This document shows, in pieces, positions 1-64,000 of a stretch of DNA of 64,000 nucleotides. A program made the position numbers and the translations under genes. The notes beneath the pieces are model-generated. The model ran no database searches. It was given only the letters and a program-made list of their open reading frames with translations, and had not been told where the DNA came from. How positions within the stretch are numbered: position 1 is the stretch's first letter; each line of letters opens with the position of its first letter. Source of the DNA: Lactiplantibacillus xiangfangensis (GTDB taxonomy: Bacteria > Bacillota > Bacilli > Lactobacillales > Lactobacillaceae); NCBI RefSeq assembly GCF_001438845.1, contig NZ_JQCL01000012.1, forward strand, positions 1 through 64,000, read 5' to 3'.

Positions 1-75
1 CACAGAAGTTAAGCTTCTTAGCGCCGAGAGTAGTTGGGGGATCGCTCCCTGCGAGGATAGGACGTTGCCATGCAA
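1..75 (+). rRNA. rrf: 5S ribosomal RNA, 3' end (partial)
   Basis: The first 75 bases match my memory of the 3' two thirds of a lactobacillus 5S rRNA, including the GAAGTTAAGCTTCTTAGCGC segment and the closing GACGTTGCCATGCAA strand of helix I. The 5' part lies before the window. Two intrinsic terminators follow, so this is the end of an rRNA operon, and no tRNA gene is visible after it. Confidence 0.93.
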
Positions 76-79
76 AGTT

Positions 80-108
80 AGGATCAGCTGAGGCTGGTTC
101 TTTTTTTT
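80..108 (+). terminator. rRNA operon terminator 1
   Basis: A 9-bp stem (AGGATCAGC paired with GCTGGTTCT, with some G-T pairs) and a TGAG loop run into eight T residues, immediately after the 5S gene. Confidence 0.8.
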
Positions 109-136
109 ACATCCAAATCAATTATGCCAAGACTAT

Positions 137-184
137 AGCGCCGGTAGGGGTTCCTAATGAGGAATCGCTACCGGCGCTTTTTTT
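137..184 (+). terminator. rRNA operon terminator 2
   Basis: A long, GC-rich stem (AGCGCCGGTAG paired with CTACCGGCGCT, extended by GGTTCC/GGAATC) is followed by seven T residues. It probably backs up the first terminator of the heavily transcribed rRNA operon. Confidence 0.9.
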
Positions 185-187
185 GCG

Positions 188-605
188 TGCGAAAAGGTTT
201 TGGCATTACTGACTGATGATTAAAACTAATAGACCCTACTTATTATAGTGGTGGTTATTGGTTATCCCAGGGCACAAAAATAAAGCTGTTAAATGAGCTG
301 TGTCAATCAACTCGTCATTAAAAATTAAATATTAAAAGATAATTTAAATACTATAAAAAGAATTCAATGATAATATCACTAAACCCGATGAAAATATTGG
401 TCTAGTAAAAATAAATATGATATTATTTTAAGTACAGGTGCTTATCTATATTGTTGATTAACCATTTATGGGCGTTATATCTATGAATAATAAATAAGTT
501 ATAAAAGATAAGCATTCGGCATCAATATGACTATTTTGAATAAATATATATGGGGATTAATCACGCTATTTAGTTACTTTGACTAATAAATATATTTAGA
601 TTCAA
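188..605. other. AT-rich intergenic leader upstream of the adhesin
   Basis: This stretch of about 420 bases has no convincing gene. It is visibly much richer in A and T than the rest of the window, especially from about 300. It should hold the adhesin promoter. A TTGACT near 579 could be a -35 box, but no good -10 box sits at the right spacing. Confidence 0.5.
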
Positions 606-635
606 ATGACTTTCGACAAGTGGAAGGGGACCATC

Positions 636-3600
636 ATGAAGTTAGAAAATCAAAAATCACATTATAAGATGTATAAAAAAGGTAAGTTCTGGATTTTTGC
701 TGGTATGACGTTGCTTACGCTGAGTGCTAATACGGCCATTGCGCATGCGGATACTGACCAAAATGCAAGCGCTTCCGACAACCAAGAAAATACCGATCAA
801 TCTGCTTCACCATTACAGGACACGGTCGTTCCGTTAACAGCTGGAACGACTCAGTCTGAGGAGACTAGCAATGAAACCCCAACATCAGCTGACAAAAAAG
901 ACGAGCAACAAGAAGAGACGACGCCTGGGTCACAGGAAGCGACTTCTGAAGATCAAGGCGCGTTAAAGACGTCAGCCACTCAAAATATTCAATCAAAAGT
1001 TCAAGCCCAGCGTTCAGTGGCTAACTCGCCAGTTAAATCGGATGGGGCTAAGACGGAAACCGTTACTGAGGAATCTGATAAACCAGCACCAGTTAGTGAG
1101 ACTAACGAAGAGAAGATCAGCAGTGAAGAACCAACGACGCAGGCCGCTCCTGCTGAACAGACTGCATCAATGCAAATGGCTAAGCAGGCCCGCGCCGTTA
1201 AAGCGGATGCAACCATTGTTGATAGTAATACGTTATCAGTTGCCGGTGGTAGTTCATGGACCATTGATAGCGATGGTGTTTTAACAATTGGTGCAGGTAA
1301 TTGGAAAAGCATTGCGGGTGATGATAATTCCTGGGCCAAAAGTTCTCAGTGGAACAAGGTAACGACTGTTAATATTACTGGACGGGTCGACGGCGATGGT
1401 ACACTGGTTAACGCCTTTTTTAAACGCGTCATGTTTACAGTTAAACCAATTACTAGCATCACTGGATTAAAGAATGTTCATACTGACAATGTGACTAGTT
1501 TTAGCGGTATGTTTAGTGGAAATAGCATTACAGACTTCACGGGAATTGAAGAGTGGATTACAAGTAAAGTTACTAGTATGAACAATATGTTCTCAAGTAA
1601 TCAAGTCACCGATGAAAAGCTACTTCCAGTTAAAAACTGGGACGTCAACAACGTTACTGAAATGGACGGCATGTTTTCTAACATGCCTTTGACTAGTCTT
1701 GATTTAAGTAACTGGCGCCCGACAAGCTTAACATCAGTTGGTGGGATGTTTTTGAGCTCGAGTAAACTAGCCAGTGTAAATTTTGACGGCTGGCAGACTA
1801 GCACCATAACACAAGCTGCAAATATGTTTTCTGGAGACAGTAGCCTAACATCTTTAGATCTCTCTGGGTTTGACTTGACTGCGCTAAAGCCAGCAGCTGT
1901 TGTTACTATGTTGGCGGGTACAACCAGCCTTAAACAGCTGACATTGGGTGATAATTCGCGTTTAATGGTTGATACCGCTAATGCAGGCTTGCCTGATATT
2001 CCTGCTAATGCGAATTATACTGGCAAGTGGGTTGCCGCTGAAAAGGACGCTAATGGGAACTGGGTCGCTGCAACCAAGGATGCGGCTGGGACCAGTGCCG
2101 AGTTAATGGCGCTTTACAGTATGGGGAGCACCGTTCCCGCTGGAACCATTACCTATATTTGGCAAGAGGCCGAACCCGTTGGTGCTGGAAAAGTAAACGT
2201 TCGCTATGTCGATGAATCCGGCAAAGTGATTGAGGTGGCGGACGAAGCCACCTATCCAGATGGTCAGTGGGTCGGCAAACAGTATACGACCACACCTAAA
2301 GATATCGCCGGCTATGAATTTTTCCAAATAGCTTCCGATGGTCTAGCTGCTAACGGGACGTTAACCGCAGATGGTGGTACGGTCACGTATATCTATCATC
2401 AAACTGCAGGCAAAATCAACGTTCAGTACGTTGATGAGGCCGGTCACGTCATTGATACGGGCGAAGCCGACTATCCGGATGGTCAGTGGGTCGGTTATAA
2501 GTATACGACCGAACAAAAAGATCTGGATGGTTATGAATTTGTCCGTGTAGATTCAAAGGACTTGGATGCAAACGGAACGTTAACGGCGGATGCAGGCACG
2601 GTGACGTATGTTTACCGCCAAGCCGCTGGCAAAGTGGACGTTCAGTACGTCGATGAATTTGGCAACGTCATTAAGACGGGCGAAGCCGTTTATCCGGATG
2701 GTCAATGGGTCGGTCAGAAGTATACGACCGAACAAAAAGACCTAGATGGTTATGAATTTGTCCGTGTAGACTCAACTGGTTTAGACGCCACCGGCACGTT
2801 GACAGCTAATGGTGGCACGGTCAGGTACGTCTACCGCCAAGCTGCTGGCAAAGTAAACGTTCAGTACGTTGATGAGGCTGGTAACGTCATTAAGACGGGC
2901 GAGGCCGATTACCCAGATGGTCAGTGGGTTGGTCAAAAATATACGACCGAACAAAAAGACTTGGATGGTTATGAATTTGTGCGCGTAGATTCCGAGGGCT
3001 TAGCTGCCGATGGGACGCTGACAGCTAATGGTGGTACGGTCACGTATGTTTACCGCCAGGCTGCCGGCAAAGTAAACGTTCAGTACGTCGATGAAGACGG
3101 CAAAGTTATTAAGACGGGCGAAGCCGCTTATCCGGACGGTCAATGGGTCGGTCAAAAATATACGACCGAACAAAAGAACTTAGATGGTTATGAATTCGTC
3201 CGTGTAGACTCAACTGGCTTGGATGCAAACGGAACGTTGACTGCCAAGGGTGGTACGGTCACTTATATTTACCGGGCAATTCCCGCTACTCAGGGAACGG
3301 TCAACATTAATTTTATTGATGATACGACCGGTAAAACGTTAACAACTAAAACGCAAACGGGCGCTGAAGGGACGCAAGTCGACTTCAGTACCGCGGATTT
3401 GATCAAGTATTATCAATCATTAGGGTACGTGCTAGTGAGTGATAATTATCCTGCTAACGGTGCCACTTATAACGATGGTACGCAGACGTTTAGCGTTCAC
3501 TTGAAACATGAAATGATCGCCGTTCCCGCCGAAAGTAAAACTGTGAGCCAAACGATTCATTATGTTTACGCAAATGGGCAAACCGCAGCGGAAGATTACT

Positions 3601-4280
3601 ACGCAAAATTGGTCTTTACCCGCCAAGGTCAACGTGATTTAGTCACTAATGAAATTGTCTGGAGTGCGTGGACCGCGGATGCAACGACGTTTAACGCGGT
3701 TACATCACCAGTACTCAAAGGGTACCATGCTGATCAGCCAACGGTCGCAGCAGTTACGGACGTCACAGCGGATAGCGCGGATCAAGTTATCACCGTAACG
3801 TATACGGCAGATGCGGTTGATCCAGAAGAACCGGTCGACCCAGAAGAACCGGTCGACCCAGAAGAACCGGTTGATCCAGAAGAACCGGTCGACCCGGAAG
3901 AGCCGGTTGACCCGGAAGAACCGGTTGATCCAGAGGAACCAGTTGGCCCGGAAAATCCTGGTGAACCTGACGTCATCGATCCTGACAAACCGGTTGATCC
4001 GGGAACGCCAACCGTACCAGTTACACCGACATTACCAAGCAAGCCTGGTACATCGACTCAGGTTGATAAGGATAAAATTGTTGGGACTCGTCCAGGTCAT
4101 ACGGACGTTGCCGATGCCACCGCACCAATTAAGCGTGCGACGGCAGTGACGCCAGCGACTGCCCAAGCAACCGGCGACCTACCACAAACTAATGAAAACC
4201 GGCAGCGTGGCGTATTGTCATTAGCGGGAGTCGGTTTACTAGCCATGCTAGGATGGTTCGGTTACCGCCGGAAGTCGTAA
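636..4280 (+). CDS. LPxTG cell-wall-anchored adhesin with BspA-like and MucBP repeats
   Basis: Predicted surface protein of 1214 residues that probably binds mucus or another host or plant surface. I chose the ATG at 636 because GGAAGGGGA lies just upstream and because the protein then begins with a KxYKxGKxW-type signal peptide (YKMYKKGKFW, cleavage likely near AHA-D, residue 38). A Ser/Thr/Glu-rich stretch follows to about residue 190. A BspA-like (DUF285) region with repeated MxxMF and DLSNW motifs spans about 285-410. Five near-identical MucBP repeats of 73 residues start at residue 518, followed by two diverged mucin-binding-type modules. Seven DPEEPV units start near 1062 and act as a wall spacer. 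LPQTN at about 1182, a hydrophobic segment and RRKS form the sortase signal. Exact ligand unknown. Confidence 0.93.
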   Translation: MKLENQKSHYKMYKKGKFWIFAGMTLLTLSANTAIAHADTDQNASASDNQENTDQSASPLQDTVVPLTAGTTQSEETSNETPTSADKKDEQQEETTPGSQEATSEDQGALKTSATQNIQSKVQAQRSVANSPVKSDGAKTETVTEESDKPAPVSETNEEKISSEEPTTQAAPAEQTASMQMAKQARAVKADATIVDSNTLSVAGGSSWTIDSDGVLTIGAGNWKSIAGDDNSWAKSSQWNKVTTVNITGRVDGDGTLVNAFFKRVMFTVKPITSITGLKNVHTDNVTSFSGMFSGNSITDFTGIEEWITSKVTSMNNMFSSNQVTDEKLLPVKNWDVNNVTEMDGMFSNMPLTSLDLSNWRPTSLTSVGGMFLSSSKLASVNFDGWQTSTITQAANMFSGDSSLTSLDLSGFDLTALKPAAVVTMLAGTTSLKQLTLGDNSRLMVDTANAGLPDIPANANYTGKWVAAEKDANGNWVAATKDAAGTSAELMALYSMGSTVPAGTITYIWQEAEPVGAGKVNVRYVDESGKVIEVADEATYPDGQWVGKQYTTTPKDIAGYEFFQIASDGLAANGTLTADGGTVTYIYHQTAGKINVQYVDEAGHVIDTGEADYPDGQWVGYKYTTEQKDLDGYEFVRVDSKDLDANGTLTADAGTVTYVYRQAAGKVDVQYVDEFGNVIKTGEAVYPDGQWVGQKYTTEQKDLDGYEFVRVDSTGLDATGTLTANGGTVRYVYRQAAGKVNVQYVDEAGNVIKTGEADYPDGQWVGQKYTTEQKDLDGYEFVRVDSEGLAADGTLTANGGTVTYVYRQAAGKVNVQYVDEDGKVIKTGEAAYPDGQWVGQKYTTEQKNLDGYEFVRVDSTGLDANGTLTAKGGTVTYIYRAIPATQGTVNINFIDDTTGKTLTTKTQTGAEGTQVDFSTADLIKYYQSLGYVLVSDNYPANGATYNDGTQTFSVHLKHEMIAVPAESKTVSQTIHYVYANGQTAAEDYYAKLVFTRQGQRDLVTNEIVWSAWTADATTFNAVTSPVLKGYHADQPTVAAVTDVTADSADQVITVTYTADAVDPEEPVDPEEPVDPEEPVDPEEPVDPEEPVDPEEPVDPEEPVGPENPGEPDVIDPDKPVDPGTPTVPVTPTLPSKPGTSTQVDKDKIVGTRPGHTDVADATAPIKRATAVTPATAQATGDLPQTNENRQRGVLSLAGVGLLAMLGWFGYRRKS
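2187..3281 (+). repeat. five tandem MucBP-encoding repeats, about 219 bp each
   Basis: Repeats start at 2187, 2409, 2628, 2847 and 3066, marked by GGC AAA GTA AAC GTT CAG TAC GT. The spacing is 222 bp and then exactly 219 bp three times. Units 2-5 are very similar at DNA level, while unit 1 is more diverged. Such identity points to recent duplication or gene conversion and to likely copy-number variation among strains. Confidence 0.9.
3819..3944 (+). repeat. 18-bp coding minisatellite, seven DPEEPV units
   Basis: Seven head-to-tail 18-bp units each encode DPEEPV, with only synonymous differences (GAT/GAC, CCA/CCG, GAA/GAG, GTC/GTT). The unit length is a multiple of three, so slippage would lengthen or shorten the wall-spanning spacer without breaking the frame. 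Confidence 0.92.
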
Positions 4281-4333
4281 TCAGAACTAATGAATTTAAG
4301 TCGTTCTTTGTCAGCAACTGTTGATAACGAACG

Positions 4334-4372
4334 AAAAAGGAAATCAATTCATTTCGAATTGGTTTCCTTTTT
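4334..4372. terminator. bidirectional terminator between adhesin and 4383-4916
   Basis: AAAAAGGAAA and TTTCCTTTTT flank an inner stem (TCAATTC/GAATTGG). It can serve the adhesin on the plus strand and the convergent gene on the minus strand. Confidence 0.85.
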
Positions 4373-4382
4373 GTGTCCTGAG

Positions 4383-4916
4383 CTAATATTGATAATCGTA
4401 TTGGTTTTTATTAAAGCCGACAATTGCGGTTACCTTATCATGGTTACTCAGGCCTAGTAATAATTTGTCATTATGACTTTTATCAATGTACATCACGACT
4501 TTACCGTATCTATCGGTGTTAAATGTGATGTAATGAGGCCCTAACAGCTGTTTCACTTTATTTAAAGTCATCCCCAGTGCTAAACCGTTGTCAAAGTGTG
4601 AACGACAACCGGGGACTTTATCTACCAATTTTAAACCGACAATATCATTGTTAGCAGTTGTCGTAACGTAAAAGGCGTTCATGCCGCGGTAATTATAGTC
4701 GTTCAATTTTGCCGTGTCACCTTCTTGTTTAACATAAGAAGAATCGGGTTTGAATTGACGACCTAGACTCAGCTGGTCATACGTGAGGTGACTTAAGTCA
4801 GTCTCTTGAACGGATAAAGAACCAAGCCGTTCCTTTAAAGTATCCCGATAAAGAAATCCAAGTGCTATGACCAGTATGAGTAATATTGGAATACTAATTT
4901 TCCAAAGCTTTTTCAT
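4383..4916 (-). CDS. membrane-anchored protein of unknown function
   Basis: This 177-residue protein has one N-terminal hydrophobic helix (about residues 7-24, WKISIPILLILVIALGFLY) after a KK start. That suggests a type II membrane protein or uncleaved signal with an outside domain. The outside part contains GMTLNKVKQLLG, a pattern seen in small BamE/SmpA-like folds in which GMT is followed by a short helix ending in LG. That resemblance is weak and only suggestive. The gene converges on the adhesin and does not share an operon with a recognisable partner. I do not recognise the family. Confidence 0.75.
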   Translation of the reverse strand: MKKLWKISIPILLILVIALGFLYRDTLKERLGSLSVQETDLSHLTYDQLSLGRQFKPDSSYVKQEGDTAKLNDYNYRGMNAFYVTTTANNDIVGLKLVDKVPGCRSHFDNGLALGMTLNKVKQLLGPHYITFNTDRYGKVVMYIDKSHNDKLLLGLSNHDKVTAIVGFNKNQYDYQY

Positions 4917-5155
4917 GCTATTTCCCCGTGCAATCCGCGATGAACAATTGGACTGTATTTATTGTTTTTAAATTTTGATCCCTTAGAACATTATAATATA
5001 TATCATGGTAATTATTTTTGGCAGTTAATAACGTTGGCTAATTTAATCATGGTCGATTTTGGGTGTAAAAATCGTGTAAATTCGTGATCATTAATTGTTA
5101 TTAATAGCATTAAGTGCTATGTTATTAGCATATTTTATGAAGTGGAGTGATAGTA

Positions 5156-5416
5156 ATGGCTAATATTGCTGTGGGAGATCGGGTTAAGTGCCAGAAAAAT
5201 GGTAATACCGATTACGATTTCTATGCTAAAGTGGAAAAAGTTTACGAGAACTCCGCGTACGTCACGATTACCCATTATGATTTACGGGATGATATCAACG
5301 TGGGTGAGCTTCAATACCGGGCCGTGATTGCTTTAAAGAAGATGAAGGTTGCCCAACCAACGGACAGCGAAAAAGAAAAGATGCAGGCGGTCAGTGCAGC
5401 CATGTTGGCTGAATAA
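5156..5416 (+). CDS. small DUF2187-like protein
   Basis: The protein has 86 residues. I chose ATG 5156 because GGAG lies eight bases upstream; an in-frame GTG at 5147 is too close to that site. The core reads VGDRVKC...AKVEKVYENSAYVTITHYD, which resembles the small KOW-like DUF2187 proteins of Firmicutes. It is a beta-rich segment followed by a charged C-terminal helix. The gene stands alone, with its own terminator at 5467-5499. Function unknown; the KOW-like fold hints at nucleic-acid or ribosome contact, but this is inference. Confidence 0.75.
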   Translation: MANIAVGDRVKCQKNGNTDYDFYAKVEKVYENSAYVTITHYDLRDDINVGELQYRAVIALKKMKVAQPTDSEKEKMQAVSAAMLAE

Positions 5417-5466
5417 GCGCTCCGTCTAAGTACCTGCTAGTTCCATGTAAAATGAATACTAAAGTT

Positions 5467-5499
5467 AAGGCTTGGGTCGATTGTGCTCAAGCTTTTTTT
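5467..5499 (+). terminator. terminator after the DUF2187-like gene
   Basis: AAGGCTTGGG pairs with CTCAAGCTT (one G-T pair), followed by seven T residues. Confidence 0.8.
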
Positions 5500-5640
5500 C
5501 GTGTCGCCAAACTTCATTAAACGTCTTCCATGAAATTTTGTCAGTGCGATAGCTGAATATCCCTGTACATCATTGCTTAGAATGGTACAATGGATTATAG
5601 CAGTTAATAATAGTTCTAAAGTAAGAGGGAGGAATTTATA

Positions 5641-7056
5641 ATGAATGAAACCGATAAGACGCCGTCATTAACGGGTCGGCGACGATTTTGGTTCATTTTT
5701 ACATTGTTGACTGGGACGTGGACGATGTCCATTAGCCAGTCTTCATTGTCGACGGTTTACCCGACGTTTATGCGCGACTTTGGGATCTCCGCCTCAACGG
5801 TCCAATGGCTCACAACGGGCTTCATGTTGACGATGGTTGTCATGATGCCAATCAGTCCTTGGTTATTGAATAACATTGGGTTTAAGAAGTTGTTCTTAAC
5901 AGTTCTGGTCCTGTTTGATGTTGGATCGATTATTATTTATTTTGCGTCAAGCTTTCCGGTTATGATGGTTGGACGCTTAATAAAGGCCGCGGCGGTCGGA
6001 GTCCTGTTTCCTTCCTACCAGTCAATCTTACTGACGATTACGCCCGAAGAAAAACGTGGTACGACGATGGGGGTCGCGGGTCTGGTCATGGGATCGGCAT
6101 TAGCCTCTGGCCCAATTATTTCGGGGGTCGTTTTAAAGTTTACTGACTGGCACGGGTTGTTTGCCGTCTTCATTACGGTTGCGACAATCTTAATTTTACT
6201 GAGTTTCCTAACGATTCAAGACGTGATGGTCAACAAACCATCGAAACTCGATTTGATTTCTATCGTGACGTTACTAGGCTTTGCGGGAATTTTATACGTG
6301 GTCAACGAAATTGGTAAACCAAATGTTAACTGGACGTTCGGTTGGGTCTTACTGATTGTGTCTATCTTGGCCGTGGCCTACTTTACGTACCGGCAATTTC
6401 ATTTGGAAACGCCGTTATTGGAACTGCGCGTACTTAAAACGTTTAATTATGATTTAGCTATTTTTCTAACGGCAATTTCGTACGTTGCGTTGATCGTGGT
6501 TACGATTATTTTCCCACTCTACTATCAAGGTGTTCTAAAAGTATCGCCCTTTGTATCCGGGATGGCATTAGTTCCCGGCGCGGTTTTCTTGAGCATTTTA
6601 AACCCATTAACGGGGCGTTTAGCGGAAAAAATTGGGTATAAACAGATCATGTTACTCGGGATGAGTATGATTGTGCTAGGTTGGTTGATCTTAGCGCTCA
6701 TTAGCCAAGAGTTAAACTTAGTCACGATGATTTTGATTGCGGCCCTGATTGAAGGTGGGAACGCCTTTGTCATGATGCCAGCGGTGACCCTCGGTGCGAA
6801 CTCGTTACCGAATGAGTTGATTTCTCACGGGACCGCCGTGATTACTACGGTACGGCAGATTCTAGGATCAGCCGGCGTTGCCGTCGCAACGCTAGTTTTA
6901 TCTAACGTAACGGCTGCACAGCTGAAAGCCGGGGCACCGACCTTGACGGCGAACTTACAAGGTTATCACACGGTTTTCTGGATGATGTTAGGAATTGAAA
7001 TCATGGGCTTACTCTTAGCGTTACTGTTACGGGATGGTCGCCAAGCCAAGAAATAA
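5641..7056 (+). CDS. MFS drug exporter, DHA2 (EmrB/QacA) family, 14 TM
   Basis: Membrane protein of 471 residues with about 14 hydrophobic helices, the length and count expected for proton-driven multidrug exporters of the DHA2 group. TM1 is followed by SSLSTVYPTFMRDFGIS and TVQWLTTGFMLTM, which resemble the group's D/N-x-x-x-V-x-x-x-P and WxxTxYxL motifs. A second half-repeat starts near residue 260. The ribosome site GGGAGGAAT is strong. It is a single-gene unit that ends at a hairpin terminator. Substrate cannot be predicted. Confidence 0.9.
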   Translation: MNETDKTPSLTGRRRFWFIFTLLTGTWTMSISQSSLSTVYPTFMRDFGISASTVQWLTTGFMLTMVVMMPISPWLLNNIGFKKLFLTVLVLFDVGSIIIYFASSFPVMMVGRLIKAAAVGVLFPSYQSILLTITPEEKRGTTMGVAGLVMGSALASGPIISGVVLKFTDWHGLFAVFITVATILILLSFLTIQDVMVNKPSKLDLISIVTLLGFAGILYVVNEIGKPNVNWTFGWVLLIVSILAVAYFTYRQFHLETPLLELRVLKTFNYDLAIFLTAISYVALIVVTIIFPLYYQGVLKVSPFVSGMALVPGAVFLSILNPLTGRLAEKIGYKQIMLLGMSMIVLGWLILALISQELNLVTMILIAALIEGGNAFVMMPAVTLGANSLPNELISHGTAVITTVRQILGSAGVAVATLVLSNVTAAQLKAGAPTLTANLQGYHTVFWMMLGIEIMGLLLALLLRDGRQAKK

Positions 7057-7078
7057 GGCATATGACATAAATTATAAT

Positions 7079-7125
7079 AAAAGCAGGTTTTCCGGATGAA
7101 ATAGCCACCCGGAGAACCTGCTTTT
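7079..7125. terminator. bidirectional terminator
   Basis: AAAAGCAGGTTTTCCGG pairs with CCGGAGAACCTGCTTTT around a short loop. It sits between the convergent exporter and the zinc-binding lipoprotein gene. Confidence 0.92.
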
Positions 7126-7152
7126 GTCATGATCAATTAATTGAGACAGTGT

Positions 7153-8064
7153 TTACTTTTGTCGTTCGTTAGTTTGAATTTTAGCTAATTGCTGGTATTG
7201 GCTGAGCATCCAGCTTTCATAAGTCTGGTGGGCGGGTAACGTTTCGGTCACTTTCAGGACCGGGACGTCGTACTTCTTAGCTAATTTGACCATGTTGGTG
7301 ATCAAATTACTATCTGTTTGGGTGTTTTCCACAAAGAAGGCGATGCGATGGTGCTTGATATCGCTTTGCATGCGGGAGATGTCTTGTGGTGACGGGTCAG
7401 CACCGTCCTCGATTGATTTGGCAAAGTGATTATTGCTGATTTTGTAGCCCAGTGCCTTCAATGAATAGTCGAAAACCGGTTCGCTAACGGCGACGCGTTG
7501 TCCGTGAACGTGTTTTTTGAGTTCGGCGAGTTCTTTCGTAATGGGTGCTAGACCATCTTGATAAGCGCGTGCTTGTTGCTCGAAGTAACGTTTATGTTGA
7601 GGTTGGATCCTAGCCAAGTCGGCCGCTATTTTATTAGCTAACCGGGGCATGGTCGTCGGGTTATACCAAACGTGTTCGTTGGCACCATCCGTTTGTTTCG
7701 CAATCGTCGTGCCGACTTCAATCACCCGTGTACCAGGTTCTTTGTTAACGATGAGCTTTTGCATCCAATCATCGTACCCAATGCCATTGTAGATAATTAG
7801 TTGCGCTTGGCTCGCTTTTTTAGCCGTTGCAACGGTTGGTTCAAAGCTGTGTGGATCAAGGCTGGGGCGATCAATAACCGACGTCACGTTGCCGTATTTA
7901 CCCGCGACTTTTTGCGCCGTTTGCCCGTAAAAATCGAGGCTCGTAATAATGTTGATTTTGCCATCAGTTGTCTTCGGTGCGGCGCTCTTAGACTGACAGC
8001 CGGCTAACAAGACACTGATTCCTAGTAACAGGCCGAGGTAGCCCCATATTCGACGGTAAGACAT
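7153..8064 (-). CDS. zinc/manganese ABC transporter substrate-binding lipoprotein (ZnuA/AdcA type)
   Basis: Protein of 303 residues with a lipoprotein signal (LLAGC, Cys at about residue 22) that would tether it to the outer face of the membrane. The body matches cluster A-I metal receptors: DPHSFEPT with the first metal His, NEHVWYNP with the second, a SEPVFDYSLKALGYK segment, and IEDGADPSPQDI before the C-terminal lobe. The His-rich loop of some ZnuA proteins is absent. No permease or ATPase gene lies next to it, so it must work with a transporter encoded elsewhere. A Zur-like palindrome in the promoter favours zinc over manganese. Confidence 0.88.
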   Translation of the reverse strand: MSYRRIWGYLGLLLGISVLLAGCQSKSAAPKTTDGKINIITSLDFYGQTAQKVAGKYGNVTSVIDRPSLDPHSFEPTVATAKKASQAQLIIYNGIGYDDWMQKLIVNKEPGTRVIEVGTTIAKQTDGANEHVWYNPTTMPRLANKIAADLARIQPQHKRYFEQQARAYQDGLAPITKELAELKKHVHGQRVAVSEPVFDYSLKALGYKISNNHFAKSIEDGADPSPQDISRMQSDIKHHRIAFFVENTQTDSNLITNMVKLAKKYDVPVLKVTETLPAHQTYESWMLSQYQQLAKIQTNERQK

Positions 8065-8087
8065 GTTTAAATCCCATCCTTTTTAAA

Positions 8088-8102
8088 TCGTAACAATTAC
8101 TA
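8088..8102. promoter_or_regulatory. Zur-like operator upstream of the zinc-binding lipoprotein
   Basis: TCGTAACAATTACTA matches the Bacillus-type Zur box TCGTAATNATTACGA at 12 of the 14 defined positions. It lies just downstream of a minus-strand promoter (-35 TTGACG at 8129-8134, 17-bp spacer, -10 TAAAGT at 8106-8111), where a bound repressor would block transcription when zinc is plentiful. Confidence 0.65.
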
Positions 8103-8233
8103 TTGACTTTAGCGAAAAAACGGGTTGCCGTCAAGTGTTAAGATAACGTTTAGATCTGGTCGTTATCGTACCCGTTACCCGGGTAACCTGCTAAAATAAC
8201 TGTACGACTAAAACAAGGGGGGCGACGTAGCGC

Positions 8234-8764
8234 ATGATTTTTACAATTGTCATTTTATTTTTGTTAGGAACAGCCATTTTTAGGGGCTTTCACCGTGGCT
8301 TTGTGATTGAGATACTCCACCTAATTGGGACCATTGCGGTCTTGATCTTTGCGCGGTTACTTTACCAACCGCTTGCACAGACGATTAGTCATATTTTAAC
8401 GGGTCTTCATCTAATTGAGGCTTCGATTGCAAGCACCCTGATTATTAATATTATTGCGTTCTTTATTTTGACGTCGCTAGGGTGGGCCGTTGTGCGGCTA
8501 CTAGCCCGCGTTTCACGGAGCATCACCTGGTTACCCGTCATCAAGCAAGTCAACAGCATTGCGGGTGGAATCGTTGCCTTTACACTTTCCTACCTCATCA
8601 TCTTTGTTTGCTTATCGTTGGCCAACTTATTTAATACCGACTTTATTCAGACTCAAATGGATCAGTCACCGCTCGCAACGTTTATCGTTAAGAAAACGCC
8701 GGGGTTGACCAGTCAATATTTGGGAACCCTGATCAAGTTTGAAACGGGCACTCAAGATTCATAA
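8234..8764 (+). CDS. CvpA family membrane protein
   Basis: This 176-residue protein has four predicted membrane helices (about 1-22, 25-50, 65-90, 105-130) and the CvpA N-terminal pattern GxxRGFHRGFVIEILHLIG. CvpA proteins are conserved inner-membrane proteins linked to colicin V production in E. coli and to envelope homeostasis; their biochemical role is not settled. The GGGGGGCGA ribosome site supports the start. It is a monocistronic unit with a terminator at 8775-8810. Confidence 0.88.
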   Translation: MIFTIVILFLLGTAIFRGFHRGFVIEILHLIGTIAVLIFARLLYQPLAQTISHILTGLHLIEASIASTLIINIIAFFILTSLGWAVVRLLARVSRSITWLPVIKQVNSIAGGIVAFTLSYLIIFVCLSLANLFNTDFIQTQMDQSPLATFIVKKTPGLTSQYLGTLIKFETGTQDS

Positions 8765-8774
8765 CTAATTCAAA

Positions 8775-8810
8775 AGTAGCGACTGGAAAATAATTCCGGG
8801 CGCTTTTTTT
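8775..8810 (+). terminator. terminator after cvpA-like gene
   Basis: AGTAGCG...GGAA pairs with TTCC...CGCT, followed by seven T residues. Confidence 0.8.
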
Positions 8811-8843
8811 AATTGAAATTAAAGATTGAAAGCTAAATTAATT

Positions 8844-9020
8844 CCGGTTGTCACTGATGACATGCGGTCGTGGGACCGGGGCCAGCCTGGGAAGCGGTCT
8901 AGCCCCTCGCCCAGAACAATTGCAAAATACGCAATTGTCCTGGACCGTCCGTGGTGTAGGCCCGGCAAAAAAATCGCCGCGCCAACACCACCAGCACGAC
9001 CGATGCCATCAGTGGCAACC
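8844..9020 (+). repeat. structured repeat A, copy 1
   Basis: The ends GGTTGTCACTGATGACATGC and ATGCCATCAGTGGCAACC are inverted repeats. Internal stems include GGGGC/GCCCC and ACAATTGC/GCAATTGT. Other copies at 19904 and 26805 keep these pairings with different bases. Confidence 0.82.
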
Positions 9021-9162
9021 TCCGAGCATCCGACTAAAATAATAATAGTAAGACTATTAGGAATTCAAAGACGTCGGCTATCGGTTTTGAATTGAAGTCC
9101 CGGACCATCCTGTGGCTGAAGGATCAAACTTGACTAGTTTGTTTTAAAACAGTCTTAGCGTA

Positions 9163-9322
9163 GTCGGCAGAATTAGCGGGCCATGTCGGCACTGTTAGCT
9201 GGCGTTTTTTGCCAGGTTACAGTGCGGGGCGACTTGAAAGACTCGTTCTTTGAGGCTTTCAAGCGAGGCGGAAGACCGTTGTTTGTCTGCAGCCGACCCC
9301 ATGGCCCACTGATTCTGCCGGC
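9163..9322 (+). repeat. structured repeat B, copy 1 (diverged)
   Basis: The terminal arms GTCGGCAGAATTAGCGGGCC and GGCCCACTGATTCTGCCGGC pair with a few mismatches. Internal hairpins are CACTGTTAGCTGGC/GCCAGGTTACAGTG and GACTTGAAAG/CTTTCAAG. The same architecture occurs at 15641, 27029 and 51222 with different arm sequences. Confidence 0.8.
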
Positions 9323-9452
9323 GAAGCGGGAATAGCTATCACTACTGTTACGCTGCTAAGTGTGATTTTAGATTTTTCAACCTTTAGATTGAAATATAAA
9401 ACGTTTCTGAGATGAGTCGGGGTATTTATCGGCTTACTGACGCGTTTCATGC

Positions 9453-9458
9453 TATGAT
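9453..9458 (+). promoter_or_regulatory. extended -10 promoter of the folate operon
   Basis: TGCTATGAT at 9450-9458 forms an extended -10 element 32 bases before the folB start. No clear -35 box is present. No tetrahydrofolate riboswitch was recognised in the short leader. Confidence 0.5.
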
Positions 9459-9490
9459 TATAAGTAAAAATGAACTTGAGAGGGATACTT

Positions 9491-9859
9491 ATGGGAATGA
9501 TTCGAATTAACAACTTACGCTTCCATACGTTTAACGGCGTGCTACCGGAAGAACGGCGGAACGGACAGCAATTAGGCTTGGATATCGCCATTAAATATCC
9601 GATTGAAACCAAAGTTTTACATGATGATGTCCACGAAACAATCAATTACGCGGAAGTTCGGAATGTCACCGAACACTTTATTACAACGCATTCGTACAAG
9701 CTAATCGAGTCACTGGCCAACCATTTGTTGGAGACTTTACTGGCCAGTTTTCCAACGGTTGATTCGATAAATATCAAAATTCGTAAATTTAGTGTGCCAA
9801 TGCCAGGAATTTTTGATAATGTTGAAATTGAGGTTCAAGGGGCGCCCGATGCCAAGTAA
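9491..9859 (+). CDS. folB: dihydroneopterin aldolase
   Basis: The 122-residue enzyme cleaves 7,8-dihydroneopterin to 6-hydroxymethyl-dihydropterin and glycolaldehyde in folate synthesis. The start at 9491 follows GAGAGGGAT; an upstream in-frame ATG at 9470 has no ribosome site. The sequence carries FHTFNGVLPEERRNGQQLGLDI with the conserved Glu of GVLPEER, INYAEV with the catalytic Tyr, the SYKLIESLAN helix that holds the pterin-binding Glu, and the C-terminal KIRKFSVPMPG with a basic active-site residue. It opens the folate operon and overlaps folK by 11 bp, which implies translational coupling. Confidence 0.95.
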   Translation: MGMIRINNLRFHTFNGVLPEERRNGQQLGLDIAIKYPIETKVLHDDVHETINYAEVRNVTEHFITTHSYKLIESLANHLLETLLASFPTVDSINIKIRKFSVPMPGIFDNVEIEVQGAPDAK

Positions 9860-10361
9860 CGAAGAACGCGTTTACTTGAGTATTGGCTCCAATATTTATC
9901 CGCGGGTCGCAAATATCCAGGAAGCCTTAACGCGTCTACGGGCGCTTAATGCGGTTGACGTGCTGGCAACGTCACACTGGTATGAGACTGAACCGTGGGG
10001 CAATCGCGACCAAGCAAATTTCTATAACGTTTCGGTTGCGTTGACGACGACCTTGACACCGGATGAACTACTAGACCAGCTCCATGAGATTGAACAGGCG
10101 TTACACCGCCAACGATTGATTCACTGGGGCCCCCGAACGATCGACCTCGATATTATTTTCTGGGGGGCTAGGAAACTACATACGGCAACGTTGACAGTAC
10201 CGCATGCGCAGGCAGCCCACCGGAACTTTGTGTTGCTACCGACCCAAGAAATCGCGGCGGATGATCCAATCGTTGGTCCCCAAGTCGACGCGTTGATTGC
10301 GCAAAATCAAGATCAGAGTTGGATAAAAAAAGTGAGAAATGTGAGTGAGTTAGATGATTGA
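9849..10361 (+). CDS. folK: 6-hydroxymethyl-7,8-dihydropterin pyrophosphokinase
   Basis: The 170-residue HPPK uses ATP to pyrophosphorylate 6-hydroxymethyl-dihydropterin, giving the substrate for FolP. The start ATG at 9849 is preceded by AAGGGG inside folB. Signature parts are YLSIGSNIYPRVANIQEAL at the N terminus, SHWYETEPWGNRDQANFYN in the pterin-binding loop, and WGPRTIDLDIIFWG with the two Mg-binding Asp residues. PHAQAAHRNFVLLP is the family's substrate-clamping motif. It overlaps folB upstream and folE downstream (8 bp). Confidence 0.95.
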   Translation: MPSNEERVYLSIGSNIYPRVANIQEALTRLRALNAVDVLATSHWYETEPWGNRDQANFYNVSVALTTTLTPDELLDQLHEIEQALHRQRLIHWGPRTIDLDIIFWGARKLHTATLTVPHAQAAHRNFVLLPTQEIAADDPIVGPQVDALIAQNQDQSWIKKVRNVSELDD

Positions 10362-10923
10362 TGAACAAAATAAGGCAAAAATTGAACGCGCCGTTCGTGA
10401 TATTTTAACGGCGGTAGGTGAAGACCCCGACCGGGCCGGATTAGTTGAAACACCTGAACGGGTGGCACGGATGTACGCGGAAGTTTTCTCCACCAAGACT
10501 GCGGCGCCGTTTGATAATTACAAGTTATTTAAAGTGGAAGATCCGACTGAAATGGTCTTATTGAAAGACATTCCGTTCTATTCAATGTGTGAACACCATT
10601 TGTTACCGTTCTTTGGCACGGTTCAAGTGGCGTACGTCCCACAGCATGACCAAGTGATCGGGTTAAGTAAGATTCCACGGCTGATTGATTACTGTGCCAA
10701 ACAACCAAACGTTCAGGAACGGTTAACGGTCAACATTGCAAAGGAACTTCAACGGATTTTAGACCCCGCTGGGATTGCGGTCTCAATCACGGCCCGGCAT
10801 ATGTGCATGGAGATGCGTGGTGTTTCTAAACCCGGTGTACATACCGAGAGTAGCTATTACAGTGGTCAATTTAAAACAAATTTGGATTTGAAACGCGAAT
10901 TTTTACAACGAATTGCAAAGTAG
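10354..10923 (+). CDS. folE: GTP cyclohydrolase I
   Basis: This 189-residue type IA enzyme converts GTP to 7,8-dihydroneopterin triphosphate, the first committed step of folate synthesis. The zinc ligands are visible: Cys and His in FYSMCEHHLLPFFG and the second Cys in ARHMCMEMRGV. The GEDPDRAGLVETPERVARMY N-terminal signature and the IGLSKIPRLIDY motif are intact. Its start overlaps the folK stop by 8 bp. No separate phosphatase for dihydroneopterin triphosphate is evident in the operon, unless the Xtp protein or an outside Nudix enzyme fills that step. Confidence 0.97.
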   Translation: MIDEQNKAKIERAVRDILTAVGEDPDRAGLVETPERVARMYAEVFSTKTAAPFDNYKLFKVEDPTEMVLLKDIPFYSMCEHHLLPFFGTVQVAYVPQHDQVIGLSKIPRLIDYCAKQPNVQERLTVNIAKELQRILDPAGIAVSITARHMCMEMRGVSKPGVHTESSYYSGQFKTNLDLKREFLQRIAK

Positions 10924-10932
10924 GGTGATCGT

Positions 10933-12270
10933 GTGGACGCAGCGGCGGTAATGGAACAATACCAAGCATTATTAGGACAATTGAATCAAGCCATGCTGGC
11001 GAATAATCATCAACGGGTCCCGCTATTACGGCGAATTATGGCACATCTGGGTCACCCCGACAATTACTTTCACGTCATTCACATTGCCGGAACGAACGGT
11101 AAGGGCTCGACGGGTGCCATGTTAGCCAGTATTTTACGTGCGCAAGGTTACCAAGTCGGGCGCTTCAGCAGTCCGGCCATTAATGATGACCGAGAGCAGC
11201 TCCAATTAAATGGCCAGTGGATCAGTCCGGCAGATTTTATTGATACCTACCAAGAAATCGTACCAGTCTTGACCAACATGGGATTACAAGTGCACGACGT
11301 CTCAATTTTTGAGTGGTTCTTCCTTATTAGTATGGTCTGGTTTCGGAACCAGGACGTTCAATGGGCCGTGGTTGAAGCTGGCTTAGGTGGGCTATACGAT
11401 GCCACTAACGCGTTAGCTGGTCCCCAGTTGACGGTCTTTACTAAGATTGCGCTGGACCATACTCGCATTTTAGGACCAACGATCAAAGCAATCGCCCAGA
11501 ATAAGTCCAAAATTATCAAATCACATACAACGGTCGTGACGTTAGCAGATCAGCATCCGGATGCGTTAGCCGTCTTAAAGACGGAAGCCTTGAATCAAGG
11601 GGTGCCACTGGTAACCGCTGAACAGTTGCAAATGACGATGACGGAAGCATCGATCGACGGCATGGTGGTAACGGCCCACAGCCAACTGTTCGATTGGTCG
11701 GATCTGCACGTTAATTTATCGGGAACCTATCAGCTTCAAAACCTCAGTTTAGTTTTGACCGCGGTGGCCGTCTTAGTTCGTCAGCACGTGACAATTACTC
11801 AAACCGCTGTGCGGACGGGCCTACAGCACGTGACGTTACCGGGCCGCTTGACGGTGTTGCAACGCAGTCCGTTAGTTATTGCGGACGGGGCGCATAATCC
11901 GGATGGGATGGCGGCACTAGTCAAAAGTGTGCAGCACCTGCTACCGGACCGGGAGCTCATTTACGTGGTCGGCGTTTTGCGTGATAAGGCGTACACTCAG
12001 ATGCTCCAAAGTCTGTTGCCAACTGCTAAACTCGTGATAACGAATACGCCAGCCAATCCTGAGCGGGCCATGCCGGCGGACGAACTTGCGCAAGTCGCAA
12101 CGAGTTTAGCGGGCGCGCACGGACCAGGAATTATCGTCCAGCCGACCATTGTTGCGGCCTTAGACCTTGCGCAACAACGGGCAACGGAACACAATGTCAT
12201 TATCGTGACCGGGTCATTTTATGTCATGCGCGAATTACAACAAGCTGGCTGGAAGGGACTGAGCCAATGA
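10933..12270 (+). CDS. folC: folylpolyglutamate synthase / dihydrofolate synthase
   Basis: The 445-residue Mur-ligase-family enzyme adds glutamate to dihydropteroate and to reduced folates. It shows the P-loop HIAGTNGKGSTGAML, the FSSPAINDDREQLQLNG folate-binding loop, VVEAGLGGLYDATN, the LDHTRILG motif with Mg-binding His, and a C-terminal domain containing ADGAHNPDGMAAL. The likely start is GTG at 10933 behind TAGGGTGAT; the first ATG at 10951 lacks a ribosome site. The stop overlaps the next start as ATGA. The organism may carry a second folC elsewhere, which I cannot see here. Confidence 0.93.
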   Translation: MDAAAVMEQYQALLGQLNQAMLANNHQRVPLLRRIMAHLGHPDNYFHVIHIAGTNGKGSTGAMLASILRAQGYQVGRFSSPAINDDREQLQLNGQWISPADFIDTYQEIVPVLTNMGLQVHDVSIFEWFFLISMVWFRNQDVQWAVVEAGLGGLYDATNALAGPQLTVFTKIALDHTRILGPTIKAIAQNKSKIIKSHTTVVTLADQHPDALAVLKTEALNQGVPLVTAEQLQMTMTEASIDGMVVTAHSQLFDWSDLHVNLSGTYQLQNLSLVLTAVAVLVRQHVTITQTAVRTGLQHVTLPGRLTVLQRSPLVIADGAHNPDGMAALVKSVQHLLPDRELIYVVGVLRDKAYTQMLQSLLPTAKLVITNTPANPERAMPADELAQVATSLAGAHGPGIIVQPTIVAALDLAQQRATEHNVIIVTGSFYVMRELQQAGWKGLSQ

Positions 12271-12872
12271 CGTGGTTAATTGCATCGAATAATGGTGGGA
12301 AGAGTCGGGATTTAGCAGCCTGTTTAGCCTATTACGGCTTGTCAGCCGAACCGTATTTTCAGACGCAACCTCACTTAGAATTTCCGAACGAAACAACCAC
12401 CAGTTACGTGGAGAACGCTGTGACGAAGGCGCAGTTTGCCGCTAACCGGTTAGGAGTTGCGGTGATTGCAGATGACAGTGGCTTGGAAGTTCCCGCAATG
12501 CCCGATTTTTTAGGGGTGACCACGGCGCGTGACCTTGGTGTCCGGGTGGGTGGCTTTGATCGTAATCAGGAGATTATTCGAGCGATGGTCGCTTTACCAA
12601 ACTCACAACGTCGAGCAATCATGCGGGCAACGTTAGCCGTTGCGTGGCCCGACGGACGGGTCATCACGGCCCAGACGACGATTACGGGCTACATCACACG
12701 TCATCAAATTGGCCAGTATTCAGGGGGCTTCGATCGGTTATTTTGGTTACCCCGATATGGTCGAACCCTAGCCGAGTTACCTGATTTGTGGCGGATTCCG
12801 CTAACGCATCGGGGCCAAGCCGCTCGCAATTTAATTCAACAACTGAACGAGATGAAAGGATCGGTGGAATAA
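12267..12872 (+). CDS. xtp: non-canonical purine NTP pyrophosphatase-like protein (RdgB/HAM1 family)
   Basis: A 201-residue member of the ITPase/HAM1 family, which hydrolyses ITP, dITP and XTP to monophosphates. Seen motifs are LIASNNGGKSRD (family: IATxNxxKxxE), SYVENAVTKAQFAA, ADDSGLEVPA and LTHRGQAARN (family: SHRGxA). The usual GFGYDPLF loop is replaced by SGGFDRLFWLP, and the SAR motif by TAR, so specificity may differ. Its place inside the folate operon, coupled to folC by ATGA, suggests a role in removing pyrophosphate from dihydroneopterin triphosphate or in guarding the GTP pool. This is inference. Confidence 0.87.
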   Translation: MTWLIASNNGGKSRDLAACLAYYGLSAEPYFQTQPHLEFPNETTTSYVENAVTKAQFAANRLGVAVIADDSGLEVPAMPDFLGVTTARDLGVRVGGFDRNQEIIRAMVALPNSQRRAIMRATLAVAWPDGRVITAQTTITGYITRHQIGQYSGGFDRLFWLPRYGRTLAELPDLWRIPLTHRGQAARNLIQQLNEMKGSVE

Positions 12873-12873
12873 C

Positions 12874-14025
12874 ATGCAGGTACAAGATATCACCAGTTCA
12901 TTAGCACAAGCGAAGGATTTTACTAACGTGGCACTTAACGCTCAAGTTCAGCGCCAACAAAAAGTAATTTTACGTTTCAGTGACTACAACCGCGAGCAAC
13001 AGATGCGGTTGGTTCAGCTTTGTCACCAGTTGGACGGGACCGTTCAAGCAAGTCCGGAACAACTGACTGTTTTGTTGGATCAAGCAGCGGGGCGGTTACT
13101 AGCTAAACGCTGGGCTGATTTCTTTGACGACCAACCAACCGTTCAAATTCAGTTGACCCAAATTATGAAGCAATATGATATTTTCTGGCAGGCCGGCGAG
13201 CACCGGTTTAACTTAACAAAGCGGCCAATGATTTATGGCATCATGAACATTACCCCGGATTCGTTTTACGACGGCGGGCAATATAAAACGATGGATGACG
13301 TGTTGAATCACGTTGGCGACATGCTTCAGGCCGGAGCGGATGTGATCGAAGTTAATGGTCAAACGACTCGTCCAGGGTTTAAAGAAGTGACCCCGGAAGT
13401 TGAATTGGAACGGACGTTACCATACGTTCAAGCAATCAAACAACGTTTTCCGGATGCGGTCTTAGCCGTGGATACTTATAAATACCCCGTCATGAAAAAG
13501 CTGATGGCGGCGGGTGTTAGCATCATTAATGACGTTAACGCGTTTACCGACGACCCCCGTAAGCTGAGCTTGATGGCTGAAAGTCACGTGGGCTTATTAA
13601 CGATGCATAGTAGTCGGGACCGTGAATACCCCGACTTAACTAGCGGGATGCGTGCGTTTTTTGAACATAACTTAGCCACTCTAACGGCTGCCGGAATCGA
13701 TATTGAACGGATCGCCCTGGATCAAGGCATCGGCTACTCACAAGTTGCTCACGGCACTCAAGATTACGTGATGATGCGCAACATCGATGAATTCAACTAC
13801 TTACGGCGACCAATGATGGTGGCTATTTCACGGAAGGGCTACTTAGGATTACTACTTGGACTAAAGAAGGAAGATCGGTTGCCGATGACCTTAGTGACCG
13901 AAACCGCGATGATGCTTAAGGGTGGCCGTATCATTCGGGTGCACGATATTGCTGAAACCAAGCAGATGGTGACCTTGTTGGATCGCATCGAGAACGGTTA
14001 CTGGTTGGTCAGCGACCATGATTAG
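12874..14025 (+). CDS. folP: dihydropteroate synthase with N-terminal extension
   Basis: Protein of 383 residues; ordinary DHPS proteins have about 280. Residues 1-115 form an extra domain of unknown role. The TIM-barrel part starts at PMIYGIMNITPDSFYDGG. Expected motifs appear in altered form: GADVIEVNGQTTRPG in place of GADIIDIGGESTRPG, AVDTYK, INDVNAF, LDQGIGYSQ in place of DPGIGFGK, AISRKGYLG with the catalytic-site Lys, and RVHD at the end. It would join the pterin pyrophosphate with p-aminobenzoate. The start lies 2 bp after the xtp stop, behind AAAGGATCGG. The changed loops may affect pABA or sulfonamide binding. Confidence 0.9.
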   Translation: MQVQDITSSLAQAKDFTNVALNAQVQRQQKVILRFSDYNREQQMRLVQLCHQLDGTVQASPEQLTVLLDQAAGRLLAKRWADFFDDQPTVQIQLTQIMKQYDIFWQAGEHRFNLTKRPMIYGIMNITPDSFYDGGQYKTMDDVLNHVGDMLQAGADVIEVNGQTTRPGFKEVTPEVELERTLPYVQAIKQRFPDAVLAVDTYKYPVMKKLMAAGVSIINDVNAFTDDPRKLSLMAESHVGLLTMHSSRDREYPDLTSGMRAFFEHNLATLTAAGIDIERIALDQGIGYSQVAHGTQDYVMMRNIDEFNYLRRPMMVAISRKGYLGLLLGLKKEDRLPMTLVTETAMMLKGGRIIRVHDIAETKQMVTLLDRIENGYWLVSDHD

Positions 14026-14545
14026 TCCCACTGATTTTAGTGACATTGCGGCAAACGGCGCTAAGGACTACGATGCATACTTCGGCACGCCCACGTACGA
14101 TGATCACGTCTTATTTGAGCTGTTAATCGTCGGTATTTTGCAAGTGGGACTGGGCTGGCAAGTTGCTGCGAGTCAGTTGCCAGTCTTGCGTGAGCACATG
14201 GACGGGGTGCGCATTGAAAAAGTAGCTGGTTATGAGGAACCGGAATGGGAACGGCTGATGGCGACGCCCAAAGTGATGCACAACGGTCGCAAACTGCGTG
14301 CCATCATCACGGATGCCCGTGGCATTATGATGATTCAGCGGGAATTTGGCCACTTTAGTGACTATCTCTGGCAGTTTGTTGATGCCACGCCGTTATTAAT
14401 GCCCGCTCCAGATGACGAATTACCGCACCAATCACCGCTTGGTACGCGGGTTGCTAAGGATTTACATCGACGGGGCTTTACGTTTGTTGGCCCCGTGGTG
14501 ACCCACATGTTCCTACTGGCTGCGGGGATAATCAAAGTCGATTAA
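14018..14545 (+). CDS. Tag-like (3-methyladenine DNA glycosylase I family) protein, probably divergent or inactive
   Basis: This 175-residue last gene of the folate operon overlaps folP by 8 bp. Blocks that align with E. coli Tag are LFELLIVGILQVGLGW (Tag: LFEMICLEGQQAGLSW), RKLRAIITDARGIMMIQREF, HFSDYLWQFV, and DLHRRGFTFVGPVVTHMFLLAAGI. The catalytic Glu of LEGQQAG is a Gly here. The N-terminal zinc Cys is missing, and the protein stops before the C-terminal His and Cys of the zinc snap. It is therefore unlikely to work as an ordinary Tag. It may bind a base or pterin-like ligand, but no function is shown. Confidence 0.82.
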   Translation: MISPTDFSDIAANGAKDYDAYFGTPTYDDHVLFELLIVGILQVGLGWQVAASQLPVLREHMDGVRIEKVAGYEEPEWERLMATPKVMHNGRKLRAIITDARGIMMIQREFGHFSDYLWQFVDATPLLMPAPDDELPHQSPLGTRVAKDLHRRGFTFVGPVVTHMFLLAAGIIKVD

Positions 14546-14548
14546 ATG

Positions 14549-14578
14549 AAGGGGATGCGTTGAGCACCTCTTTTTTTT
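14549..14578 (+). terminator. folate operon terminator
   Basis: AAGGGGATGC pairs with GCACCTCTT (one mismatch, some G-T pairs) and is followed by a run of T residues. It closes the seven-gene operon 4 bp after the last stop. Confidence 0.75.
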
Positions 14579-14659
14579 AATGGAAAGATTAGGATCAAGC
14601 TGTAAGTTATGATAAGACGTATGGTATCCTAATAGAAGGAATGATAGGGGGCAGGACGG

Positions 14660-15352
14660 ATGAAAACTGAAACGTGGGCGTGCCAACGAACGTTTATTTG
14701 GAACCTGATTAAAGTGGGTATCATGGTTTTACTAATTGGGACGTTTAGCGCCGCACCACTCATAATTTTCTTTACTTGGTATCATTGGTGGACGGTGCTA
14801 CTGGGATTCTTGGTCTATGCGCTCGAAGTCTGGGCGCTTTACGCGATTTATCGGCGCTATGCGCGCATCCGGCGGTTAAAATTACCGGACTTAACAGCGA
14901 AAATGGCCCCACGGACTATTATGATGATTGGCGTTGCACTGGTGATTTTAGTGTTGCTAGCGTTGGGCAACGCGGTGTTAACGAACTGGTTACACCTACC
15001 CGTTGCGGAGAACCAAGTCGTTATCGATCGCATGATGAAAGCACATCCGGTTCCTTTAATCATTGGGGCTTCTTTCTTTGGTCCGATGTGTGAAGAATTA
15101 AACTTCCGGGGGATTTTTGCTAACTATACCGTGTTTGGACAATATCAACGGCGGACCTACACGGTGGTAGTATATCTTGTTAGCAGTGTTCTATTTGGGT
15201 TTACACATACAGGGTTCAGTAATTTTCCCCAGTTTATTTATTACACCTTGTTTGGGATGGTCGTCGGTAGTACGTACTGGCTATCGGGACGCGACATTCG
15301 GGTCAATACCGTGACGCACATGCTTGGCAACTTGATCCTTACACTGATTTGA
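14660..15352 (+). CDS. CPBP family intramembrane glutamic endopeptidase
   Basis: Membrane protein of 230 residues with about six to seven helices. The CPBP (CAAX protease / bacteriocin-processing, Abi) motifs are present: CEELNFRG gives EExxxR in motif 1 near residue 150, FGFTHTG gives the FxxxH of motif 2, and NTVTHMLGN supplies the motif 3 His/Asn. In lactobacilli such proteins are found as bacteriocin self-immunity factors or as housekeeping proteases. No bacteriocin gene is next to this one, so a general role is more likely. A single-gene unit with GGGGGCAGGA ahead of the start. Confidence 0.88.
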   Translation: MKTETWACQRTFIWNLIKVGIMVLLIGTFSAAPLIIFFTWYHWWTVLLGFLVYALEVWALYAIYRRYARIRRLKLPDLTAKMAPRTIMMIGVALVILVLLALGNAVLTNWLHLPVAENQVVIDRMMKAHPVPLIIGASFFGPMCEELNFRGIFANYTVFGQYQRRTYTVVVYLVSSVLFGFTHTGFSNFPQFIYYTLFGMVVGSTYWLSGRDIRVNTVTHMLGNLILTLI

Positions 15353-15420
15353 TGGCCGACTTCGCTAAATATCGTTTTAAGGGTTGGCGGTTACTACGGA
15401 TAGCAATTAATTTTTAGGTA

Positions 15421-15875
15421 ACAGCTAAAGATTGAAAGTCTTAGAACTGGTTCTGCCGGCTACGCTGAGATTGGTTTAAAGCAAACCGGAAGCGGGAATC
15501 TTAACAAATTTATTGGTACTAACGGTGCGATATCAGTATCTAGACCAATACAAATTAACTATTTATGAGTTAGTCTGGTTACCGCTGATGACTTCCAATT
15601 ATCCGATAGTAATAGCAATAGTAAGACTATTTTGAGCGCAGTCGGGTAGTGTTGATGTGCTGTGTCGGCAAAATTGGCAGGTGTTTCTTATCTGCCAATT
15701 TTGCGGGGCGATTCAAAGACGTGGGCTGTCGGCTTTAAATCGAGGCGCCAGACCGTACTTGGCTGGGGCCGTCCCCCATAGCACATCAACATTACCCGGC
15801 GGAGCGGATAATTTAGGAATGACTATCGGTACTGTTACGGTGTTAATAGCGGTTTTAGATTTTTCAACCTTTAGG
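15421..15875 (+). repeat. composite structured intergenic repeat, locus 2 (A deleted, B intact)
   Basis: Bounded by TAAAGATTGAAAG and TTTTTCAACCTTTAG. Near 15570-15600 the sequence GGTTACCGCTGATGACTTCC joins the two ends of an A module with its interior missing. A complete B module lies at 15641-15800. An isolated B right end (GGTTCTGCCGGCTACGC) lies near 15448. Frames inside it are not genes. Confidence 0.75.
15641..15800 (+). repeat. structured repeat B, copy 2
   Basis: Terminal arms GTCGGGTAGTGTTGATGTGC and GCACATCAACATTACCCGGC pair almost perfectly. Internal hairpins are AAAATTGGCAG/CTGCCAATTTT and CGATTCAAAG/CTTTAAATCG. Confidence 0.85.
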
Positions 15876-15884
15876 ATAGCAGTC

Positions 15885-15940
15885 AAAAAAGGCACCGGAC
15901 GATTCTGCAGTGAAATACTGCGTTTGTCCGGTGTCTTTTT
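15885..15940. terminator. terminator downstream of the CDF exporter
   Basis: AAAAAAGGCACCGGAC pairs with GTCCGGTGTCTTTTT, with an inner CTGCAGT/ACTGCG stem. Read on the minus strand it follows the CDF gene with a T run. Confidence 0.9.
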
Positions 15941-15956
15941 AATTATGGATAACTGA

Positions 15957-16844
15957 CTAAATCGAGTCATCGGTGGTTTCAAAGTCCACCTTACCCAGTT
16001 CAACCTGGATCGTGATGTGGGTTAATGGAAACTGCGAGCTTAAGTCTTTATTGAGTTTTTCCAGAAATTCGTTGTTACCATCGAGTGTCGAACGACAGAG
16101 GTGAACGGTCATGGCCGTTTCTGTCGTGCTCATGCCCCAGATGTGCAAATCGTGAACTTGATTGACCGTTGGCTGTGCCACTAAGTAGTCATGAATCGCC
16201 TGTTGGTCAACATTACTAGGCACCGCTTCGAGGGAGTAGTTCATGGCGTCGCGTAATAGGCCCCACGTGCCAATCAGGATGACGATGGCAATTAACAGTG
16301 AAACAACTGGGTCAAGCCAGAACCAACCGGTTTGTAAAATAATGAAACCCGCGATCACAACACCGACTGAGACGCCGGCGTCCGCCGCCATGTGCAAAAA
16401 GGCACCCTTGATATTGAGATCGTGCTTTTGCCCCTTCATGAAGAGAAAGGCGGTAAACCCGTTGATTACAACCCCTACGGCGGCCACGATAATGACGTCC
16501 CATTCAGCGACGGGGCCGGGATGTGAGAGTCGTTGCAGTGCCTCAACGGAGATGGCGCCAATCGCCACTAACAGGAAGACCGCGTTGAAGAGGGCGGCTA
16601 AGATAGAAGAACTCTTGTAGCCGTACGTGTATTTCGCGTTGGCGCTTTTTTGGCCGAGCCACAGTGCTAGCCATGAAATGAGTAAGCCTAAAACGTCGCT
16701 GAGGTTGTGACCAGCATCGGCAACGAGGGCTAATGAACCGCTAGCAAAGCCATAGCCAGCTTCCAGTACGATAAATGCTGAGTTTAATAGGACACCAATT
16801 TTAAAGGCGTTCGTTTGTTGTTGGATTTGATGACTGTGCGCCAT
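15957..16844 (-). CDS. cation diffusion facilitator, CzcD-type zinc exporter
   Basis: Protein of 295 residues with six membrane helices and a cytoplasmic C-terminal domain, which exports Zn (or Cd, Co) in exchange for protons. Metal-site motifs are visible: VADAGHNLSDVLG in TM2 (family HxxxD pattern) and LHMAADAGVSVGVV in TM5. The C-terminal domain has VHDLHIWGMSTTETAMTVHL, the regulatory dimer domain. I prefer ATG 16844 over GTG 16853 because only the former has GGGTG at a workable distance. The zinc-uptake lipoprotein 8 kb away and an ArsR-like palindrome upstream fit metal homeostasis. Confidence 0.92.
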   Translation of the reverse strand: MAHSHQIQQQTNAFKIGVLLNSAFIVLEAGYGFASGSLALVADAGHNLSDVLGLLISWLALWLGQKSANAKYTYGYKSSSILAALFNAVFLLVAIGAISVEALQRLSHPGPVAEWDVIIVAAVGVVINGFTAFLFMKGQKHDLNIKGAFLHMAADAGVSVGVVIAGFIILQTGWFWLDPVVSLLIAIVILIGTWGLLRDAMNYSLEAVPSNVDQQAIHDYLVAQPTVNQVHDLHIWGMSTTETAMTVHLCRSTLDGNNEFLEKLNKDLSSQFPLTHITIQVELGKVDFETTDDSI

Positions 16845-16917
16845 ACTTAACACCCGTTTCTTAAGTGAGTCTTAACAATCAGGACTCATGATTGTTTTTT
16901 ATATATGAGTAGATAAA

Positions 16918-16939
16918 CATATGAATGGTTGCTCATGTG
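16918..16939. promoter_or_regulatory. possible ArsR/CzrA-type operator for the CDF gene
   Basis: CATATGAATGGTTGCTCATGTG is an imperfect inverted repeat (CATATGAA and CTCATGTG around six bases) that resembles the ATATGAA-centred operators of zinc-sensing SmtB/ArsR repressors. It lies about 75 bp upstream of the CDF start. Confidence 0.4.
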
Positions 16940-17109
16940 TATTGTAACACGCTAATTAGCGGATAACAACCTGAACCGGGACCACCAAATGTCATGAAAA
17001 TCGACGTTTGATTTTCGTTAACAGGATACCTAGTTTTAATAACTAGATGTATTGATATCAACACGATATGATGGTATGCTAATTACAATAAAAACATGAG
17101 GTGATTAAC

Positions 17110-17748
17110 ATGAAGCAATCCTCGCGACGTTATCAAATTACAAATGAAGTCTTAAACTCAGTCACTCACGGAATTGGATTGGCGTTAAGTATTGTTGGGT
17201 TTGTCTTTTTAATGTTAAAAGCTTATACGGATGGTAGTTCCATGGAATGGGCGGCATTCATTATTTATGGGTGCTCGCTATTCGTGCTATATACCTGCTC
17301 AATGCTATTTCACGGGTTGTATTTTACCCGGGCACGCGAAGTTTTTCGCATCTTTGACCACAGTGGTGTCTACATTCTCATTGCTGGAACGTATACCCCG
17401 TACAGTTTGTTAGCGATTAAGGGCTGGTTAGGCTGGACAATCTTAATGACCATCTGGGTCTTAGCAATTACCGGTATCGTTGTGAATGCGGTGTGGCCCG
17501 GCCGGCTACGCAAGATTGAAACGGTGATCTACGTACTGATGGGCTGGATGTGTTTAGCTGGGGGCAAACAGTTATGGACTAACCTTGGGGTAACTGGCTT
17601 TTGGCTGCTAGTTGCTGGTGGAGTTGCCTTTACCTTGGGGGCGCTGCTCTACAGTTTTCCGCATATTAAATACTTACACGTGATTTGGCACTTGTTTGTC
17701 ATGCTCGGGACGACGTTAATGTATTTTTCAATTTATTTCTATATTTAA
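17110..17748 (+). CDS. hemolysin III / PAQR family membrane protein
   Basis: Seven-helix membrane protein of 212 residues. The family N-terminal motif NEVLNSVTHGIGLALS and the metal-binding set are visible: SMLFHGLYF with the first His, IFDHSGVYILIAGTYTP with the Asp-His pair, and HVIWHLFVMLGT with the last His. PAQR proteins of bacteria are probably zinc-dependent hydrolases or sensors; the hemolysin name is historical. I chose ATG 17110 because GAGGTG lies just before it; GTG 17101 is part of that ribosome site. Confidence 0.9.
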   Translation: MKQSSRRYQITNEVLNSVTHGIGLALSIVGFVFLMLKAYTDGSSMEWAAFIIYGCSLFVLYTCSMLFHGLYFTRAREVFRIFDHSGVYILIAGTYTPYSLLAIKGWLGWTILMTIWVLAITGIVVNAVWPGRLRKIETVIYVLMGWMCLAGGKQLWTNLGVTGFWLLVAGGVAFTLGALLYSFPHIKYLHVIWHLFVMLGTTLMYFSIYFYI

Positions 17749-17794
17749 TTGAAGGCTACAAGGTGATTTTGAAATAACCACTAAAGCGATATTT

Positions 17795-17836
17795 GTGAAG
17801 ACATCGAGTAATGATACTCGGTATCTTCATTTTTTT
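17795..17836 (+). terminator. terminator after the HlyIII gene
   Basis: TGAAGACATCGAGT pairs with ACTCGGTATCTTCA, followed by seven T residues. Confidence 0.85.
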
Positions 17837-17963
17837 AACCGATAAATTGGTCATTTGGGCTTGTAACAAAACTGTAATCAGCCAGGCGTCTCTTTTTGAT
17901 TGTGTTTTTGCTAAAACTTCCGTAGAATGGTAGGACAACTGAAATTTTAGCGAGGTGATCAAA

Positions 17964-18272
17964 ATGGCATACGGTTTATTGTTTGGTGGCATTTTTATGG
18001 AAGTAGTCGGGAGCTTTTTCTTGAAGCGCGCGAATGGTTTTCGAAATTTAATACCCACGGTGATGGTGTTAGTCGGGTATTTTAGTTCGTTAGTGTTAGT
18101 AACCTTGGCGATGCAGCACTTACCACTCGGGGTGACGTATGCCATGTGGGCCGGTTTGGGAACCTTCGCAACCGTTGTTTTAGCGGTTGTTGTTTACCGC
18201 GAACGGCTCAACCTAGCACGGATTAGCGGATTAGTCGCAATCGTTCTGGGCGCAATCTTGTTAAATGTATAG
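17964..18272 (+). CDS. small multidrug resistance (SMR) protein, subunit 1 of a pair
   Basis: Four-helix protein of 102 residues in the SMR family. The conserved Glu in TM1 is in FGGIFMEVVGSFFLKRANGF (E at about residue 13), the counterpart of Glu14 of EmrE. GVTYAMWAGLGTFATVVLAVVVYRERL is the hallmark TM3-TM4 segment. ATG 17964 follows GCGAGGTGAT; GTG 17955 falls within that site. The next gene, 12 bp downstream, is a second SMR subunit, so the two probably form an asymmetric heterodimer of the EbrAB or YkkCD sort. I saw no guanidine riboswitch in the short leader. Confidence 0.92.
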   Translation: MAYGLLFGGIFMEVVGSFFLKRANGFRNLIPTVMVLVGYFSSLVLVTLAMQHLPLGVTYAMWAGLGTFATVVLAVVVYRERLNLARISGLVAIVLGAILLNV

Positions 18273-18284
18273 GGGGAATTAAAA

Positions 18285-18662
18285 ATGCGAGCATGGGTAC
18301 AATTGATTTTTGCAATTGGCGTTGAAATTGCGGGCACGAGTTTGTTGAAGTTGTCCGCGGGGTTCAGTCACCCGTTTATCGGGATGGCAGGCATGTTGCT
18401 ATACGGCTTAGCCATTTTTAGTTTCTCACGTGCGTTGAGTCAGATTCCATTAAGCGTTGGCTATGCCATCTGGGCCGGCGTCGGTACGGCAATTACTGGA
18501 TTAATCGGCATTATCGTTTTCGGAGAATTGATGACCGCAATTAAAATTGTGGGCTTTTCCGCAATTATCGTTGGCGTTATTCTCCTGAATGCACCAGTTA
18601 AAGCGCCAACCGATGAGGCCACTGTGAGGCAATCTCGGTGGCGCACGCGGATTAACCGTTAG
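18285..18662 (+). CDS. small multidrug resistance (SMR) protein, subunit 2 of a pair
   Basis: Second SMR subunit, 125 residues. IFAIGVEIAGTSLLKLSAGF carries the TM1 Glu, and VGYAIWAGVGTAITGLIGIIVFGE the TM3-TM4 signature. The tail of about 20 extra residues (PTDEATVRQSRWRTRINR) is basic and absent from subunit 1, so charge distribution differs between the two, as is usual for paired SMR proteins with opposite membrane orientation. The ribosome site GGGGGAAT lies 12 bp after the first gene. Substrate is unknown. Confidence 0.92.
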   Translation: MRAWVQLIFAIGVEIAGTSLLKLSAGFSHPFIGMAGMLLYGLAIFSFSRALSQIPLSVGYAIWAGVGTAITGLIGIIVFGELMTAIKIVGFSAIIVGVILLNAPVKAPTDEATVRQSRWRTRINR

Positions 18663-18689
18663 ATTTTAAAACAATTAAATTTAAAGCGT

Positions 18690-18733
18690 AAACGCTCCTC
18701 AGAAAGCTTCAGATTTCTGAGGAGCGTTTTTTC
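18690..18733 (+). terminator. terminator after the SMR pair
   Basis: AAACGCTCCTCAGAAA pairs with TTTCTGAGGAGCGTTT, followed by further T residues. Confidence 0.92.
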
Positions 18734-18806
18734 TTTGGTCAATTGATGATGACAAACGGGGTGAAATCAGATAAGCTGATTAAAAATAGTCGAAGAAGAT
18801 GATTGA

Positions 18807-19898
18807 ATGCAAAAACCAATGGCGCTTCGGCGCGGAGATCAAGTTGCCATCGTTAGCCTATCCAGTGGGATTTTAGGCGAGCCTAGTAGTGCGCACCAAC
18901 TCAAACGTGGTCTGATGCGGCTCAAACAGATGGGACTAGTTCCTAAAATGATGCCAAATACTTTGCGTGGCTTAGCCTATATTAAGGCCCATCCGGAAGC
19001 ACGGGCGGCGGATTTAAAGCGGGCTTTTTTGGACAATGCAATCAAAGGAATTATTTGCGTTATTGGTGGCGATGATACGTACCGAATCGTCCCTGAGTTA
19101 ATGACTGATTCTGAATTTGTGGCGGCCGTCCGCGCTCACCCGAAGTTGGTGACGGGGTTCTCTGATACGACTGTTGACCACTTAATGTTTTATCGATTAG
19201 GATTGCAGACCTTTTATGGGCCTAACTTCCTAAATGATTTGGCGGAGTTGGATACGGCGTTACTACCTTATACTGCGCAGACGTTGGCGCACTATTTTGA
19301 GAATCCGGCTACGACGGCCATTACAAGCAGTCCCGTCTGGTATGAAGAACGCACGGATTATAGTGTGGCAAGCCTAGATCAGCCACGGATTAGCCATCTT
19401 GAACGACGACACTATGAGGTGTTACGTGGTACGGGACGAGTCAGCGGTCGATTGCTGGGCGGTTGTTTGGATAGCTTATATGAATTATTGACGGATTCCC
19501 GGTATCCGGATGAAGCAGTTGTCGCAAAAAAGTACGGGTTAATCCCGGATCAAGCCGATTGGATAGGAAAAATCCTTTTCATTGAGACGAGTAACGAGCG
19601 GCCGACACCGGCAAAGTTCACTAAAATGTTGGCTAAATTGCGGTCGGTGGGGATTTTGGGAGCAGTAGCCGCCATCGTTGTGGGCAAACCACAAAATGAA
19701 CAGTTTTATGAGGCGTATCGTGAAGCGCTACTCACTGAGATGGCTGGCACGCAAACGTCCATTTTGATGAACGTTAATTTTGGCCACGCCTACCCCAGAA
19801 CGGCCTTGCCTTACGGGGCATTGGCAACGATAGATTTCGATGCCGGTACCTTTATTATTGATGAACCTTTCTTTGATGGCCCGGTGATGACCGATTAG
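18807..19898 (+). CDS. S66 family peptidase (LD-carboxypeptidase / MccF-like)
   Basis: This 363-residue protein has the S66 layout: an N-terminal GDQVAIVSLSSG strand, GDDTYRIVPEL, the nucleophile Ser in TGFSDTTVDH (near residue 121), a GGCLDSLYELL helix, the Glu in ILFIETSNE, and the His in NFGHAYPRTALPYG. S66 enzymes trim the terminal D-Ala from tetrapeptide cell-wall stems (LdcA) or cleave microcin-like amides (MccF). The length and the long insert after residue 190 fit the MccF-like branch as well. It has no signal peptide, so it acts in the cytoplasm. A single-gene unit with a weak ribosome site. Confidence 0.86.
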   Translation: MQKPMALRRGDQVAIVSLSSGILGEPSSAHQLKRGLMRLKQMGLVPKMMPNTLRGLAYIKAHPEARAADLKRAFLDNAIKGIICVIGGDDTYRIVPELMTDSEFVAAVRAHPKLVTGFSDTTVDHLMFYRLGLQTFYGPNFLNDLAELDTALLPYTAQTLAHYFENPATTAITSSPVWYEERTDYSVASLDQPRISHLERRHYEVLRGTGRVSGRLLGGCLDSLYELLTDSRYPDEAVVAKKYGLIPDQADWIGKILFIETSNERPTPAKFTKMLAKLRSVGILGAVAAIVVGKPQNEQFYEAYREALLTEMAGTQTSILMNVNFGHAYPRTALPYGALATIDFDAGTFIIDEPFFDGPVMTD

Positions 19899-19903
19899 TT
19901 AGT

Positions 19904-20078
19904 CCGGTTGTCACTGATGACATTCGGTCGTGGGACCGGGCCTAGCCTGGAAAACGGTCTAGTCCCTCGTCCGGAACGCTTACAAAAAACGTAAGTGTCC
20001 CGAACCGTCCGTGGTGTAACCCCGGCAAAAAACGCCGCGCTAACACCACCATCACGACCGATGCCATCACTGGCAATC
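19904..20078 (+). repeat. structured repeat A, copy 2
   Basis: It shares the full architecture of the copies at 8844 and 26805. The stem ACGCTTAC/GTAAGTGT replaces ACAATTGC/GCAATTGT of copy 1, which is paired change. It starts 6 bp after the S66 peptidase stop, and an element right end (CACTTTCAATCTTTAG) follows near 20158 with no B module. Confidence 0.83.
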
Positions 20079-20181
20079 TCTGAGCATCTGCTGGCGAAGC
20101 GCCGAAATAATCTTCTAATGATAAGTAGTGCTATGGCAACGATTGAACTCGTTTAGCACTTTCAATCTTTAGTAAAGAAAT

Positions 20182-20226
20182 AAAACAGGCTCGAACCACT
20201 GGTTAACAGTAGTTCGAGCCTGTTCT
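20182..20226 (-). terminator. terminator of the MetE-like gene
   Basis: On the minus strand AACAGGCTCGAACTACTG pairs with CACTGGTTCGAGCCTGTT, followed by T-rich sequence. Confidence 0.88.
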
Positions 20227-20239
20227 ATAAAAATCTGAC

Positions 20240-21361
20240 TTAAGCTTCTGGCCAGACGGTTTTAGCCGTATCGATGACGAGTTTTAATTTGGCCCATTGC
20301 TGATCTTCACTTAACTGATTACCTTCTTCAGTTGACGCAAAGCCGCACTGAGTGGATAACGCTAAGTTTGCTAGGGGAACCTTTTTGCTGGCTGCTTGGA
20401 TACGCGCCTGAATGTCTGCAGGATTTTCTAGTTCGGGAAACTTAGACGTCACGAGGCCCAAAACGATCCGCTTGTGCTCGTCGTGGTTCCAAATTTGATC
20501 CAAAATTTCGAACCCACCAGCCCGTTGGTTATCGTATTCGAGGAATAGGCCATCATAGTTTAACTGTCCGAGGTACGGCGCAACGACGTCGTAACTTCCA
20601 GAGAACAGGTAGGTGGATTTGAAGTTACCACGACAAATGTGGGTGGTGACCGTCAAGTCTTTTGGTAAACCTGCTAACGCTGCGTTAATGACGGTGACGG
20701 CGTCGGTGGCCATCTTGGTGTATTGAGCGTGATCAGTTTGGTCATCGTTTAACTTGCTGATTAGAAATGCCCAAGTCGTATCATCCAACTGAATATATCG
20801 GCAGCCAAGGTCGTAAAAGTGTTGGATGGTTTCGTGATAAGCTTGCGCTAAGTCGGTTAAGTAGTCTTCCCAACGGTCGTAAAACTTGCTCCAGTTGTCG
20901 CTACGGTTATCACGGAAGAGCATCGTTGGTGATGGAATGGTCTGCTTGGCGAAGACACCGTCGGGAACGAGTGACTGTAAGTATTTGAAAGCGGCAAAGA
21001 ACGGGTGATCTGGGTTATAGGCGACTTTACCAGTGAGTTCAGCATTGTCCGTTCTGGTGTGGTCGCCTTTGAATTTATAACTCTTATGGTAATCATATTT
21101 GCCGACACCGGTTAAGCCCCAGAGAAAGTCTAAGTGCCACCAGCTTCTTGAAAATTCGCCATCAGTGACGGCTTTTAAGCCTAACTTAACTTGTTCGGCG
21201 ACGATGCGCTTAATTTCAGTTTGTTGAATAGCTAATTCTTGATCACGAGTGATTTCACCCGCGGCTAATTGTGCGTGGGCTTGTTTCAGACTAGCAGGTC
21301 GTAAGAGACTACCAACGACGTCGTAACGGAAAGGTGCTTGGATTGTAGTTGTAGTTGTCAT
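20240..21361 (-). CDS. cobalamin-independent methionine synthase-like protein (MetE C-terminal domain, YxjG/YxjH type)
   Basis: The 373-residue protein matches only the catalytic C-terminal half of MetE, the form known as YxjG/YxjH in Bacillus. Candidate zinc ligands are His and Cys in THICRGNFKS and Cys in STQCGFAS. DGEFSRSWWHLDFLWGL and YIQLDDTTWAF are family motifs for substrate binding. It probably transfers a methyl group to homocysteine, although the donor for such half-length enzymes is uncertain. The start follows AAGGAG at nine bases. A T-box with a Met (AUG) specifier precedes it, so expression should rise when tRNA-Met is uncharged. Confidence 0.92.
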   Translation of the reverse strand: MTTTTTIQAPFRYDVVGSLLRPASLKQAHAQLAAGEITRDQELAIQQTEIKRIVAEQVKLGLKAVTDGEFSRSWWHLDFLWGLTGVGKYDYHKSYKFKGDHTRTDNAELTGKVAYNPDHPFFAAFKYLQSLVPDGVFAKQTIPSPTMLFRDNRSDNWSKFYDRWEDYLTDLAQAYHETIQHFYDLGCRYIQLDDTTWAFLISKLNDDQTDHAQYTKMATDAVTVINAALAGLPKDLTVTTHICRGNFKSTYLFSGSYDVVAPYLGQLNYDGLFLEYDNQRAGGFEILDQIWNHDEHKRIVLGLVTSKFPELENPADIQARIQAASKKVPLANLALSTQCGFASTEEGNQLSEDQQWAKLKLVIDTAKTVWPEA

Positions 21362-21398
21362 AATATCAAACTCCTTATTTTTAAATAGATTGAGAACG

Positions 21399-21685
21399 AA
21401 AAAAGCGTCGTCCTAAATGATGTGATTCATCATTCAGGACGACGCTTGGCCGTGGTACCACCTGGTTTTAAGTAGTGCTAACTACTTACTCAAAGCGACT
21501 GTTAAAGTGCCAATCGCCAACTAGGTTAACGGGTAGTTAAACCGGCTTTGACTAACCATTGGCTCATCAAAGCGAACTGTTACCGAGACCATCTTCATTG
21601 GTTGCTCCGGTATCGTTCCACCAACCCGATACTCGCTGTACGGTTACGCCAACTACTCATCTTTTAATCGTTCTCTAATTATTGA
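21399..21685 (-). promoter_or_regulatory. T-box leader, methionine specifier
   Basis: On the minus strand the leader holds stem I with AGCGAGTATCGGGTTGGTGG, a candidate specifier ATG followed by A at 21598-21596, the T-box sequence AGGTGGTACCACG (21463-21451), and a terminator of AGCGTCGTCCTGAATGATG with its complement and a T run (21446-21399). Uncharged tRNA-Met should favour the antiterminator and switch on the MetE-like gene. Confidence 0.92.
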
Positions 21686-21804
21686 TGTTTATCTTACTGG
21701 GTTTTTAATTGAAAGTCAAATTAAAGTTAAGGAAACGGGCAATCACTCCCGGTGAACTTATCATCATGCTATAATGCAACTAATATAGCAGATGGGGGCT
21801 CACG

Positions 21805-22848
21805 ATGGATCGAATTATTCGTTTTTTTAAGCGGGACGACGTCGATATGTACTTAACATTGGCGTTTCTTATTATTGTTATTTACTTAATGCGGGGGTTT
21901 GCGACCGTCATTTTACTGACAACGATCTTTGCATTTTTAGGGATTAAGGTCAGTCGGTGGTTGAATTTAAAAACGCACTTACCTTATTGGATTGCGGTCA
22001 TTGTCACGTACCTACTAGTTATCGGGATCTTTGTTGGGGCGTTATCCTACGCGGCACCAACACTAGTCACACAGCTAAAAGTGATTCCGGATATGCTGAC
22101 TAAGGCCATCACGAATCATCCTGTTTGGAATGCCAACATTGATAAGTGGGTGAACCAAGCCATTCACAGTAGTGAACTGATTCAGAATGGTAAGTCACTA
22201 CTCATGACCGGTATTAAGGAGTTAGGGCACGTTGGGACCGGCTTTACCCACGTGATTATAGCGATCTTTTTGAGTTTCATCTTTTCCGTTTCGCGTGGCC
22301 GAATGATGGCGTTTGGCCGCCAATTTACGCATTCGAAATTTAAAACCTTTTTTGGCAACGTCTATTACCTTGTCCATAAGTTCGTTATGATTTTGGGCAG
22401 GATTATTGAAACGCAGTTAGTCATCTGCACGATTAACACGATTTTAATGACAATTGGATTCATTATCATCGGGATGCCAAGTATCATGGTGTTGGCCATC
22501 ATCGTCTTTATCTTAGGCTTGATTCCGGTTGCCGGGGTCTTACTCTCAATGATTCCGTTGACCTTACTGGCGTTTGCTTCTGGTGGCATTATGCGGGTCG
22601 TCTGGGTGGTTATCCTTGTTATCCTGATTCACGCGTTTGAGTCGTACTTCTTACACCCACGTTTAATGGCGGACCGGACGGATTTACCCGTCTTTGTCAC
22701 TTTTATTACGTTGATCATCATGGAAAGTTTACTAGGCGCATGGGGATTAATGATTGGGATTCCAATCGTGTCCTTCTTCCTCGACGTTTTAGGTGTCCAG
22801 GATTCGGAGCCACACCGGGTGACGTCCACGAATAAAACGAACAGTTAA
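21805..22848 (+). CDS. AI-2E family transporter (PF01594-type membrane protein)
   Basis: Protein of 347 residues with about seven to eight membrane helices: a cluster at residues 10-75, a soluble part at about 80-150, then helices to the end. This is the layout of the AI-2E/UPF0118 family. Members include TqsA, linked to autoinducer-2 export, and several sodium/proton antiporters, so substrate cannot be named. The GLIPVAGVLLSMIPL and LHPRLMADRTDLP segments are typical of the family. An extended -10 (TGCTATAAT) lies about 35 bp upstream, and GGGGGC precedes the start. Confidence 0.88.
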   Translation: MDRIIRFFKRDDVDMYLTLAFLIIVIYLMRGFATVILLTTIFAFLGIKVSRWLNLKTHLPYWIAVIVTYLLVIGIFVGALSYAAPTLVTQLKVIPDMLTKAITNHPVWNANIDKWVNQAIHSSELIQNGKSLLMTGIKELGHVGTGFTHVIIAIFLSFIFSVSRGRMMAFGRQFTHSKFKTFFGNVYYLVHKFVMILGRIIETQLVICTINTILMTIGFIIIGMPSIMVLAIIVFILGLIPVAGVLLSMIPLTLLAFASGGIMRVVWVVILVILIHAFESYFLHPRLMADRTDLPVFVTFITLIIMESLLGAWGLMIGIPIVSFFLDVLGVQDSEPHRVTSTNKTNS

Positions 22849-22891
22849 AGTGGAATAAACTGCTTTTGGCGCATGTTTTAACCGTAATACT

Positions 22892-22929
22892 AAAAAAGTC
22901 GTTCAGAAAATAATTCTGAACGGCTTTTT
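22892..22929. terminator. bidirectional terminator
   Basis: AAAAAAGTCGTTCAGAA pairs with TTCTGAACGGCTTTTT. It is shared by the convergent AI-2E gene and GH1 gene. Confidence 0.9.
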
Positions 22930-22955
22930 GGTAGTCATCGAAATTTAAATTATGA

Positions 22956-24410
22956 TTAGTCTTGTAGCGTTTTACCGTCACTAGCAATCACTTTTTGGTA
23001 CCAGTAATAGCTGTCCTTAGGGTAACGCGTTAGCGACTTGGCATCCGTATCGTTACGGTCAACGTAGACAAATCCGTAGCGTTTGTCATAGCCATTTAGC
23101 CAACTCAACAAGTCGGTAAATGACCAAGCACAGTAGCCGATAACGGGCACGCCGTCATCCAATGCACCCTTAAGGGCAAGCAAATGTTGTTGTAAGTATT
23201 TGATCCGGTAATCATCGTGAACTTGATGCTTTTCCGTCAGCTGGTCAAACGCGCCCAGCCCATTTTCGGTGACGAAGATGGGAAGCTGGTACTTCTCGTA
23301 AATCTGGCGAAAGGCCACTTGAAAACCGATTGGATCAATTTCCCAGCCAAAGGACGTCTTTTCCAAGTGTGGATTTTCAACTGAATGGAAGAGGAGTTTT
23401 TCAGGCGTGATCCCGTTTTCAGCGTCACCAGCCATCAAGTAAGGGTCGATGTTAGTCAACTGCTTCGTATGTGCAGGTGTCGTCATGGTTGGTGCTTCGA
23501 CCGTCCCGCCGTGGTAGTAGTTGAGCCCGATGAAATCGGGGTGCGCTGACTTCAATAACTGGTCGTCAGCGGACGTGACTTCAGGGGCAATACCGAGTGT
23601 TTGTAAGGTCTTCATGATTTTAACCGGATAAGTTCCCCGGCAGTAAACGTCCATCCACCAGTCGTTATTGAACTGGTTGGCGTTTACAGCTGCCAAGACA
23701 TCGTTAGGGTCACTCGTTGCGGGGTAAACTTCCCCGTAACCAAAGCTAGGCCCAATCAGACCGTTGGGAACCAGCTTGTGAAAGAGGTTGATAGCAGTGG
23801 CGTTAGCGAGGTTAACGATGTGATTAGCCGCGTACATCCGTTTAATATCTTTGACGTTAGGCGGATGGGAAGCCCAACGATAGCCTAGCGCAGTAAAGAC
23901 GTTTTGTTCGTTGAAGGTGACCCAGTACTTAACGTCAGCACCCAGCCGTTCAAAAACGACCCGGCAGTACTTGGCGAAAGCCGCAATGACTTGGCGCGAT
24001 TCCCAACCACCGTACTTATCCTGTAAGGCTTGGGGCAGATCCCAGTGATAGAGGGTGACGACTGGTTCGACACCGTGTGCTTTGAGGTCGGCGACCAGGT
24101 CGACGTAAAATTGAAGACCGGCTTGATTGATTGCACCATCACCATCTGGGATGATGCGGCTCCAAGCGATGCTAAAGCGATAGGCTTTTAAGCCCATTTT
24201 TTGCATTAATTCGACGTCTTCGTGGTAACGGTGATAATGATCAACGGCGATATCACCATTGGTGCCGTTTTTAGTTTTCCCCAGGATTTTAGCAAAGGTA
24301 TCCCAGATTGAGGGGCCCTTGCCGTCCGCGGTCGGCGCGCCTTCAATCTGGTAAGCTGCTGATGCGGCCCCCCAGAGAAAATCTTTAGGAAACTTAGTAG
24401 AAGATTCCAT
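22956..24410 (-). CDS. GH1 family 6-phospho-beta-glycosidase
   Basis: Cytoplasmic glycosidase of 484 residues. DFLWGAASAAYQIEGA is the GH1 N-terminal signature, TFNEQN contains the acid/base Glu and VTENGLG the nucleophile Glu. SWLNGYDKRYG keeps the Ser, Lys and Tyr that hold the sugar phosphate in LacG-type enzymes, with a Trp beside the Ser as in phospho-beta-galactosidases. This supports a phosphorylated substrate brought in by a PTS. The ribosome site AGGAGGC is strong. The gene lies 110 bp downstream of the AraC regulator on the same strand, and the divergent EIIC gene is its likely transport partner. Confidence 0.92.
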   Translation of the reverse strand: MESSTKFPKDFLWGAASAAYQIEGAPTADGKGPSIWDTFAKILGKTKNGTNGDIAVDHYHRYHEDVELMQKMGLKAYRFSIAWSRIIPDGDGAINQAGLQFYVDLVADLKAHGVEPVVTLYHWDLPQALQDKYGGWESRQVIAAFAKYCRVVFERLGADVKYWVTFNEQNVFTALGYRWASHPPNVKDIKRMYAANHIVNLANATAINLFHKLVPNGLIGPSFGYGEVYPATSDPNDVLAAVNANQFNNDWWMDVYCRGTYPVKIMKTLQTLGIAPEVTSADDQLLKSAHPDFIGLNYYHGGTVEAPTMTTPAHTKQLTNIDPYLMAGDAENGITPEKLLFHSVENPHLEKTSFGWEIDPIGFQVAFRQIYEKYQLPIFVTENGLGAFDQLTEKHQVHDDYRIKYLQQHLLALKGALDDGVPVIGYCAWSFTDLLSWLNGYDKRYGFVYVDRNDTDAKSLTRYPKDSYYWYQKVIASDGKTLQD

Positions 24411-24520
24411 GGTAAAAATGCCTCCTTGAATGACTTGTTAACCCTAACTTAGCATAGCCATTCGGCAAAGTAATTACCGAGATATACGTAAAAATATAAC
24501 AAAATGAAATTGATATACTT

Positions 24521-25339
24521 TTAGAAATAGAAATGACGGAACTTTCCGGGAGTCACGCGTTCAGAACGTTTGAACATCATGATGAAGTAACTGTAAGTGT
24601 TAAAACCGACCATTCTACCAATTTCCTCAACTGAAAGGGTGGGTCTGTTCAATAGTAACTCTTTAGCTTTTCGAATTCGGAGATCGATTAAAATCTGGTG
24701 GGGTGTATTGCCATAATAAGTCCGAAAAGTTTCTAGGATGTACTGGGTACTATAGTGGGTCACCCGCTGGAAATCCGTATTATCAAGGTTCTCGGTATAA
24801 TGTTCTTGGATCAGTTCCAAGATTGGGGCAATAATCTTTTGGTAGCTTTGCTGATTACGCGGATTATCCAACATATACTTTTTGAGCATCAGTAGAAAGC
24901 TGTAGACGAGTTCGGAAGAGCCGTAGATTCGAAATGGATCCCGGTTCTCGATCTCATCGTAGTGATTTTTGATGAAGTCTTTGATTTTCTCATCGGGTTG
25001 GGCCAAGTATAAGTAGTCGTGAAAGCCCAGCGTCGTTGTAATCTCACTAACCAGGGCACCACCAAACGTGAAGTACCCGGTCCGCCATTCGGTGGTTTCA
25101 TCAGAATTTTCACTATGGTAACGGTGCGCGATTCCTTGATTGATGAGGATGCCCTGACCCGGAGCTAACTTGAGGGCTTGATTTTCAATTTCTACAATCC
25201 CATTACCACTGTAAGTCTGGAGCCAATGAACATATGGATAGCCTTGGGGGCGGTTAACCGCCTCTTGACGCCAATCGTAGCCGATGCTATCTAAGTAAAG
25301 CGGCAGCGAACGGTCCTTATCTTTAAAACTATAGCGCAT
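24521..25339 (-). CDS. AraC family transcriptional regulator
   Basis: Protein of 272 residues with an N-terminal cupin-like sensing domain (about 20-110, containing LAPGQGILINQGIAHRYHS) and a C-terminal double helix-turn-helix (about 170-270). The latter has QYILETFRTYYGNTPHQILIDLRIRKAKELL and VEEIGRMVGFNTYSYFIMMFKR. AraC proteins with this layout usually activate sugar-use genes on binding the sugar. It sits between the GH1 gene (same strand) and the divergent EIIC gene and likely controls both. The inverted repeat at 25386 in the shared promoter region is a candidate site. Confidence 0.92.
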   Translation of the reverse strand: MRYSFKDKDRSLPLYLDSIGYDWRQEAVNRPQGYPYVHWLQTYSGNGIVEIENQALKLAPGQGILINQGIAHRYHSENSDETTEWRTGYFTFGGALVSEITTTLGFHDYLYLAQPDEKIKDFIKNHYDEIENRDPFRIYGSSELVYSFLLMLKKYMLDNPRNQQSYQKIIAPILELIQEHYTENLDNTDFQRVTHYSTQYILETFRTYYGNTPHQILIDLRIRKAKELLLNRPTLSVEEIGRMVGFNTYSYFIMMFKRSERVTPGKFRHFYF

Positions 25340-25385
25340 AGTTTCACCTTCAACTTGTGTTATTTAGTGAGCAATTTCTTTAATT

Positions 25386-25411
25386 ACAATACCACAGGCC
25401 TATGGTATTGT
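25386..25411. promoter_or_regulatory. perfect 9-bp inverted repeat in the AraC/EIIC divergent promoter region
   Basis: ACAATACCA and TGGTATTGT flank an 8-bp centre. The site is 33 bp upstream of the EIIC start and 47 bp from the AraC start, so a bound regulator could affect both directions. Confidence 0.6.
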
Positions 25412-25443
25412 GAATGTGTTGAAAGAAATTAGGAGTTGATAAA

Positions 25444-26718
25444 ATGAAAACGCTAACTAATTGGTTCCAGAATAAATTTACGCCAGCTTTGGCCAAATTC
25501 GGGAACATGAAATACCTCGTTGCTTTACGGGACGGGATGATTATTACGGTGCCGTTCACGGTGTTTGGGAGTATCTTTATGATTATTGCCAACCTACCAA
25601 TCAACGGTTGGGCTAACTTTATTAAGCCAATTCAGCCCATGCTTCAAGCGCCAGTTACCATGACGTTTGGTATCTTGGCTTTGATCGTTGCCGTTGGGAT
25701 GAGTTACCAAACCTCTAAAGCCAACCATATTGATCCACTATCCGGGACGGCGATTGGGACGGTTGCCTTCTTACTAGCGATGTTGAACAGTAAGGGGACC
25801 ATTGATCTCGCCGACCTCGGTTCTAGTGGGATGTTTACAGCCATTGTTATTGCAATTCTATCTTCTGAAATCATGCGCTTCTTTATCAAGCGTCACATTG
25901 TCATTAAGATGCCCGATGCCGTGCCACCGGCCGTTGCTAGTTCGTTTGCATCATTGCTACCTGGTAGTGCTGCTTTACTAGTTGTTTGGATCATTCGGGT
26001 CGTCTTTAACATTCAAATCAACAGTGTTATTCAGACCATCTTCTCACCATTAGTTGTTGGTTTGAACAGCTTCTGGGGTGTTGAATTTATCCTCTTCTTA
26101 ACGTTACTCATGTGGACCGTTGGGATTCACGGGAACAACGTTATCGGGGCGGTCGCTTCACCCGTTTACTTACAATTCTTAACGGCGAATATTAACGCGG
26201 TCTCAAACGGCCACGCTGCTACTCACATCACTGCCGATGGTTTCTTAAACTTCGGGATGAACATTGGTGGTACCGGTGCGATTTTAGGATTAGTTATTTG
26301 TATGCTATTTGCTAAAAGTCAGCGTTACAAGCAATTGGGTCGCTTAGGCTTCTTACCAGCCATCTTCCAAATCAGTGAACCTATCATGTTTGGTTTCCCA
26401 GTGGTCTTGAACCCTGCGTTGATGATTCCATTTATTACTGTTCCAATGGTCTTGCAAGGAATCAGTTACTTCTTGATTAAATACGGTGTTATCGGCATGG
26501 TGATCGCACAAGTACCATGGACAACGCCAACCATGATCAACGGTTACCTCATTACAGGGGGCGACTGGCGCGCACCAGTTTGGCAATTGATTCAATTAAT
26601 CGTGAGTGTCGCTTGTTACTGGCCATTCTTTAAGCTCAGTGACCGCAAAGCTTACGCTGAAGAACAACAATCAGCTGCGGACACCGAAGCTGTCGATGGT
26701 GTAAAGAATCCAGCTTAG
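25444..26718 (+). CDS. PTS EIIC, lactose/cellobiose family
   Basis: Membrane subunit of 424 residues with about ten helices, from the lactose/cellobiose (CelB/LacE) group. Family features are the N-terminal ALRDGMIITVPFTVFGSIFMI, MWTVGIHGNNVIGAVASPVYL, the GGTGAILGL loop with the sugar-binding region, and ISEPIMFGFPVVLNP with the conserved Glu. No EIIA or EIIB gene is adjacent, so it must use partners encoded elsewhere. Next to a GH1 phosphoglycosidase and an AraC regulator, it probably brings in a beta-glucoside such as cellobiose or an aryl glucoside. RBS TTAGGAG. Confidence 0.92.
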   Translation: MKTLTNWFQNKFTPALAKFGNMKYLVALRDGMIITVPFTVFGSIFMIIANLPINGWANFIKPIQPMLQAPVTMTFGILALIVAVGMSYQTSKANHIDPLSGTAIGTVAFLLAMLNSKGTIDLADLGSSGMFTAIVIAILSSEIMRFFIKRHIVIKMPDAVPPAVASSFASLLPGSAALLVVWIIRVVFNIQINSVIQTIFSPLVVGLNSFWGVEFILFLTLLMWTVGIHGNNVIGAVASPVYLQFLTANINAVSNGHAATHITADGFLNFGMNIGGTGAILGLVICMLFAKSQRYKQLGRLGFLPAIFQISEPIMFGFPVVLNPALMIPFITVPMVLQGISYFLIKYGVIGMVIAQVPWTTPTMINGYLITGGDWRAPVWQLIQLIVSVACYWPFFKLSDRKAYAEEQQSAADTEAVDGVKNPA

Positions 26719-26804
26719 GTCAATAATTATAGGTTGAAAATAAAATTTAGGAATTGATTACCGTTGTATCAGTATCTAGATTAATGTAAATTTTGCGAGC
26801 TATT

Positions 26805-26981
26805 CCGGTTGCCACTGATGATATGCGGTCGTGGGACCGGAGCTAGCCTGGGGTGCGGTCTAGCTCCTCGCCCGAGATAATTGCAAAAAGCGCAATTGTC
26901 CCGGACCGTCCATGGTGTAAAGACCGGCAAAAAAGCGCCGCTCTAACGCCACCTTCACGACCGATACCATCAGTGACAACC
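26805..26981 (+). repeat. structured repeat A, copy 3
   Basis: Ends GGTTGCCACTGATGATATGC and ATACCATCAGTGACAACC are inverted. The GGAGC/GCTCC stem replaces GGGGC/GCCCC of copy 1, which is a paired change. Confidence 0.85.
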
Positions 26982-27028
26982 TCCGATTATCTGACGGTAA
27001 TAACAATAGTAAAGTTATTTCTAGCGCA

Positions 27029-27189
27029 GTCGGGTAGTTTTGCGTGCTGTGTCGGCAAGATTGGCAGATGATTTTTGGCTGCCAATCTTGGGGGGCAATT
27101 CAAAGACGTGGGTTATCGGCTTTGAATTGAGGCGCCAGACCGTACTTTGGCTGGGGCAGTTCCCCCCATAGCACGCAAGGCTACCCGAC
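27029..27189 (+). repeat. structured repeat B, copy 3
   Basis: Arms GTCGGGTAGTTTTGCGTGCT and AGCACGCAAGGCTACCCGAC pair. Internal hairpins are AAGATTGGCAG/CTGCCAATCTT and CAATTCAAAG/CTTTGAATTG; both stems changed on the two sides relative to copy 2. Confidence 0.85.
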
Positions 27190-27247
27190 GGAGCGGCTAA
27201 TTTGGAAATATCTATAAGTGTTAAAGTGAAAGTTGTCGTGTTTAGCA

Positions 27248-27305
27248 TCATCAAAAAGCGGTATTACGGAATTTCTTCAAGTTTCCGTAATACCGCTTTT
27301 TGATG
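27248..27305. terminator. kup terminator
   Basis: CATCAAAAAGCGGTATTACGG and its complement CCGTAATACCGCTTTTTGATG form a perfect long stem. The minus-strand reading gives a T run after kup. Confidence 0.93.
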
Positions 27306-27322
27306 GGTGCGTAGCAATGAAA

Positions 27323-29389
27323 TCAGTCGTCATTATCGGATGATTTAGCGTGATAGGGCTTGCCTCTTTGGGGATGCATCGCGTGGCGGACGGTCAGACT
27401 AGTTAACGTTGGGTCCGTTGCCGGCGTTGTAAATAATGGCGTCGTTTCTTCCAAGACATCACTGAATTCCAAGCCGTACCAAATGGCCGGCGAAGGGGTG
27501 ATATTTTGTAGAAGGACGCGTCCGCCAATTAAAAAGCGGTCCAGTTGTGGCATCGCCGGGTAATTTGCGAGATCCATCACCTGCTGATTTTGAACGACGA
27601 ATTTAAAATCACCGACTAACCGGGGGTGAAGCGTTCCGTAGGCGGAGCGCTGAGTGTCAATACTGTGGTTATTGATTAAAGTTGTCACGATTTGGCGGAG
27701 GTAGAGGTTCACGTGTTGGGATTTACGAAATCCTAAGTTTAAGCGAACCTCGACAATATTGCGGGTTCCTAACATGTCCACGCTGTAGTTACAGTCGTAA
27801 GGGCGGTTAGTTTCGTTAATCGTGATGAACCAGTAAACTTTAGCCCGCTTGGGACGCTTATCTAAAATGGAGTACAGAATGGATCGTTTGACCCGGTGTT
27901 GCCGGTCGATTTTTGCCAAATAGACCAAGTTCGTGGCAAAGATTGGGATACGGTCGTCGTGGCTAAGCTGGATCAGTTGCTGGCGGTAGTTTAGAAGGCA
28001 GATTTGCTCATTAGCCTGGTTGTATTGGAGCCGTCTGCGGTTACCAAAGAACCAAATTACCATGATTAAGAAGATGGCTAGCGTTAGGCCCAAGGTTAAA
28101 TAGCCACCATGAATGAACTTCGTTAAACTGGCCGTCAGAAAGACCGTTTCGAGTAACCCAAAACCTACTAAGAGCATTAGCGACAAGCTGCGGTGTCCCC
28201 GCATGCGAATCCACTGGCTGAGTAGGATCGTTGTCATTAACATCGTAATGGTAATGGCTAGTCCGTAGGCGGCTTCCATCCGCGCTGAAGTTTGAAAAAT
28301 CCAAACGATACCCAACGTAACGGCACATAGGAGCCAGTTAATGGCACCGATATAAATCTGACTGCGCACGTTACTGGGATGTCGAATGAGCATGCGGGGC
28401 AGAAATTTAAGCCCGATTGCTTCGTCCACGAGGGTGTATGAGCCGGTAATTAAGGCTTGCGAAGCAATGATGGCGGCTAGCGTTGCGACTACGATCATGG
28501 CAATCCGGAGGTTTACTGGAATCATTTCGTAAAATGGATTGAGGTTGGTCGCGCTTTGCCACGGCGCGTGGTTGTAGTGTCCGATAATCCAGGCGCCCTG
28601 GCCTAAATAGTTTAAGGTCAGTGTTAGGTAAACAAAGGGCCAGGTCGCGTCAATGTTGGCTTTGCCAACGTGGCCCATGTCGGAGTACAGGGCTTCCGCA
28701 CCGGTCGTTGCAAGAAAGACGCTCCCGAGAATGAAAATTCCCATTTTATTGGTTGGACTAAACAGGACTTGCAAGGCGTATAGGGGGGAGAAGGCTTTAA
28801 GAATTTCTGGCGCTTGCCCGATGTTGAGTACACCGAAGACGCCAATCGCACTAAACCAGAGCAACATGATGGGGCCAAAGGAACGCCCAATGACGGCCGT
28901 GCCAAAGCCTTGGATCATGAAGAGGACTAGCAAAATCACGCTGACGGTTATCGGAACAAGCCGCGGGTGTTGGCTGAAGACCGTAAAACTGGCGATGCCC
29001 CGTAAGCCTTCAACGGCAGAAGTGACCGTCACGGCGGGGGTGAGCGTCCCGTCAGCTAGTAGCGCGGCCCCGCCAATTAATGCAATGAAGATCAACCATT
29101 TGGCCCGGTGACGAACGAGTGCGTATAGCGCAAAAATACCGCCTTCGTGGTGGTTATCCGCACGTAAGGCGATTAAAACGTACTTGATTGTCGTAATTAA
29201 CATTAGGGCCCAAAAAATAAGGGAGACGCAGCCAATCACGTATTCGGGCGTGGCTTTCCCCAATGAGCCGTTATCGTTAATAATGGCGTTCATAACGTAT
29301 AGTGGCGATGTTCCGATGTCGCCGTAAACGACACCCAGGGTAATCAACATGCCAAAGATTGACCGCTGTTGAACTTTTTGACTCTTCAT
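27323..29389 (-). CDS. kup: Kup-type potassium uptake protein
   Basis: This 688-residue KUP/HAK transporter imports K+ with protons. It has about twelve membrane helices up to residue 450 and a cytoplasmic tail of some 230 residues. The hallmark N-terminal segment [15 protein letters not shown] is intact, as are [12 protein letters not shown] and [12 protein letters not shown] (seen as [14 protein letters not shown]). I chose ATG 29389, which follows GGAGGT at nine bases; a TTG at 29416 lies upstream of that site. Transcribed alone. I saw no c-di-AMP riboswitch in its short leader. Confidence 0.95.
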
Positions 29390-29563
29390 TGGTATGCGAC
29401 CTCCGCTGTTTCCCAATCAATAAGTGCCTCATACTATACTAGTCTTTAGTCGGGATTGAATAATTAGCCACTTGGAAATGCCGGTTTTTAATCAACTTTA
29501 TGATGGGATTTGTAAGCTGAATGAAGTTTCAAAACACGCCGATTTTACAGCCTAAAACAATAA

Positions 29564-29613
29564 ATCGACGGGTAACCAAGTCGGCATTGCAGCCGGTTTG
29601 ATCATCCGTCGAT
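29564..29613 (-). terminator. probable terminator after the APC permease
   Basis: ATCGACGG and CCGTCGAT flank a loop of about 30 bases with further partial pairing, followed on the minus strand by TTTATTGTTTT. Confidence 0.5.
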
Positions 29614-29644
29614 GGGAAGCATATTGAGGTGTGTGACTAAGGAA

Positions 29645-31102
29645 TTACTTGATGCCCTTAGTCTCGTTCTTGGTTAGGACCGTGGTTTTCTTGGCCATGA
29701 TACCGTTAAGCTTAGAATGCTTGATTGAGTAGCCAAAGTAAACGCACATGCCGATTGCTAACCAGATAACGAAGCGTAACCACGTAACGGGTTTCAAGTT
29801 GATTAACAGGAAGACACAGCTGATGATTGACATGATGGGTACGAATGGAACCCACGGGGTGCGGAATGGCCGCCGTAAGTTAGGTTGGGTCTTACGAAGG
29901 TGTAGGACGGAAAATGAAACCAAAACGAAGGCGGTCAGCGTCCCGATGTTAACTAATTCAGCTAAGGCTGCGAGGGGAATAAAGCCACCCATGATAGCGG
30001 CGATAAAACCGAATAGGACGGTTGATTTAACGGGTGCGTCCGATTTTTTGCTGATGTCGCTGAACAGGTGAGGGAGTAGGCCGTCTCTAGACATTGAGAA
30101 GGAAATCCGCGTTTGACCGTATAAGCAGACCAACATAACGGTGGTCATGCCAAGAATGGCACCAATGTCGACGATCCCGGCAATCCAGTTTTGACCGGAG
30201 TAGATCAAGACGGCGGAAATGGGATGGTCGATGTACTTAGCAAACATCCGGAAAGGCACAACGCCGGTCATGATAGCAGAAACGGCAACGTAGAGAATGG
30301 TGCAGATGCCGAGTGACGTTAACATGGCGCGGGGCAAGGTCTTGGAAGGTTCCAAAGTTTCTTCAACACTTGATGAAATGGCATCGAAACCAATGAAAGC
30401 AAAGAAGACACTGGAAGCCGCGGTAAAGACGCCTTTCATTCCGAATGGAAGTAGTGGTGACCAGTGGGCGGGTTTGATGAAACGAGCGGCGGTGAAAATA
30501 AAGAGGACAACGATGGCAAGTTTGATGACCACCATGATGTTGTTGACCCGCTTCGTTTCTTTAACGCCCACGGATAATAGTGCGGTGATCAATAGAATGA
30601 TAGTAAATGCTGGTAAGTTGAAATAGCTGGTGACACCTGGCGTGGAGCCCATTGCAGCGCTCAATGCTGCGGGGAGCTTTAAGCCAAAGCCGGCAATAAA
30701 TGATTGAAAATACCCGGACCAGCCAGCGGAAACGGTTGAGACGGCGAAGAGGTATTCAAGCATCAGGTCCCAGCCAATAATGAAGGCGATGATTTCGCCT
30801 AACGTCGTGTAGGAGTAAGTGTAAGCTGACCCGCTTTCGGGAACCATTGCGGCGAATTCAGCGTAACATAACGAGGCAAAGAGGCAGGCAATCGCAGCGA
30901 TAACGAATGAAATCATTAACCCGGGTCCGGCTGTCAGTGCCCCGGTCCCCGTTAAAACGAAGATCCCGGTTCCAATAATGGCACCAATTCCGAGCATGGT
31001 AAGGTCAAAAGTTTTCATTTCCTTGTGAAGGGGACTGTGATAGTTGGCGAGCATCTCATTAATATCTTTCTTACGAAGTAATCGGTTGTGTGATAAGTCC
31101 AT
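29645..31102 (-). CDS. APC family amino-acid permease (YfnA / cationic amino-acid transporter type)
   Basis: Transporter of 485 residues with twelve to thirteen helices. TM1 carries LGIGAIIGTGIFVLTG, the substrate-binding GxG loop of the APC superfamily; TM6 carries VFFAFIGFDAISSSVEE, typical of the CAT/YfnA group. The cytoplasmic N terminus reads LLRKKDINEMLANYHSPLHKEMKTFDL. I prefer the ATG at 31102 because GGGG lies at 8 bases; the ATG at 31108 is too near that site. Substrate is probably a cationic or branched amino acid but cannot be fixed from sequence. It forms its own unit between two terminators. Confidence 0.93.
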   Translation of the reverse strand: MDLSHNRLLRKKDINEMLANYHSPLHKEMKTFDLTMLGIGAIIGTGIFVLTGTGALTAGPGLMISFVIAAIACLFASLCYAEFAAMVPESGSAYTYSYTTLGEIIAFIIGWDLMLEYLFAVSTVSAGWSGYFQSFIAGFGLKLPAALSAAMGSTPGVTSYFNLPAFTIILLITALLSVGVKETKRVNNIMVVIKLAIVVLFIFTAARFIKPAHWSPLLPFGMKGVFTAASSVFFAFIGFDAISSSVEETLEPSKTLPRAMLTSLGICTILYVAVSAIMTGVVPFRMFAKYIDHPISAVLIYSGQNWIAGIVDIGAILGMTTVMLVCLYGQTRISFSMSRDGLLPHLFSDISKKSDAPVKSTVLFGFIAAIMGGFIPLAALAELVNIGTLTAFVLVSFSVLHLRKTQPNLRRPFRTPWVPFVPIMSIISCVFLLINLKPVTWLRFVIWLAIGMCVYFGYSIKHSKLNGIMAKKTTVLTKNETKGIK

Positions 31103-31297
31103 AAACATCGCCCCAATTCGTTTTAGTGGTGCCTATTTTAGGCGGGTTCCGATAATATGTAATGGCTAATTAATCCAAATTAAAAAATTGTTTTAGGCGA
31201 TTTCACTAAAGCGCCAGTTGGGCCGGAAACATTAAAGTCGGTAAAAGTGCGTAAAATTAAGCTTTGTAAACGGTATCTAATTTACAATTATAAATAT

Positions 31298-31326
31298 AAA
31301 AAAATAGATTCCGACGGTTGTCGGAA
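31298..31326 (-). terminator. terminator after the 49-aa membrane protein gene
   Basis: On the minus strand TTCCGAC and GTCGGAA flank a four-base loop, then TCTATTTTTTT. Confidence 0.85.
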
Positions 31327-31346
31327 CCCATTAAATAGAATGTTTT

Positions 31347-31496
31347 TTAACGATGCTTACGAAAATAATTGTAGGCAACTGCTAGTAGAATAATGATTAA
31401 TAACAGGCCAACTGCGGCCCGGGGACCAGCCACTCGTTCCGTCATGTGAAACATCCGGATGGGGCCAAGTCCGTGAACGCCAAAGATTGCTAACAT
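31347..31496 (-). CDS. 49-residue single-pass membrane protein, unknown function
   Basis: A small gene with a strong ribosome site (GGGAGG) before ATG and its own terminator, so it is likely real. It encodes MLAIFGVHGLGPIRMFHMTE, a short RVAGPRAAV linker, a membrane helix (about residues 28-43, VGLLLIIILLAVAYNY) and a basic end FRKHR. By the positive-inside rule the C terminus should be cytoplasmic. It lies between an amino-acid permease and divergent cls. I do not recognise a family. It could be a small regulator of a membrane protein, which is only a guess. Confidence 0.75.
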   Translation of the reverse strand: MLAIFGVHGLGPIRMFHMTERVAGPRAAVGLLLIIILLAVAYNYFRKHR

Positions 31497-31630
31497 TGCG
31501 AATCCTCCCTAATAAACAAGATTATTACTGTTTTTATGTAGAAATGCAAAAAATACATTCGCAAAAGATTATTATTGCTATGGGTTCTGCGGTAAAATGA
31601 AATTATTATTAGAATAGGTGGGTGCCTTCA

Positions 31631-33076
31631 TTGCAATATATTTTGCCAATTTTTAACGTCATCGTGATTATTAACGCGGTGGCGGCAGTTATCACGGTCT
31701 TTCGCGACCGGCGTGATATTGCGGCGACGTGGGCTTGGCTGTTAGTGTTGATCATGATTCCGGTCGCCGGTTTCGTTGCGTACGCGTTCATTGGCCGGAA
31801 GCTACCGAAGAATCGGATCTTCCGTTTGAAAAAGGAAACTCAGATTCGATTAGACCAGATGATTCAACGCCAACGCGAGGAGCTGGGGGCCGAACTAATG
31901 CCGGCCGATGCGGTTACGAGTTCGGTTCGCGGGATGGTCAGCCTGTTTTTGAATTCGGACGGGGCACTGTTAAGTCGTAAGAACCGGGTTAAAATTTTTA
32001 CGGATGGTCATGAAAAGTTTCACGCCATGTTTCAGGATATTGAAGCGGCGCAAAAACATATTCATATTGAATATTACACGTTTTACAATGATAAGATTGG
32101 AAACGAACTATTACACTTGCTCGAACGTAAAGCGGCTCAAGGCGTGGACGTGCGGGTGCTCTATGATCCGTGGGGGTCAATGGGGACGTTCCGCAGTTTC
32201 TTCAAGCATTTAGAAGAACTTGGCGGGCACGCGCGGCCGTTCTTGGGTGCGCATTCCGCAGTACTCGACTTCCGATTAAACTTCCGTGATCACCGTAAAA
32301 TTGTGGTGACAGATGGTCGTGTCGGCTATGTCGGTGGTTTCAACGTCGGTGACCAGTACCTTGGGCGTGACAAGAAGTTCGGTTATTGGCGCGACACCCA
32401 TTTGCGCATTGTGGGTTCCGGCGTCTTCGAACTGCAAGAACGGTTTATTCGTGATTGGAACGCAACGGATGCGGAACATCGCATTATTCCAACTTCTGAA
32501 ATGTTCCCAGTGATTAAAGTAAAAGGGAACACGTCGTTACAAATTGTTTCGAGTGGTCCCGATAGTGATGGTCAGCAGATCAAAATGGGATACATCAAGA
32601 TGATTATGACTGCGCAACACCGGCTGTGGATTCAATCCCCGTATTTAATCCCCGATGATTCCGTGCTAGACGCCATTCGAATTGCGGCGATGTCCGGTGT
32701 CGATGTTCGGATTATGGTTCCAGACAAGCCGGACCATGCATTTGTTTACCGGGCAACGCAATATTATGCGCGTGAACTCGCTGAAGCCGGCGTGAAGATT
32801 TATTATTACAATAATGGCTTCATTCATGCCAAGACCATCGTCATTGATGGTCAGGTCGCTTCGGTCGGTTCAGCCAATATGGATTTCCGAAGCTTCAAGT
32901 TGAACTTTGAAGTGAATGCCTTCTTATACGATACGGATCTCGCCAAAGAATTGGAAAGCGTCTTCCTACGTGACCAAGCGCTCAGCAGCCTAATTACGGT
33001 TCAAGATTTCGAAGATCAGCCTTTCTGGTTGAAGTTTAAGCAGACCTTTTCACGGTTGCTATCGCCGATTCTCTAA
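31631..33076 (+). CDS. cls: cardiolipin synthase
   Basis: Phospholipase D superfamily membrane enzyme of 481 residues that joins two phosphatidylglycerols into cardiolipin and glycerol. Two N-terminal helices (about 5-24 and 35-55) carry the PLDc_N signature AWLLVLIMIPVAGFVAYAFIG. Two HKD motifs follow: HRKIVVTDGRVGYVGGFN in the middle and HAKTIVIDGQVASVGSANMD near the C terminus. HIEYYTFYND precedes the first. The start is uncertain: TTG at 31631 has GGTGG at a proper distance, whereas GTG at 31622 directly abuts that site and would add three residues. Divergent from the 49-aa gene. Confidence 0.94.
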   Translation: MQYILPIFNVIVIINAVAAVITVFRDRRDIAATWAWLLVLIMIPVAGFVAYAFIGRKLPKNRIFRLKKETQIRLDQMIQRQREELGAELMPADAVTSSVRGMVSLFLNSDGALLSRKNRVKIFTDGHEKFHAMFQDIEAAQKHIHIEYYTFYNDKIGNELLHLLERKAAQGVDVRVLYDPWGSMGTFRSFFKHLEELGGHARPFLGAHSAVLDFRLNFRDHRKIVVTDGRVGYVGGFNVGDQYLGRDKKFGYWRDTHLRIVGSGVFELQERFIRDWNATDAEHRIIPTSEMFPVIKVKGNTSLQIVSSGPDSDGQQIKMGYIKMIMTAQHRLWIQSPYLIPDDSVLDAIRIAAMSGVDVRIMVPDKPDHAFVYRATQYYARELAEAGVKIYYYNNGFIHAKTIVIDGQVASVGSANMDFRSFKLNFEVNAFLYDTDLAKELESVFLRDQALSSLITVQDFEDQPFWLKFKQTFSRLLSPIL

Positions 33077-33120
33077 GTATTAGTCAAACAGACAAACTTA
33101 GCGTTGATTAATTAGTCGCT

Positions 33121-33168
33121 TCCGGCTGCCAGCAGCGCCTGCACGGCCGATAGCGTCACTGGCAGCCT
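33121..33168 (+). repeat. structured repeat A with internal deletion (solo remnant)
   Basis: GGCTGCCAGCAGCGCC joins directly to the A right end GCACGGCCGATAGCGTCACT and GGCAGCC. Only the outermost left arm and the right end remain, and they still pair. Confidence 0.6.
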
Positions 33169-33210
33169 ACAGCTAGACAGTAGTTCTGAATTAAAATAGT
33201 TGAAGCTTAA

Positions 33211-33262
33211 GCGTCCCATTATCAGTAACAGTCTGTTGCTGATAATAGGACGCTCTTTTTTT
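33211..33262 (+). terminator. terminator after cls
   Basis: GCGTCCCATTATCAG pairs with CTGATAATAGGACGC, followed by seven T residues. Confidence 0.88.
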
Positions 33263-33358
33263 GATAGCTTGTTTAAGGTTGAAAGGTGAGCGGTAGACTT
33301 GAGCATTATTGGATTAACACGCAAGCTGAATTAATCATTTATAACCTAGTCCGGCTGG

Positions 33359-34144
33359 TTATGCTTCCAAATAAAGTTCCTTTAGGTCGTTGATGTCAGC
33401 AATCGATAGGCCGAGGACGTTGTGCAAATAGCCCATGCCGCCGCCGTAGAGGTCGTCGAATACCTGGAAAACCATTTTTAAGTTGTCCGCTTCAACGGAC
33501 ATCGCCACGTTGAACTGACTTGCGAGGTCACCCGCGTTGGCTTTAGTGATGATCGTATCAGTATCCATACTGTCAGCGGCCATGAAGACGGCGTTGGTGA
33601 GTAGGTAGTCTTGCATAATCGTCTCACGCGGTACGTCCAGCGCCGTCATAATGAGGGCCCCCGCTACGCCGGTCCGGTCCTTGCCAGCCGCACAGTGAAA
33701 TAGGACTGATTGATTCGGTTCGGTATTAGCCAGTAAAGTGGCGAAAAACTGTTGCCAGACTTTAACGGGATGACTATCAGTAACCATCTGTGCGTAAGTT
33801 TGCGCGTTAAAAGAATCGTCGACCACGAGCCGTTTTATCAAGCGCTTGACGCGCCGATCGAACCGACGATTATCTGCGAACGGGTAAACGGAGGTATTAA
33901 GGTACTTAGTGTGTTTAGGATACCGGTCCGGTGACATTTGAGCCTCGGCTTCCTGGCGCAAGTCGATGTCATAACGGAGACCGTATTGATCTAAATAGGC
34001 TAAATCTGATTTGGTTAGGAGGGACATGCCGCCACAACGAAGCAGTTTCTGCCACTTGAGGGTCTTACCGGCTGCGTTCTCGTAACCACCCAGCTCACGG
34101 AAATTAATGCCGTGTTCCAGGCGTAAAACTCGATTATGTTCCAT
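33359..34144 (-). CDS. tyrosine-protein phosphatase (DSP-like, Y_phosphatase3 type)
   Basis: Cytoplasmic protein of 261 residues. It has NFRELGGY near the N terminus, a family hallmark, DIDLRQEAEAQMSPD, and the P-loop HCAAGKDRTGV around residue 150 with nucleophile Cys and Arg. In such bacterial enzymes the Lys after AxG favours phosphotyrosine or phosphoinositide-like substrates; the Listeria LipA protein is a relative. The C terminus has VLGLSIADINDLKELYL. Monocistronic on the minus strand. The physiological substrate is unknown. Confidence 0.88.
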   Translation of the reverse strand: MEHNRVLRLEHGINFRELGGYENAAGKTLKWQKLLRCGGMSLLTKSDLAYLDQYGLRYDIDLRQEAEAQMSPDRYPKHTKYLNTSVYPFADNRRFDRRVKRLIKRLVVDDSFNAQTYAQMVTDSHPVKVWQQFFATLLANTEPNQSVLFHCAAGKDRTGVAGALIMTALDVPRETIMQDYLLTNAVFMAADSMDTDTIITKANAGDLASQFNVAMSVEADNLKMVFQVFDDLYGGGMGYLHNVLGLSIADINDLKELYLEA

Positions 34145-34243
34145 AAGTGCTTACCTCGATTAGTGATATAGCTTAATTATAACCGCTTTCATTGTGATTG
34201 TCAGGGCAAACTGTGGGAGGTCAAAAAAATGAAACATAATGAT

Positions 34244-34289
34244 AAAAAATAACGGATCAGAAATATTGGCTATTTCTGATCCGTTATTT
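34244..34289. terminator. terminator downstream of guaC
   Basis: AAATAACGGATCAGAAATA pairs with TATTTCTGATCCGTTATTT. It follows guaC on the minus strand. Confidence 0.92.
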
Positions 34290-34300
34290 GAGTTTGTACA

Positions 34301-35284
34301 TTAAAGTGAATCGCCGTTATAAATTGAATTTCTAACGATGACGTAATCACACTTCGTAATCGCCTTGAGATCCCGACCACCGGCGTATGAAATGGCGGAC
34401 TGTAAGTCTTCTTGCATTTCATTTAAAGTATCTGCCAAGTGTCCACGGTAAGGGACTAACATTTGCTTACCTTCAACGTTTTTGTGTTCCCCTTTTTGGG
34501 TCTCACTCGCTGAACCGTAATACTGTTTGTAAGTCTTACCGTCAATCTTAATAACGTTACCAGGTGATTCTTGATGACCAGCTAACATTGAGCCAATCAT
34601 GACCATGGTCGCACCAAACCGAATGGATTTTGCAATGTCACCGTTAGTCCGGACACCGCCATCCGCAATGATGGGTTTTCTGGCCGCCTTGGCACACCAA
34701 CGAACGGCCGCTAACTGCCAGCCCCCGGTACCAAAACCGGTTTTGATCTTCGTGATGCAGGCCTTACCAGGACCGACGCCGACCTTGGTCGCATCGGCAC
34801 CGGCGTTTTCCAAGTCACGAACGGCTGCCGGCGTCGCAACGTTACCAGCGATAACGAAGCTGGCGGGTAAGACCTTTTTGATGTGCTTGATCATTTCAAT
34901 CACGCTGTCGGCGTGACCGTGGGCGATGTCAATCGTGATGTATTCAGGAACGGCATCGTGCATGGCCAGTTCATCAATAAAATCGTATTCGGACGGCTTG
35001 ACCCCGACGGAAATCGAGGCAAACAAGTTGTCCGCGTGCATACTTTCCACAAAGGCCCGCCGAGTTTCGGGGGCGAAGCGGTGCATGGTGTAGAAGTAAT
35101 CGTGACTAGCCAGCCATTTGGCGAGGTCTTCATTAATAACGGTTGCCATATTAGCGGGAACCACCGGAATTTTAAAGCTTCGGTCGCCCAATTTGACCGT
35201 TGTATCAGCTTCCGAACGACTATTAATCACACACTTATTCGGAATTAATTGAATATCATCGTAATCAAAAATCTCCATTGCCAT
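34301..35284 (-). CDS. guaC: GMP reductase
   Basis: Enzyme of 327 residues that reduces GMP to IMP with NADPH, with the IMPDH-like TIM barrel. The catalytic loop is [20 protein letters not shown] with the active-site Cys, and [20 protein letters not shown] is the phosphate-binding segment. It lacks CBS domains and its short length sets it apart from IMP dehydrogenase. The start follows GGGAG at eight bases. The gene is 18 bp downstream of purA on the same strand, so both enzymes act on purine interconversion in one operon. Confidence 0.95.
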
Positions 35285-35302
35285 AAACGAACACTCCCTT
35301 GA

Positions 35303-36592
35303 TTAGTTCCAGATATCGTGGTCGATCACGTTAGTTTGTTCACGGTCAGGGCCAACTGAGAAGGTTGCAATCTTAACGCCAACGAGTTCTTCGATCCGCT
35401 TTAAGTAGTTACGCGCATTTTCTGGTAATTCGGCTAACGTCTTCACACCAGTAATGTCTTCGTCCCAACCAGGTAGTTCGTCGTAAACGGGTTTGCAAGC
35501 TTCCAATTCTTTCAAGCTAGCAGGGTAGTGGTAAATGGTCTCGCCGTTTAAATCATAGGCGGTACAGATCTTGATCGTCTTTAAGCCGGTTAAAACGTCT
35601 AGGCAGTTTAAGCTCAGGTGAGTTAAACCAGAAACGCGTTTGGCATGGCGAAGTACGACACTGTCAAACCAACCAATCCGGCGAGGCCGCTTTGTAACGG
35701 TGCCGTATTCATGAGCCGTTTCCCGAATGAAGTTGCCGACTTCGTCAAATAATTCAGTTGGGAAAGGACCGTCACCAACCCGAGAAGTATAGGCCTTTAA
35801 GACACCGACACAATTGTCGATCTTAGAAGGACCAACGCCGCTCCCGATAGTCACGCCACCGGCAACGGGGTTTGAAGAAGTGACGTAAGGGTAAGTCCCT
35901 TGGTCGATATCGAGCATGACGCCTTGGGCACCTTCGAAGAGGACACGTTTGCCATTATCGAGGGCGTCGTTAATGACAACGGAAGTGTCGGTCACGAACG
36001 GCTTCAAAGTTTGACCGTATTCGTAGTATTCTTCAAAAATATCATCAAATTTAAGTGGTTCCAGATCGTAAAGTTTGGTAATAATCTGGTTCTTTTCTGC
36101 TAAGTTCCGCTTCAAGAGTGCGGCAAAAGTATCCTTATCTAATAAATCTGCGATACGAATCCCAATCCGTTCAGCCTTGTCCATGTAAGCTGGGCCGATT
36201 CCTTTGTTGGTCGTTCCAATCTTACCGCTAGCTTTAGACTTTTCTTGGGCACCATCTAAAACGATATGGTAAGGCAAGATGACGTGCGCACGGTTAGAAA
36301 TCCGGAGGTTATCCGGGTTAACATCGTTGTCACGAAGATACTGTAATTCTTCAACTAACGACTTAGGGTTTAAAACGACGCCGTTACCAATTACGGCAAG
36401 CTTGTCGTGGAAAAAGATCCCCGATGGAATCAGCCGTAATTTAAAAGTCTTACCATTAAATACGATGGTGTGGCCAGCGTTGTCGCCGCCTTGGTAACGT
36501 GATACCACATCTGCTTCCTGACTTAAAAAGTCCGTGATCTTTCCTTTACCTTCATCGCCCCATTGGCTACCTACTACTACGACTGATGCCAT
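35303..36592 (-). CDS. purA: adenylosuccinate synthetase
   Basis: The 429-residue enzyme joins IMP and aspartate using GTP, the first of two steps to AMP. Signature features are [27 protein letters not shown] with the catalytic His, [37 protein letters not shown] and [13 protein letters not shown]. The ATG at 36592 follows GAGGTGGAAAAC; a GTG at 36601 lies within that site. purB, the next enzyme in the pathway, is divergent across a 300-bp gap that may carry PurR sites. Confidence 0.97.
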
Positions 36593-36707
36593 GTTTTCCA
36601 CCTCATTAAAATAGTTTAATTATGAATGTTCAATAGCAAAGAGCAGTGAAACGTTCACCACTCCAACAGGAATGAGTATAGCAATTTTTATATCAAAACG
36701 CAACTTT

Positions 36708-36720
36708 AAAACCGAATGTT
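36708..36720. promoter_or_regulatory. possible PurBox in the purA-purB divergent region
   Basis: AAAACCGAATGTT resembles the lactococcal PurBox AWWWCCGAACWWT with two mismatches. A second partial match in the opposite sense (AATGTTCGTGTTT, near 36860) overlaps the purB -10 box TATAAT at 36854-36859. The rest of the 300-bp gap shows no gene. Confidence 0.35.
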
Positions 36721-36908
36721 CTTGTTTAGAGTTCTTTTTAATGTTCATAGTTACGACGGGTTTACTGAAATATAAGCGGTTTTATGACGTAACTAACGAA
36801 AAATAAGTAAATGTTTTCATTGTTCGTCCCTACCAATAACTGAAGGAGTGTGATATAATAATGTTCGTGTTTTGTTAGTGAATAAGTGAATAGAAATGAG
36901 GATTTGCA

Positions 36909-38207
36909 ATGATTGATCGTTATACGCGTCCTGAGATGGACAAAGTATGGTCGCTAGAAAACCAGTATCAAGCTTGGTTAGAAGTAGAAATTGCTGCGGA
37001 TGAAGCTTGGGCAGCCTTAGGAAAGATTCCGGCCGAAGATGTTGCAAAAATTCGGGACAACGCTAAGTTTGACGTTGACCGGATCGCCGAAATTGAATCC
37101 GTGACGCATCACGATGTCGTGGCGTTTACCCGGGACGTTTCCGAATCATTAGGGGACGAACGTAAATGGGTCCACTACGGCTTAACTAGTACCGATGTGG
37201 TTGACACGGCGCAAGGCTACCGTTTAAAGCAAGCAAACGCAATTATTCGTCAGGACTTACAGGATTTACGCGCAACACTAGCACAACAGGCTAAAAAATA
37301 TAAATATACCGTTGAAATGGGCCGGACACACGGGGTTCATGCGGAACCAACGACCTTTGGGCTTAAATTAGCGCGTTGGTACTCTGAAATCAATCGCAAT
37401 ATCGAACGGTTTGACCACGCGGCAGCGGGCGTTGAAGCGGGTAAAATCAGTGGTGCGGTTGGTACTTTCGCCAATATTCCACCATTTGTTGAACAATTTG
37501 TTTGTGACAAGTTGGGGATTCGTGCGCAGGAAATTTCAACGCAAGTATTACCACGTGATTTGCACGCGGAATACATTGCCACCATTGCTTTGATGGCAAC
37601 GAGCGTTGAAGTGATTGCGACCGAAATTCGGGGATTACAAAAATCCGAAACGCACGAAGTTGAAGAGTTCTTCAACAAGGGGCAAAAAGGGTCCTCCGCA
37701 ATGCCACATAAGCGGAACCCAATCGGTTCAGAAAACGTTACTGGGTTGGCACGAGTTTTACGGGGCCACATGATGACCGCGTATGAAGATGTTCCGTTAT
37801 GGCACGAACGTGATATTTCACATTCTTCCGCTGAACGAATTATCTTGCCAGATTCCACCATTTTAATTGATTACATTTTGACACGTATCAATAAAATTGT
37901 TTCAACGTTGACGGTATTCCCAGAACGAATGAAGCAAAATATGGATGCAACGTACGGCTTAATTTACAGCCAACGGGTACTTTTGAAGTTGATCGATACG
38001 GGCATGTCCCGTGAATCAGCGTACGACTTGGTTCAACCATTGACTGCGAAGGCGTGGGATGAACAACTCCACTTCAAGCCGTTAGTTGAAGGTAACGAAG
38101 AGATTCGTAAACACTTAGACCAAGCGGCGATCGACGATGCGTTTGATTACCATTACCACTTACGGCACGTGGACGATATCTTTAAGCGTTTGGGCTTAGA
38201 TGATTAA
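36909..38207 (+). CDS. purB: adenylosuccinate lyase
   Basis: The 432-residue fumarase/aspartase-superfamily enzyme splits adenylosuccinate to AMP and SAICAR to [25 protein letters not shown] is a typical start. Three active-site regions are visible: [34 protein letters not shown] with a catalytic His, and [23 protein letters not shown], the family signature with the catalytic Ser loop. A TATAAT box at 36854 and GAGGATT before the start are present. It is divergent from purA-guaC, so the two units may be co-regulated. Confidence 0.97.
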
Positions 38208-38225
38208 GTCATAACATAAAAAACT

Positions 38226-38275
38226 AAAAACCGGAGTACTAACTGCCATTGATTGGCAATTAGTACTCCGGTTTT
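38226..38275. terminator. terminator after purB
   Basis: AAAAACCGGAGTACTAA pairs with TTAGTACTCCGGTTTT around an inner TGCCA/TGGCA stem. Confidence 0.93.
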
Positions 38276-38297
38276 GTCTTAATTGGTGTTCGGTTAC

Positions 38298-38756
38298 TTA
38301 TTTAATAATTTCTTTTTGAATCCGATCATCTGGGAGATCCCGTGGTGTGAATGTTTCGGTCGTTTGGCCAAGGGTAAGGACGATCAAAGGCTTGAAGCCG
38401 GCTGGTAAAATATCAGCTGGAATTGAACCGAGGCTAGCCATGTTATAGTTAGCACCCAAACCAAGGTCTTCGGCAGCGAGTTCCATGTTATGCACGATAA
38501 CACCGGCAGAGACGGCTTCCATAGTTGAAGCAGCACTAGCTGCGACGATGATAGCTGTTGGCGCACCGTGCAGGCCGTTTAATTGTGAAATGATTGCTGG
38601 TTTTTGAACGGCAATGATGCGGTAGTTTTCGAACTGGCTCATCCCTACGGCACCGGCATTTCCAGCCTTTAAAATCGTTTGTAATTGTTCGTCAGAAATC
38701 TGACCACTGAATTCCCGAATGGCTTTCCGGGATTGAATCATTTTAAGTGCTTCCAT
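38298..38756 (-). CDS. short nitroreductase family protein
   Basis: Protein of 152 residues, compared with about 170-220 for most family members. MIQSRKAIREFSGQISDEQL is the FMN-binding start of the fold, and the middle AAEDLGLGANYNMASL matches the family's G-L-G segment that contacts FMN. It probably uses FMN and NAD(P)H to reduce quinones or nitro compounds, acting as a dimer. Upstream on the same strand is a methyltransferase gene, 72 bp away, with no obvious functional link. Confidence 0.85.
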   Translation of the reverse strand: MEALKMIQSRKAIREFSGQISDEQLQTILKAGNAGAVGMSQFENYRIIAVQKPAIISQLNGLHGAPTAIIVAASAASTMEAVSAGVIVHNMELAAEDLGLGANYNMASLGSIPADILPAGFKPLIVLTLGQTTETFTPRDLPDDRIQKEIIK

Positions 38757-38828
38757 GTAAAAATACCCCCACTTGATTTGAGATTACTTTAATCATAACT
38801 GTTTTTGTATCCGTTTGCACGACCGTTT

Positions 38829-39464
38829 TTACTTTGTGCGGTGGCGACGCTTAGGTTGGCGTTCATATTTACGTTGTAATTTTTTCGATAAGGTATGTTC
38901 CTTAGCCTGGTTCTGCTTTTGCTTTTCAAACGGCCGTTTTTCAGCGTAAAACACGTAGTAACCGTTTAATTCGGTGACTTCAACATTTCCAAAGGTGCTC
39001 TTGAGCTTATTTTCATACCAAGTGCGCCGCTTGGTAACCATGTACATGTGTCCGCCCATACTTAATTGATGCTGGGCATTTTCGATGAAGCCCTTTGCGA
39101 TCGCAAAATCGGTGTGATAGGGCGGGTTTGACAGGATGAGGTCAAAGGTCTGACCAGTGAGCTTTTCAAAACCGTTACTTTGTAAAATCGTTGGGGTGAC
39201 GTGGTTACGTTGGGCGTTCATCTTGGACAGTCCGACGGCGTTTTGATCGACGTCGACCATGGTTACCCGGTCGTGGGGGTACTGAGTGGCAAGGTAGATG
39301 CCGACAAAGCCGAATCCGCAACCGAGGTCTAAAACGCGGAGCCCATCCTTAGTGTGAAGCTGTTCCATCATGGATTCGGTCCCAAGGTCTAAGCCGCTTG
39401 GGGAAAAGACCTCCGGATCAGTTTCAAATTGGAGTGATGTTGCTTGGTAATTAATTGTTAACAT
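38829..39464 (-). CDS. class I SAM-dependent methyltransferase, RsmC-like
   Basis: The 211-residue protein has the MTS/RsmC pattern: FSPSGLDLGTESMMEQL, VLDLGCGFGFVGIYLA for SAM binding, MVDVDQNAVGLSKMNAQRN, and SNPPYHTD as the catalytic motif for N-methylation of guanine. RsmC methylates G1207 of 16S rRNA in E. coli; the Firmicute homologues are assigned by similarity. A Lys/Arg-rich tail of about 40 residues (QRKYERQPKRRHRTK) fits RNA binding. ATG 39464 follows AAGGAGAAC, so a longer start at 39500 is unlikely. Confidence 0.9.
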   Translation of the reverse strand: MLTINYQATSLQFETDPEVFSPSGLDLGTESMMEQLHTKDGLRVLDLGCGFGFVGIYLATQYPHDRVTMVDVDQNAVGLSKMNAQRNHVTPTILQSNGFEKLTGQTFDLILSNPPYHTDFAIAKGFIENAQHQLSMGGHMYMVTKRRTWYENKLKSTFGNVEVTELNGYYVFYAEKRPFEKQKQNQAKEHTLSKKLQRKYERQPKRRHRTK

Positions 39465-39634
39465 GTTGTTCTCCTTAGTAAGTGTCTTCTCGACAAGCAT
39501 ACGTGTTCTAGGGGCGTGAGTAAAGCATGGCGCGGATTGTGTCGATGATTATAGACGCTTATACTGAAAATAACTAAGGTTTAAAGACAAAAGACTTTTA
39601 ACTAATCGTCTTAATAAATAAAGAGGGTATTGGC

Positions 39635-40750
39635 ATGCACGCATTAATTGCAATTGATTCGTTTAAGAATTCTATGACCAGTATGGTAGCTAATCAGACC
39701 GTGGCGGACCAGTTGGCTAAGTACGGGGTTACTGCTAGTCAGGTCGCAATCGCTGACGGCGGTGAAGGAACGGTGGCGGCCTTTTTGGCAAACCAACCGG
39801 GTGGACAAGCCGTTGACGTTGAAACGGTCGATTTGGCCCAGCGTCCGATTGAAGCGACTTACGGTTATTTTGCAGCCCAACAGCTTGCCGTGATTGAGGT
39901 GGCGGCGGCCTCGGGAATTCAATTTTTGACGTCGGGATTGAATCCGGCTAACACGAATACTTACGGGACTGGGTTGTTGATCAAAGCGGCCGTCGAACGC
40001 GGGGCGACCAAAGTGATTTTGGGCCTTGGTGGCAGTGGAACGGTTGACGGTGGTGCCGGAATTTTGCGCGCGTTAGGGGTACGTTTCTTCGATGCGACGG
40101 ACCAACCGTTGTCGATGGTTGGCGCCGACCTTGGCCGTGTGAGCCGTGTCGATACTAGTCAAATGTTACCGGCATTGCGGCAAGTGACGTTTGTAAGTGC
40201 CGCTGATGTGACCAATCCGCTGACTGGAAAATTAGGGGCAGCCCGAATTTTTGGCCCTCAAAAGGGATTGGCATCAAACCAAGTGGCGTCCTATGATCAG
40301 GCGATGGCGCACTATATGCGCACTGCGACTGGCGCCGTCAGTGATCATCCAGCGGACGGGGCTGCCGGCGGAATCGGGTTTGCGCTCCGGTACTTTTTAC
40401 ACGCCCAGGTCCAATCTGTTTTTGAATTGATTGCTGAGCTGAGTCAACTGGAAACCCGCGTGCAACAAGCGGACTTCGTGATTTCCGGTGAAGGTCAGGT
40501 TGATGACCAGAGCTTTATGGGAAAAGTGCCGATTCAAATCAGCCACCTAGCGCAAGCTGCGGGGAAAAACTGCTACTTGCTAGTTGGTCGGCAAAAAGGG
40601 GCGGGGGCAACCTTTGCAAAACAAGGGGTGACTGCGGTGTTACCGATTGTGGATCAAGTGATGACACTGAAAGCAGCGTTGAAACAGGGGCCTGAGAACT
40701 TAGCCCGGACGGCCGATCGTTTAGCACGTCTGATCACGCATCCCGTTTAA
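39635..40750 (+). CDS. glycerate kinase (GarK/GlxK family)
   Basis: Cytoplasmic kinase of 371 residues that phosphorylates D-glycerate. Family features are the N-terminal IAIDSFKNSMTSMVANQ, IADGGEGTVAAFLAN, GLGGSGTVDGGAGILRALG, and a C-terminal DFVISGEGQVDDQSFMGKVP. A likely role is feeding glycerate into glycolysis. It stands alone between an rRNA methyltransferase (divergent) and an XRE gene. The ribosome site AAAGAGGG lies nine bases before the ATG. Confidence 0.93.
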   Translation: MHALIAIDSFKNSMTSMVANQTVADQLAKYGVTASQVAIADGGEGTVAAFLANQPGGQAVDVETVDLAQRPIEATYGYFAAQQLAVIEVAAASGIQFLTSGLNPANTNTYGTGLLIKAAVERGATKVILGLGGSGTVDGGAGILRALGVRFFDATDQPLSMVGADLGRVSRVDTSQMLPALRQVTFVSAADVTNPLTGKLGAARIFGPQKGLASNQVASYDQAMAHYMRTATGAVSDHPADGAAGGIGFALRYFLHAQVQSVFELIAELSQLETRVQQADFVISGEGQVDDQSFMGKVPIQISHLAQAAGKNCYLLVGRQKGAGATFAKQGVTAVLPIVDQVMTLKAALKQGPENLARTADRLARLITHPV

Positions 40751-40781
40751 AAATTAGTGCGACCGTTTTTGTCTAATATAG

Positions 40782-40810
40782 TTGACAACACAGCCTAAAT
40801 AGCTTAATTT
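40782..40810 (+). promoter_or_regulatory. promoter of the XRE-membrane protein operon
   Basis: TTGACA (40782-40787), a 17-bp spacer and TAATTT (40805-40810) form a good sigma-A promoter about 50 bp ahead of the XRE gene. Confidence 0.7.
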
Positions 40811-40860
40811 AGTCAGTAAAGAGTGTCACATATAGTTTACATTGAAAGGAACTGGACTGA

Positions 40861-41064
40861 ATGAACCGGGTCAAAGAATACCGCCAACGGGCCCATTTAT
40901 CACAAATGGGGCTGGCAGAAGCCATCGGGGTGGCGCGTCAGACGATTAACATGATTGAAAATGACAAGTATAATCCCTCATTGGCATTATGTTTGAACTT
41001 GGCCCGTGTACTAAATACGGACCTAAACACGTTATTTTGGCTGGAAGCCGACACAAAGGAATAG
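40861..41064 (+). CDS. small XRE family transcriptional regulator
   Basis: This 67-residue protein is almost entirely a Cro/C1 helix-turn-helix domain: VKEYRQRAHLSQMGLAEAIGVARQTINMIENDKYNPSLALCLNLARVL. Such short XRE proteins commonly regulate a membrane protein gene directly downstream, and here one starts 21 bp after the stop. The ribosome site AAAGGAACT is good. The pair does not resemble a toxin-antitoxin system that I know. Confidence 0.9.
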   Translation: MNRVKEYRQRAHLSQMGLAEAIGVARQTINMIENDKYNPSLALCLNLARVLNTDLNTLFWLEADTKE

Positions 41065-41085
41065 TTGGACGGACGGGGGGAAATC

Positions 41086-41616
41086 ATGATGGAAAAAAGC
41101 ACGTGGTCACAACGACTCATAAAATGGTTTTACGGGCTCGATCGAACGCTTGATGAGTATGAACAACACGTTCTTGACCGTGCGGGGCATCATATCACGG
41201 TTGGTCTCATGGCTTATTTATTGTTAAGTGGTCTTGGAGTGTCCTTTTTGGCGGGGATGGTTGGCGTTAACACGAGCCTGGTTATTTGGCAGTTCACCAA
41301 TTTGGGCGTCTGCTTAGTGGCGTGGGGCTATCTGAGTTGGGCCATCTACAAGCTGCATTTAAGTGATATTGAAGTCACGACTAAACAGTATCAAGGTGCG
41401 ATTAAGGCCGTTTTAAAGAAGTCACAACGACAAACGTTAGTGACGGTCGTCTTGTTTCAGATGATCGATTCCTTAAGTAACGCTTGGTTAGATTCCGCTT
41501 CGTACTGGCAAACATTTTTCAGTTGGCCACAGTTACGAACGTTACTAATCTTTGCAGTTGTGATGGGTGGTGCCAGTGTATTAATTGGTATGGCCCGCGT
41601 TAAGGTGGTTTATTAA
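41086..41616 (+). CDS. integral membrane protein partnered with XRE regulator
   Basis: Protein of 176 residues with about four membrane helices (about 40-60, 63-85, 120-140, 150-170) after an acidic/basic N terminus containing WFYGLDRTLDEYEQHVLDRAG. I chose ATG 41086, behind GGGGGG; a TTG at 41065 would add seven residues with no ribosome site, and ATG 41089 is also possible. The gene is coupled with the XRE regulator. No enzymatic motif is visible and I do not recognise the family. Confidence 0.8.
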   Translation: MMEKSTWSQRLIKWFYGLDRTLDEYEQHVLDRAGHHITVGLMAYLLLSGLGVSFLAGMVGVNTSLVIWQFTNLGVCLVAWGYLSWAIYKLHLSDIEVTTKQYQGAIKAVLKKSQRQTLVTVVLFQMIDSLSNAWLDSASYWQTFFSWPQLRTLLIFAVVMGGASVLIGMARVKVVY

Positions 41617-41628
41617 AACTAAATTAAA

Positions 41629-41667
41629 TAAAAGTCCGTTCAGAAATATTTCCGAGCGGACTTTTAT
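41629..41667 (+). terminator. terminator after the XRE operon
   Basis: ATAAAAGTCCGTTC pairs with GAGCGGACTTTTAT around a short loop. Confidence 0.88.
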
Positions 41668-41672
41668 TATGG

Positions 41673-41795
41673 TCGCAACGTGTGACAAAAGATAGTTTGT
41701 TCCGCTTAACCCGGCATTCGTGACTATTCCAAACCCAGAAATAATCACGGATGCCATGTTAATGCTCGCAAATTAACCACCTTTTGTCACACTCT
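41673..41795 (-). repeat. structured repeat C, copy 1
   Basis: Read on the minus strand it runs from GAGTGTGACAAAAGG to CTTTTGTCACACGTTGCG. The outer arms GTGTGACAAAAG and CTTTTGTCACAC are perfect inverted repeats. An inner stem pairs GGCATCCGTGA with TCACGAATGCC. The outer arm supplies the TGA stop codon of the neighbouring hydrolase fragment. Confidence 0.82.
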
Positions 41796-42362
41796 AGCAG
41801 ATAAATATTGGTCGAGAAAGGCCGCAACGTGTTTTTGGTAGGTCGCGGGATCAATCCAAAAACTCTCCGCATGAGTAGCGTCTGGTACTTGCCACATGGA
41901 TTTGGGCCCGCCAGCCGCCTGGTAGTTCTTTTTCAACATCCAGCTAGGGACGTAAACGTCCTTTTCACCGTGAATGAAGAAAATCGGTCGGTCGTTATGG
42001 CGAAGCTGTTCAACGGAACTTACGTCGCTCAAAAAGTAACCCATGCGGTGACGGTTAATAAAACTAACGATTGGGACGAAGGGATACTTCGGTAAGTGGA
42101 ACTGGCGTTTAAGCAAGTAGGCGAGTTCCTCTTCAATGCTAGTATAGCCGCAGTCGGCGATGATGGCTTTAACTTGTTCGGGTAACTGTTCACCGCTCAT
42201 CATTTCGACGGTGGCCCCACCCATGCTGACCCCGAAGAGCACGATTTGAGTCCGTGGACCGCTGTGCTTAATGACGCGGTCGATCCAGCCAAGGTAGTCG
42301 CGGCGGTCTTGCCACCCAAAACTGATGTATTTACCAGCACTTTGACCGTGACCGCAATACCG
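41787..42362 (-). pseudogene. 5'-truncated alpha/beta hydrolase
   Basis: The open frame begins just after a TGA (42365-42363) and reads GHGQSAGKYISFGWQDRRDY, then LFGVSMGGATVEMM with the nucleophile Ser, GEKDVYVP with the Asp, and DATHAESF with the His. This is the C-terminal part of a membrane-linked alpha/beta hydrolase that is normally about 300 residues. The first third, with the membrane helix and oxyanion region, is missing. The start was removed by a deletion that fused it, out of frame, to the upstream lipoprotein gene. Translation from an internal ATG near 42242 would give a 151-residue fragment, which is unlikely to work. Confidence 0.8.
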
Positions 42363-42712
42363 TCATGAAAACTCACGCTGATGATGGCGCCTTCTAAACT
42401 AGTGTCCGGATGCTTCCAGACGTAGGTTTTAAGTGAACGTTGTGCGACGGTGGTCACGTTATTAGTCTGGCTCGGTTGACCGAGGAGCGCGTGGACTTGC
42501 TCGATGGTACTGGCATAGTCGTCGGGTTCAATTGCTAATTGAATCCGATCAAAATTCGTTCGTGTGACACCGGGAACGCGTTTGCGAGGTGCGGTGCGTG
42601 CCGTGGGTGCGTCGTCGTGGTGATTAGCGGGGTGCGTTGAAGCGGTGTGTCCACACGCCGTTAACGCGATAAGTGCCCAGCCTGAAAGCACCACGATGAT
42701 GGTTCTTAACAT
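42200..42712 (-). CDS. DUF3862-like lipoprotein with an aberrant, out-of-frame C terminus
   Basis: A lipoprotein signal (ALIALTACGH, Cys at residue 20) and a Thr/His/Pro linker precede a small domain at about 55-125. In that domain NFDRIQLA, TIEQVHALLGQPS, LKTYVWKHPDTSLEGAIISVSFHDG matches the secreted DUF3862 fold. The natural domain would end shortly after SFHDGIAV. Here the frame instead runs on for some 45 residues through DNA that belongs, in another frame, to an alpha/beta hydrolase. The first 125 residues probably fold normally; the tail (TVKVLVNTSVLGGKTAATT onward) is an artefact of the deletion. Confidence 0.78.
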   Translation of the reverse strand: MLRTIIVVLSGWALIALTACGHTASTHPANHHDDAPTARTAPRKRVPGVTRTNFDRIQLAIEPDDYASTIEQVHALLGQPSQTNNVTTVAQRSLKTYVWKHPDTSLEGAIISVSFHDGIAVTVKVLVNTSVLGGKTAATTLAGSTASLSTAVHGLKSCSSGSAWVGPPSK

Positions 42713-42810
42713 GCTTAAGTCCTCCGTAAAATGAAAGTAATGCGAGTTGCTTTCAATAACGATACCATTTATTCACAGCAATGTACATAACTGTATGAAA
42801 ATAGGAATGT

Positions 42811-42964
42811 AAAAAAACCACCGTATCGGGGAATACGGTGGAAAAAGGAGTAGGGTAGACATGTGACGGGGAATCACATGCCACTATGAATTTCATTACT
42901 TTGGAGGAGTAAATGAAAAATTTTAGGTTGTGTTATAGCTGATTGAGTTAACCTCAATTGCTAT
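42811..42964 (-). ncRNA. candidate small RNA 1 with C-rich anti-SD loops
   Basis: On the minus strand a -10 box TATGAT (42976-42971) leads into about 150 nt of RNA. It has a stem-loop with CTCCTCC in its loop (42917-42892), a second with TTCCCCG (42880-42860), a linker CTACCCTACTCCTTTTT, and a terminator stem CCACCGTAT/ATACGGTGG with loop TCCCCG and seven T residues (42841-42811). No open frame with a ribosome site is present. Two relatives lie at 48543 and 51598. Confidence 0.72.
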
Positions 42965-42984
42965 GATGCTATCATACCGAGGTC

Positions 42985-43002
42985 GTGTGAAGAATGTGTG
43001 AA
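42985..43002 (-). promoter_or_regulatory. tandem GTGTGAA activator-like site upstream of small RNA 1
   Basis: GTGTGAA occurs at 42985-42991 and 42996-43002, an 11-bp period, over the place where a -35 box should be; no -35 consensus exists. The inner GTGAA ends the 10-nt gap from the -10 box, as it does at small RNA 2. This looks like an OmpR-family response-regulator site. Confidence 0.55.
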
Positions 43003-43064
43003 CGAATCAGTTCAATGTAATGAAAAAAGTAATAAGTAAAAATTAAGCATCTTCATCAGTGCGG

Positions 43065-43763
43065 TTAATTATCATCCCGGTTTCCACCGAAGAGCAGGAT
43101 CAGCCGCAATAATTGTAAGAACGTTGATAGTGCGGCAGCAACGTAGGTGAGGGCTGCTGCAACGAGTACTTTGCGCACCATCGGAATTTCGTCGCGGGTG
43201 AGCACTTGACCGTCAGATAGAATCTGCAAGGCTCGGCGGGATGCGTTAAATTCAACGGGTAACGTGACTAATTGGAACAGTAGCGCTAAAGAAAATAGGA
43301 AGATCCCGATGTGAATGATGGTCTGATTGTAACTTAGCAGTACCCCGACGATGATAATTGGTAGTGAAAGGGTTGAGCCAAAGTTAGCAACTGGAACGAT
43401 GGCGGACCGTAAGCGCATTGGCCAATAGTTCACGTGATCTTGAACGGCGTGCCCGCATTCGTGAGCGGCGACCCCGATGGCGGCAACGGACGTGGAATCC
43501 GCGGTCGCTTCAGATAAGCTGAGAACTTTTGTCTGACCGTTGTAGTTATCAGTCAAGTCACCGCTGATTTTTTGGACGCCGACGTTATTAATACCGGACT
43601 GCGCCAAAATAAAGCGGGCGGCGTCACTACCAGAATAGTTGGACTGGCTACGGTAGTTGTCAAAATGCCGGAACGTGCGGTTAACGTAACCGGACGCCGC
43701 CATGGAAATGAGCAGTCCGATGATGACTAAAAAATAGGTTGGATCAAAAAATGAATAGAACAA
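43065..43763 (-). CDS. membrane zinc metallopeptidase (YugP-like)
   Basis: Protein of 232 residues with an N-terminal membrane helix, the zinc motif HECGH in AIGVAAHECGHAVQDHVNYW near residue 102, and three further hydrophobic helices. This is the layout of the YugP / neutral zinc metallopeptidase family found in most Firmicutes. LPVEFNASRRALQIL carries the conserved third-ligand Glu region. The membrane location suggests a quality-control or surface-processing protease, but no substrate is known to me. Confidence 0.9.
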   Translation of the reverse strand: MFYSFFDPTYFLVIIGLLISMAASGYVNRTFRHFDNYRSQSNYSGSDAARFILAQSGINNVGVQKISGDLTDNYNGQTKVLSLSEATADSTSVAAIGVAAHECGHAVQDHVNYWPMRLRSAIVPVANFGSTLSLPIIIVGVLLSYNQTIIHIGIFLFSLALLFQLVTLPVEFNASRRALQILSDGQVLTRDEIPMVRKVLVAAALTYVAAALSTFLQLLRLILLFGGNRDDN

Positions 43764-43931
43764 ATTAATTCCTCCTGGGTCGTTTGATTGTTAATCGATA
43801 TTTTATCAGATTTGATTTGCAGTTACCAAGTTTAGAAAGTCAAAAGTGTTTTTTCTGTTAACTAACGAATTGGCTCGGTATAATGCGGTTGTCTAGAAGT
43901 GACACGCATTTAAAGTTAGGGGTAAGCACGA

Positions 43932-44111
43932 ATGGAAAAGACTTATCGGACGCTAACGTATGGAAACATGCCGTTAAAGCTAGATTCTGGCAGTAGCTGG
44001 ATCTTTCCAAAGGGTGTGGAAGTGAAGGCAAAGGTTGATTTGGAAACCGGACAAGTGACGTTCTTTGTGGATGCTAAGGACTTAGAATTATTGCGATCAG
44101 TTGATAAATAA
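43932..44111 (+). CDS. 59-residue protein of unknown function
   Basis: A short gene with AGGGGT seven bases before the ATG and normal codon use. It encodes MEKTYRTLTYGNMPLKLDSG, then SSWIFPKGVEVKAKVDLETG and QVTFFVDAKDLELLRSVDK. The pattern predicts a small all-beta fold with a C-terminal helix and no membrane segment. It is divergent from the zinc metallopeptidase and ends at a strong terminator. I do not recognise the family. Confidence 0.75.
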   Translation: MEKTYRTLTYGNMPLKLDSGSSWIFPKGVEVKAKVDLETGQVTFFVDAKDLELLRSVDK

Positions 44112-44145
44112 TAAAAGTGGGGCCCAAGATAGCTTGAGGGGCTTG

Positions 44146-44185
44146 CGTAAAAAAGCTGCTCAGAAGTCTGGGCAGCTTTTTTACG
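44146..44185. terminator. bidirectional terminator
   Basis: CGTAAAAAAGCTGC and GCAGCTTTTTTACG form a perfect stem between the convergent 59-aa gene and the PucR-like gene. Confidence 0.92.
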
Positions 44186-44187
44186 TT

Positions 44188-45759
44188 TTAAAATTTAGTT
44201 TCGTCCGCGCGCCGTTGATGCGGTTGTGGATCGTTGGTAGGTAGTGTATTGGTTGGACTGTAGTTGTTGCTGACTAAGAAGCGTTGTAACTTGAAACTCG
44301 AAGCTAGTTTGAAACAGGTCTCCGCGTCATGCAGGTCACAACCGGTGAGTGCCGTGATGTGGCTCAAGCGATTACGTAACGTATTCGGATGGATGTACAA
44401 ATTTTTAGCCGTTTGCGTCAGGTTACAGGTGGCACATAAATAACCGTCCAGGGTGGCGACTAAAGCGGTGTTGTTTTTAGCGTCGTAGGCAAGTAATTCT
44501 TGTAGCGCCGGATTAATAAAGAAGGGTAAGATTTCAATGTGATTCACCCGGTCAAAGGCAAGGTTGTAAAATTGGTCTTCACAAAAGACGAGTCGGCCCC
44601 GGTACGTCTTAAGCCGGTCAGTTCGGTTACAAACGGTGTAAGCGGCGAACGTGTCCTCCGGGTTAACGTAGTGCTGCGAAACGATGAGGCGGCAGTCGGC
44701 TTGTTTGGTAATTCGGTGTAAGGTGGTCTTAAACTTGGGACTGTTATAATTCACCAGGCTGATGGAAATTAGGGCGAAACATTGCTGTTTAAACGTTGAA
44801 ACGAGCACTTGCTTGAAGTGGGGCACCAGTAAGTATTGCAGGCGCTGCTGGAGGATATGAGCCGACTGGTTAGTCAGTGGGTCACATTTAATGAGCACCA
44901 TGGCATCCGGTAAAACGGCCCGTTGTTCTTCGAATTGCGCTGCGAAGGTGGTACTCTGGCGTTCAGTTAGCAGCATGTTTAAGAGTTGGTCGCGCTGAGA
45001 CTCCGAGGTCGGCATGATTTGATTCTTAACGACGGAGCCGGCAATCACCTGACCAATTTGGTTGATCAATAGGGCTTGGACGTCGTTTAACGGTGTTTTC
45101 ATAGTGGTCATGACCAAATAGCCGATGGGTTCATGTGCATTGGCTAACGGGGTAATCAACATGGGTCCCGCGGCGAGATCGTCGTTAACCATGTAGACCT
45201 GAGTCAAAAAATTAGGGTTGTCCGGGGCAAAGCCGTGTTCTAGTAACCAACGGGCAATCTTATTATTTTCAATTGCGGCGTGGATACTGGGACCGTTAAT
45301 ATTCGTGGTATGTGAACGGGATAAGATTTGACCATTGAGGTCGATGATGGCCACTGGATTTTGCAATAAGTTGACTACGGCCTGTAACGTGGTGTCAAAG
45401 TCGGCGGTGATGGCGTTGATCGCTAACGTGTTGATATCAGCCTGCAGTTTATCCGTTGGGCCTAGTGACTGGCCGATTTGGATCAAGAGTTTCAGCAACT
45501 GGCTTTGAAGGGCAATCGTTGTTGTCGAGTGCGCGCCAAGTTTAATGGACCCAATAACGATTTCCTGCTGGTGTTCCCAACAACTCAGTTGAACATCGTA
45601 ATCGTCATTAGGACGCAAATACAAGCAGTTTGATTTGTGGTCAAACTGGGGATCGGAAAAGGCAGCCCGCTTAATTTCTGGATTATGGTGATCCAATGAC
45701 ATGGTGGTCGATAATTCAAATTCTAAGGCAATTTTTTTAAGTAATGATTTTAATTTCAT
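44188..45759 (-). CDS. PucR/CdaR family transcriptional regulator
   Basis: The 523-residue protein has a middle sensor region (about 110-250) with a GAF-like stretch VAIIDLNGQILSRSHTT and ends in the PucR-type helix-turn-helix, TCNLTQTAKNLYIHPNTLRNRLSHITALTG, near residue 455. Regulators of this class usually activate neighbouring catabolic genes in response to a small metabolite. The nitroreductase / decarboxylase-like / SDR operon lies directly upstream on the same strand, separated by a terminator. A cre box in its promoter region suggests repression when glucose is abundant. Confidence 0.88.
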   Translation of the reverse strand: MKLKSLLKKIALEFELSTTMSLDHHNPEIKRAAFSDPQFDHKSNCLYLRPNDDYDVQLSCWEHQQEIVIGSIKLGAHSTTTIALQSQLLKLLIQIGQSLGPTDKLQADINTLAINAITADFDTTLQAVVNLLQNPVAIIDLNGQILSRSHTTNINGPSIHAAIENNKIARWLLEHGFAPDNPNFLTQVYMVNDDLAAGPMLITPLANAHEPIGYLVMTTMKTPLNDVQALLINQIGQVIAGSVVKNQIMPTSESQRDQLLNMLLTERQSTTFAAQFEEQRAVLPDAMVLIKCDPLTNQSAHILQQRLQYLLVPHFKQVLVSTFKQQCFALISISLVNYNSPKFKTTLHRITKQADCRLIVSQHYVNPEDTFAAYTVCNRTDRLKTYRGRLVFCEDQFYNLAFDRVNHIEILPFFINPALQELLAYDAKNNTALVATLDGYLCATCNLTQTAKNLYIHPNTLRNRLSHITALTGCDLHDAETCFKLASSFKLQRFLVSNNYSPTNTLPTNDPQPHQRRADETKF

Positions 45760-45811
45760 GACGACGTATCCCCCATATGTCAGTCTATAAGTTCAACTTA
45801 ATGATAAAGAA

Positions 45812-45825
45812 TGAAAGCGCTTTTG
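45812..45825. promoter_or_regulatory. cre site upstream of the PucR gene
   Basis: TGAAAGCGCTTTTG matches the cre consensus TGWAARCGYTWNCW at 12 of 14 positions. It lies about 55 bp from the PucR start. Confidence 0.65.
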
Positions 45826-45852
45826 TAAAGACGGGTAGGTTGAGTAAAAGCG

Positions 45853-45898
45853 ACAAAAGCACCTGCATGAACAAAGTTGTTCAGCAGGTGCTTTTGTT
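45853..45898 (-). terminator. terminator of the SDR-Adc-nitroreductase operon
   Basis: ACAAAAGCACCTGCTGAACA and its complement TGTTCATGCAGGTGCTTTTGT form a long stem with a T run on the minus strand. Confidence 0.92.
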
Positions 45899-45916
45899 AA
45901 AACTAGGAATTAAAAT

Positions 45917-46567
45917 TTAAAGGAAGTCTGTCTGAGTTTTAGAATCGTAACGCGTTGTGTGAAGTGGCTCTTTAGCAGCTTTCCCAATTGCGACCCCCAT
46001 AACGGGAACGTAGCGCTTTGGATCTAAGCCTAAGGTTGGAATCATCTTTTCGAAGTCAATCCCAGAGAAGGCGTTGGCGTCGTAACCGTGGGCCCGTGCA
46101 ACTAAGAGTAATTGCATCCCGACGGTTGAGCAATCAATCGTTGCGTCAAACTTTAAGAAGTCTGGGGTGGCATTTTCATAAAGTGGTAAGAACGTGCCTA
46201 GAATTTGATCCAAGCGTTCCTTAGTGATGTTACCAGCCTTGTAAACTTTGTTCCAAACGTCGCGGTAAACCAAGTGTGACTGGGTATCGCCGGCGATGAA
46301 GACGATGGCTGAAGCGCTGTCCACTTGTGGATAGTTGAATTTCATCACAGCTTTTTTGAATTTTTCTTTAGCTTCAGGGGTATCGATGACGACGAAGTGC
46401 CATGATTGTAAGTTGCATGCGGATGGTGCGGTGGCTGCTTCCGAAATCATTGTTTGCAATTCATCGCGGTTGATTTTAACACTAGGGTCAAAGGCCCGAA
46501 CCGAGTGACGGTTAAACATCACGTCGGATAAGTCGTTATTTACTAATTCTTTAGTGGTTTCTGACAT
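45917..46567 (-). CDS. nitroreductase family oxidoreductase
   Basis: FMN-dependent protein of 216 residues. DVMFNRHSVRAFDPSVKI is the N-terminal FMN-binding segment, AATAPSACNLQSWHFVVID the second, and the C-terminal GLDPKRYVPVMGVAIGKAA the usual end of the fold. It is the last gene of a three-gene operon with an acetoacetate-decarboxylase-like protein (30 bp upstream) and an SDR. It may act on an enone or quinone made or used by those two enzymes, but the pathway is not identified. Confidence 0.9.
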   Translation of the reverse strand: MSETTKELVNNDLSDVMFNRHSVRAFDPSVKINRDELQTMISEAATAPSACNLQSWHFVVIDTPEAKEKFKKAVMKFNYPQVDSASAIVFIAGDTQSHLVYRDVWNKVYKAGNITKERLDQILGTFLPLYENATPDFLKFDATIDCSTVGMQLLLVARAHGYDANAFSGIDFEKMIPTLGLDPKRYVPVMGVAIGKAAKEPLHTTRYDSKTQTDFL

Positions 46568-46597
46568 AGTTGAACCTTCCTTTCAAAAAGTTAATCG

Positions 46598-47440
46598 TTA
46601 AATGATATACGTCGTGTCTTTCTGGTTAAAGAAGCCCCGGTCGTAGCGGCCCGTTAATAGTTTCGGCATGGTGACGTCGGCATCGACCGTGTCGAGTTTC
46701 AACGTATTGAACATAACCGATGTATCCATGTGGAACCAAGCGGCACCTAATGGCTTCAATACTTTCAATTCGCCCAATGGATCGTCAGGGGTTGAATGCA
46801 TTTCAATGTCTAAGTGGCCTGGTTCAACTTGGTCACAGAGTGAACGGAGTTGGGTGGCAACAAGTTGGACATTTTCAAAGTGGTTAGTCCCGTCATCATG
46901 TTGGTCAATATCATACTTGTAGAAGAAACTGTTCATTTCAGCTTCTTTACCTAAAGCTAATTGGCCAGCAAACTGCTTCATGATTGACGGATCGTTGAGT
47001 TCGCCCGCGTCCCATGAAACCTTCATTAAGGTCTTGCCGTGACGGTCAACGGTTGCGTATGCGCCGTCGTCGGTCCGCCGTAATTCGATGGCGTCGGCGA
47101 GTTTCTTAGGAATACCAGCGCCTTCACGGCCAGCAATTACACCACTTTCAGCACCAGGGCCGTGGAGCAATAAGGTCAATGGGTAAGCGCCCATCATCTT
47201 ATCTTTGTAGCTAACTAATGCGAACAAGCTTTGTTCAAGGTATGGGCCGCCAAAGGTTGGTTTGCCCATGTGAACAACGTAGCCGCAAACAACGGGCGCA
47301 ACTAATTTGAGTGGTGCGGGAATGAGGCTAGCTAACGTTGCTGGATCGGTTGCGTATGCGAAGCCAATCCCTTCTTGATCATTCATGCTAGGTGACTTTA
47401 AGAAGTTCTTTACATCATCGTTACTTACTACAAATGCCAT
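46598..47440 (-). CDS. acetoacetate decarboxylase family protein
   Basis: Protein of 280 residues. The Adc signature AGREGAGIPKKLADAIELRR holds the adjacent Lys pair, one of which forms the Schiff base in acetoacetate decarboxylase. VVCGYVVHMGKPTFGGPYLEQSL and GAYPLTLLLHGPGAESG match the substrate-cavity strands. Members outside the clostridial solvent pathway often perform aldolase-dehydratase or other Schiff-base chemistry, so acetone formation should not be assumed. ATG 47440 follows AAGGAG at 8 bases; GTG 47449 lies inside that gap. Second gene of the SDR operon. Confidence 0.9.
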   Translation of the reverse strand: MAFVVSNDDVKNFLKSPSMNDQEGIGFAYATDPATLASLIPAPLKLVAPVVCGYVVHMGKPTFGGPYLEQSLFALVSYKDKMMGAYPLTLLLHGPGAESGVIAGREGAGIPKKLADAIELRRTDDGAYATVDRHGKTLMKVSWDAGELNDPSIMKQFAGQLALGKEAEMNSFFYKYDIDQHDDGTNHFENVQLVATQLRSLCDQVEPGHLDIEMHSTPDDPLGELKVLKPLGAAWFHMDTSVMFNTLKLDTVDADVTMPKLLTGRYDRGFFNQKDTTYII

Positions 47441-47467
47441 AATAAACACTCCTTTTGAATGACTACG

Positions 47468-48331
47468 TTACATGATGCCGTCCATAATGTGGACGTCTGG
47501 TTTGCCATCGTTGACGATCCGGTTGACCCGGTCGCTAATTAATGGGTTGAATTCTGGGTGGGTCAAAATGTAGAAGCGGTTATCTTCCAAGGCTTTAAAG
47601 ACGGTCTCTTCGATCGTGTCGATTGGTTTACCGTTGGTGATAACGTACTTCGCAAATTGTTGTCCCTTTAAGTAAGCTTCGCTTTGATAGTATGGATCAC
47701 TTGGGTCACTGTATTGTTCTGGCCGGTGATTTTCGGTATGGTACAAATCGGTTTGAACGAAGCCAGGGCACATCACGTGCATGTCAATGTCAGCTTTGAT
47801 CCGTTGCAAGTCGTAAGCCGTCGCTTCGGTCATCCCAACTGAGGCAAACTTGCTAGCGTGATATGACGGCATCCCGGGGGTGTCGACTAAGCCGGCAATG
47901 GAGGCAACGTTTAAAATGTCGCCATGGGTCTTTTGCTTCAACATGATTGGAATGACACGTTGCATGGCGTAAACCTGACTCATCAAGTTAATATGCATGA
48001 TCCATTCCCAATCGCGGCTTGGTAATTCCCAAATCCGGCCGGGAAGGGCGATACCGGCGTTGTTGATTAGTAAATCAATCTGGCCGAACTTGTCCATGGT
48101 TTGTTGAATGGCATTGTCCACGTTATCTTCAACCGTAACGTCGGCGGTCACCATAATCGCTTCGGCGCCTAAATCATCAGTAATGGTTTTGTAGGTTTTC
48201 TCCAGGGCGGGACCGTCAATATCAACGAGAGCTAAGCGCATGCCGCGCTTGGCACCGCCTTCTGCGATCACTTGGCCAAAACCATGGGCCGCACCCGTAA
48301 TGAACATTACTTTGTTTTTAAAATCTTTCAT
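47468..48331 (-). CDS. short-chain dehydrogenase/reductase
   Basis: NAD(P)-dependent oxidoreductase of 287 residues, longer than the usual 250. It shows TGAAHGFG (cofactor loop), LVDID (acidic residue favouring NAD), NNAGIALPGRIWE, and the catalytic Ser-Tyr-Lys set in NVASIAGLVDTPGMPSYHASK. The C-terminal extension after residue 200 includes ENHRPEQYSDPSDPYYQSEAY and may form a substrate lid. It opens the operon with the Adc-like and nitroreductase genes. A cre box and a tiny upstream leader frame precede it. Confidence 0.92.
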   Translation of the reverse strand: MKDFKNKVMFITGAAHGFGQVIAEGGAKRGMRLALVDIDGPALEKTYKTITDDLGAEAIMVTADVTVEDNVDNAIQQTMDKFGQIDLLINNAGIALPGRIWELPSRDWEWIMHINLMSQVYAMQRVIPIMLKQKTHGDILNVASIAGLVDTPGMPSYHASKFASVGMTEATAYDLQRIKADIDMHVMCPGFVQTDLYHTENHRPEQYSDPSDPYYQSEAYLKGQQFAKYVITNGKPIDTIEETVFKALEDNRFYILTHPEFNPLISDRVNRIVNDGKPDVHIMDGIM

Positions 48332-48365
48332 CGTAATACCTCCTCCAAAATTAGTTGTGATAGTT

Positions 48366-48398
48366 TTATAAAAGTCGACTCTTATGGGCGGGAATCAT
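48366..48398 (-). CDS. possible 10-codon leader peptide of the SDR operon
   Basis: The transcript has AAGGAGGGTGAA directly ahead of ATG and ten codons reading MIPAHKSRLL before TAA. This lies 34 bp before the SDR start, which has its own GGAGGAGG. The ribosome site is among the strongest in the window, which is unusual for chance sequence. Whether the peptide is made or only its translation matters is unknown. Confidence 0.4.
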   Translation of the reverse strand: MIPAHKSRLL

Positions 48399-48420
48399 TT
48401 CACCCTCCTTAACAAGGTCT

Positions 48421-48449
48421 ATCATAACTTAAAATTGGAAGCGCTTTAA
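48421..48449 (-). promoter_or_regulatory. promoter and overlapping cre site of the SDR operon
   Basis: On the minus strand -35 TTAAAG (48449-48444), a 17-bp spacer and -10 TATGAT (48426-48421) form the promoter. The cre-like TGGAAGCGCTTTAA at 48436-48449 (12 of 14 positions) overlaps the -35 box, so CcpA would block RNA polymerase. Confidence 0.65.
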
Positions 48450-48542
48450 CGGTGAAAAGCACCAAAGTTATTGCCAAGACACTGTGGACTATCTACATGT
48501 AAATAATTTCACAATTAAATTTTGGGCTGAAAAAATACCAAC

Positions 48543-48686
48543 AAAAAACCTCCGTACGGGGAATACGGAGGAAAAGGGAAAGTAAATATTTAAGTATACA
48601 CACACATCTATTCATTGCTTGGGGAGGTAATGAATTGAAGTTAGGGGTCGTTAAGGAATGGGAAGTTCCTTAATGACTATAAATAT
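48543..48686 (-). ncRNA. candidate small RNA 2 with C-rich anti-SD loops
   Basis: On the minus strand a -10 box TATACT (48698-48693) leads into about 144 nt. It has TAAGGAACTTCCCATTCCTTA with loop TTCCC, then AATTCATTACCTCCCCAAGC with loop CCTCCCC, a linker ACTTTCCCTTTT, and a terminator CCTCCGTA/TACGGAGG with loop TTCCCCG and six T residues (48571-48543). Loops and terminator closely match small RNA 1. Confidence 0.72.
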
Positions 48687-48708
48687 AAATACAGTATAAC
48701 GAGCGGTC

Positions 48709-48724
48709 GTGAAGGAAATGTGAT
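48709..48724 (-). promoter_or_regulatory. tandem GTGAA activator-like site upstream of small RNA 2
   Basis: GTGAA (48709-48713) and GTGAT (48720-48724) repeat with an 11-bp period and start exactly 10 nt from the -10 box, the same geometry as at small RNA 1. A -35 consensus is absent. Confidence 0.55.
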
Positions 48725-48924
48725 GTCAAAATAGTAAAAACGTGATTTTCATTTGAAAAAATGATTTTTGGTTGCGTAGCACACGCTTTTACAAAGTTTA
48801 TAATCGATTTACGACATACAGGCAACTAATCGGTGTACAGAACGCTGATTTACCGCGGGTTTCAGCTTCCCCCAAATTGACGATGCTATAATAAGTCTCA
48901 AATTCGTTGAAAGCGGGATTCCTT

Positions 48925-49764
48925 ATGAGCATAAAAATCGTGACCGATTCTGCGGTGCGTCTGACCGCAGCAGAAATTGAACAATATAACATTGCAGTCG
49001 TACCATTATTAGTCGGGTTTGGGAGCGATTTGATTGCTGATACGGCCGTTGACCCCGCCCAATTTGACCAACAAATGCGGGTCAGTCCCAGTTTACCCAC
49101 AACCAGCCAACCACCGATCGGCAACTTTGTCAGCATTTACGACGCGTTGACTGCGGATGGTAGCCAAGTCTTATCACTTCATCTAACGGAGACGTTGAGC
49201 GGGACCGTTAACGCGGCCCGACAAGCGGCTGAACTATGCGATGGGGACGTGACGGTGATCGATACGCAGAGTGCGGATCGCGGGATGGCCTTTCAAGTTT
49301 TGACGGCGGCACGAATGGCGCATGCCGGTGCCACCTTAGACACAATTTTAGCCAAAATCACGGTTATTCGTGAACACACTAAGACCTACCTATTTGTCGA
49401 TACTTTGGACAACCTGGTTAAGGGTGGTCGGGTGCCGAAATTAGCTGGCGTTGTGACGAATTTGATTAAGCTGAAGTTCGTTTTCGAATTGGCTGAAGGT
49501 AAGCTGAAACTTTATACCCGTGGACGCGGGAAGAAAGCGCTGATTAAAGCTCAGGAACGAATCTTAGCGGAGTTACAAGATGCGACGCGGGTCGAAGCGG
49601 CCGGAATTTCCTACGTGGGCGATCCTAGTGTGGCGGATGAACCGGAAGCCCTGTTGAAAAAGGTGGCGCCACAAGCTGACTTAATGGTTGCGAGAACTAG
49701 CGCAGTGATTGCGACCCATGCCGGAATTGGCGCATATGCTTTGATGTTTTATACTGTAGATTAA
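48925..49764 (+). CDS. DegV family fatty-acid-binding protein
   Basis: Protein of 279 residues. DegV (FakB) proteins bind a fatty acid so that FakA kinase can phosphorylate it. IVTDSAVRLTAAEIEQYNI, VVPL, TSQPPIGNFVSIYD and LHLTETLSGTVNAARQAAE are the family's lipid- and head-group-binding motifs, with the Thr-Ser pair in TSQPP. LDNLVKGGRVPKLAG and a C-terminal VIATHAGIGAYALMFY are also typical. ATG 48925 is preferred; a TTG at 48907 lacks a ribosome site. Divergent from the small RNA 2 locus. Confidence 0.93.
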   Translation: MSIKIVTDSAVRLTAAEIEQYNIAVVPLLVGFGSDLIADTAVDPAQFDQQMRVSPSLPTTSQPPIGNFVSIYDALTADGSQVLSLHLTETLSGTVNAARQAAELCDGDVTVIDTQSADRGMAFQVLTAARMAHAGATLDTILAKITVIREHTKTYLFVDTLDNLVKGGRVPKLAGVVTNLIKLKFVFELAEGKLKLYTRGRGKKALIKAQERILAELQDATRVEAAGISYVGDPSVADEPEALLKKVAPQADLMVARTSAVIATHAGIGAYALMFYTVD

Positions 49765-49940
49765 ATTATGGGTGTCATTGTACTATTAAATTAATCTTAA
49801 GTATGCTATAATTAAAAAATGATAATTTAGAGCCGTGTTGGTGCACTGTTCTGAGCCTAACCACCATGAAAATGATGACTAGACCCGGATGGGGCGCCTT
49901 TTTTGTTACTAATGGACACTTAAAGAAAGTAGGAAAATGT
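49765..49940 (+). promoter_or_regulatory. promoter and long leader of the lrgB-lrgA operon
   Basis: An extended -10 (TGCTATAAT, 49804-49812) starts a leader of about 120 nt, with GGTG/CACC-type complementary segments and GGCGCC followed by six T residues at 49894-49905. It may fold and control the operon, but I could match it to no known riboswitch. Upstream in-frame ATGs at 49866 and 49875 lack ribosome sites. Confidence 0.4.
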
Positions 49941-50669
49941 GTGAATTATCTTCTCAATAATCCATTTTTTGGGATTGGACTATCGGTCCTAGTTTATGGG
50001 ATTGGCGAGTATTTATATCACAAAACAAATCGCTTCGTACTATTCCAACCGTTGTTTTTTGGAATGCTGCTCGGGATTGGTTTATTGGTATTGATGGCGT
50101 CGATTCTACGGACACCTGTACAAAAAGTTTACGAAGCGTACCAGATTGGTGGCGACTGGCTGTTCTGGTTGGTTGCACCGGCCACGGTCTCGTTTGCCGT
50201 ACCGTTATATAAGCGTAATGATATCTTCAAAAAACACTGGGACGTGATCCTAGTTGCCCTGTTTATAGGATTGTTGTTATCTCTGTTTGGCATTTATGGC
50301 GTCTCACGATTATTAGGCTTAACCGATGCAGCTTTGGGTGCGATGTTAGTTCAAGCGGCAACGACCGCGATTGCCTTACCGGTAGCTGAATCGGTCGGTG
50401 GTGATCAGGCGATCGCAGCCTTTGCGGTTATTCTGAATTCAGTCTTGATTTACGCCCTGGGTGATCACTTTATTCGCTGGTTTAAGTTGCATAAGAATCC
50501 ACTAGGCGCAGGCTTGGGATTTGGGATTGCGGGTAACGCTGTGGGCGCTACGAAGGCCATTGAAGTGAGCGAAGCCGCGGGTGCAACCGGCGCCATTGCT
50601 TTTGTTATCGCGGGGATTTTAGTGAACTTCATGGTACCGGGATTTGCTAGTTTCGTTGGCTTAGGTTAG
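49941..50669 (+). CDS. lrgB: LrgB/CidB family membrane protein
   Basis: Protein of 242 residues with seven or eight helices, belonging to the LrgB (antiholin-like, PF04172) family. NPFFGIGLSVLVYGIGEYLYHKT and GDWLFWLVAPATVSFAVPLYKR match the N-terminal signature, while KAIEVSEAAGATGAIAFVIAGI matches the conserved C-terminal part (family: A....E..GA.S.LA). GTG 49941 fits AGGA at a proper distance. With LrgA it is thought to affect autolysis or transport of pyruvate-like metabolites. The B gene here precedes the A gene, the reverse of the usual order. Confidence 0.9.
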   Translation: MNYLLNNPFFGIGLSVLVYGIGEYLYHKTNRFVLFQPLFFGMLLGIGLLVLMASILRTPVQKVYEAYQIGGDWLFWLVAPATVSFAVPLYKRNDIFKKHWDVILVALFIGLLLSLFGIYGVSRLLGLTDAALGAMLVQAATTAIALPVAESVGGDQAIAAFAVILNSVLIYALGDHFIRWFKLHKNPLGAGLGFGIAGNAVGATKAIEVSEAAGATGAIAFVIAGILVNFMVPGFASFVGLG

Positions 50670-50680
50670 GAGGAAACTGA

Positions 50681-51100
50681 ATGAAAAAAGGAATGTTTAT
50701 TCGTCAGATTATGATTTACGGTGTGATTTTATTTGCCAGTAGCTTGCTGTCAAACTTATCCAGTCAGTTATGGCCAGCTTTTCCGATGCCGACCGCGTTG
50801 ATTGGGATGATTATGTTGTACTTACTCCTGACCTTTAAAGTAGTTAAGCTGGAACACGTCGCAGGTGTGAGCAACTTCTTCGTCCAGATTATTAGTTTAA
50901 TTTTTATTCCATCCGGGATTGCCTTAGTGACGAAGCTGGACGTGTTAAAAGCAGAAGGGTTACAAATTATTTTGGTCATCATGATTTCAACGTTGATGCT
51001 GTTGCTATTTACCGCTGGAATTGCGTGGGTGCTTATTCAAGTTAAGGAATGGCTACAAGCACGAGTTGGTCGTTCGGCTGGAGAAATTGAAGAGGATTAA
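50681..51100 (+). CDS. lrgA: LrgA/CidA family holin-like protein
   Basis: Four-helix membrane protein of 139 residues. LWPAFPMPTALIGMIMLYLLL is the conserved segment (family: PIPGSVIGMLLLFLLL), and SNFFVQIISLIFIPSGIALV the second (family: FIPAGVGL). The start follows TTAGGAGG and lies 11 bp after lrgB, which indicates a shared transcript. The family acts as holin-like partners in cell lysis, or as part of a small-molecule channel; both views exist. A terminator follows at 51172. Confidence 0.9.
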   Translation: MKKGMFIRQIMIYGVILFASSLLSNLSSQLWPAFPMPTALIGMIMLYLLLTFKVVKLEHVAGVSNFFVQIISLIFIPSGIALVTKLDVLKAEGLQIILVIMISTLMLLLFTAGIAWVLIQVKEWLQARVGRSAGEIEED

Positions 51101-51171
51101 ATCTTGGTGGCATTGCATTTACTAAGCAGTAGATGTTGTACCAGTTAGATCTAGTCAATCATGAAACGTTG

Positions 51172-51211
51172 AGGGGAAAAGCGGTGGGGCCGTTGCTTTT
51201 TCCCTTTTTAT
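51172..51211 (+). terminator. terminator after lrgA
   Basis: GGGGAAAAGCGG pairs with CCGTTGCTTTTTCCC (bulged), followed by five T residues. Confidence 0.75.
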
Positions 51212-51221
51212 TAGCCACCTC

Positions 51222-51344
51222 GGTAGCCAGAACCGGTGTGCTATGGGGGACGGTCCCAGCCACACTGCGGTCTGTGACCTCGATTCAAAGCCGATACCCC
51301 ACGTCTGCCAATTTTGCCGACACAGCACACCAATTCTGGCTGCC
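51222..51344 (-). repeat. structured repeat B, copy 4, with nested element ends to 51595
   Basis: On the minus strand the arms CAGCCAGAATTGGTGTGCT and AGCACACCGGTTCTGGCT pair. One of the internal hairpins (the ATTGGCAG stem) has lost its second strand. From 51365 to about 51595 lies a further element in the same orientation, whose B interior is deleted and which ends in CTAAAGGCTGAAAG. The whole 390-base stretch holds no gene. Confidence 0.75.
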
Positions 51345-51597
51345 TTCGCTAAATCGTGTTCTAATTTGAAATTCTTGCGTTGCTGAAGACAAGTACCGCT
51401 GATATAACAGGAATGAGATCGACTTTTAGTTAGAAAACTAAAAGTCTAAAACTGCTATTAACACCGTAATAGTAAGGATAGTTATGCCTGGATTACCCGA
51501 CTGCGCTAAAACAGACTTACTATTGTGATTCGGATAACCGGATTAACTCGCAGGTAGTCAATCCCTAAATTTAACTTTCAGCCTTTAGTCAGAAAAT

Positions 51598-51802
51598 AAA
51601 AAAAGCCACTACATCAAGGATGCAGTGGTCAAGGAGTAGGAAACATCAAAGTGGGGGCTTTGATGAACCCCATTCATAAGACTTGGGGGAGTCCATGAAT
51701 GAAAATAATCACTAGTCGACGTTATGGCAGCAACGCCACTAATAATCTAAAAACTAAAGAATATTAAGGATTGACAGTCAGTTGGTCACTTACTATCAAT
51801 CT
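51598..51802 (-). ncRNA. candidate small RNA 3 with C-rich anti-SD loops
   Basis: On the minus strand a full promoter (-35 TTGCAG 51837-51832, 17-bp spacer, -10 TATAAT 51814-51809) leads into about 205 nt. The 3' half has CATTCATGGACTCCCCCAAG as the first arm and loop of a stem (loop CTCCCCC), then CATCAAAGCCCCCACTTTG as a second (loop CCCCC). A linker TTTCCTACTCCTTGA and a terminator CCACTGCAT/ATGTAGTGG with seven T residues (51628-51598) complete it. The layout matches the other two candidates, but its promoter differs. Confidence 0.72.
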
Positions 51803-51808
51803 GCGACT

Positions 51809-51837
51809 ATTATAAGTGCAAACCCTAGCGGCTGCAA
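51809..51837 (-). promoter_or_regulatory. sigma-A promoter of small RNA 3
   Basis: TTGCAG, 17 bp, TATAAT on the minus strand. Unlike small RNAs 1 and 2 it has a recognisable -35 and no GTGAA tandem. Confidence 0.7.
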
Positions 51838-51854
51838 CTAATTGAGCTGATTAA

Positions 51855-52406
51855 TTATTTTAAGGTGATGCGTGGTTGGAAGTCGGCTGCAAATAATCCC
51901 ATGTGGTATAAATCGTAGCGATGCCCGTCCCGCATGACGGCCCGTACGTTGGTCCCTTCGAATTCAAAGCCGCTATTTTGGTAAACTGCGATGGCGGATT
52001 GGTTTGTTGCGATGACGTCCAAACAGACCTTATAAAGGTTCAACTCGTTGAAACCATAATTGAGCATAAGATTTAACGTCTCGGTGCCATAACCTTGACC
52101 GCGATCGCTGGGGTCGCCAATCGCGATGGCTAACTGCGCAATTTGGTTTGTCCATTCGATATTGTATAACGTGACAAAGCCTAGTAAGCGATCGTCGTCT
52201 GAACTGTGGACGTGAAAATAAAACTCGGTATTTCGATCCAAATTACGGTAAGTTCGTTCCAAGTCTTCACCGGATAGCGGGCGTGCGGGTGCGGTGTCCA
52301 TCCGCCGCATAAAGTCGGCGTCGGTGTACCAATCACTAATTTCATCAAAGTCTTCGGGTTGAGGCACGGCCAAAGTGACGCGCGGTCCGACTAAAATATT
52401 TTTCAA
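51855..52406 (-). CDS. GNAT family N-acetyltransferase (RimJ/RimL-like)
   Basis: Acetyltransferase of 183 residues. GPRVTLAVPQPEDFDEISDWY is the typical start of the RimJ/RimL group, GDPSDRGQGYGTETLNLMLNYGF carries the acetyl-CoA loop (family Q/RxxGxG/A), and NLYKVCLDVIATNQSAIAVYQNSGFEFEG the last strand and helix. Target could be a ribosomal protein N terminus, an amino acid or a drug. The start is TTG, supported by GAGGGA six bases upstream; the first ATG is further in. Confidence 0.9.
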   Translation of the reverse strand: MKNILVGPRVTLAVPQPEDFDEISDWYTDADFMRRMDTAPARPLSGEDLERTYRNLDRNTEFYFHVHSSDDDRLLGFVTLYNIEWTNQIAQLAIAIGDPSDRGQGYGTETLNLMLNYGFNELNLYKVCLDVIATNQSAIAVYQNSGFEFEGTNVRAVMRDGHRYDLYHMGLFAADFQPRITLK

Positions 52407-52596
52407 ATAAGGTCCCTCGTTTACTAAATTAATTTTCTGAAAAGAAGTTTGATTCCATCATAAGCCACTTTAGCGTAAAGGGCTACTATCAAGAAATTTA
52501 CAATTTTTTTATATGATGGGTTGGTTAAACTTTACGTTTGCTAGTTATATTATAGGTAGCCGTTTGGTGAATCTGCAAGGTAGAGAAGTGATTAGT

Positions 52597-53442
52597 ATGC
52601 AGCGCTTACACGTGATTCAAATTTCTGATCCACATTTGACGCCCCATGGCCAAGTATCGGTGCACCACCAACAAATCGATCCTTGGGTCAAATTGGCAAC
52701 GATTATTGACGACATCCGGCAACTGCCGTTTCAACCTGATTTGATTGTATTTACCGGTGACCTGATTCATGACGGTGGTGCTGATGATTATCAGCGGTTG
52801 CACGCCGTTATTCACACGATGAAGTCAGAATTTAACTGTCATGTCCGGGTGATCTTGGGTAACCATGACTGTCGGGAAGCCTTCTATGAAGGTTATTTAC
52901 CCGCTGATCCGGGACCCTATTACGCGAACCGGATGCGGTTGGGCAACAATGACTTTTATTTTCTGGATTCAAAAGTCAGCGGGTATGAAGCTGGGTGGTT
53001 AGCCCCGGAACAGCTAAAATGGTTAGGCAAGCATCTGCGGCAAGCGCCGACGAAGCGGGCCTTTTTGTTCTTACATCATCCGCTAGACGGACCAACGATG
53101 ACTAACATGCACTACGCAATTTTACAAAATACACCAGCGCTACTCTCAGTTTTGCGGGGCCATAACGTGGGTGGGGTGTTTACTGGGCACGTTCATTTCT
53201 CGACGAGCTACGTTATCGGTGACCACGTTTTAAACGTCGTTGCCGGTTCGGCTTCCTACGACGTTAATTGTATTAATCCGCATCAGCATCGTATCCGTGA
53301 GAGCAGTCGTTATCAGATTATTACGATTGACCACGGGCAAGTCGGGATTGTTGAGCGGCAATTACTACAAGGGTCAGCCATTATTGATCAGCTGTCCATT
53401 GGCAGTACGCGATTTATCGGCAAGCGACCGACCGGCTACTAA
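52597..53442 (+). CDS. calcineurin-like metallophosphoesterase (CpdA/Icc-type)
   Basis: Cytoplasmic protein of 281 residues. All five metal-site motifs are present: SDPHLTPHG (DxH), FTGDLIHDGG (GD), LGNHDC (GNHD), FLHHPL (H) and TGHVHFS (GHxH). The family includes cyclic nucleotide phosphodiesterases and phospholipid or nucleotide phosphatases; the SNARE of motifs does not fix the substrate. Upstream ATGs exist at 52513, but ATG 52597 follows AGAGAAGTGATT and starts at the first strand MQRLHVIQISD. Confidence 0.9.
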   Translation: MQRLHVIQISDPHLTPHGQVSVHHQQIDPWVKLATIIDDIRQLPFQPDLIVFTGDLIHDGGADDYQRLHAVIHTMKSEFNCHVRVILGNHDCREAFYEGYLPADPGPYYANRMRLGNNDFYFLDSKVSGYEAGWLAPEQLKWLGKHLRQAPTKRAFLFLHHPLDGPTMTNMHYAILQNTPALLSVLRGHNVGGVFTGHVHFSTSYVIGDHVLNVVAGSASYDVNCINPHQHRIRESSRYQIITIDHGQVGIVERQLLQGSAIIDQLSIGSTRFIGKRPTGY

Positions 53443-53507
53443 ATTAGATAGCGCTTACACCGATTTGGGCGTATACTTGGTGCAATTAATATAAGGGGGC
53501 TTGCACG

Positions 53508-53738
53508 ATGTTTAAACGTTGTTGTCAACACCACTCATCACGAAAACCACTTTCACGCCACGTTGTTCAACGGATTTTGCCGCTGGCGGCATTAGAAGTG
53601 ACGGCTAGTGCAATCGTGATTACCGATATTTTAAAAGCGAAGTCCGTGCGCCGTGGGCATAAACTAGGTTGGTTACTACTGGCCTTTGTGCAGCCGATTG
53701 GCCCGTGGCTCTATTTTGCATTTGGTCAGAAACGTTAA
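53508..53738 (+). CDS. small PLDc_N-domain membrane protein
   Basis: Protein of 76 residues with two membrane helices (about 24-42 and 53-71). The second half, GHKLGWLLLAFVQPIGPWLYFAFGQKR, matches the PLDc_N domain, which forms the membrane anchor of cardiolipin synthases but also occurs alone. The N terminus is rich in Cys, His and basic residues (KRCCQHHSSRK). Free-standing members have no known activity. RBS AAGGGGG. A bidirectional terminator follows. Confidence 0.82.
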   Translation: MFKRCCQHHSSRKPLSRHVVQRILPLAALEVTASAIVITDILKAKSVRRGHKLGWLLLAFVQPIGPWLYFAFGQKR

Positions 53739-53750
53739 TTGAAATAAAGA

Positions 53751-53803
53751 AACGTGGATCGGGTTATCACACAATCAGAGGTGTGACGACCGATCCACGT
53801 TTT
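53751..53803. terminator. bidirectional terminator before perR
   Basis: AACGTGGATCGG pairs with CCGATCCACGTT, with an inner TCACAC/GTGTGA stem. T runs occur on both sides. Confidence 0.88.
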
Positions 53804-53839
53804 AACTAAAATACGATAGCTAACCGCTTCAACGTTTAA

Positions 53840-54325
53840 TTAAGCTTCATTACGGGTTAAGTTCAACCGTCTTAGATCCGCAGTCTTTGTGACTTGTAAA
53901 AGTTTTTGGCAGTCGGGGCATAGCCCGTAAACTTCCATATTATGTCCCGTCACGAGGTAACCTGATAATTCGGCTGCCTTAGTTTCAACACCGGATAGGT
54001 CGGGTTCAAAAACGTCAGTAATTTTACCGCAATTTTCACACACGACGTGGTAATGAGGCCGTCCGAAGAAGTCGTAGTGGGTACCGGCGTCACCGTTTTG
54101 CAATTCGATGACAATTCCTAGATCCACAAAGAGCTTTAAAGTGTTATAAACCGTCGCCAAGCTTAGGTTCGGCAGTTGGGTATCTAAAGCCTGGTAAATG
54201 GTTTCAACTGAAGGGTGGTTGTGGTGCGTGACTAAGTAGGTCAAAATGATTTGCCGTTGCGGCGTTACCCTGATCTTGTGGTCTTTTAATTGTTGTAAGG
54301 CTTGTGCTAACATATCTTCTGCCAT
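53840..54325 (-). CDS. perR: peroxide-responsive repressor, Fur family
   Basis: Regulator of 161 residues with an N-terminal winged helix (about 10-90) and a C-terminal dimer domain. Structural zinc is held by CENCGK and CPDCQK. The regulatory metal set of Bacillus PerR is conserved: His of HHNHPSVETIYQAL, Asp of HYDFFG, His-His of PHYHVV, and Asp of KITDVFEP, where Fur has Glu. It should repress oxidative-stress genes until its metal-bound His is oxidised by peroxide. Two PerR-box-like sites in its own promoter region suggest autoregulation. Confidence 0.88.
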   Translation of the reverse strand: MAEDMLAQALQQLKDHKIRVTPQRQIILTYLVTHHNHPSVETIYQALDTQLPNLSLATVYNTLKLFVDLGIVIELQNGDAGTHYDFFGRPHYHVVCENCGKITDVFEPDLSGVETKAAELSGYLVTGHNMEVYGLCPDCQKLLQVTKTADLRRLNLTRNEA

Positions 54326-54340
54326 GACGCGGTTTCTCCT

Positions 54341-54387
54341 TTATAAGATTCAACCTTATTAAACCACACTTATTAGAAGGATTCCAA
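54341..54387. promoter_or_regulatory. two PerR-box-like sites upstream of perR
   Basis: TTAGAAGGATTCCAA (54373-54387) agrees with the PerR box TTAGAATNATTCTAA at 12 of the 14 defined positions. TTATAAGATTCAACC (54341-54355), next to the perR start, is a weaker match. Confidence 0.5.
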
Positions 54388-54522
54388 TTTAGAAACGTTA
54401 CTAAATGAAACTTTTGACAAAATTAAGCAATGAAATGGCACTGGCCGGTTTACGTTGGCCCAATTGCTCGTTACACTAACGATAATAAAGTCCTGATGTT
54501 GAACGTGATGGGAGGAACGACC

Positions 54523-55095
54523 ATGAAGCAATACATTGTACCCGCATTACCAACGGAACGTGCGCAATATGAACGGTGTTACCAACTTGGTTTAGAATCG
54601 TTAGTCGCAACTGAACGGCAGTTGCGCATTCAGCAATCCCAGTGTGCGGGAGAGCCAGTTAGCTGGTTTCCCCAGTTCACCGTCCGCTGTCAGGCGTTTC
54701 ATGCCGATCAGCGGTTGGACGAAGTGCGCCAAGTATTGAGTGAATTACAAATTAAACCAACGAGCATTACGGTCACGTCTGCGTGGGTCGAATTGACTTT
54801 TGAACTGGCACCCGGGTCGGCGACTGCGCCCGTTTGGCAAGCCACGGATGGCGGTCTGTGTCGGTTATACGATGGGCTCCTCAATAACTTCATCCAGACC
54901 AATGTTCAACCGCTGACGCAAATTCGAGTCGGACTATCTGACTTTGAAGTGGCTTCTGACGTTACGTCCCAGCTGATCCGGCCAAACTTCAAGCAGTATT
55001 CAGCAGCGACGTCTCGGTTGACGGTAATGACGCTGCCAGATGTGGCTAAGAAACAAGGACAACAATCGGTACGAAGGCTCTATCAATTGAAATAA
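54523..55095 (+). CDS. protein of unknown function, 190 residues
   Basis: I do not recognise this protein. The start ATG 54523 follows GGGAGG. It is soluble, with no membrane helix or signal. Predicted order is an N-terminal helix (ERAQYERCYQLGLESLVATERQLRIQQSQC), a strand-rich middle (QFTVRCQAFHADQRL, TSITVTSAWVELTFELAPG) and a basic tail KKQGQQSVRRLYQLK. It is divergent from perR across about 200 bp that include the PerR-like boxes, so peroxide control is possible but unproven. Confidence 0.72.
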   Translation: MKQYIVPALPTERAQYERCYQLGLESLVATERQLRIQQSQCAGEPVSWFPQFTVRCQAFHADQRLDEVRQVLSELQIKPTSITVTSAWVELTFELAPGSATAPVWQATDGGLCRLYDGLLNNFIQTNVQPLTQIRVGLSDFEVASDVTSQLIRPNFKQYSAATSRLTVMTLPDVAKKQGQQSVRRLYQLK

Positions 55096-55121
55096 TAAGT
55101 ATGAAGCACTCATTTAAATCA

Positions 55122-55174
55122 GCAAAATAGCCATTATCATTAGAGAATTACCTTTAATGATAATGGCTATTTTG
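55122..55174. terminator. bidirectional terminator
   Basis: CAAAATAGCCATTATCATTA and TAATGATAATGGCTATTTTG form a perfect 20-bp stem between convergent genes. Confidence 0.95.
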
Positions 55175-55187
55175 ATTGCTAGTCTGC

Positions 55188-56447
55188 TTATCCATTGGCT
55201 GGCATCACTTCATCACCCGTTGCTGGGGATGGCAGACTGGTCTGTGCCCAGACGAGTAATTGGGCTTGAATATTTTCCAAGATTTTCATTGATAATTGGT
55301 AATCGCGTTCAGAACCGCTGCTATTGAAGCTGAGCGTGCAAGTCCCCGCGAAGGTACTGGCTGCGATTTCCATGGCTGGGGTTGTTCGAAAGGCCCCAGA
55401 AAAGACGCAATTAACCACGGTTAAGCCGTGGAATTTCAAGCGTTGTTGATCGATGACGCCGAAATTCGTGTAGGTCAGCGGTCGTTGTGCCAACCAGTGC
55501 TTAGTCATTTTACGCATCAGGCTAACTGGCATCGTGTGATTCATTTTTTGCAAATTCGTCAGACGGTACAAGAAGGCGGCCCGTTCGCGTTCAGTCTCCA
55601 AAAGATCGTGAACTTGTTTGACCAAAGTACTAAATGGCGCATCCGCGTCAATTTTAATCGTTAAAAAGACGTTGCTAGTTAAGTTCGCAATGCGGGTCGT
55701 CTTTTCGACTTCAGGTGCGAAGCGCCGAAAGTTGATGGGACATGGCAAGGTAATTGTCGTGTGGCCGGTTAAAACCTGAAGCGCTTTAGCATACGCAGCT
55801 AGGATTGCTTCACTAATACCAACGTCTTGAGCCTTTGCTACGCGCCGCACGCGCATGAACTGTTTACTACTCAACATCACGTGACCACCGTGGCGTAAGG
55901 TGATGCCAGGGTAGTGCGGTAGTTTAACGGCGGTGGTGACCAAGTTAGGGTGTGGCCGTGGCCGGGAAAACTTGCGTTGTAATTGTGTCATGACTGGTTG
56001 GAGTCGACGTTCGTTTTGATAATCCTTTAAGTCGTCATAGTTGTAAGCCTGAGTTAGTAAGTAGAGGTATTCTTTGAAACCGGTGCTATCAGTTAATAAG
56101 TGGCTCATAAAGGCTTGTAAGACGTCGTACTGGTCATGATGAACAACGAAAAGCTGAAGTTGCGGACCGTGGTTGAGGTCAAACGCCGTATTTTCAGGGC
56201 TATACGGGCTCTGAACTTCGTGAACAATTTCGTTTATTGGTTGGTCGTCTGCGACTACGAAGCGGTTATGGTCGGCTTGGTAGCCGCCAAAGATTTCGGG
56301 GACAATTTGCGCCGAGGCGAGTACCGCGGCCTTCAATCGTTCGATATCGATTTTGCCTGAAAAGACGATTCGCAGCCGCATTAGCGGTGCGTCATCATCC
56401 GTGAGTAACTGATTTAAAAAGTCGAGTACTTCACCACGATAATACAA
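55188..56447 (-). CDS. condensation-domain-like acyltransferase (HxxxD)
   Basis: Protein of 419 residues in the CoA-dependent acyltransferase / condensation fold. The catalytic motif is AFMSHLLTDSTGF (H-L-L-T-D, close to the HHxxxDG of condensation domains) near residue 125, and VGISEAILAAYAKALQVL plus TLPCPINFRRFAPEVE are family-like. LTYTNFGVIDQQRLKFHGL resembles the DFGWG region, here NFG. Such free-standing proteins include polyketide- or lipid-related acyltransferases. No NRPS or PKS gene is nearby. The start is taken as TTG 56447 behind GGGGGG. Confidence 0.8.
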   Translation of the reverse strand: MYYRGEVLDFLNQLLTDDDAPLMRLRIVFSGKIDIERLKAAVLASAQIVPEIFGGYQADHNRFVVADDQPINEIVHEVQSPYSPENTAFDLNHGPQLQLFVVHHDQYDVLQAFMSHLLTDSTGFKEYLYLLTQAYNYDDLKDYQNERRLQPVMTQLQRKFSRPRPHPNLVTTAVKLPHYPGITLRHGGHVMLSSKQFMRVRRVAKAQDVGISEAILAAYAKALQVLTGHTTITLPCPINFRRFAPEVEKTTRIANLTSNVFLTIKIDADAPFSTLVKQVHDLLETERERAAFLYRLTNLQKMNHTMPVSLMRKMTKHWLAQRPLTYTNFGVIDQQRLKFHGLTVVNCVFSGAFRTTPAMEIAASTFAGTCTLSFNSSGSERDYQLSMKILENIQAQLLVWAQTSLPSPATGDEVMPANG

Positions 56448-56462
56448 TGTTAATCCCCCCAA

Positions 56463-56927
56463 TCAATTGAGTTAACTAAATATAAAAACCGTTTAATGGC
56501 TGTAAGTAATTTATAGTAAACATGAGTGTCACCATAAATTGCCTAACCATTTCCTTAATCTAACAATCAGTATAACAGACTCCAATCAGTGGGGTCGGAT
56601 GGTAAAGGGTATTTTGAAAAAAGTTAATAAACGCTTACGAATAATCGTGATTCTTTATTGAATACTTAAGGGTTGAAAGCAAAAATCTGTGCTTCGAGGT
56701 TATGCGATGCGTCGGGGCGTTTCCCACCTGATTAAATGTCACAATATGAAAATAATTATTGCAAAAGTGAAACCGGTTCCGAGTTTTGGCGAAAAACTGG
56801 TATACTAAAGTTAATCACATCTTAATTGCGGCGATACTAGTTAACTAGCATCGCCGCAATTAGGGACGCCGTTAATTAGCCACAGTCGACTAATTCGGGA
56901 TTAAATAATAGTAAGGGGCTTTTTCGT
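56463..56927. other. gene-free stretch with a 38-bp palindrome and promoter
   Basis: About 465 bases with no convincing gene. A TATACT box (56799-56804) could drive the small acidic gene at 56928. The palindrome at 56824-56861 lies in its leader. A GGTTGAAAGCAAAA near 56671 resembles an end of the mosaic repeats, but no module follows. Confidence 0.5.
56824..56861. repeat. 38-bp near-perfect palindrome
   Basis: AATTGCGGCGATACTAGTT is followed by AACTAGCATCGCCGCAATT, with one A/C mismatch. It has no T run, so it is not a standard terminator. It lies about 20 bp after a TATACT promoter box and 67 bp before the next gene, so it would form a 5'-UTR hairpin or an operator. Confidence 0.75.
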
Positions 56928-57185
56928 ATGAACAAGGAACGTAAGTTAGTTTATGTCATTTTAAATGATGAAGATGTCGAATATGATCTAGAAGAATTGC
57001 CAGATCAATACGTCGTCTACATTCGGCAACAAAAAGGCGATTCACGGGACTTAGCGTTAGTGAATACTGAAATTCAGAACTTATTTAAAGATGCCGGGTT
57101 AGACTTTGAGGAAAAGGTTAAACCAGCCAACCACAAAGCCGACATTGTATTAGCCGTTAAGCGCACAAGCGTTGATGACGACTAG
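56928..57185 (+). CDS. small acidic protein of unknown function
   Basis: Soluble protein of 85 residues with strongly acidic ends (DEDVEYDLEELPD and SVDDD). KLVYVILNDEDVEYDLEELPDQYVVYIRQQKG suggests two or three beta strands and NTEIQNLFKDAGLDFEEKVK a helix. It has GTAAGGGGC ahead of the start, a palindrome in its leader and a terminator after it. I do not recognise the family. Confidence 0.8.
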   Translation: MNKERKLVYVILNDEDVEYDLEELPDQYVVYIRQQKGDSRDLALVNTEIQNLFKDAGLDFEEKVKPANHKADIVLAVKRTSVDDD

Positions 57186-57211
57186 TTACAAGAATTAGTG
57201 GGTTAATGAGG

Positions 57212-57242
57212 GGAGTTTGGGACAAAACCCAAACTCTTTTTT
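57212..57242 (+). terminator. terminator after the small acidic gene
   Basis: GGAGTTTGGG pairs with CCCAAACTC around ACAAAA, followed by six T residues. Confidence 0.92.
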
Positions 57243-57261
57243 GCATCTCCGAATATTTATA

Positions 57262-57380
57262 GTCGAAACGTGCGATAAAAGACTTTGATGCAACCGAGCT
57301 ACGAAATATGAACGATTGAAATGCACAATCATTCGTATTCCTAGGCTATGCTCGGTAGCAAGCCGTCTTTTGTCCCACTC
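57262..57380 (-). repeat. structured repeat C, copy 2 (diverged)
   Basis: Read on the minus strand, GAGTGGGACAAAAGAC and GTCTTTTATCGCACGTTTCG are the outer arms. The inner stem GAATACGAATGATTG/CAATCGTTCATATTTC differs fully from copies 1 and 3 but still pairs. Confidence 0.75.
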
Positions 57381-57490
57381 TTCTCTTTTTGTAAGTCGTT
57401 GAATAAAAGCTAGAGTTGTAGTAGCATTCTTGGCGTTGAAGGGGTTGAACTTATAGTTTAGTTTCTATCACAAAAAGGGAGTCTTATTTT

Positions 57491-58117
57491 ATGCGTTGTT
57501 CGAAGAAAATTATTTCTGTCATGTCAATGGCTGCGGTAGTCACCGTTGTTGGACCATTGAGCGTTAATGCCGCAACGACACAAGCATCAAAAGTAACGGC
57601 GGTTAAGACCAGTTATAACAGTAAGAAACACGCTGTTACCATCAAAGGTCGGGCGAACGTAGCTAAGTTGGCCTTGCAGTATAAGGGCAAGAAGATTGCC
57701 AACGTTAAAGTAAAGTCCGGAAAATTTTCCGTGACAAAGGCCTTTAAAGGCTACGGGGCCTTCAAACTGGTTCACGGCACTAAAAATTTAAAAACGATTT
57801 CATCATCCAAATATGCGACACCAAGAATTAATTTGGTCATTGCAGAACGGACGACCAAGGGGATGCACTATAAGATTACCGGTCCCAAGAATGCTAAGTT
57901 AGTGATTGCTAGAAAAGGCAAAACGATTAAGACTGTCAAAACGGCCAAAACGATGACTAAGGTGTACTTGAAGAATGCCTTAATCAAGAATAGTAGCAAG
58001 CATTTAACCATGACCCAACGGACTAGCAACAAGAAAACGAGTCGGGCGTATACGTTGCCAGCACTCAAAGTTGGGGTTAAGCAAGTGATTAATACTGATG
58101 ATGTTCTGTTAAATTAA
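57491..58117 (+). CDS. secreted lysine-rich protein of unknown function
   Basis: Protein of 208 residues with a signal peptide (MRCSKKIISVMSMAAVVTVVG, likely cleaved after VNA near residue 27) and no anchor, so it should be released or stick to the wall by charge. The mature part is rich in Lys and poor in acidic residues. It has two or three similar beta-rich units (TIKGRANVAKLALQYKGKKI, YKITGPKNAKLVIARKGKTI), which look like internal repeats of a small sandwich domain. RBS AAAGGGAG. Unknown role. Confidence 0.8.
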   Translation: MRCSKKIISVMSMAAVVTVVGPLSVNAATTQASKVTAVKTSYNSKKHAVTIKGRANVAKLALQYKGKKIANVKVKSGKFSVTKAFKGYGAFKLVHGTKNLKTISSSKYATPRINLVIAERTTKGMHYKITGPKNAKLVIARKGKTIKTVKTAKTMTKVYLKNALIKNSSKHLTMTQRTSNKKTSRAYTLPALKVGVKQVINTDDVLLN

Positions 58118-58162
58118 AGTGATTTATCAGAGGCATCAATCATTATAATTTTTAGAAGCTGA

Positions 58163-58192
58163 AAAGGCTGTGGCCATCGCCACGGTCTTTTT
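58163..58192 (+). terminator. terminator after the Lys-rich gene
   Basis: AAGGCTGTGGC pairs with GCCACGGTCTT, followed by T residues. Confidence 0.75.
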
Positions 58193-58255
58193 GCTGTCCT
58201 GACGATCTTTTATGGCATAATGGGCGAGTAACTTGAAATTTGAGGGGATATATTG

Positions 58256-58927
58256 ATGACGATTGAAGATTTATACCAAACGATGTTAACTGAAATGGGG
58301 CCACAACACTGGCTAGAACCAGGTGTACCACCCGCCGAAACACCATGGGAGATCTTATGGGGCGGCATTCTGGTTCAAAATACGAATTGGCGCAACGTTG
58401 ACTACGCCTTAGCGAACCTTAAAGCAGCCACGGGATTTGAGCCGCAGCGCTTATTAACGTTATCAGCTGAACAGTTGACCGCACTCGTTAAGCCCGCGGG
58501 ATTCTATACCCGAAAAGTACCGACGTTACAAGGCTTGGCAGCTTGGTGTGGTCAATATGATTTTGATTTGGATCGGATGCGGGCGTTGCCAGCTGACCAG
58601 TTGCGACGGGAACTTAAAGCGTTACGTGGTATTGGTGACGAAACGGCCGATTACTTTAGTATGTACGTTTTTAATCGGCCAACCATTATTGTTGATACCT
58701 ATTTACGGCGCTTATTCGGCTGGTTGGGTCAAACGTTACCGAGTGGCTATTTAAAAGCGCAGGCCCAGATTCAAGCGAACTGGGCCCCAGACTTTGTTAA
58801 AGCCCGTGAGTTTCATGCCCTGATCGTTGAATTTGGGAAGCAGTATAAGACATCTGCAGCGTTTGAGGCGTCCTTCTTAGGATCCAGTCGGTTAAGATTC
58901 GGTTTGGAAGGTAGGAAAACTAATTAA
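58256..58927 (+). CDS. HhH-GPD DNA glycosylase, endonuclease III superfamily
   Basis: Base-excision repair protein of 223 residues. WEILWGGILVQNTNWRNVDYAL aligns with the EndoIII ILSQQT segment, and LRGIGDETADYFSMYVFNRPTIIVDTYLRR is the helix-hairpin-helix followed by the catalytic Asp of VDTY. The Lys that makes EndoIII a lyase is replaced (GDETAD in place of GRKTA), so it should be a monofunctional glycosylase. The four Cys of an FeS cluster are missing. It resembles the MagIII-type 3-methyladenine glycosylases. ATG 58256 follows GAGGGGAT. Confidence 0.87.
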   Translation: MTIEDLYQTMLTEMGPQHWLEPGVPPAETPWEILWGGILVQNTNWRNVDYALANLKAATGFEPQRLLTLSAEQLTALVKPAGFYTRKVPTLQGLAAWCGQYDFDLDRMRALPADQLRRELKALRGIGDETADYFSMYVFNRPTIIVDTYLRRLFGWLGQTLPSGYLKAQAQIQANWAPDFVKAREFHALIVEFGKQYKTSAAFEASFLGSSRLRFGLEGRKTN

Positions 58928-59016
58928 GTCGTTTGTTTAATGACTATATAAACGAACATATTAAGTTAACTTGTTTGACCATTAATTCGTGGCCAGTTAT
59001 GCTTAATAGCGAAAAG

Positions 59017-59030
59017 TGAAAGCGCTTTCT
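59017..59030. promoter_or_regulatory. perfect cre site upstream of the EIIABC gene
   Basis: TGAAAGCGCTTTCT agrees with the cre consensus TGWAARCGYTWNCW at all 14 positions. It lies 180 bp upstream of the PTS gene, which indicates carbon catabolite control by CcpA. Confidence 0.85.
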
Positions 59031-59210
59031 GAATCGAAGGTCAATTGAGGTGGGGGATGTAATGCAACTTTGATAACTAGCGACGTTGGGATAATTCACC
59101 GGTTCACAATGATGGCAGTTACGGACCTGACGAATTAACCCAGCTAATGAATTAGCCGGGTGCTTTAAAACTTGGCAGCTGTGATTAGAAACAGAAGGGG
59201 GAGAATCACA

Positions 59211-61211
59211 ATGAAACAAGTGCAATTATTAACACCGGTAGCGGGACGCTTGATTCCGCTGAGTGCCATTCAAGATCCAGTTTTCTCACAGGGGATGATG
59301 GGACAAGGATTTGGCATTGAACCGTCTGTGGGCAAAATCGTTGCACCAGTTAGCGGGGAAGTAACGATGGTTGCGGACACGCTACATGCAATCGGATTTA
59401 AAGCCGATAACGGGTTAGAAGTATTGGTTCATTTGGGAATCGATACGGTTGAAATGGGCAACCAGCCACCGTTTAAAATTCAAATTAAAACTGGTGACCA
59501 CGTTGAAGCTGGTGACCCGATCGGCACCATGGACATCCAAGCCGTTGCGGCGGCTGGTAAACGAACGACCGTCATTATTGCCGTAACTAATTCAGCTGAT
59601 ATGGTTGAAAAGTTGGATGCGCATGAAGGCGAGATTAAGGCGGGTGTTGTGGGTGCCGTCGTTGATTTGAAAAAAGAAGTCATGCCAGCATCTACTGCTA
59701 AACCCGCCAAGAAGTCGGGCAACAAGTACGATGACTTAGCAGTGGAAATTCTTGAAAACGTTGGTGGCGCGGGCAACGTTAAGAGCGTCATTCATTGTAT
59801 TACCCGGGTACGTTTTTACCTGAAAGATGAACAGCAAGCCAACGATGATGTGATTCGCAATTTACAGGGGGTCATCGACGTGGCTAAGGCTGGGGGCCAG
59901 TACCAAGTCGTCATTGGGCCCGCTGTCAATGATGTGTATGATGCAATTATTAATCAGTTAGGCCCCGGATTTGGCGATGATGAAGCATCCACCGCCGCAA
60001 TGGAAAAAGAAGCCAATCGCGCCGCTTGGAAAAAGATGACGCCGTGGCAAAAAGTGAAGCATTCCTTCAGTAGTTTAATTGGGGTCATCACGGGTGCGAT
60101 GATTCCAGTGATTGGTTTGTTAGCTGCTTCCGGGATTCTAAAAGGGGTCTTGGCCTTACTAACGACATTCAACGTGGTTTCAGACAAGGCGCCAACCTAC
60201 ATTATTATAAATGCGATGGGCGACTCGGTGTTCTACTTCCTACCGATCTTCGTCGGGTTTACGGCCGCTAAGAAATTAGGCTCTGATCCGGTCATTATGG
60301 GGATCGTTGGTGGGGTCCTGACGTATCCATCCATTATTGCACTCGCTACGGGTGGCAAGGTGACGAGTCACTTGTTAGGAATGGCAATCAACGCCAACTT
60401 CTTTGGGCTACCAGTTCACATGGCCTCATACACGTACTCAATCTTCCCAATGATTGCGGGGGCGTGGTTAGCAAGCAAGTTAGAACCATGGCTGAAACGG
60501 GTTATTCCAGTCGTATTGCGGATGATCTTTGTGCCATTGATTGAAGTTGTTTTGATTTCTGGTGTCATTATCTTATTCATCGGGCCTATTATTACGGCGT
60601 TCTCAGGTGCGTTGGCGGCTGGTATCATGGGCATCTACAAATTAAGTCCCGCAATTTCTGGATTAATCATCGGTGGCTTCTACCAAGTCTTGGTTATTTT
60701 CGGGCTTCACTGGGCGATTATTCCAATCGTGGTCAACGATATTACGACGACCGGACACAGTTACATCAACGCGATTATTTCCGCAACGATGGTTGCCCAA
60801 GGTGGGGCCGTTCTCGCCATTGCCTTGAAGACCAAAGTTGCGAGTGTTAAAGAATTGGCTTGGCCAGCAACCATTTCTGCCTTTTGTGGTGTTACGGAAC
60901 CCGCCATGTACGGGATTAACTTAAAGTACGGTCGGGCGTTCGTTACTGCTAGCATTGGTGGGGCCGTCGGGGGCTTCCTGACAGGTCTGTTGAACGTTAA
61001 TATGTGGGGCTTTGCCGGTTCCATTATTGGTGTGACCTCCTTTATTAATCCTAAGGGTGTTGACTTCAGTCTGTTTGGTTTCCTCATTGCTTCAGTTGCA
61101 ACGATCATTGTTTCCTTCACGTTAACGTACCTATTCGGTTTTGCCGATGCTGACGTTAAAAATGTTAAAGTGGCGCCTGCGAAGAAGCATTTAGGCGAAC
61201 AAGCGGCTTAA
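59211..61211 (+). CDS. PTS EIIABC component, beta-glucoside/sucrose/trehalose class
   Basis: Fusion transporter of 666 residues, ordered IIA-IIB-IIC; most BglP-type proteins run IIB-IIC-IIA. IIA (about 1-145) has VLVHLGIDTV with the phospho-His. IIB (about 165-250) has VIHCITRVRFYL with the phospho-Cys. IIC (about 290-650) has about ten helices and FCGVTEPAMYGINLKYG, the conserved E-P-A region. It would import and phosphorylate a disaccharide or glucoside. ATG 59211 follows GGGGGAGAA. No hydrolase or regulator is next to it. The leader of about 170 nt may hold an antiterminator, but I could not confirm one. Confidence 0.93.
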   Translation: MKQVQLLTPVAGRLIPLSAIQDPVFSQGMMGQGFGIEPSVGKIVAPVSGEVTMVADTLHAIGFKADNGLEVLVHLGIDTVEMGNQPPFKIQIKTGDHVEAGDPIGTMDIQAVAAAGKRTTVIIAVTNSADMVEKLDAHEGEIKAGVVGAVVDLKKEVMPASTAKPAKKSGNKYDDLAVEILENVGGAGNVKSVIHCITRVRFYLKDEQQANDDVIRNLQGVIDVAKAGGQYQVVIGPAVNDVYDAIINQLGPGFGDDEASTAAMEKEANRAAWKKMTPWQKVKHSFSSLIGVITGAMIPVIGLLAASGILKGVLALLTTFNVVSDKAPTYIIINAMGDSVFYFLPIFVGFTAAKKLGSDPVIMGIVGGVLTYPSIIALATGGKVTSHLLGMAINANFFGLPVHMASYTYSIFPMIAGAWLASKLEPWLKRVIPVVLRMIFVPLIEVVLISGVIILFIGPIITAFSGALAAGIMGIYKLSPAISGLIIGGFYQVLVIFGLHWAIIPIVVNDITTTGHSYINAIISATMVAQGGAVLAIALKTKVASVKELAWPATISAFCGVTEPAMYGINLKYGRAFVTASIGGAVGGFLTGLLNVNMWGFAGSIIGVTSFINPKGVDFSLFGFLIASVATIIVSFTLTYLFGFADADVKNVKVAPAKKHLGEQAA

Positions 61212-61220
61212 CAACTAACA

Positions 61221-61343
61221 GAGTGTGATAAAAGGCGATTAGTTTGTGAGCATTAACGTGGAACTAGGGATTATTCCTGGGCTTGGGATAGTCCCTAGTT
61301 CCGGGTTAAGCGGAGCAAACTGCCTTTTAGAACACGTTTCGAT
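61221..61343 (+). repeat. structured repeat C, copy 3
   Basis: From GAGTGTGATAAAAGGC to GCCTTTTAGAACACGTTTCG. Inner stem GGAACTAGGGA/TCCCTAGTTCC has the same position and length as GGCATCCGTGA/TCACGAATGCC in copy 1 but other bases, while the connecting segments (GAGCATTAAC, GGGTTAAGCGGA) are nearly identical. It begins 10 bp after the EIIABC stop. Confidence 0.83.
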
Positions 61344-61363
61344 TAGAGAGATAGCACGAAAAG

Positions 61364-61409
61364 ATAGCGGTTCAGAAATGCGTAACTGATTTCTGAACCG
61401 CTATTTTTG
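61364..61409 (+). terminator. terminator downstream of EIIABC
   Basis: ATAGCGGTTCAGAAATG and TTTCTGAACCGCTAT form the stem, followed by five T residues. Confidence 0.88.
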
Positions 61410-61441
61410 TCGCCAAATTAAAGGTGGTGATATCAAAATAG

Positions 61442-61487
61442 TTGACAATTTCATCCAAAACGGTTTTAATGTAACTTATATAGTTAC
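61442..61487 (+). promoter_or_regulatory. promoter with palindromic operator ahead of the NmrA-like gene
   Basis: TTGACA (61442-61447), 17 bp, TTTAAT (61465-61470) form the promoter. GTAACTTATATAGTTAC (61471-61487), a perfect inverted repeat, directly follows the -10. It resembles operators of HxlR-family redox repressors that often control such oxidoreductase genes. Confidence 0.65.
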
Positions 61488-61505
61488 AAGAGAGGCGGGA
61501 TTCAA

Positions 61506-62366
61506 ATGAAATATACGATTACGGGTGCGACGGGCCATTTGGGCCAACAGGTTGTAGAAGCAATGGCTGAACTGGTCTCTGCTAATGAACTTAATTTAGG
61601 CGTACACACGCCTAGTAAGGCGGCTGCGTTTAAACAACGCGGGATGACCGTTAGTGCGATCGATTATCAAAATATTGATAGCTTAAAGGTAGCGGGTCAA
61701 GGTAGCGACGTCTTTATTTATATTCCTAGCAAAAGTCATGACAGCTTTAGCCGGGTCACTGAGTTTGAAAACGTCCTTCAAGCGGTGACGGCTGCGCACG
61801 TTAAACACTTACTAGTCATGGGCTTTATCGCCGATCAAGTCGATAATCCGTTTGCGTTATCCGCATTTTACGGTTACGTGCCACGGCGGTTAGCTGGGAG
61901 CGGCATCAACTATACGATTATTCGAAATGGGCTGTACGCTGATCCGTTAGTACCGTATTTACCAGAGCTAATTGAACGCCACAATGTGATTTATCCCATG
62001 GCGGATAAGGCGCTTAGCTTTATTACTCAAACGGATAGTGCGAAGGCGTTTGCGAAGGTCGCGACTACCCCGGCATTGTTAGTTAGTGGCCGCATTTATA
62101 CGTTGACGCAGTCACGGAACTATACGATGCCAGAATTGGCACAAGTGTTGAGTACGGTCAGTGGTCAGAAAATTGGCTATCAGCCCATCAGTTTGCAGGC
62201 TTTCAGTGATTTGTATAACCAAGGTGGCGAAGGGCCCATGCTCGCTTCAATGTATGCCGGTGGGGCCCGCGGATTGCTAGAGACGGTCAGTTCAGATTTT
62301 GAGACGATTATGGGTCGTCCTGCGCAATCGTTAACTGATTTTTTGGAAGCAAACTACCATAACTAA
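61506..62366 (+). CDS. NmrA-like NAD(P)-binding oxidoreductase (QOR2-type)
   Basis: Protein of 286 residues with the Rossmann signature ITGATGHLGQQVVEAM, a pattern typical of NmrA/QOR2 atypical SDR proteins. HTPSKAAAFKQRGMTV gives the NADPH-preferring basic stretch, and SGINYTIIRNGLYAD the substrate side. QOR2 reduces quinones; NmrA proteins sense redox state. The palindromic operator suggests control by a thiol- or quinone-sensing repressor encoded elsewhere. RBS GAGAGGCGGG. Confidence 0.88.
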   Translation: MKYTITGATGHLGQQVVEAMAELVSANELNLGVHTPSKAAAFKQRGMTVSAIDYQNIDSLKVAGQGSDVFIYIPSKSHDSFSRVTEFENVLQAVTAAHVKHLLVMGFIADQVDNPFALSAFYGYVPRRLAGSGINYTIIRNGLYADPLVPYLPELIERHNVIYPMADKALSFITQTDSAKAFAKVATTPALLVSGRIYTLTQSRNYTMPELAQVLSTVSGQKIGYQPISLQAFSDLYNQGGEGPMLASMYAGGARGLLETVSSDFETIMGRPAQSLTDFLEANYHN

Positions 62367-62461
62367 AGTTATCGGTAAAAATTCAAGCGGGTTGCACGGT
62401 AGCGTCAAAATTCCATGCTATAATTTAACGTAGCAAAACGGATGGAAGGGGGGCGCCAGGA

Positions 62462-62908
62462 ATGACTAACGGCACGCGGTCAGATTTTCAGGAAATGTTC
62501 CATAAGGGGCAACTGACGATTGGTATTAGTGAACTTAGTAGAATGACTGGTGTCTCGCCACGTCAGCTACGTTACTGGCAAAAAAAGGGGTACATTATTC
62601 CAAAGAACCAGGATGAACCGGGGCGCGCACGGATTTATAACATGCGCATGGTCATTAAAGCGGCCGCAATGAGCAACTTATTGCAGACCGGTTATACCTT
62701 GAAGGCGGCAGCCGCCCAGGTGGATGAGCGGATGCAACCGGCTCAAACGATGTACCACGTCTTATTTGATCGGTACCAAGGGTTTGAAGTGGCGGACAAC
62801 GGGGAGATTCTAGTGGATCTAGGGCCATTTGACCCGGATCCAACGCAGGAATTATACGCAAAATTAGTGGATAATCAGGCTAAGTTTGAGCTGAAATCCA
62901 AAGAATAG
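62462..62908 (+). CDS. MerR family transcriptional regulator
   Basis: Regulator of 148 residues. The N-terminal HTH and wing read LTIGISELSRMTGVSPRQLRYWQKKGYIIPKNQDEPGRARIYN, close to GlnR/TnrA-like and other short MerR proteins. The C-terminal part lacks the Cys cluster of metal sensors. Effector and targets are unknown; the upstream NmrA-like gene has its own promoter and the downstream HAD gene is past a terminator. RBS GGAAGGGGGG. Confidence 0.9.
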   Translation: MTNGTRSDFQEMFHKGQLTIGISELSRMTGVSPRQLRYWQKKGYIIPKNQDEPGRARIYNMRMVIKAAAMSNLLQTGYTLKAAAAQVDERMQPAQTMYHVLFDRYQGFEVADNGEILVDLGPFDPDPTQELYAKLVDNQAKFELKSKE

Positions 62909-62915
62909 GTGTTTT

Positions 62916-62949
62916 AAGGGCTGCAAAGATTGACTTTGAAGCCTTTTTT
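62916..62949 (+). terminator. terminator after merR-like gene
   Basis: AAGGGCTGCAAAG pairs with CTTTGAAGCCTTTT (one mismatch), ending in six T residues. Confidence 0.78.
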
Positions 62950-63001
62950 GCTAGTTTTCAGAAGTTTAATGACAAATCTTTGCATGTATAGGAGTAATTA
63001 A

Positions 63002-63820
63002 ATGACAGCGATTAAGTTAATTGTGAGTGATATCGACGGGACTTTGGTTGATGATCAAGGAAAGTTACTCCCCGCAACCACCAGTGGGGTCCAGGCAGCG
63101 GTGCGGCGTGGGGCTAGTATGGTGTTGGCGTCAGCACGACCACCGAAGGGAATGTTCCAGATTGCGCAACAACTGGGCATTGATTCCACGATGATTGCTT
63201 ATAACGGGGCGTTAACGGCTAAAACGGATGCCAATGACCAGCTACAGGTCTTTGCAGAGCAGGCGATTCCACAGGCGTTGGCACAAAAAGTGCAGCGGTT
63301 AGTCGCTGAACGGTGGCCAGTTGCTTCCATTAATTTGTACGCCAATAATGACTGGTTTGTGGCGGATATGGGACCGTGGGAACAACAGGAAGCGGCGGGA
63401 ATTGGATTTGATCCCCAGGTGACGGACCTGGCGGCGTGGTTACGGGCAGGTAGTGAACCGGTACATAAGATGCTAATCATGGCGGACCCGAGCGTTGTCA
63501 GTGCGGTTGAAAAGACGTTACAGAAACCGGAATTTGATGAGCTAACGGCTTACCGGTCAAAGGACACGTATTTAGAGATTGTTGCAAAGGGCGTAACGAA
63601 GGCGGCTGCGCTAACAACGTTATTGAAAGAAGACCACTTGTCGCCAGCAGCGGCCATTGCATTTGGCGATAATTTTAATGATGTGGACATGTTAAAGACG
63701 GCGGGGGTAGGAGTCGCAATGGGAAACGCGCCCGCAGAAGTCAAGGCGGCCGCCGACCTCGTCACTACGACTAATAATCAACCGGGAATTCAGCAGGTGT
63801 TGGGCAAGTACTGCAACTGA
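63002..63820 (+). CDS. HAD superfamily Cof-type phosphatase
   Basis: Cytoplasmic hydrolase of 272 residues, type IIB HAD. Motif I is VSDIDGTLVDDQG with the nucleophile Asp, motif II LASARPPKGM, motif III the Lys of VAKGVTKAAAL, and motif IV FGDNFNDVDML with the Mg-binding Asp residues. The large C2 cap lies between residues 85 and 190. Members act on sugar phosphates, FMN or pyridoxal phosphate with overlapping specificity. A single-gene unit. Confidence 0.92.
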   Translation: MTAIKLIVSDIDGTLVDDQGKLLPATTSGVQAAVRRGASMVLASARPPKGMFQIAQQLGIDSTMIAYNGALTAKTDANDQLQVFAEQAIPQALAQKVQRLVAERWPVASINLYANNDWFVADMGPWEQQEAAGIGFDPQVTDLAAWLRAGSEPVHKMLIMADPSVVSAVEKTLQKPEFDELTAYRSKDTYLEIVAKGVTKAAALTTLLKEDHLSPAAAIAFGDNFNDVDMLKTAGVGVAMGNAPAEVKAAADLVTTTNNQPGIQQVLGKYCN

Positions 63821-63856
63821 TTCTGCTGGACGGCGCGAATATTAACGTTTATCAAG

Positions 63857-63900
63857 CAAAAAGGCACCCCTGAAATCAGCTGATTTCGGAGGTGCCTTTT
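63857..63900. terminator. bidirectional terminator
   Basis: CAAAAAGGCACC...TGAAATCAG and CTGATTTCGGAGGTGCCTTTT form a long stem between the HAD gene and the minus-strand partial gene. Confidence 0.92.
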
Positions 63901-63910
63901 GACTTAAAGC

Positions 63911-64000
63911 TTATTTATTAATGAACTCGGTTAAAATCCGTTGGGCCGCACGACCGCTAAAATCATTCGTTTGTAATCGGTCGAAAACGCCCTTCATAAT
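63911..64000 (-). CDS. partial gene, C-terminal 29 residues
   Basis: A minus-strand frame enters from the right edge and stops at 63911, just before the shared terminator. It encodes MKGVFDRLQTNDFSGRAAQRILTEFINK after one more residue. The GRAAQRI pattern ending a protein is seen in glycosyltransferases and related sugar enzymes, but this fragment is too short to assign. Confidence 0.6.
   Translation of the reverse strand: MMKGVFDRLQTNDFSGRAAQRILTEFINK

Follow-up and report, generated by a model that had tools for sequence, protein, structure and literature searches.

A family of small RNAs complementary to translation start sites, often preceded by a direct-repeat promoter box, in Lactobacillaceae

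The window analysed here, a 64-kb stretch of DNA (64,000 nucleotides) from Lactiplantibacillus xiangfangensis, contains three predicted small RNAs, S1, S2 and S3. All are encoded on the minus strand, at the positions where the original prediction had placed them. The analysis is computational and covers the family, its structure, covariation, promoter box, distribution and complementarity to start sites. The RNAs, their parts and their promoters are as follows:

42811–42964, minus strand: S1 small RNA, about 154 nt; ends deduced from the -10 box (5′) and the T run (3′)
42971–43002, minus strand: S1 promoter, TTCACA-N5-TTCACA, 9 nt, -10 TATGAT; conserved in the genus alignment
42891–42918, minus strand: S1 hairpin 1 (core), with anti-start arm TTTCATT and anti-Shine-Dalgarno (anti-SD) loop CTCCTCC
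42858–42882, minus strand: S1 hairpin 2, loop TTCCCC; stem variable with compensation
42842–42857, minus strand: S1 linker TACCCTACTCCTTTTT, rich in pyrimidines; an additional anti-SD motif
42811–42841, minus strand: S1 intrinsic terminator, loop TTCCCC, T run; from sequence reading and terminator scan
48543–48686, minus strand: S2 small RNA, about 144 nt; from fold z-score and covariance-model match
48693–48724, minus strand: S2 promoter, ATCACA-N5-TTCACG, 9 nt, TATACT; three mismatches to the S1 pattern
48651–48673, minus strand: S2 hairpin, loop CTTCCCA
48610–48635, minus strand: S2 hairpin ACCTCCCC, loop CCTCCCC
48549–48571, minus strand: S2 terminator, loop TTCCCC
51598–51802, minus strand: S3 small RNA, about 205 nt; from fold z-score, orthologues and covariance-model match
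51809–51837, minus strand: S3 promoter, TTGCAG-17-TATAAT, sigma-70 type; read from the sequence
51600–51711, minus strand: S3 core, second hairpin, linker and terminator

The fold z-scores of the RNAs are -7.6 (S1), -5.5 (S2) and -5.9 (S3, computed with its promoter included, 51598–51837), and for each of them none of 200 shuffled sequences folds equally well. The C-rich loops, pyrimidine-rich linkers and terminators are present as originally described. At hairpin 1 of S1, GGAGGAGTAAATGAAA is contained in the reverse complement, and the S1 linker reads CCCTACTCCTT. The linker of S2 is CTTTCCC. The order of the S2 hairpins is reversed, with the TTCCCA hairpin positioned 5′ of the CCTCCCC hairpin. 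S3 has the loops ACTCCCCCA and GCCCCCA and the linker CCTACTCCTT; its terminator loop, unlike those of S1 and S2, lacks CCCC. A GGGG segment in S3 is able to pair with C-rich stretches.

The three RNAs are members of one family. A covariance model trained on 17 of the 21 S1 orthologues matched S2 (E = 2.3e-5) and S3 (E = 2.5e-5) in the window, in addition to S1 itself (E = 6e-31, with the S1 of the window in the training set), and gave no further match there at E ≤ 1. The same model had no match at E ≤ 1 in 86 control loci comprising 278 kb, a set that excludes one duplicate (L357) and three loci carrying S1 or S3 (L361, L362 and L363). Among 31 chosen sources, 66 matches were found in 30, including S2–S6. 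The genome contains at least two further copies, S4 (locus L051) and S6 (locus L321), both of which are matched by the model. S1 is present in all 21 genus genomes searched, and S3 is carried by 19 of 20 genus clusters.

In the genus alignment, the S1 RNA and its promoter are conserved while the flanks diverge. All ten pairs of the hairpin 1 stem are invariant in 20 distinct S1 sequences, so that the sequence, beyond pairing alone, seems to be constrained. In the hairpin 2 stem, six of the nine pairs have changes on both sides. Over the whole of S1, both sides have changed in 8 pairs and 26 cells, compared with 3.0 and 7.5 in shuffles, and none of 500 shuffles scored as high. Covariation among homologues had been named beforehand as a test of the prediction, and these compensatory changes, together with the model matches and the 21 genomes, bear out a multicopy family of structured small RNAs. 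The accompanying statement that the stems differ holds for hairpin 2, and for the terminator between copies, but not for the CTCCTCC hairpin, the stem of which never varies in the 20 S1 sequences. Except for its first two letters, the linker is invariant in the S1 alignment. Downstream of the core, ACTCC is found again in 84 of the 145 distinct members (17.9 in shuffles). The pair counts of alignment A4 come from an alignment fitted to the model itself.

The promoters of S1, S2, S4 and S6 have in common a direct-repeat box, TCACA-N5-TTCACA-N9-TANNNT, a type of site to which OmpR-type response regulators bind. The box is exact in S1 and S6, mismatched in the own-genome S2 and S4, and absent from S3 and S5, so the family as a whole cannot be delimited by this promoter. 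The pattern was written from S1, which accordingly has no mismatch to it. The promoter arrangement is similar in the 10 S2 orthologues listed, and the S3 promoter, which has no response-regulator box, is well conserved in the 19 orthologues listed. The shared box, the copies beyond the window and the distinct promoter of S3 were not mentioned in the original prediction.

A search for the strict box in 251 Lactobacillaceae genomes identified 96 places, distributed over 65 genomes and 17 of the 40 genera, whereas the reversed box gave no match in the same genomes. Seventy of the 96 places were fetched, 68 of them distinct. At least two CU-rich tetramers are present in 63 of these 68 loci (among them L314, which lies before a protein gene), with a total of 414 tetramers in the 68 loci compared with 172 expected from shuffles. 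A terminator was detected by the rule used in 48 loci, and four (L275, L309, L314 and L319) look like protein-gene starts. Of the 59 box loci that come from other genera, the S1-only model matches 34 and leaves 25 unmatched. Outside Lactobacillaceae, six of the eight strict box matches examined drive such RNAs too. A loose box pattern gave 14 matches in the own genome, compared with 9 for controls; S1, S2, S6, L079 and L084 were inspected, and the protein genes under the box at L079 and L084 looked like chance and were rejected.

The favoured candidate for the regulator of S1, S2, S4 and S6 is a PieR-like response regulator (G000:C53). PieR-like regulators are encoded in 27 of 28 genomes that have the box (sets intersected by hand; hypergeometric 6e-5); two of the 28 (G062 and G471) have box matches only before protein genes. 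Among 29 genomes scored, 10 have box-like sites ahead of the PieR-like gene, not positioned 9 nt from a -10, and in the other 19 no upstream site reaches 12 of 15 positions. A second response regulator, L248, is also enriched (17 of 28 box-positive genomes compared with 34 of 121), and the near-universal L249 occurs in 118 of 121 genomes. The link of the PieR-like regulator to the box is correlative, and L249 is an alternative candidate. Two-component genes beside the small RNAs were sought with a profile of five own response regulators; it gave only two response-regulator frames in the loci scanned, L165 and the chance locus L198, so that the neighbours provide no useful clue.

The same small RNAs could be controlled by PhoP, in which case the box would be a Pho box and the RNAs part of the phosphate-starvation response. 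TTCACA-N5-TTCACA fits the shape of the Bacillus Pho box, TTHACA-N5, and TTTACA-TAATC-TTTACA is located upstream of pst-like genes in the own genome. However, each half of this pst site carries T in place of the C of the small RNA boxes, and no pst-like gene was recognised among the four protein genes located behind a strict box; control by PhoP is considered unlikely.

The conserved core of the family, UUUUCAUUUACUCCUCC, is the reverse complement of the start site GGAGGAGUAAAUGAAAA, and is thus both anti-SD and anti-start codon. It complements the SD sequence and AUGAAAA exactly, and its pattern recurs in other genera. The spacing pattern of anti-start and anti-SD occurs in 44 of the 68 box loci, compared with 14.6 expected, and is rare in some genera (none of 8 box loci in g4, one of 12 in g16). 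Of 173 core occurrences, 112 (93 of 143 distinct ones) are accompanied by a box that fits in at least 14 of 17 positions, with a two-peaked distribution. The 61 occurrences without a good box (50 distinct) are of the types S5, Levilactobacillus CCCCC, Lactobacillus in the narrow sense and chance matches.

The complementarity of the core to the SD sequence and the start codon strongly suggests that the RNAs repress translation by base-pairing at ribosome binding sites. Hydrophobic N-termini are encoded by 12 of 26 genes with AUGAARAA starts and by one of 20 with ATGNCAGA starts (frames shorter than 40 codons, three loci on each side, were excluded, and one of 31 places had no locus). This bias serves as a consistency check only, because MKK starts in general favour signal peptides and often belong to secreted proteins. 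In the window, ranking of S1 targets by duplex energy placed an SDR gene (48331) and an LrgA-like gene (50681) on top; the best 10 of 56 genes include three hydrophobic N-termini compared with six among the other 46, which is too few to conclude.

The many redundant C-rich loops, and the GGGG segment of S3, would also suit RNAs that titrate an RNA-binding protein or a second small RNA, as decoys or sponges, rather than pairing with mRNA start sites. This function is improbable, since the complementarity extends to the start codon and AAAA, spaced from the SD as in natural start sites, and a C-rich decoy would have no need of this. It is far less credible still that the core is the start of a small peptide on the plus strand (GGAGG-AGTAA-ATGAAAA), of which the minus-strand reading would be a mirror. 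Positions 42903–42920 of the plus strand are readable as an SD sequence and ATG, but the plus-strand frame at S1 has nine codons and the downstream sequence differs between copies, whereas the orientation of the box, -10 and terminators is that of the minus strand and the RNA hairpins are preserved by compensatory changes. Intrinsic terminators are common hairpins, but the idea that S1–S3 are mere terminators or pieces of 3′ UTR whose C-rich loops arose by chance can be dismissed, being contradicted by the conservation of the S1 RNA and promoter between diverging flanks, the absence of model matches in the control loci and the S1 covariation.

Start-site-blocking RNAs are known from other bacteria. 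None of S1, S2 and S3 matches an Rfam family at gathering score, in agreement with the earlier view that they belong to no named family, and lax thresholds gave no convincing match, with Ref84, rli32 and others weak and below threshold. The model of Ref84 (RF02846, Enterococcus sRNA 84) scores S1 at 29.3 bits and L407–L409, box-driven relatives in family f2, at 39.9–43.9 bits, all below its 52-bit gathering score. The Ref84 consensus resembles the new family in containing UUUUUCAUUUUACUCU, UACUCCUUUUCC and a matching terminator; Ref84 is a sub-threshold relative. The loops of S1–S3 resemble those of RsaE/RoxS of Firmicutes, C-rich loops that pair with ribosome binding sites, and RsaE/RoxS is not among the Rfam matches listed for S1–S3 and relatives.

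The csRNAs of Streptococcus, the CiaRH regulon, are multicopy, terminator-ended and controlled by an OmpR-family regulator, and their anti-SD and anti-start (CAU) sequences were proposed to block translation (PMC3091779). Like them, the new family has a direct repeat, spaced by N5, in the vicinity of the -10, as well as the anti-SD and anti-start sequences (PMC3091779); this combination, a criterion for csRNAs, is present in the core as UUUUCAUU...CUCCUCC. In contrast, the CiaR box of csRNAs, as searched for in that article, is NTTAAG-N5-TTTAAG, ten nt from the -10 (PMC3091779), whereas the box here is NTCACA-N5-TTCACA at 9 nt. The CiaR box is absent from the promoters of S1, S2 and S4, which have NTCACA-N5-TTCACA or close variants, and S3 has neither. 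The same article reports no CiaH homologue for Lactobacillus, and the sequences complementary to the translation initiation region lie in unpaired regions of csRNAs (PMC3091779), whereas here they are at least partly in a hairpin. S1, the one member inspected for the csRNA nonamer [A/C]UCCUAAA[A/C], carries AACCUAAAA, with one mismatch, 5′ of the core.

LhrC1-5 of Listeria (LisRK) block an SD sequence (PMC4132741), as proposed for the new family; LisRK-dependent induction by envelope stress is one of the traits that characterise LhrC. An LhrC-like combination of several copies and redundancy is seen in S1 and S2, with CU-rich motifs in a loop, a single strand and the terminator loop, whereas S3 has no C-rich terminator loop. 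Rfam LhrC is not among the matches listed up to E 5 for S1–S4, S6 and three relatives. The LisR-responsive element lies upstream of -53 in LhrC (PMC4132741), whereas the box here adjoins the -10. The new family would work like csRNAs and LhrC, yet it departs from each in one defining respect.

In Lactobacillus casei BL23, a Lacticaseibacillus, mDOT-seq identified 307 putative small RNAs, two of which were likened to Enterococcus families (PMC8220740); these RNAs may include members of the new family. The passages of that article compared here contain no similar family, box or mechanism. No description of the family in Lactobacillaceae was found in the open-licence literature, among the titles and abstract starts of the matches listed. 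The unnamed family, of an already known start-site-blocking kind, seems to be new. The recognition of the core as anti-SD plus anti-start, and of the promoter box common to S1, S2, S4 and S6, goes beyond the original prediction.

The best explanation, and a probable one, is a family of start-site-blocking small RNAs, of which S1, S2, S4 and S6 would be driven from the box by an OmpR-family regulator. S1, S2 and S3 would be trans-acting regulatory RNAs, each with several redundant anti-ribosome-binding-site motifs: the core, with anti-SD CUCCUCC or a C-rich variant, usually beside anti-start UUUUCAUU; the second hairpin with its C-rich loop; the CU-rich linker, which is single-stranded and reads CUACUCCUU in S1 and S3; and a C-rich terminator loop, which S3 lacks. 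The RNAs most likely pair with the SD sequence and start codon of many mRNAs, and would thereby block ribosome binding. The best-fitting targets would be mRNAs starting AUGAAAA, which often encode secreted and membrane proteins. An OmpR-family response regulator bound to TCACA-N5-TTCACA, 9 nt upstream of the -10, most likely activates S1, S2, S4 and S6, in response to a signal that is probably cell-envelope stress. S3 would be the same kind of RNA with a constitutive-looking promoter.

More tentatively, Lactobacillaceae may possess a two-component system that acts almost wholly via start-site-blocking small RNAs, through which envelope stress would brake the synthesis of secreted and membrane proteins, and of whose regulon Ref84 would be a branch. 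If this were true, strict sites would drive almost only such RNAs, tuned to AUGAAAA mRNAs, and the system would be a Gram-positive counterpart of the enterobacterial sigma-E small RNAs. The csRNAs are known as CiaR-controlled RNAs of streptococci (PMC3091779). The box, core sequence and covariance model described here provide concrete aids for annotation, and the candidate regulator is a testable one. The results suggest that Lactobacillaceae commonly possess multicopy start-site-blocking RNAs controlled from an OmpR-type box, and that such RNAs extend to other families of Lactobacillales, including food and probiotic genera in which little is known of small RNA biology.

The original prediction placed three small RNAs with intrinsic terminators on the minus strand of the window, and both parts are borne out: S1, S2 and S3 each fold far better than shuffled sequence, and an intrinsic terminator can be read at the end of each. 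Together with S4 and S6, located elsewhere, they are the members found in the organism's own genome (G000).

42811-42964, minus strand: S1 RNA
48543-48686, minus strand: S2 RNA
51598-51802, minus strand: S3 RNA
G000:C100, near 221.4-221.6 kb: S4
L051, 5585-5410, minus strand: S4, longer, with extra hairpins bearing C-rich loops
G000:C81, from about base 85: S6

With the genes named by our own reading, a lipoprotein gene lies downstream of S1, a short-chain dehydrogenase gene downstream of S2, and S3 is flanked by an LrgA-like gene and an acetyltransferase gene. The 5' half of S3 contains a conserved TTGCTGCCATAA stretch. The C-rich hairpins of S3 are separated by a segment with AATGGGG, a possible pairing partner for C-rich motifs in S3 itself or elsewhere. 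Positions 49866-51100 hold two membrane-protein genes resembling an LrgB/LrgA pair; the start of the second is predicted to be a very good target for all three RNAs, S1, S2 and S3. The window also contains a T-box leader scoring above the gathering threshold (21432-21677, minus strand).

A DNA search with S1 matched 26 of 60 relatives, and near full-length S1 is present in all 21 Lactiplantibacillus genomes, own genome included. The promoter and RNA are alike across relatives, whereas the flanks diverge. Covariation among homologues, the absence of which had been named beforehand as refuting the prediction, was found in the 20 distinct S1 sequences: 96.6% of cells in the proposed helices are paired, and both-side changes affect 8 pairs and 26 cells. 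The corresponding shuffle values are 3.0 and 7.5, and not one of 500 shuffles scored as high. Hairpin 2 provides most of the covariation (six of nine pairs); the terminator contributes one pair and so does the 5' hairpin, which is the weakest helix (88% of cells paired). Hairpin 1 is invariant. Of 20 clusters taken from relatives, 19 carry S3 and one, L038, lacks it.

A covariance model trained on 17 of the 21 S1 orthologues recovers S1, S2 and S3 and matches no other place in the window. It also matches S4, S5, S6 and relatives from other genera. In all there are 66 matches at E<=1, and they come from 30 of 31 sources, all picked as expected member holders except L320, which was picked as a non-member. 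There were no matches in 86 other loci (278 kb). Among 59 loci outside the genus selected by the promoter repeat described below, 37 matches at E<=0.1 fell in 34 loci and 25 loci had none. When all 66 matches were used to train a second model, it too had no match in 293 kb of other loci; its scores for S1-S3 are circular. The 66-row alignment has double changes in 27 of 29 pairs, to be read with caution because it was fitted to the model. One relative, G006 (locus L036), carries an array of eight members by model within about 14 kb.

All 20 clusters taken from relatives have an RNA of the S5 type, at about 0.2-2.8 kb downstream of S1. The S1 DNA search gave no such match in G000; near 42350-42365 the window is about 1.4 kb shorter than G004, by true loss or wrong assembly there. 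What is missing from 41787-42712 is the 3' part of the lipoprotein gene, S5 and the beginning of a hydrolase gene; what is left of the two genes lies end to end.

A direct repeat (the box), approximately TCACA-N5-TTCACA and placed 9 nt before the -10 element, is common to S1, S2, S4 and S6; S3 has a plain TTGCAG-17-TATAAT promoter. In five genus genomes, all 11 strict-box matches precede such RNAs (S1 and S6 in 5/5 genomes each, S4 in one), with none in controls. Across 251 Lactobacillaceae genomes, the strict box occurs at 96 places, spread over 65 genomes and 17 of 40 genera, and the controls again gave none. Seventy of these places (26 left out), 68 of them distinct, were read. At least two CU-rich tetramers occur before the terminator or within the first 160 nt in 63 of the 68, and 48 have a terminator by our rule, 47 of them within 200 nt. 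Protein-gene starts were found at four (L275, L309, L314, L319), L314 also being among the 63. A wider search of the order gave nine places outside Lactobacillaceae, compared to three for reversed controls. Eight were read: L405 and L407-L411 (six places) drive similar RNAs, L406 is inside a reading frame and L412 lacks such an RNA.

The core, hairpin 1 of S1, consists of an anti-SD loop and a 5' arm that is anti-start and anti-AAAA; its reverse complement reads GGAGG-AGUAA-AUGAAAA, a start site. Of 395 genomes and 80 genera of the order, 25 genomes and 8 genera contain the pattern TTCATT-N0-3-ACTCCYCCAAAGT, which the controls lack. A named-genome scan yielded at least 118 stretches; the 80 listed include Lactiplantibacillus, Levilactobacillus, Secundilactobacillus, Lacticaseibacillus, Loigolactobacillus, Agrilactobacillus, Paucilactobacillus, Lactobacillus and Enterococcus nangangensis. 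A few matches come from unrelated taxa and look fortuitous, and the box is absent at the four such loci scored (L133, L185, L198, L199; L157 left out). A Faecalicatena absiana contig (L163) carries two cores, one with a box, possibly contamination from a lactobacillus. Excluding two occurrences with short upstream sequence, 112 of 173 core occurrences (93 of 143 distinct) match at least 14 of 17 box positions. Among those without a good box are S5, chance matches and a CCCCC type from Levilactobacillus. Genus g16 and named Levilactobacillus loci (L111-L116, L127, L132, L139) have a TTCATTTTACTCCCCCAAAGTAGATGAAA hairpin and no box, probably representing a second promoter class.

The own genome encodes seven OmpR-type DNA-binding domains. 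The regulator on C53 is nearest to NCBIfam PieR, below its cut-off (297.8 of 450 bits). Such a PieR-like regulator occurs in 82 of 121 Lactobacillaceae genomes, among them 27 of the 28 box-positive ones (p 6e-5, ignoring phylogeny), or 25 of 26 after dropping G062 and G471, where box matches precede only protein genes. The sole exception, G441, is 65% complete. Another response regulator, L248, is also enriched, yet is absent from 11 of the 28; a third, L249, is nearly universal. Box-like sites (at least 12 of 15 positions) lie upstream of the PieR-like gene at 10 of the 29 loci scored, of 30. It is about as likely as not that the PieR-like protein would regulate the box promoters. In L320, near 6820-6875 (minus strand), a perfect TTTACA-N5-TTTACA repeat upstream of the pst-like operon is a likely PhoP site of the genus.

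The family resembles csRNAs (PMC3091779) in the direct repeat near -10, anti-SD and anti-CAU motifs and many copies, and LhrC (PMC4132741) in multiplicity and in its three CU-rich motifs. For each of the two, one or more defining features were tested and found lacking. Rfam Ref84 is a below-threshold relative, best matching box-driven RNAs of family f2, and members may already be among the unnamed transcripts of an L. casei BL23 RNA-seq study (PMC8220740). From these comparisons we infer that the novelty is a family with a shared promoter, and that the kind of RNA is already known. By sequence evidence, the family is real and widespread as sRNAs.

Of 68 box loci, 44 show an anti-start/anti-SD spacing pattern, compared to 14.6 expected, with 0 of 8 in genus g4 and 1 of 12 in g16. 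In several genera, pairing of the 3' arm is confined to the UUUUACU part and UUUUUCA stays unpaired, yet UUUUUCAUU is still kept; UUCAUU is fixed by the core search pattern, not by the box search. An ACTCC motif 3' of the core is present in 84 of 145 distinct members, compared to 17.9 in shuffles. Of 26 distinct genes in the own genome with an SD and an AUGAARAA start, 12 encode a hydrophobic N-terminus; with a control start it is 1 of 20. This comparison shows solely which mRNAs would fit best. The family RNAs would be predicted to block ribosome binding at many mRNAs, using redundant motifs.
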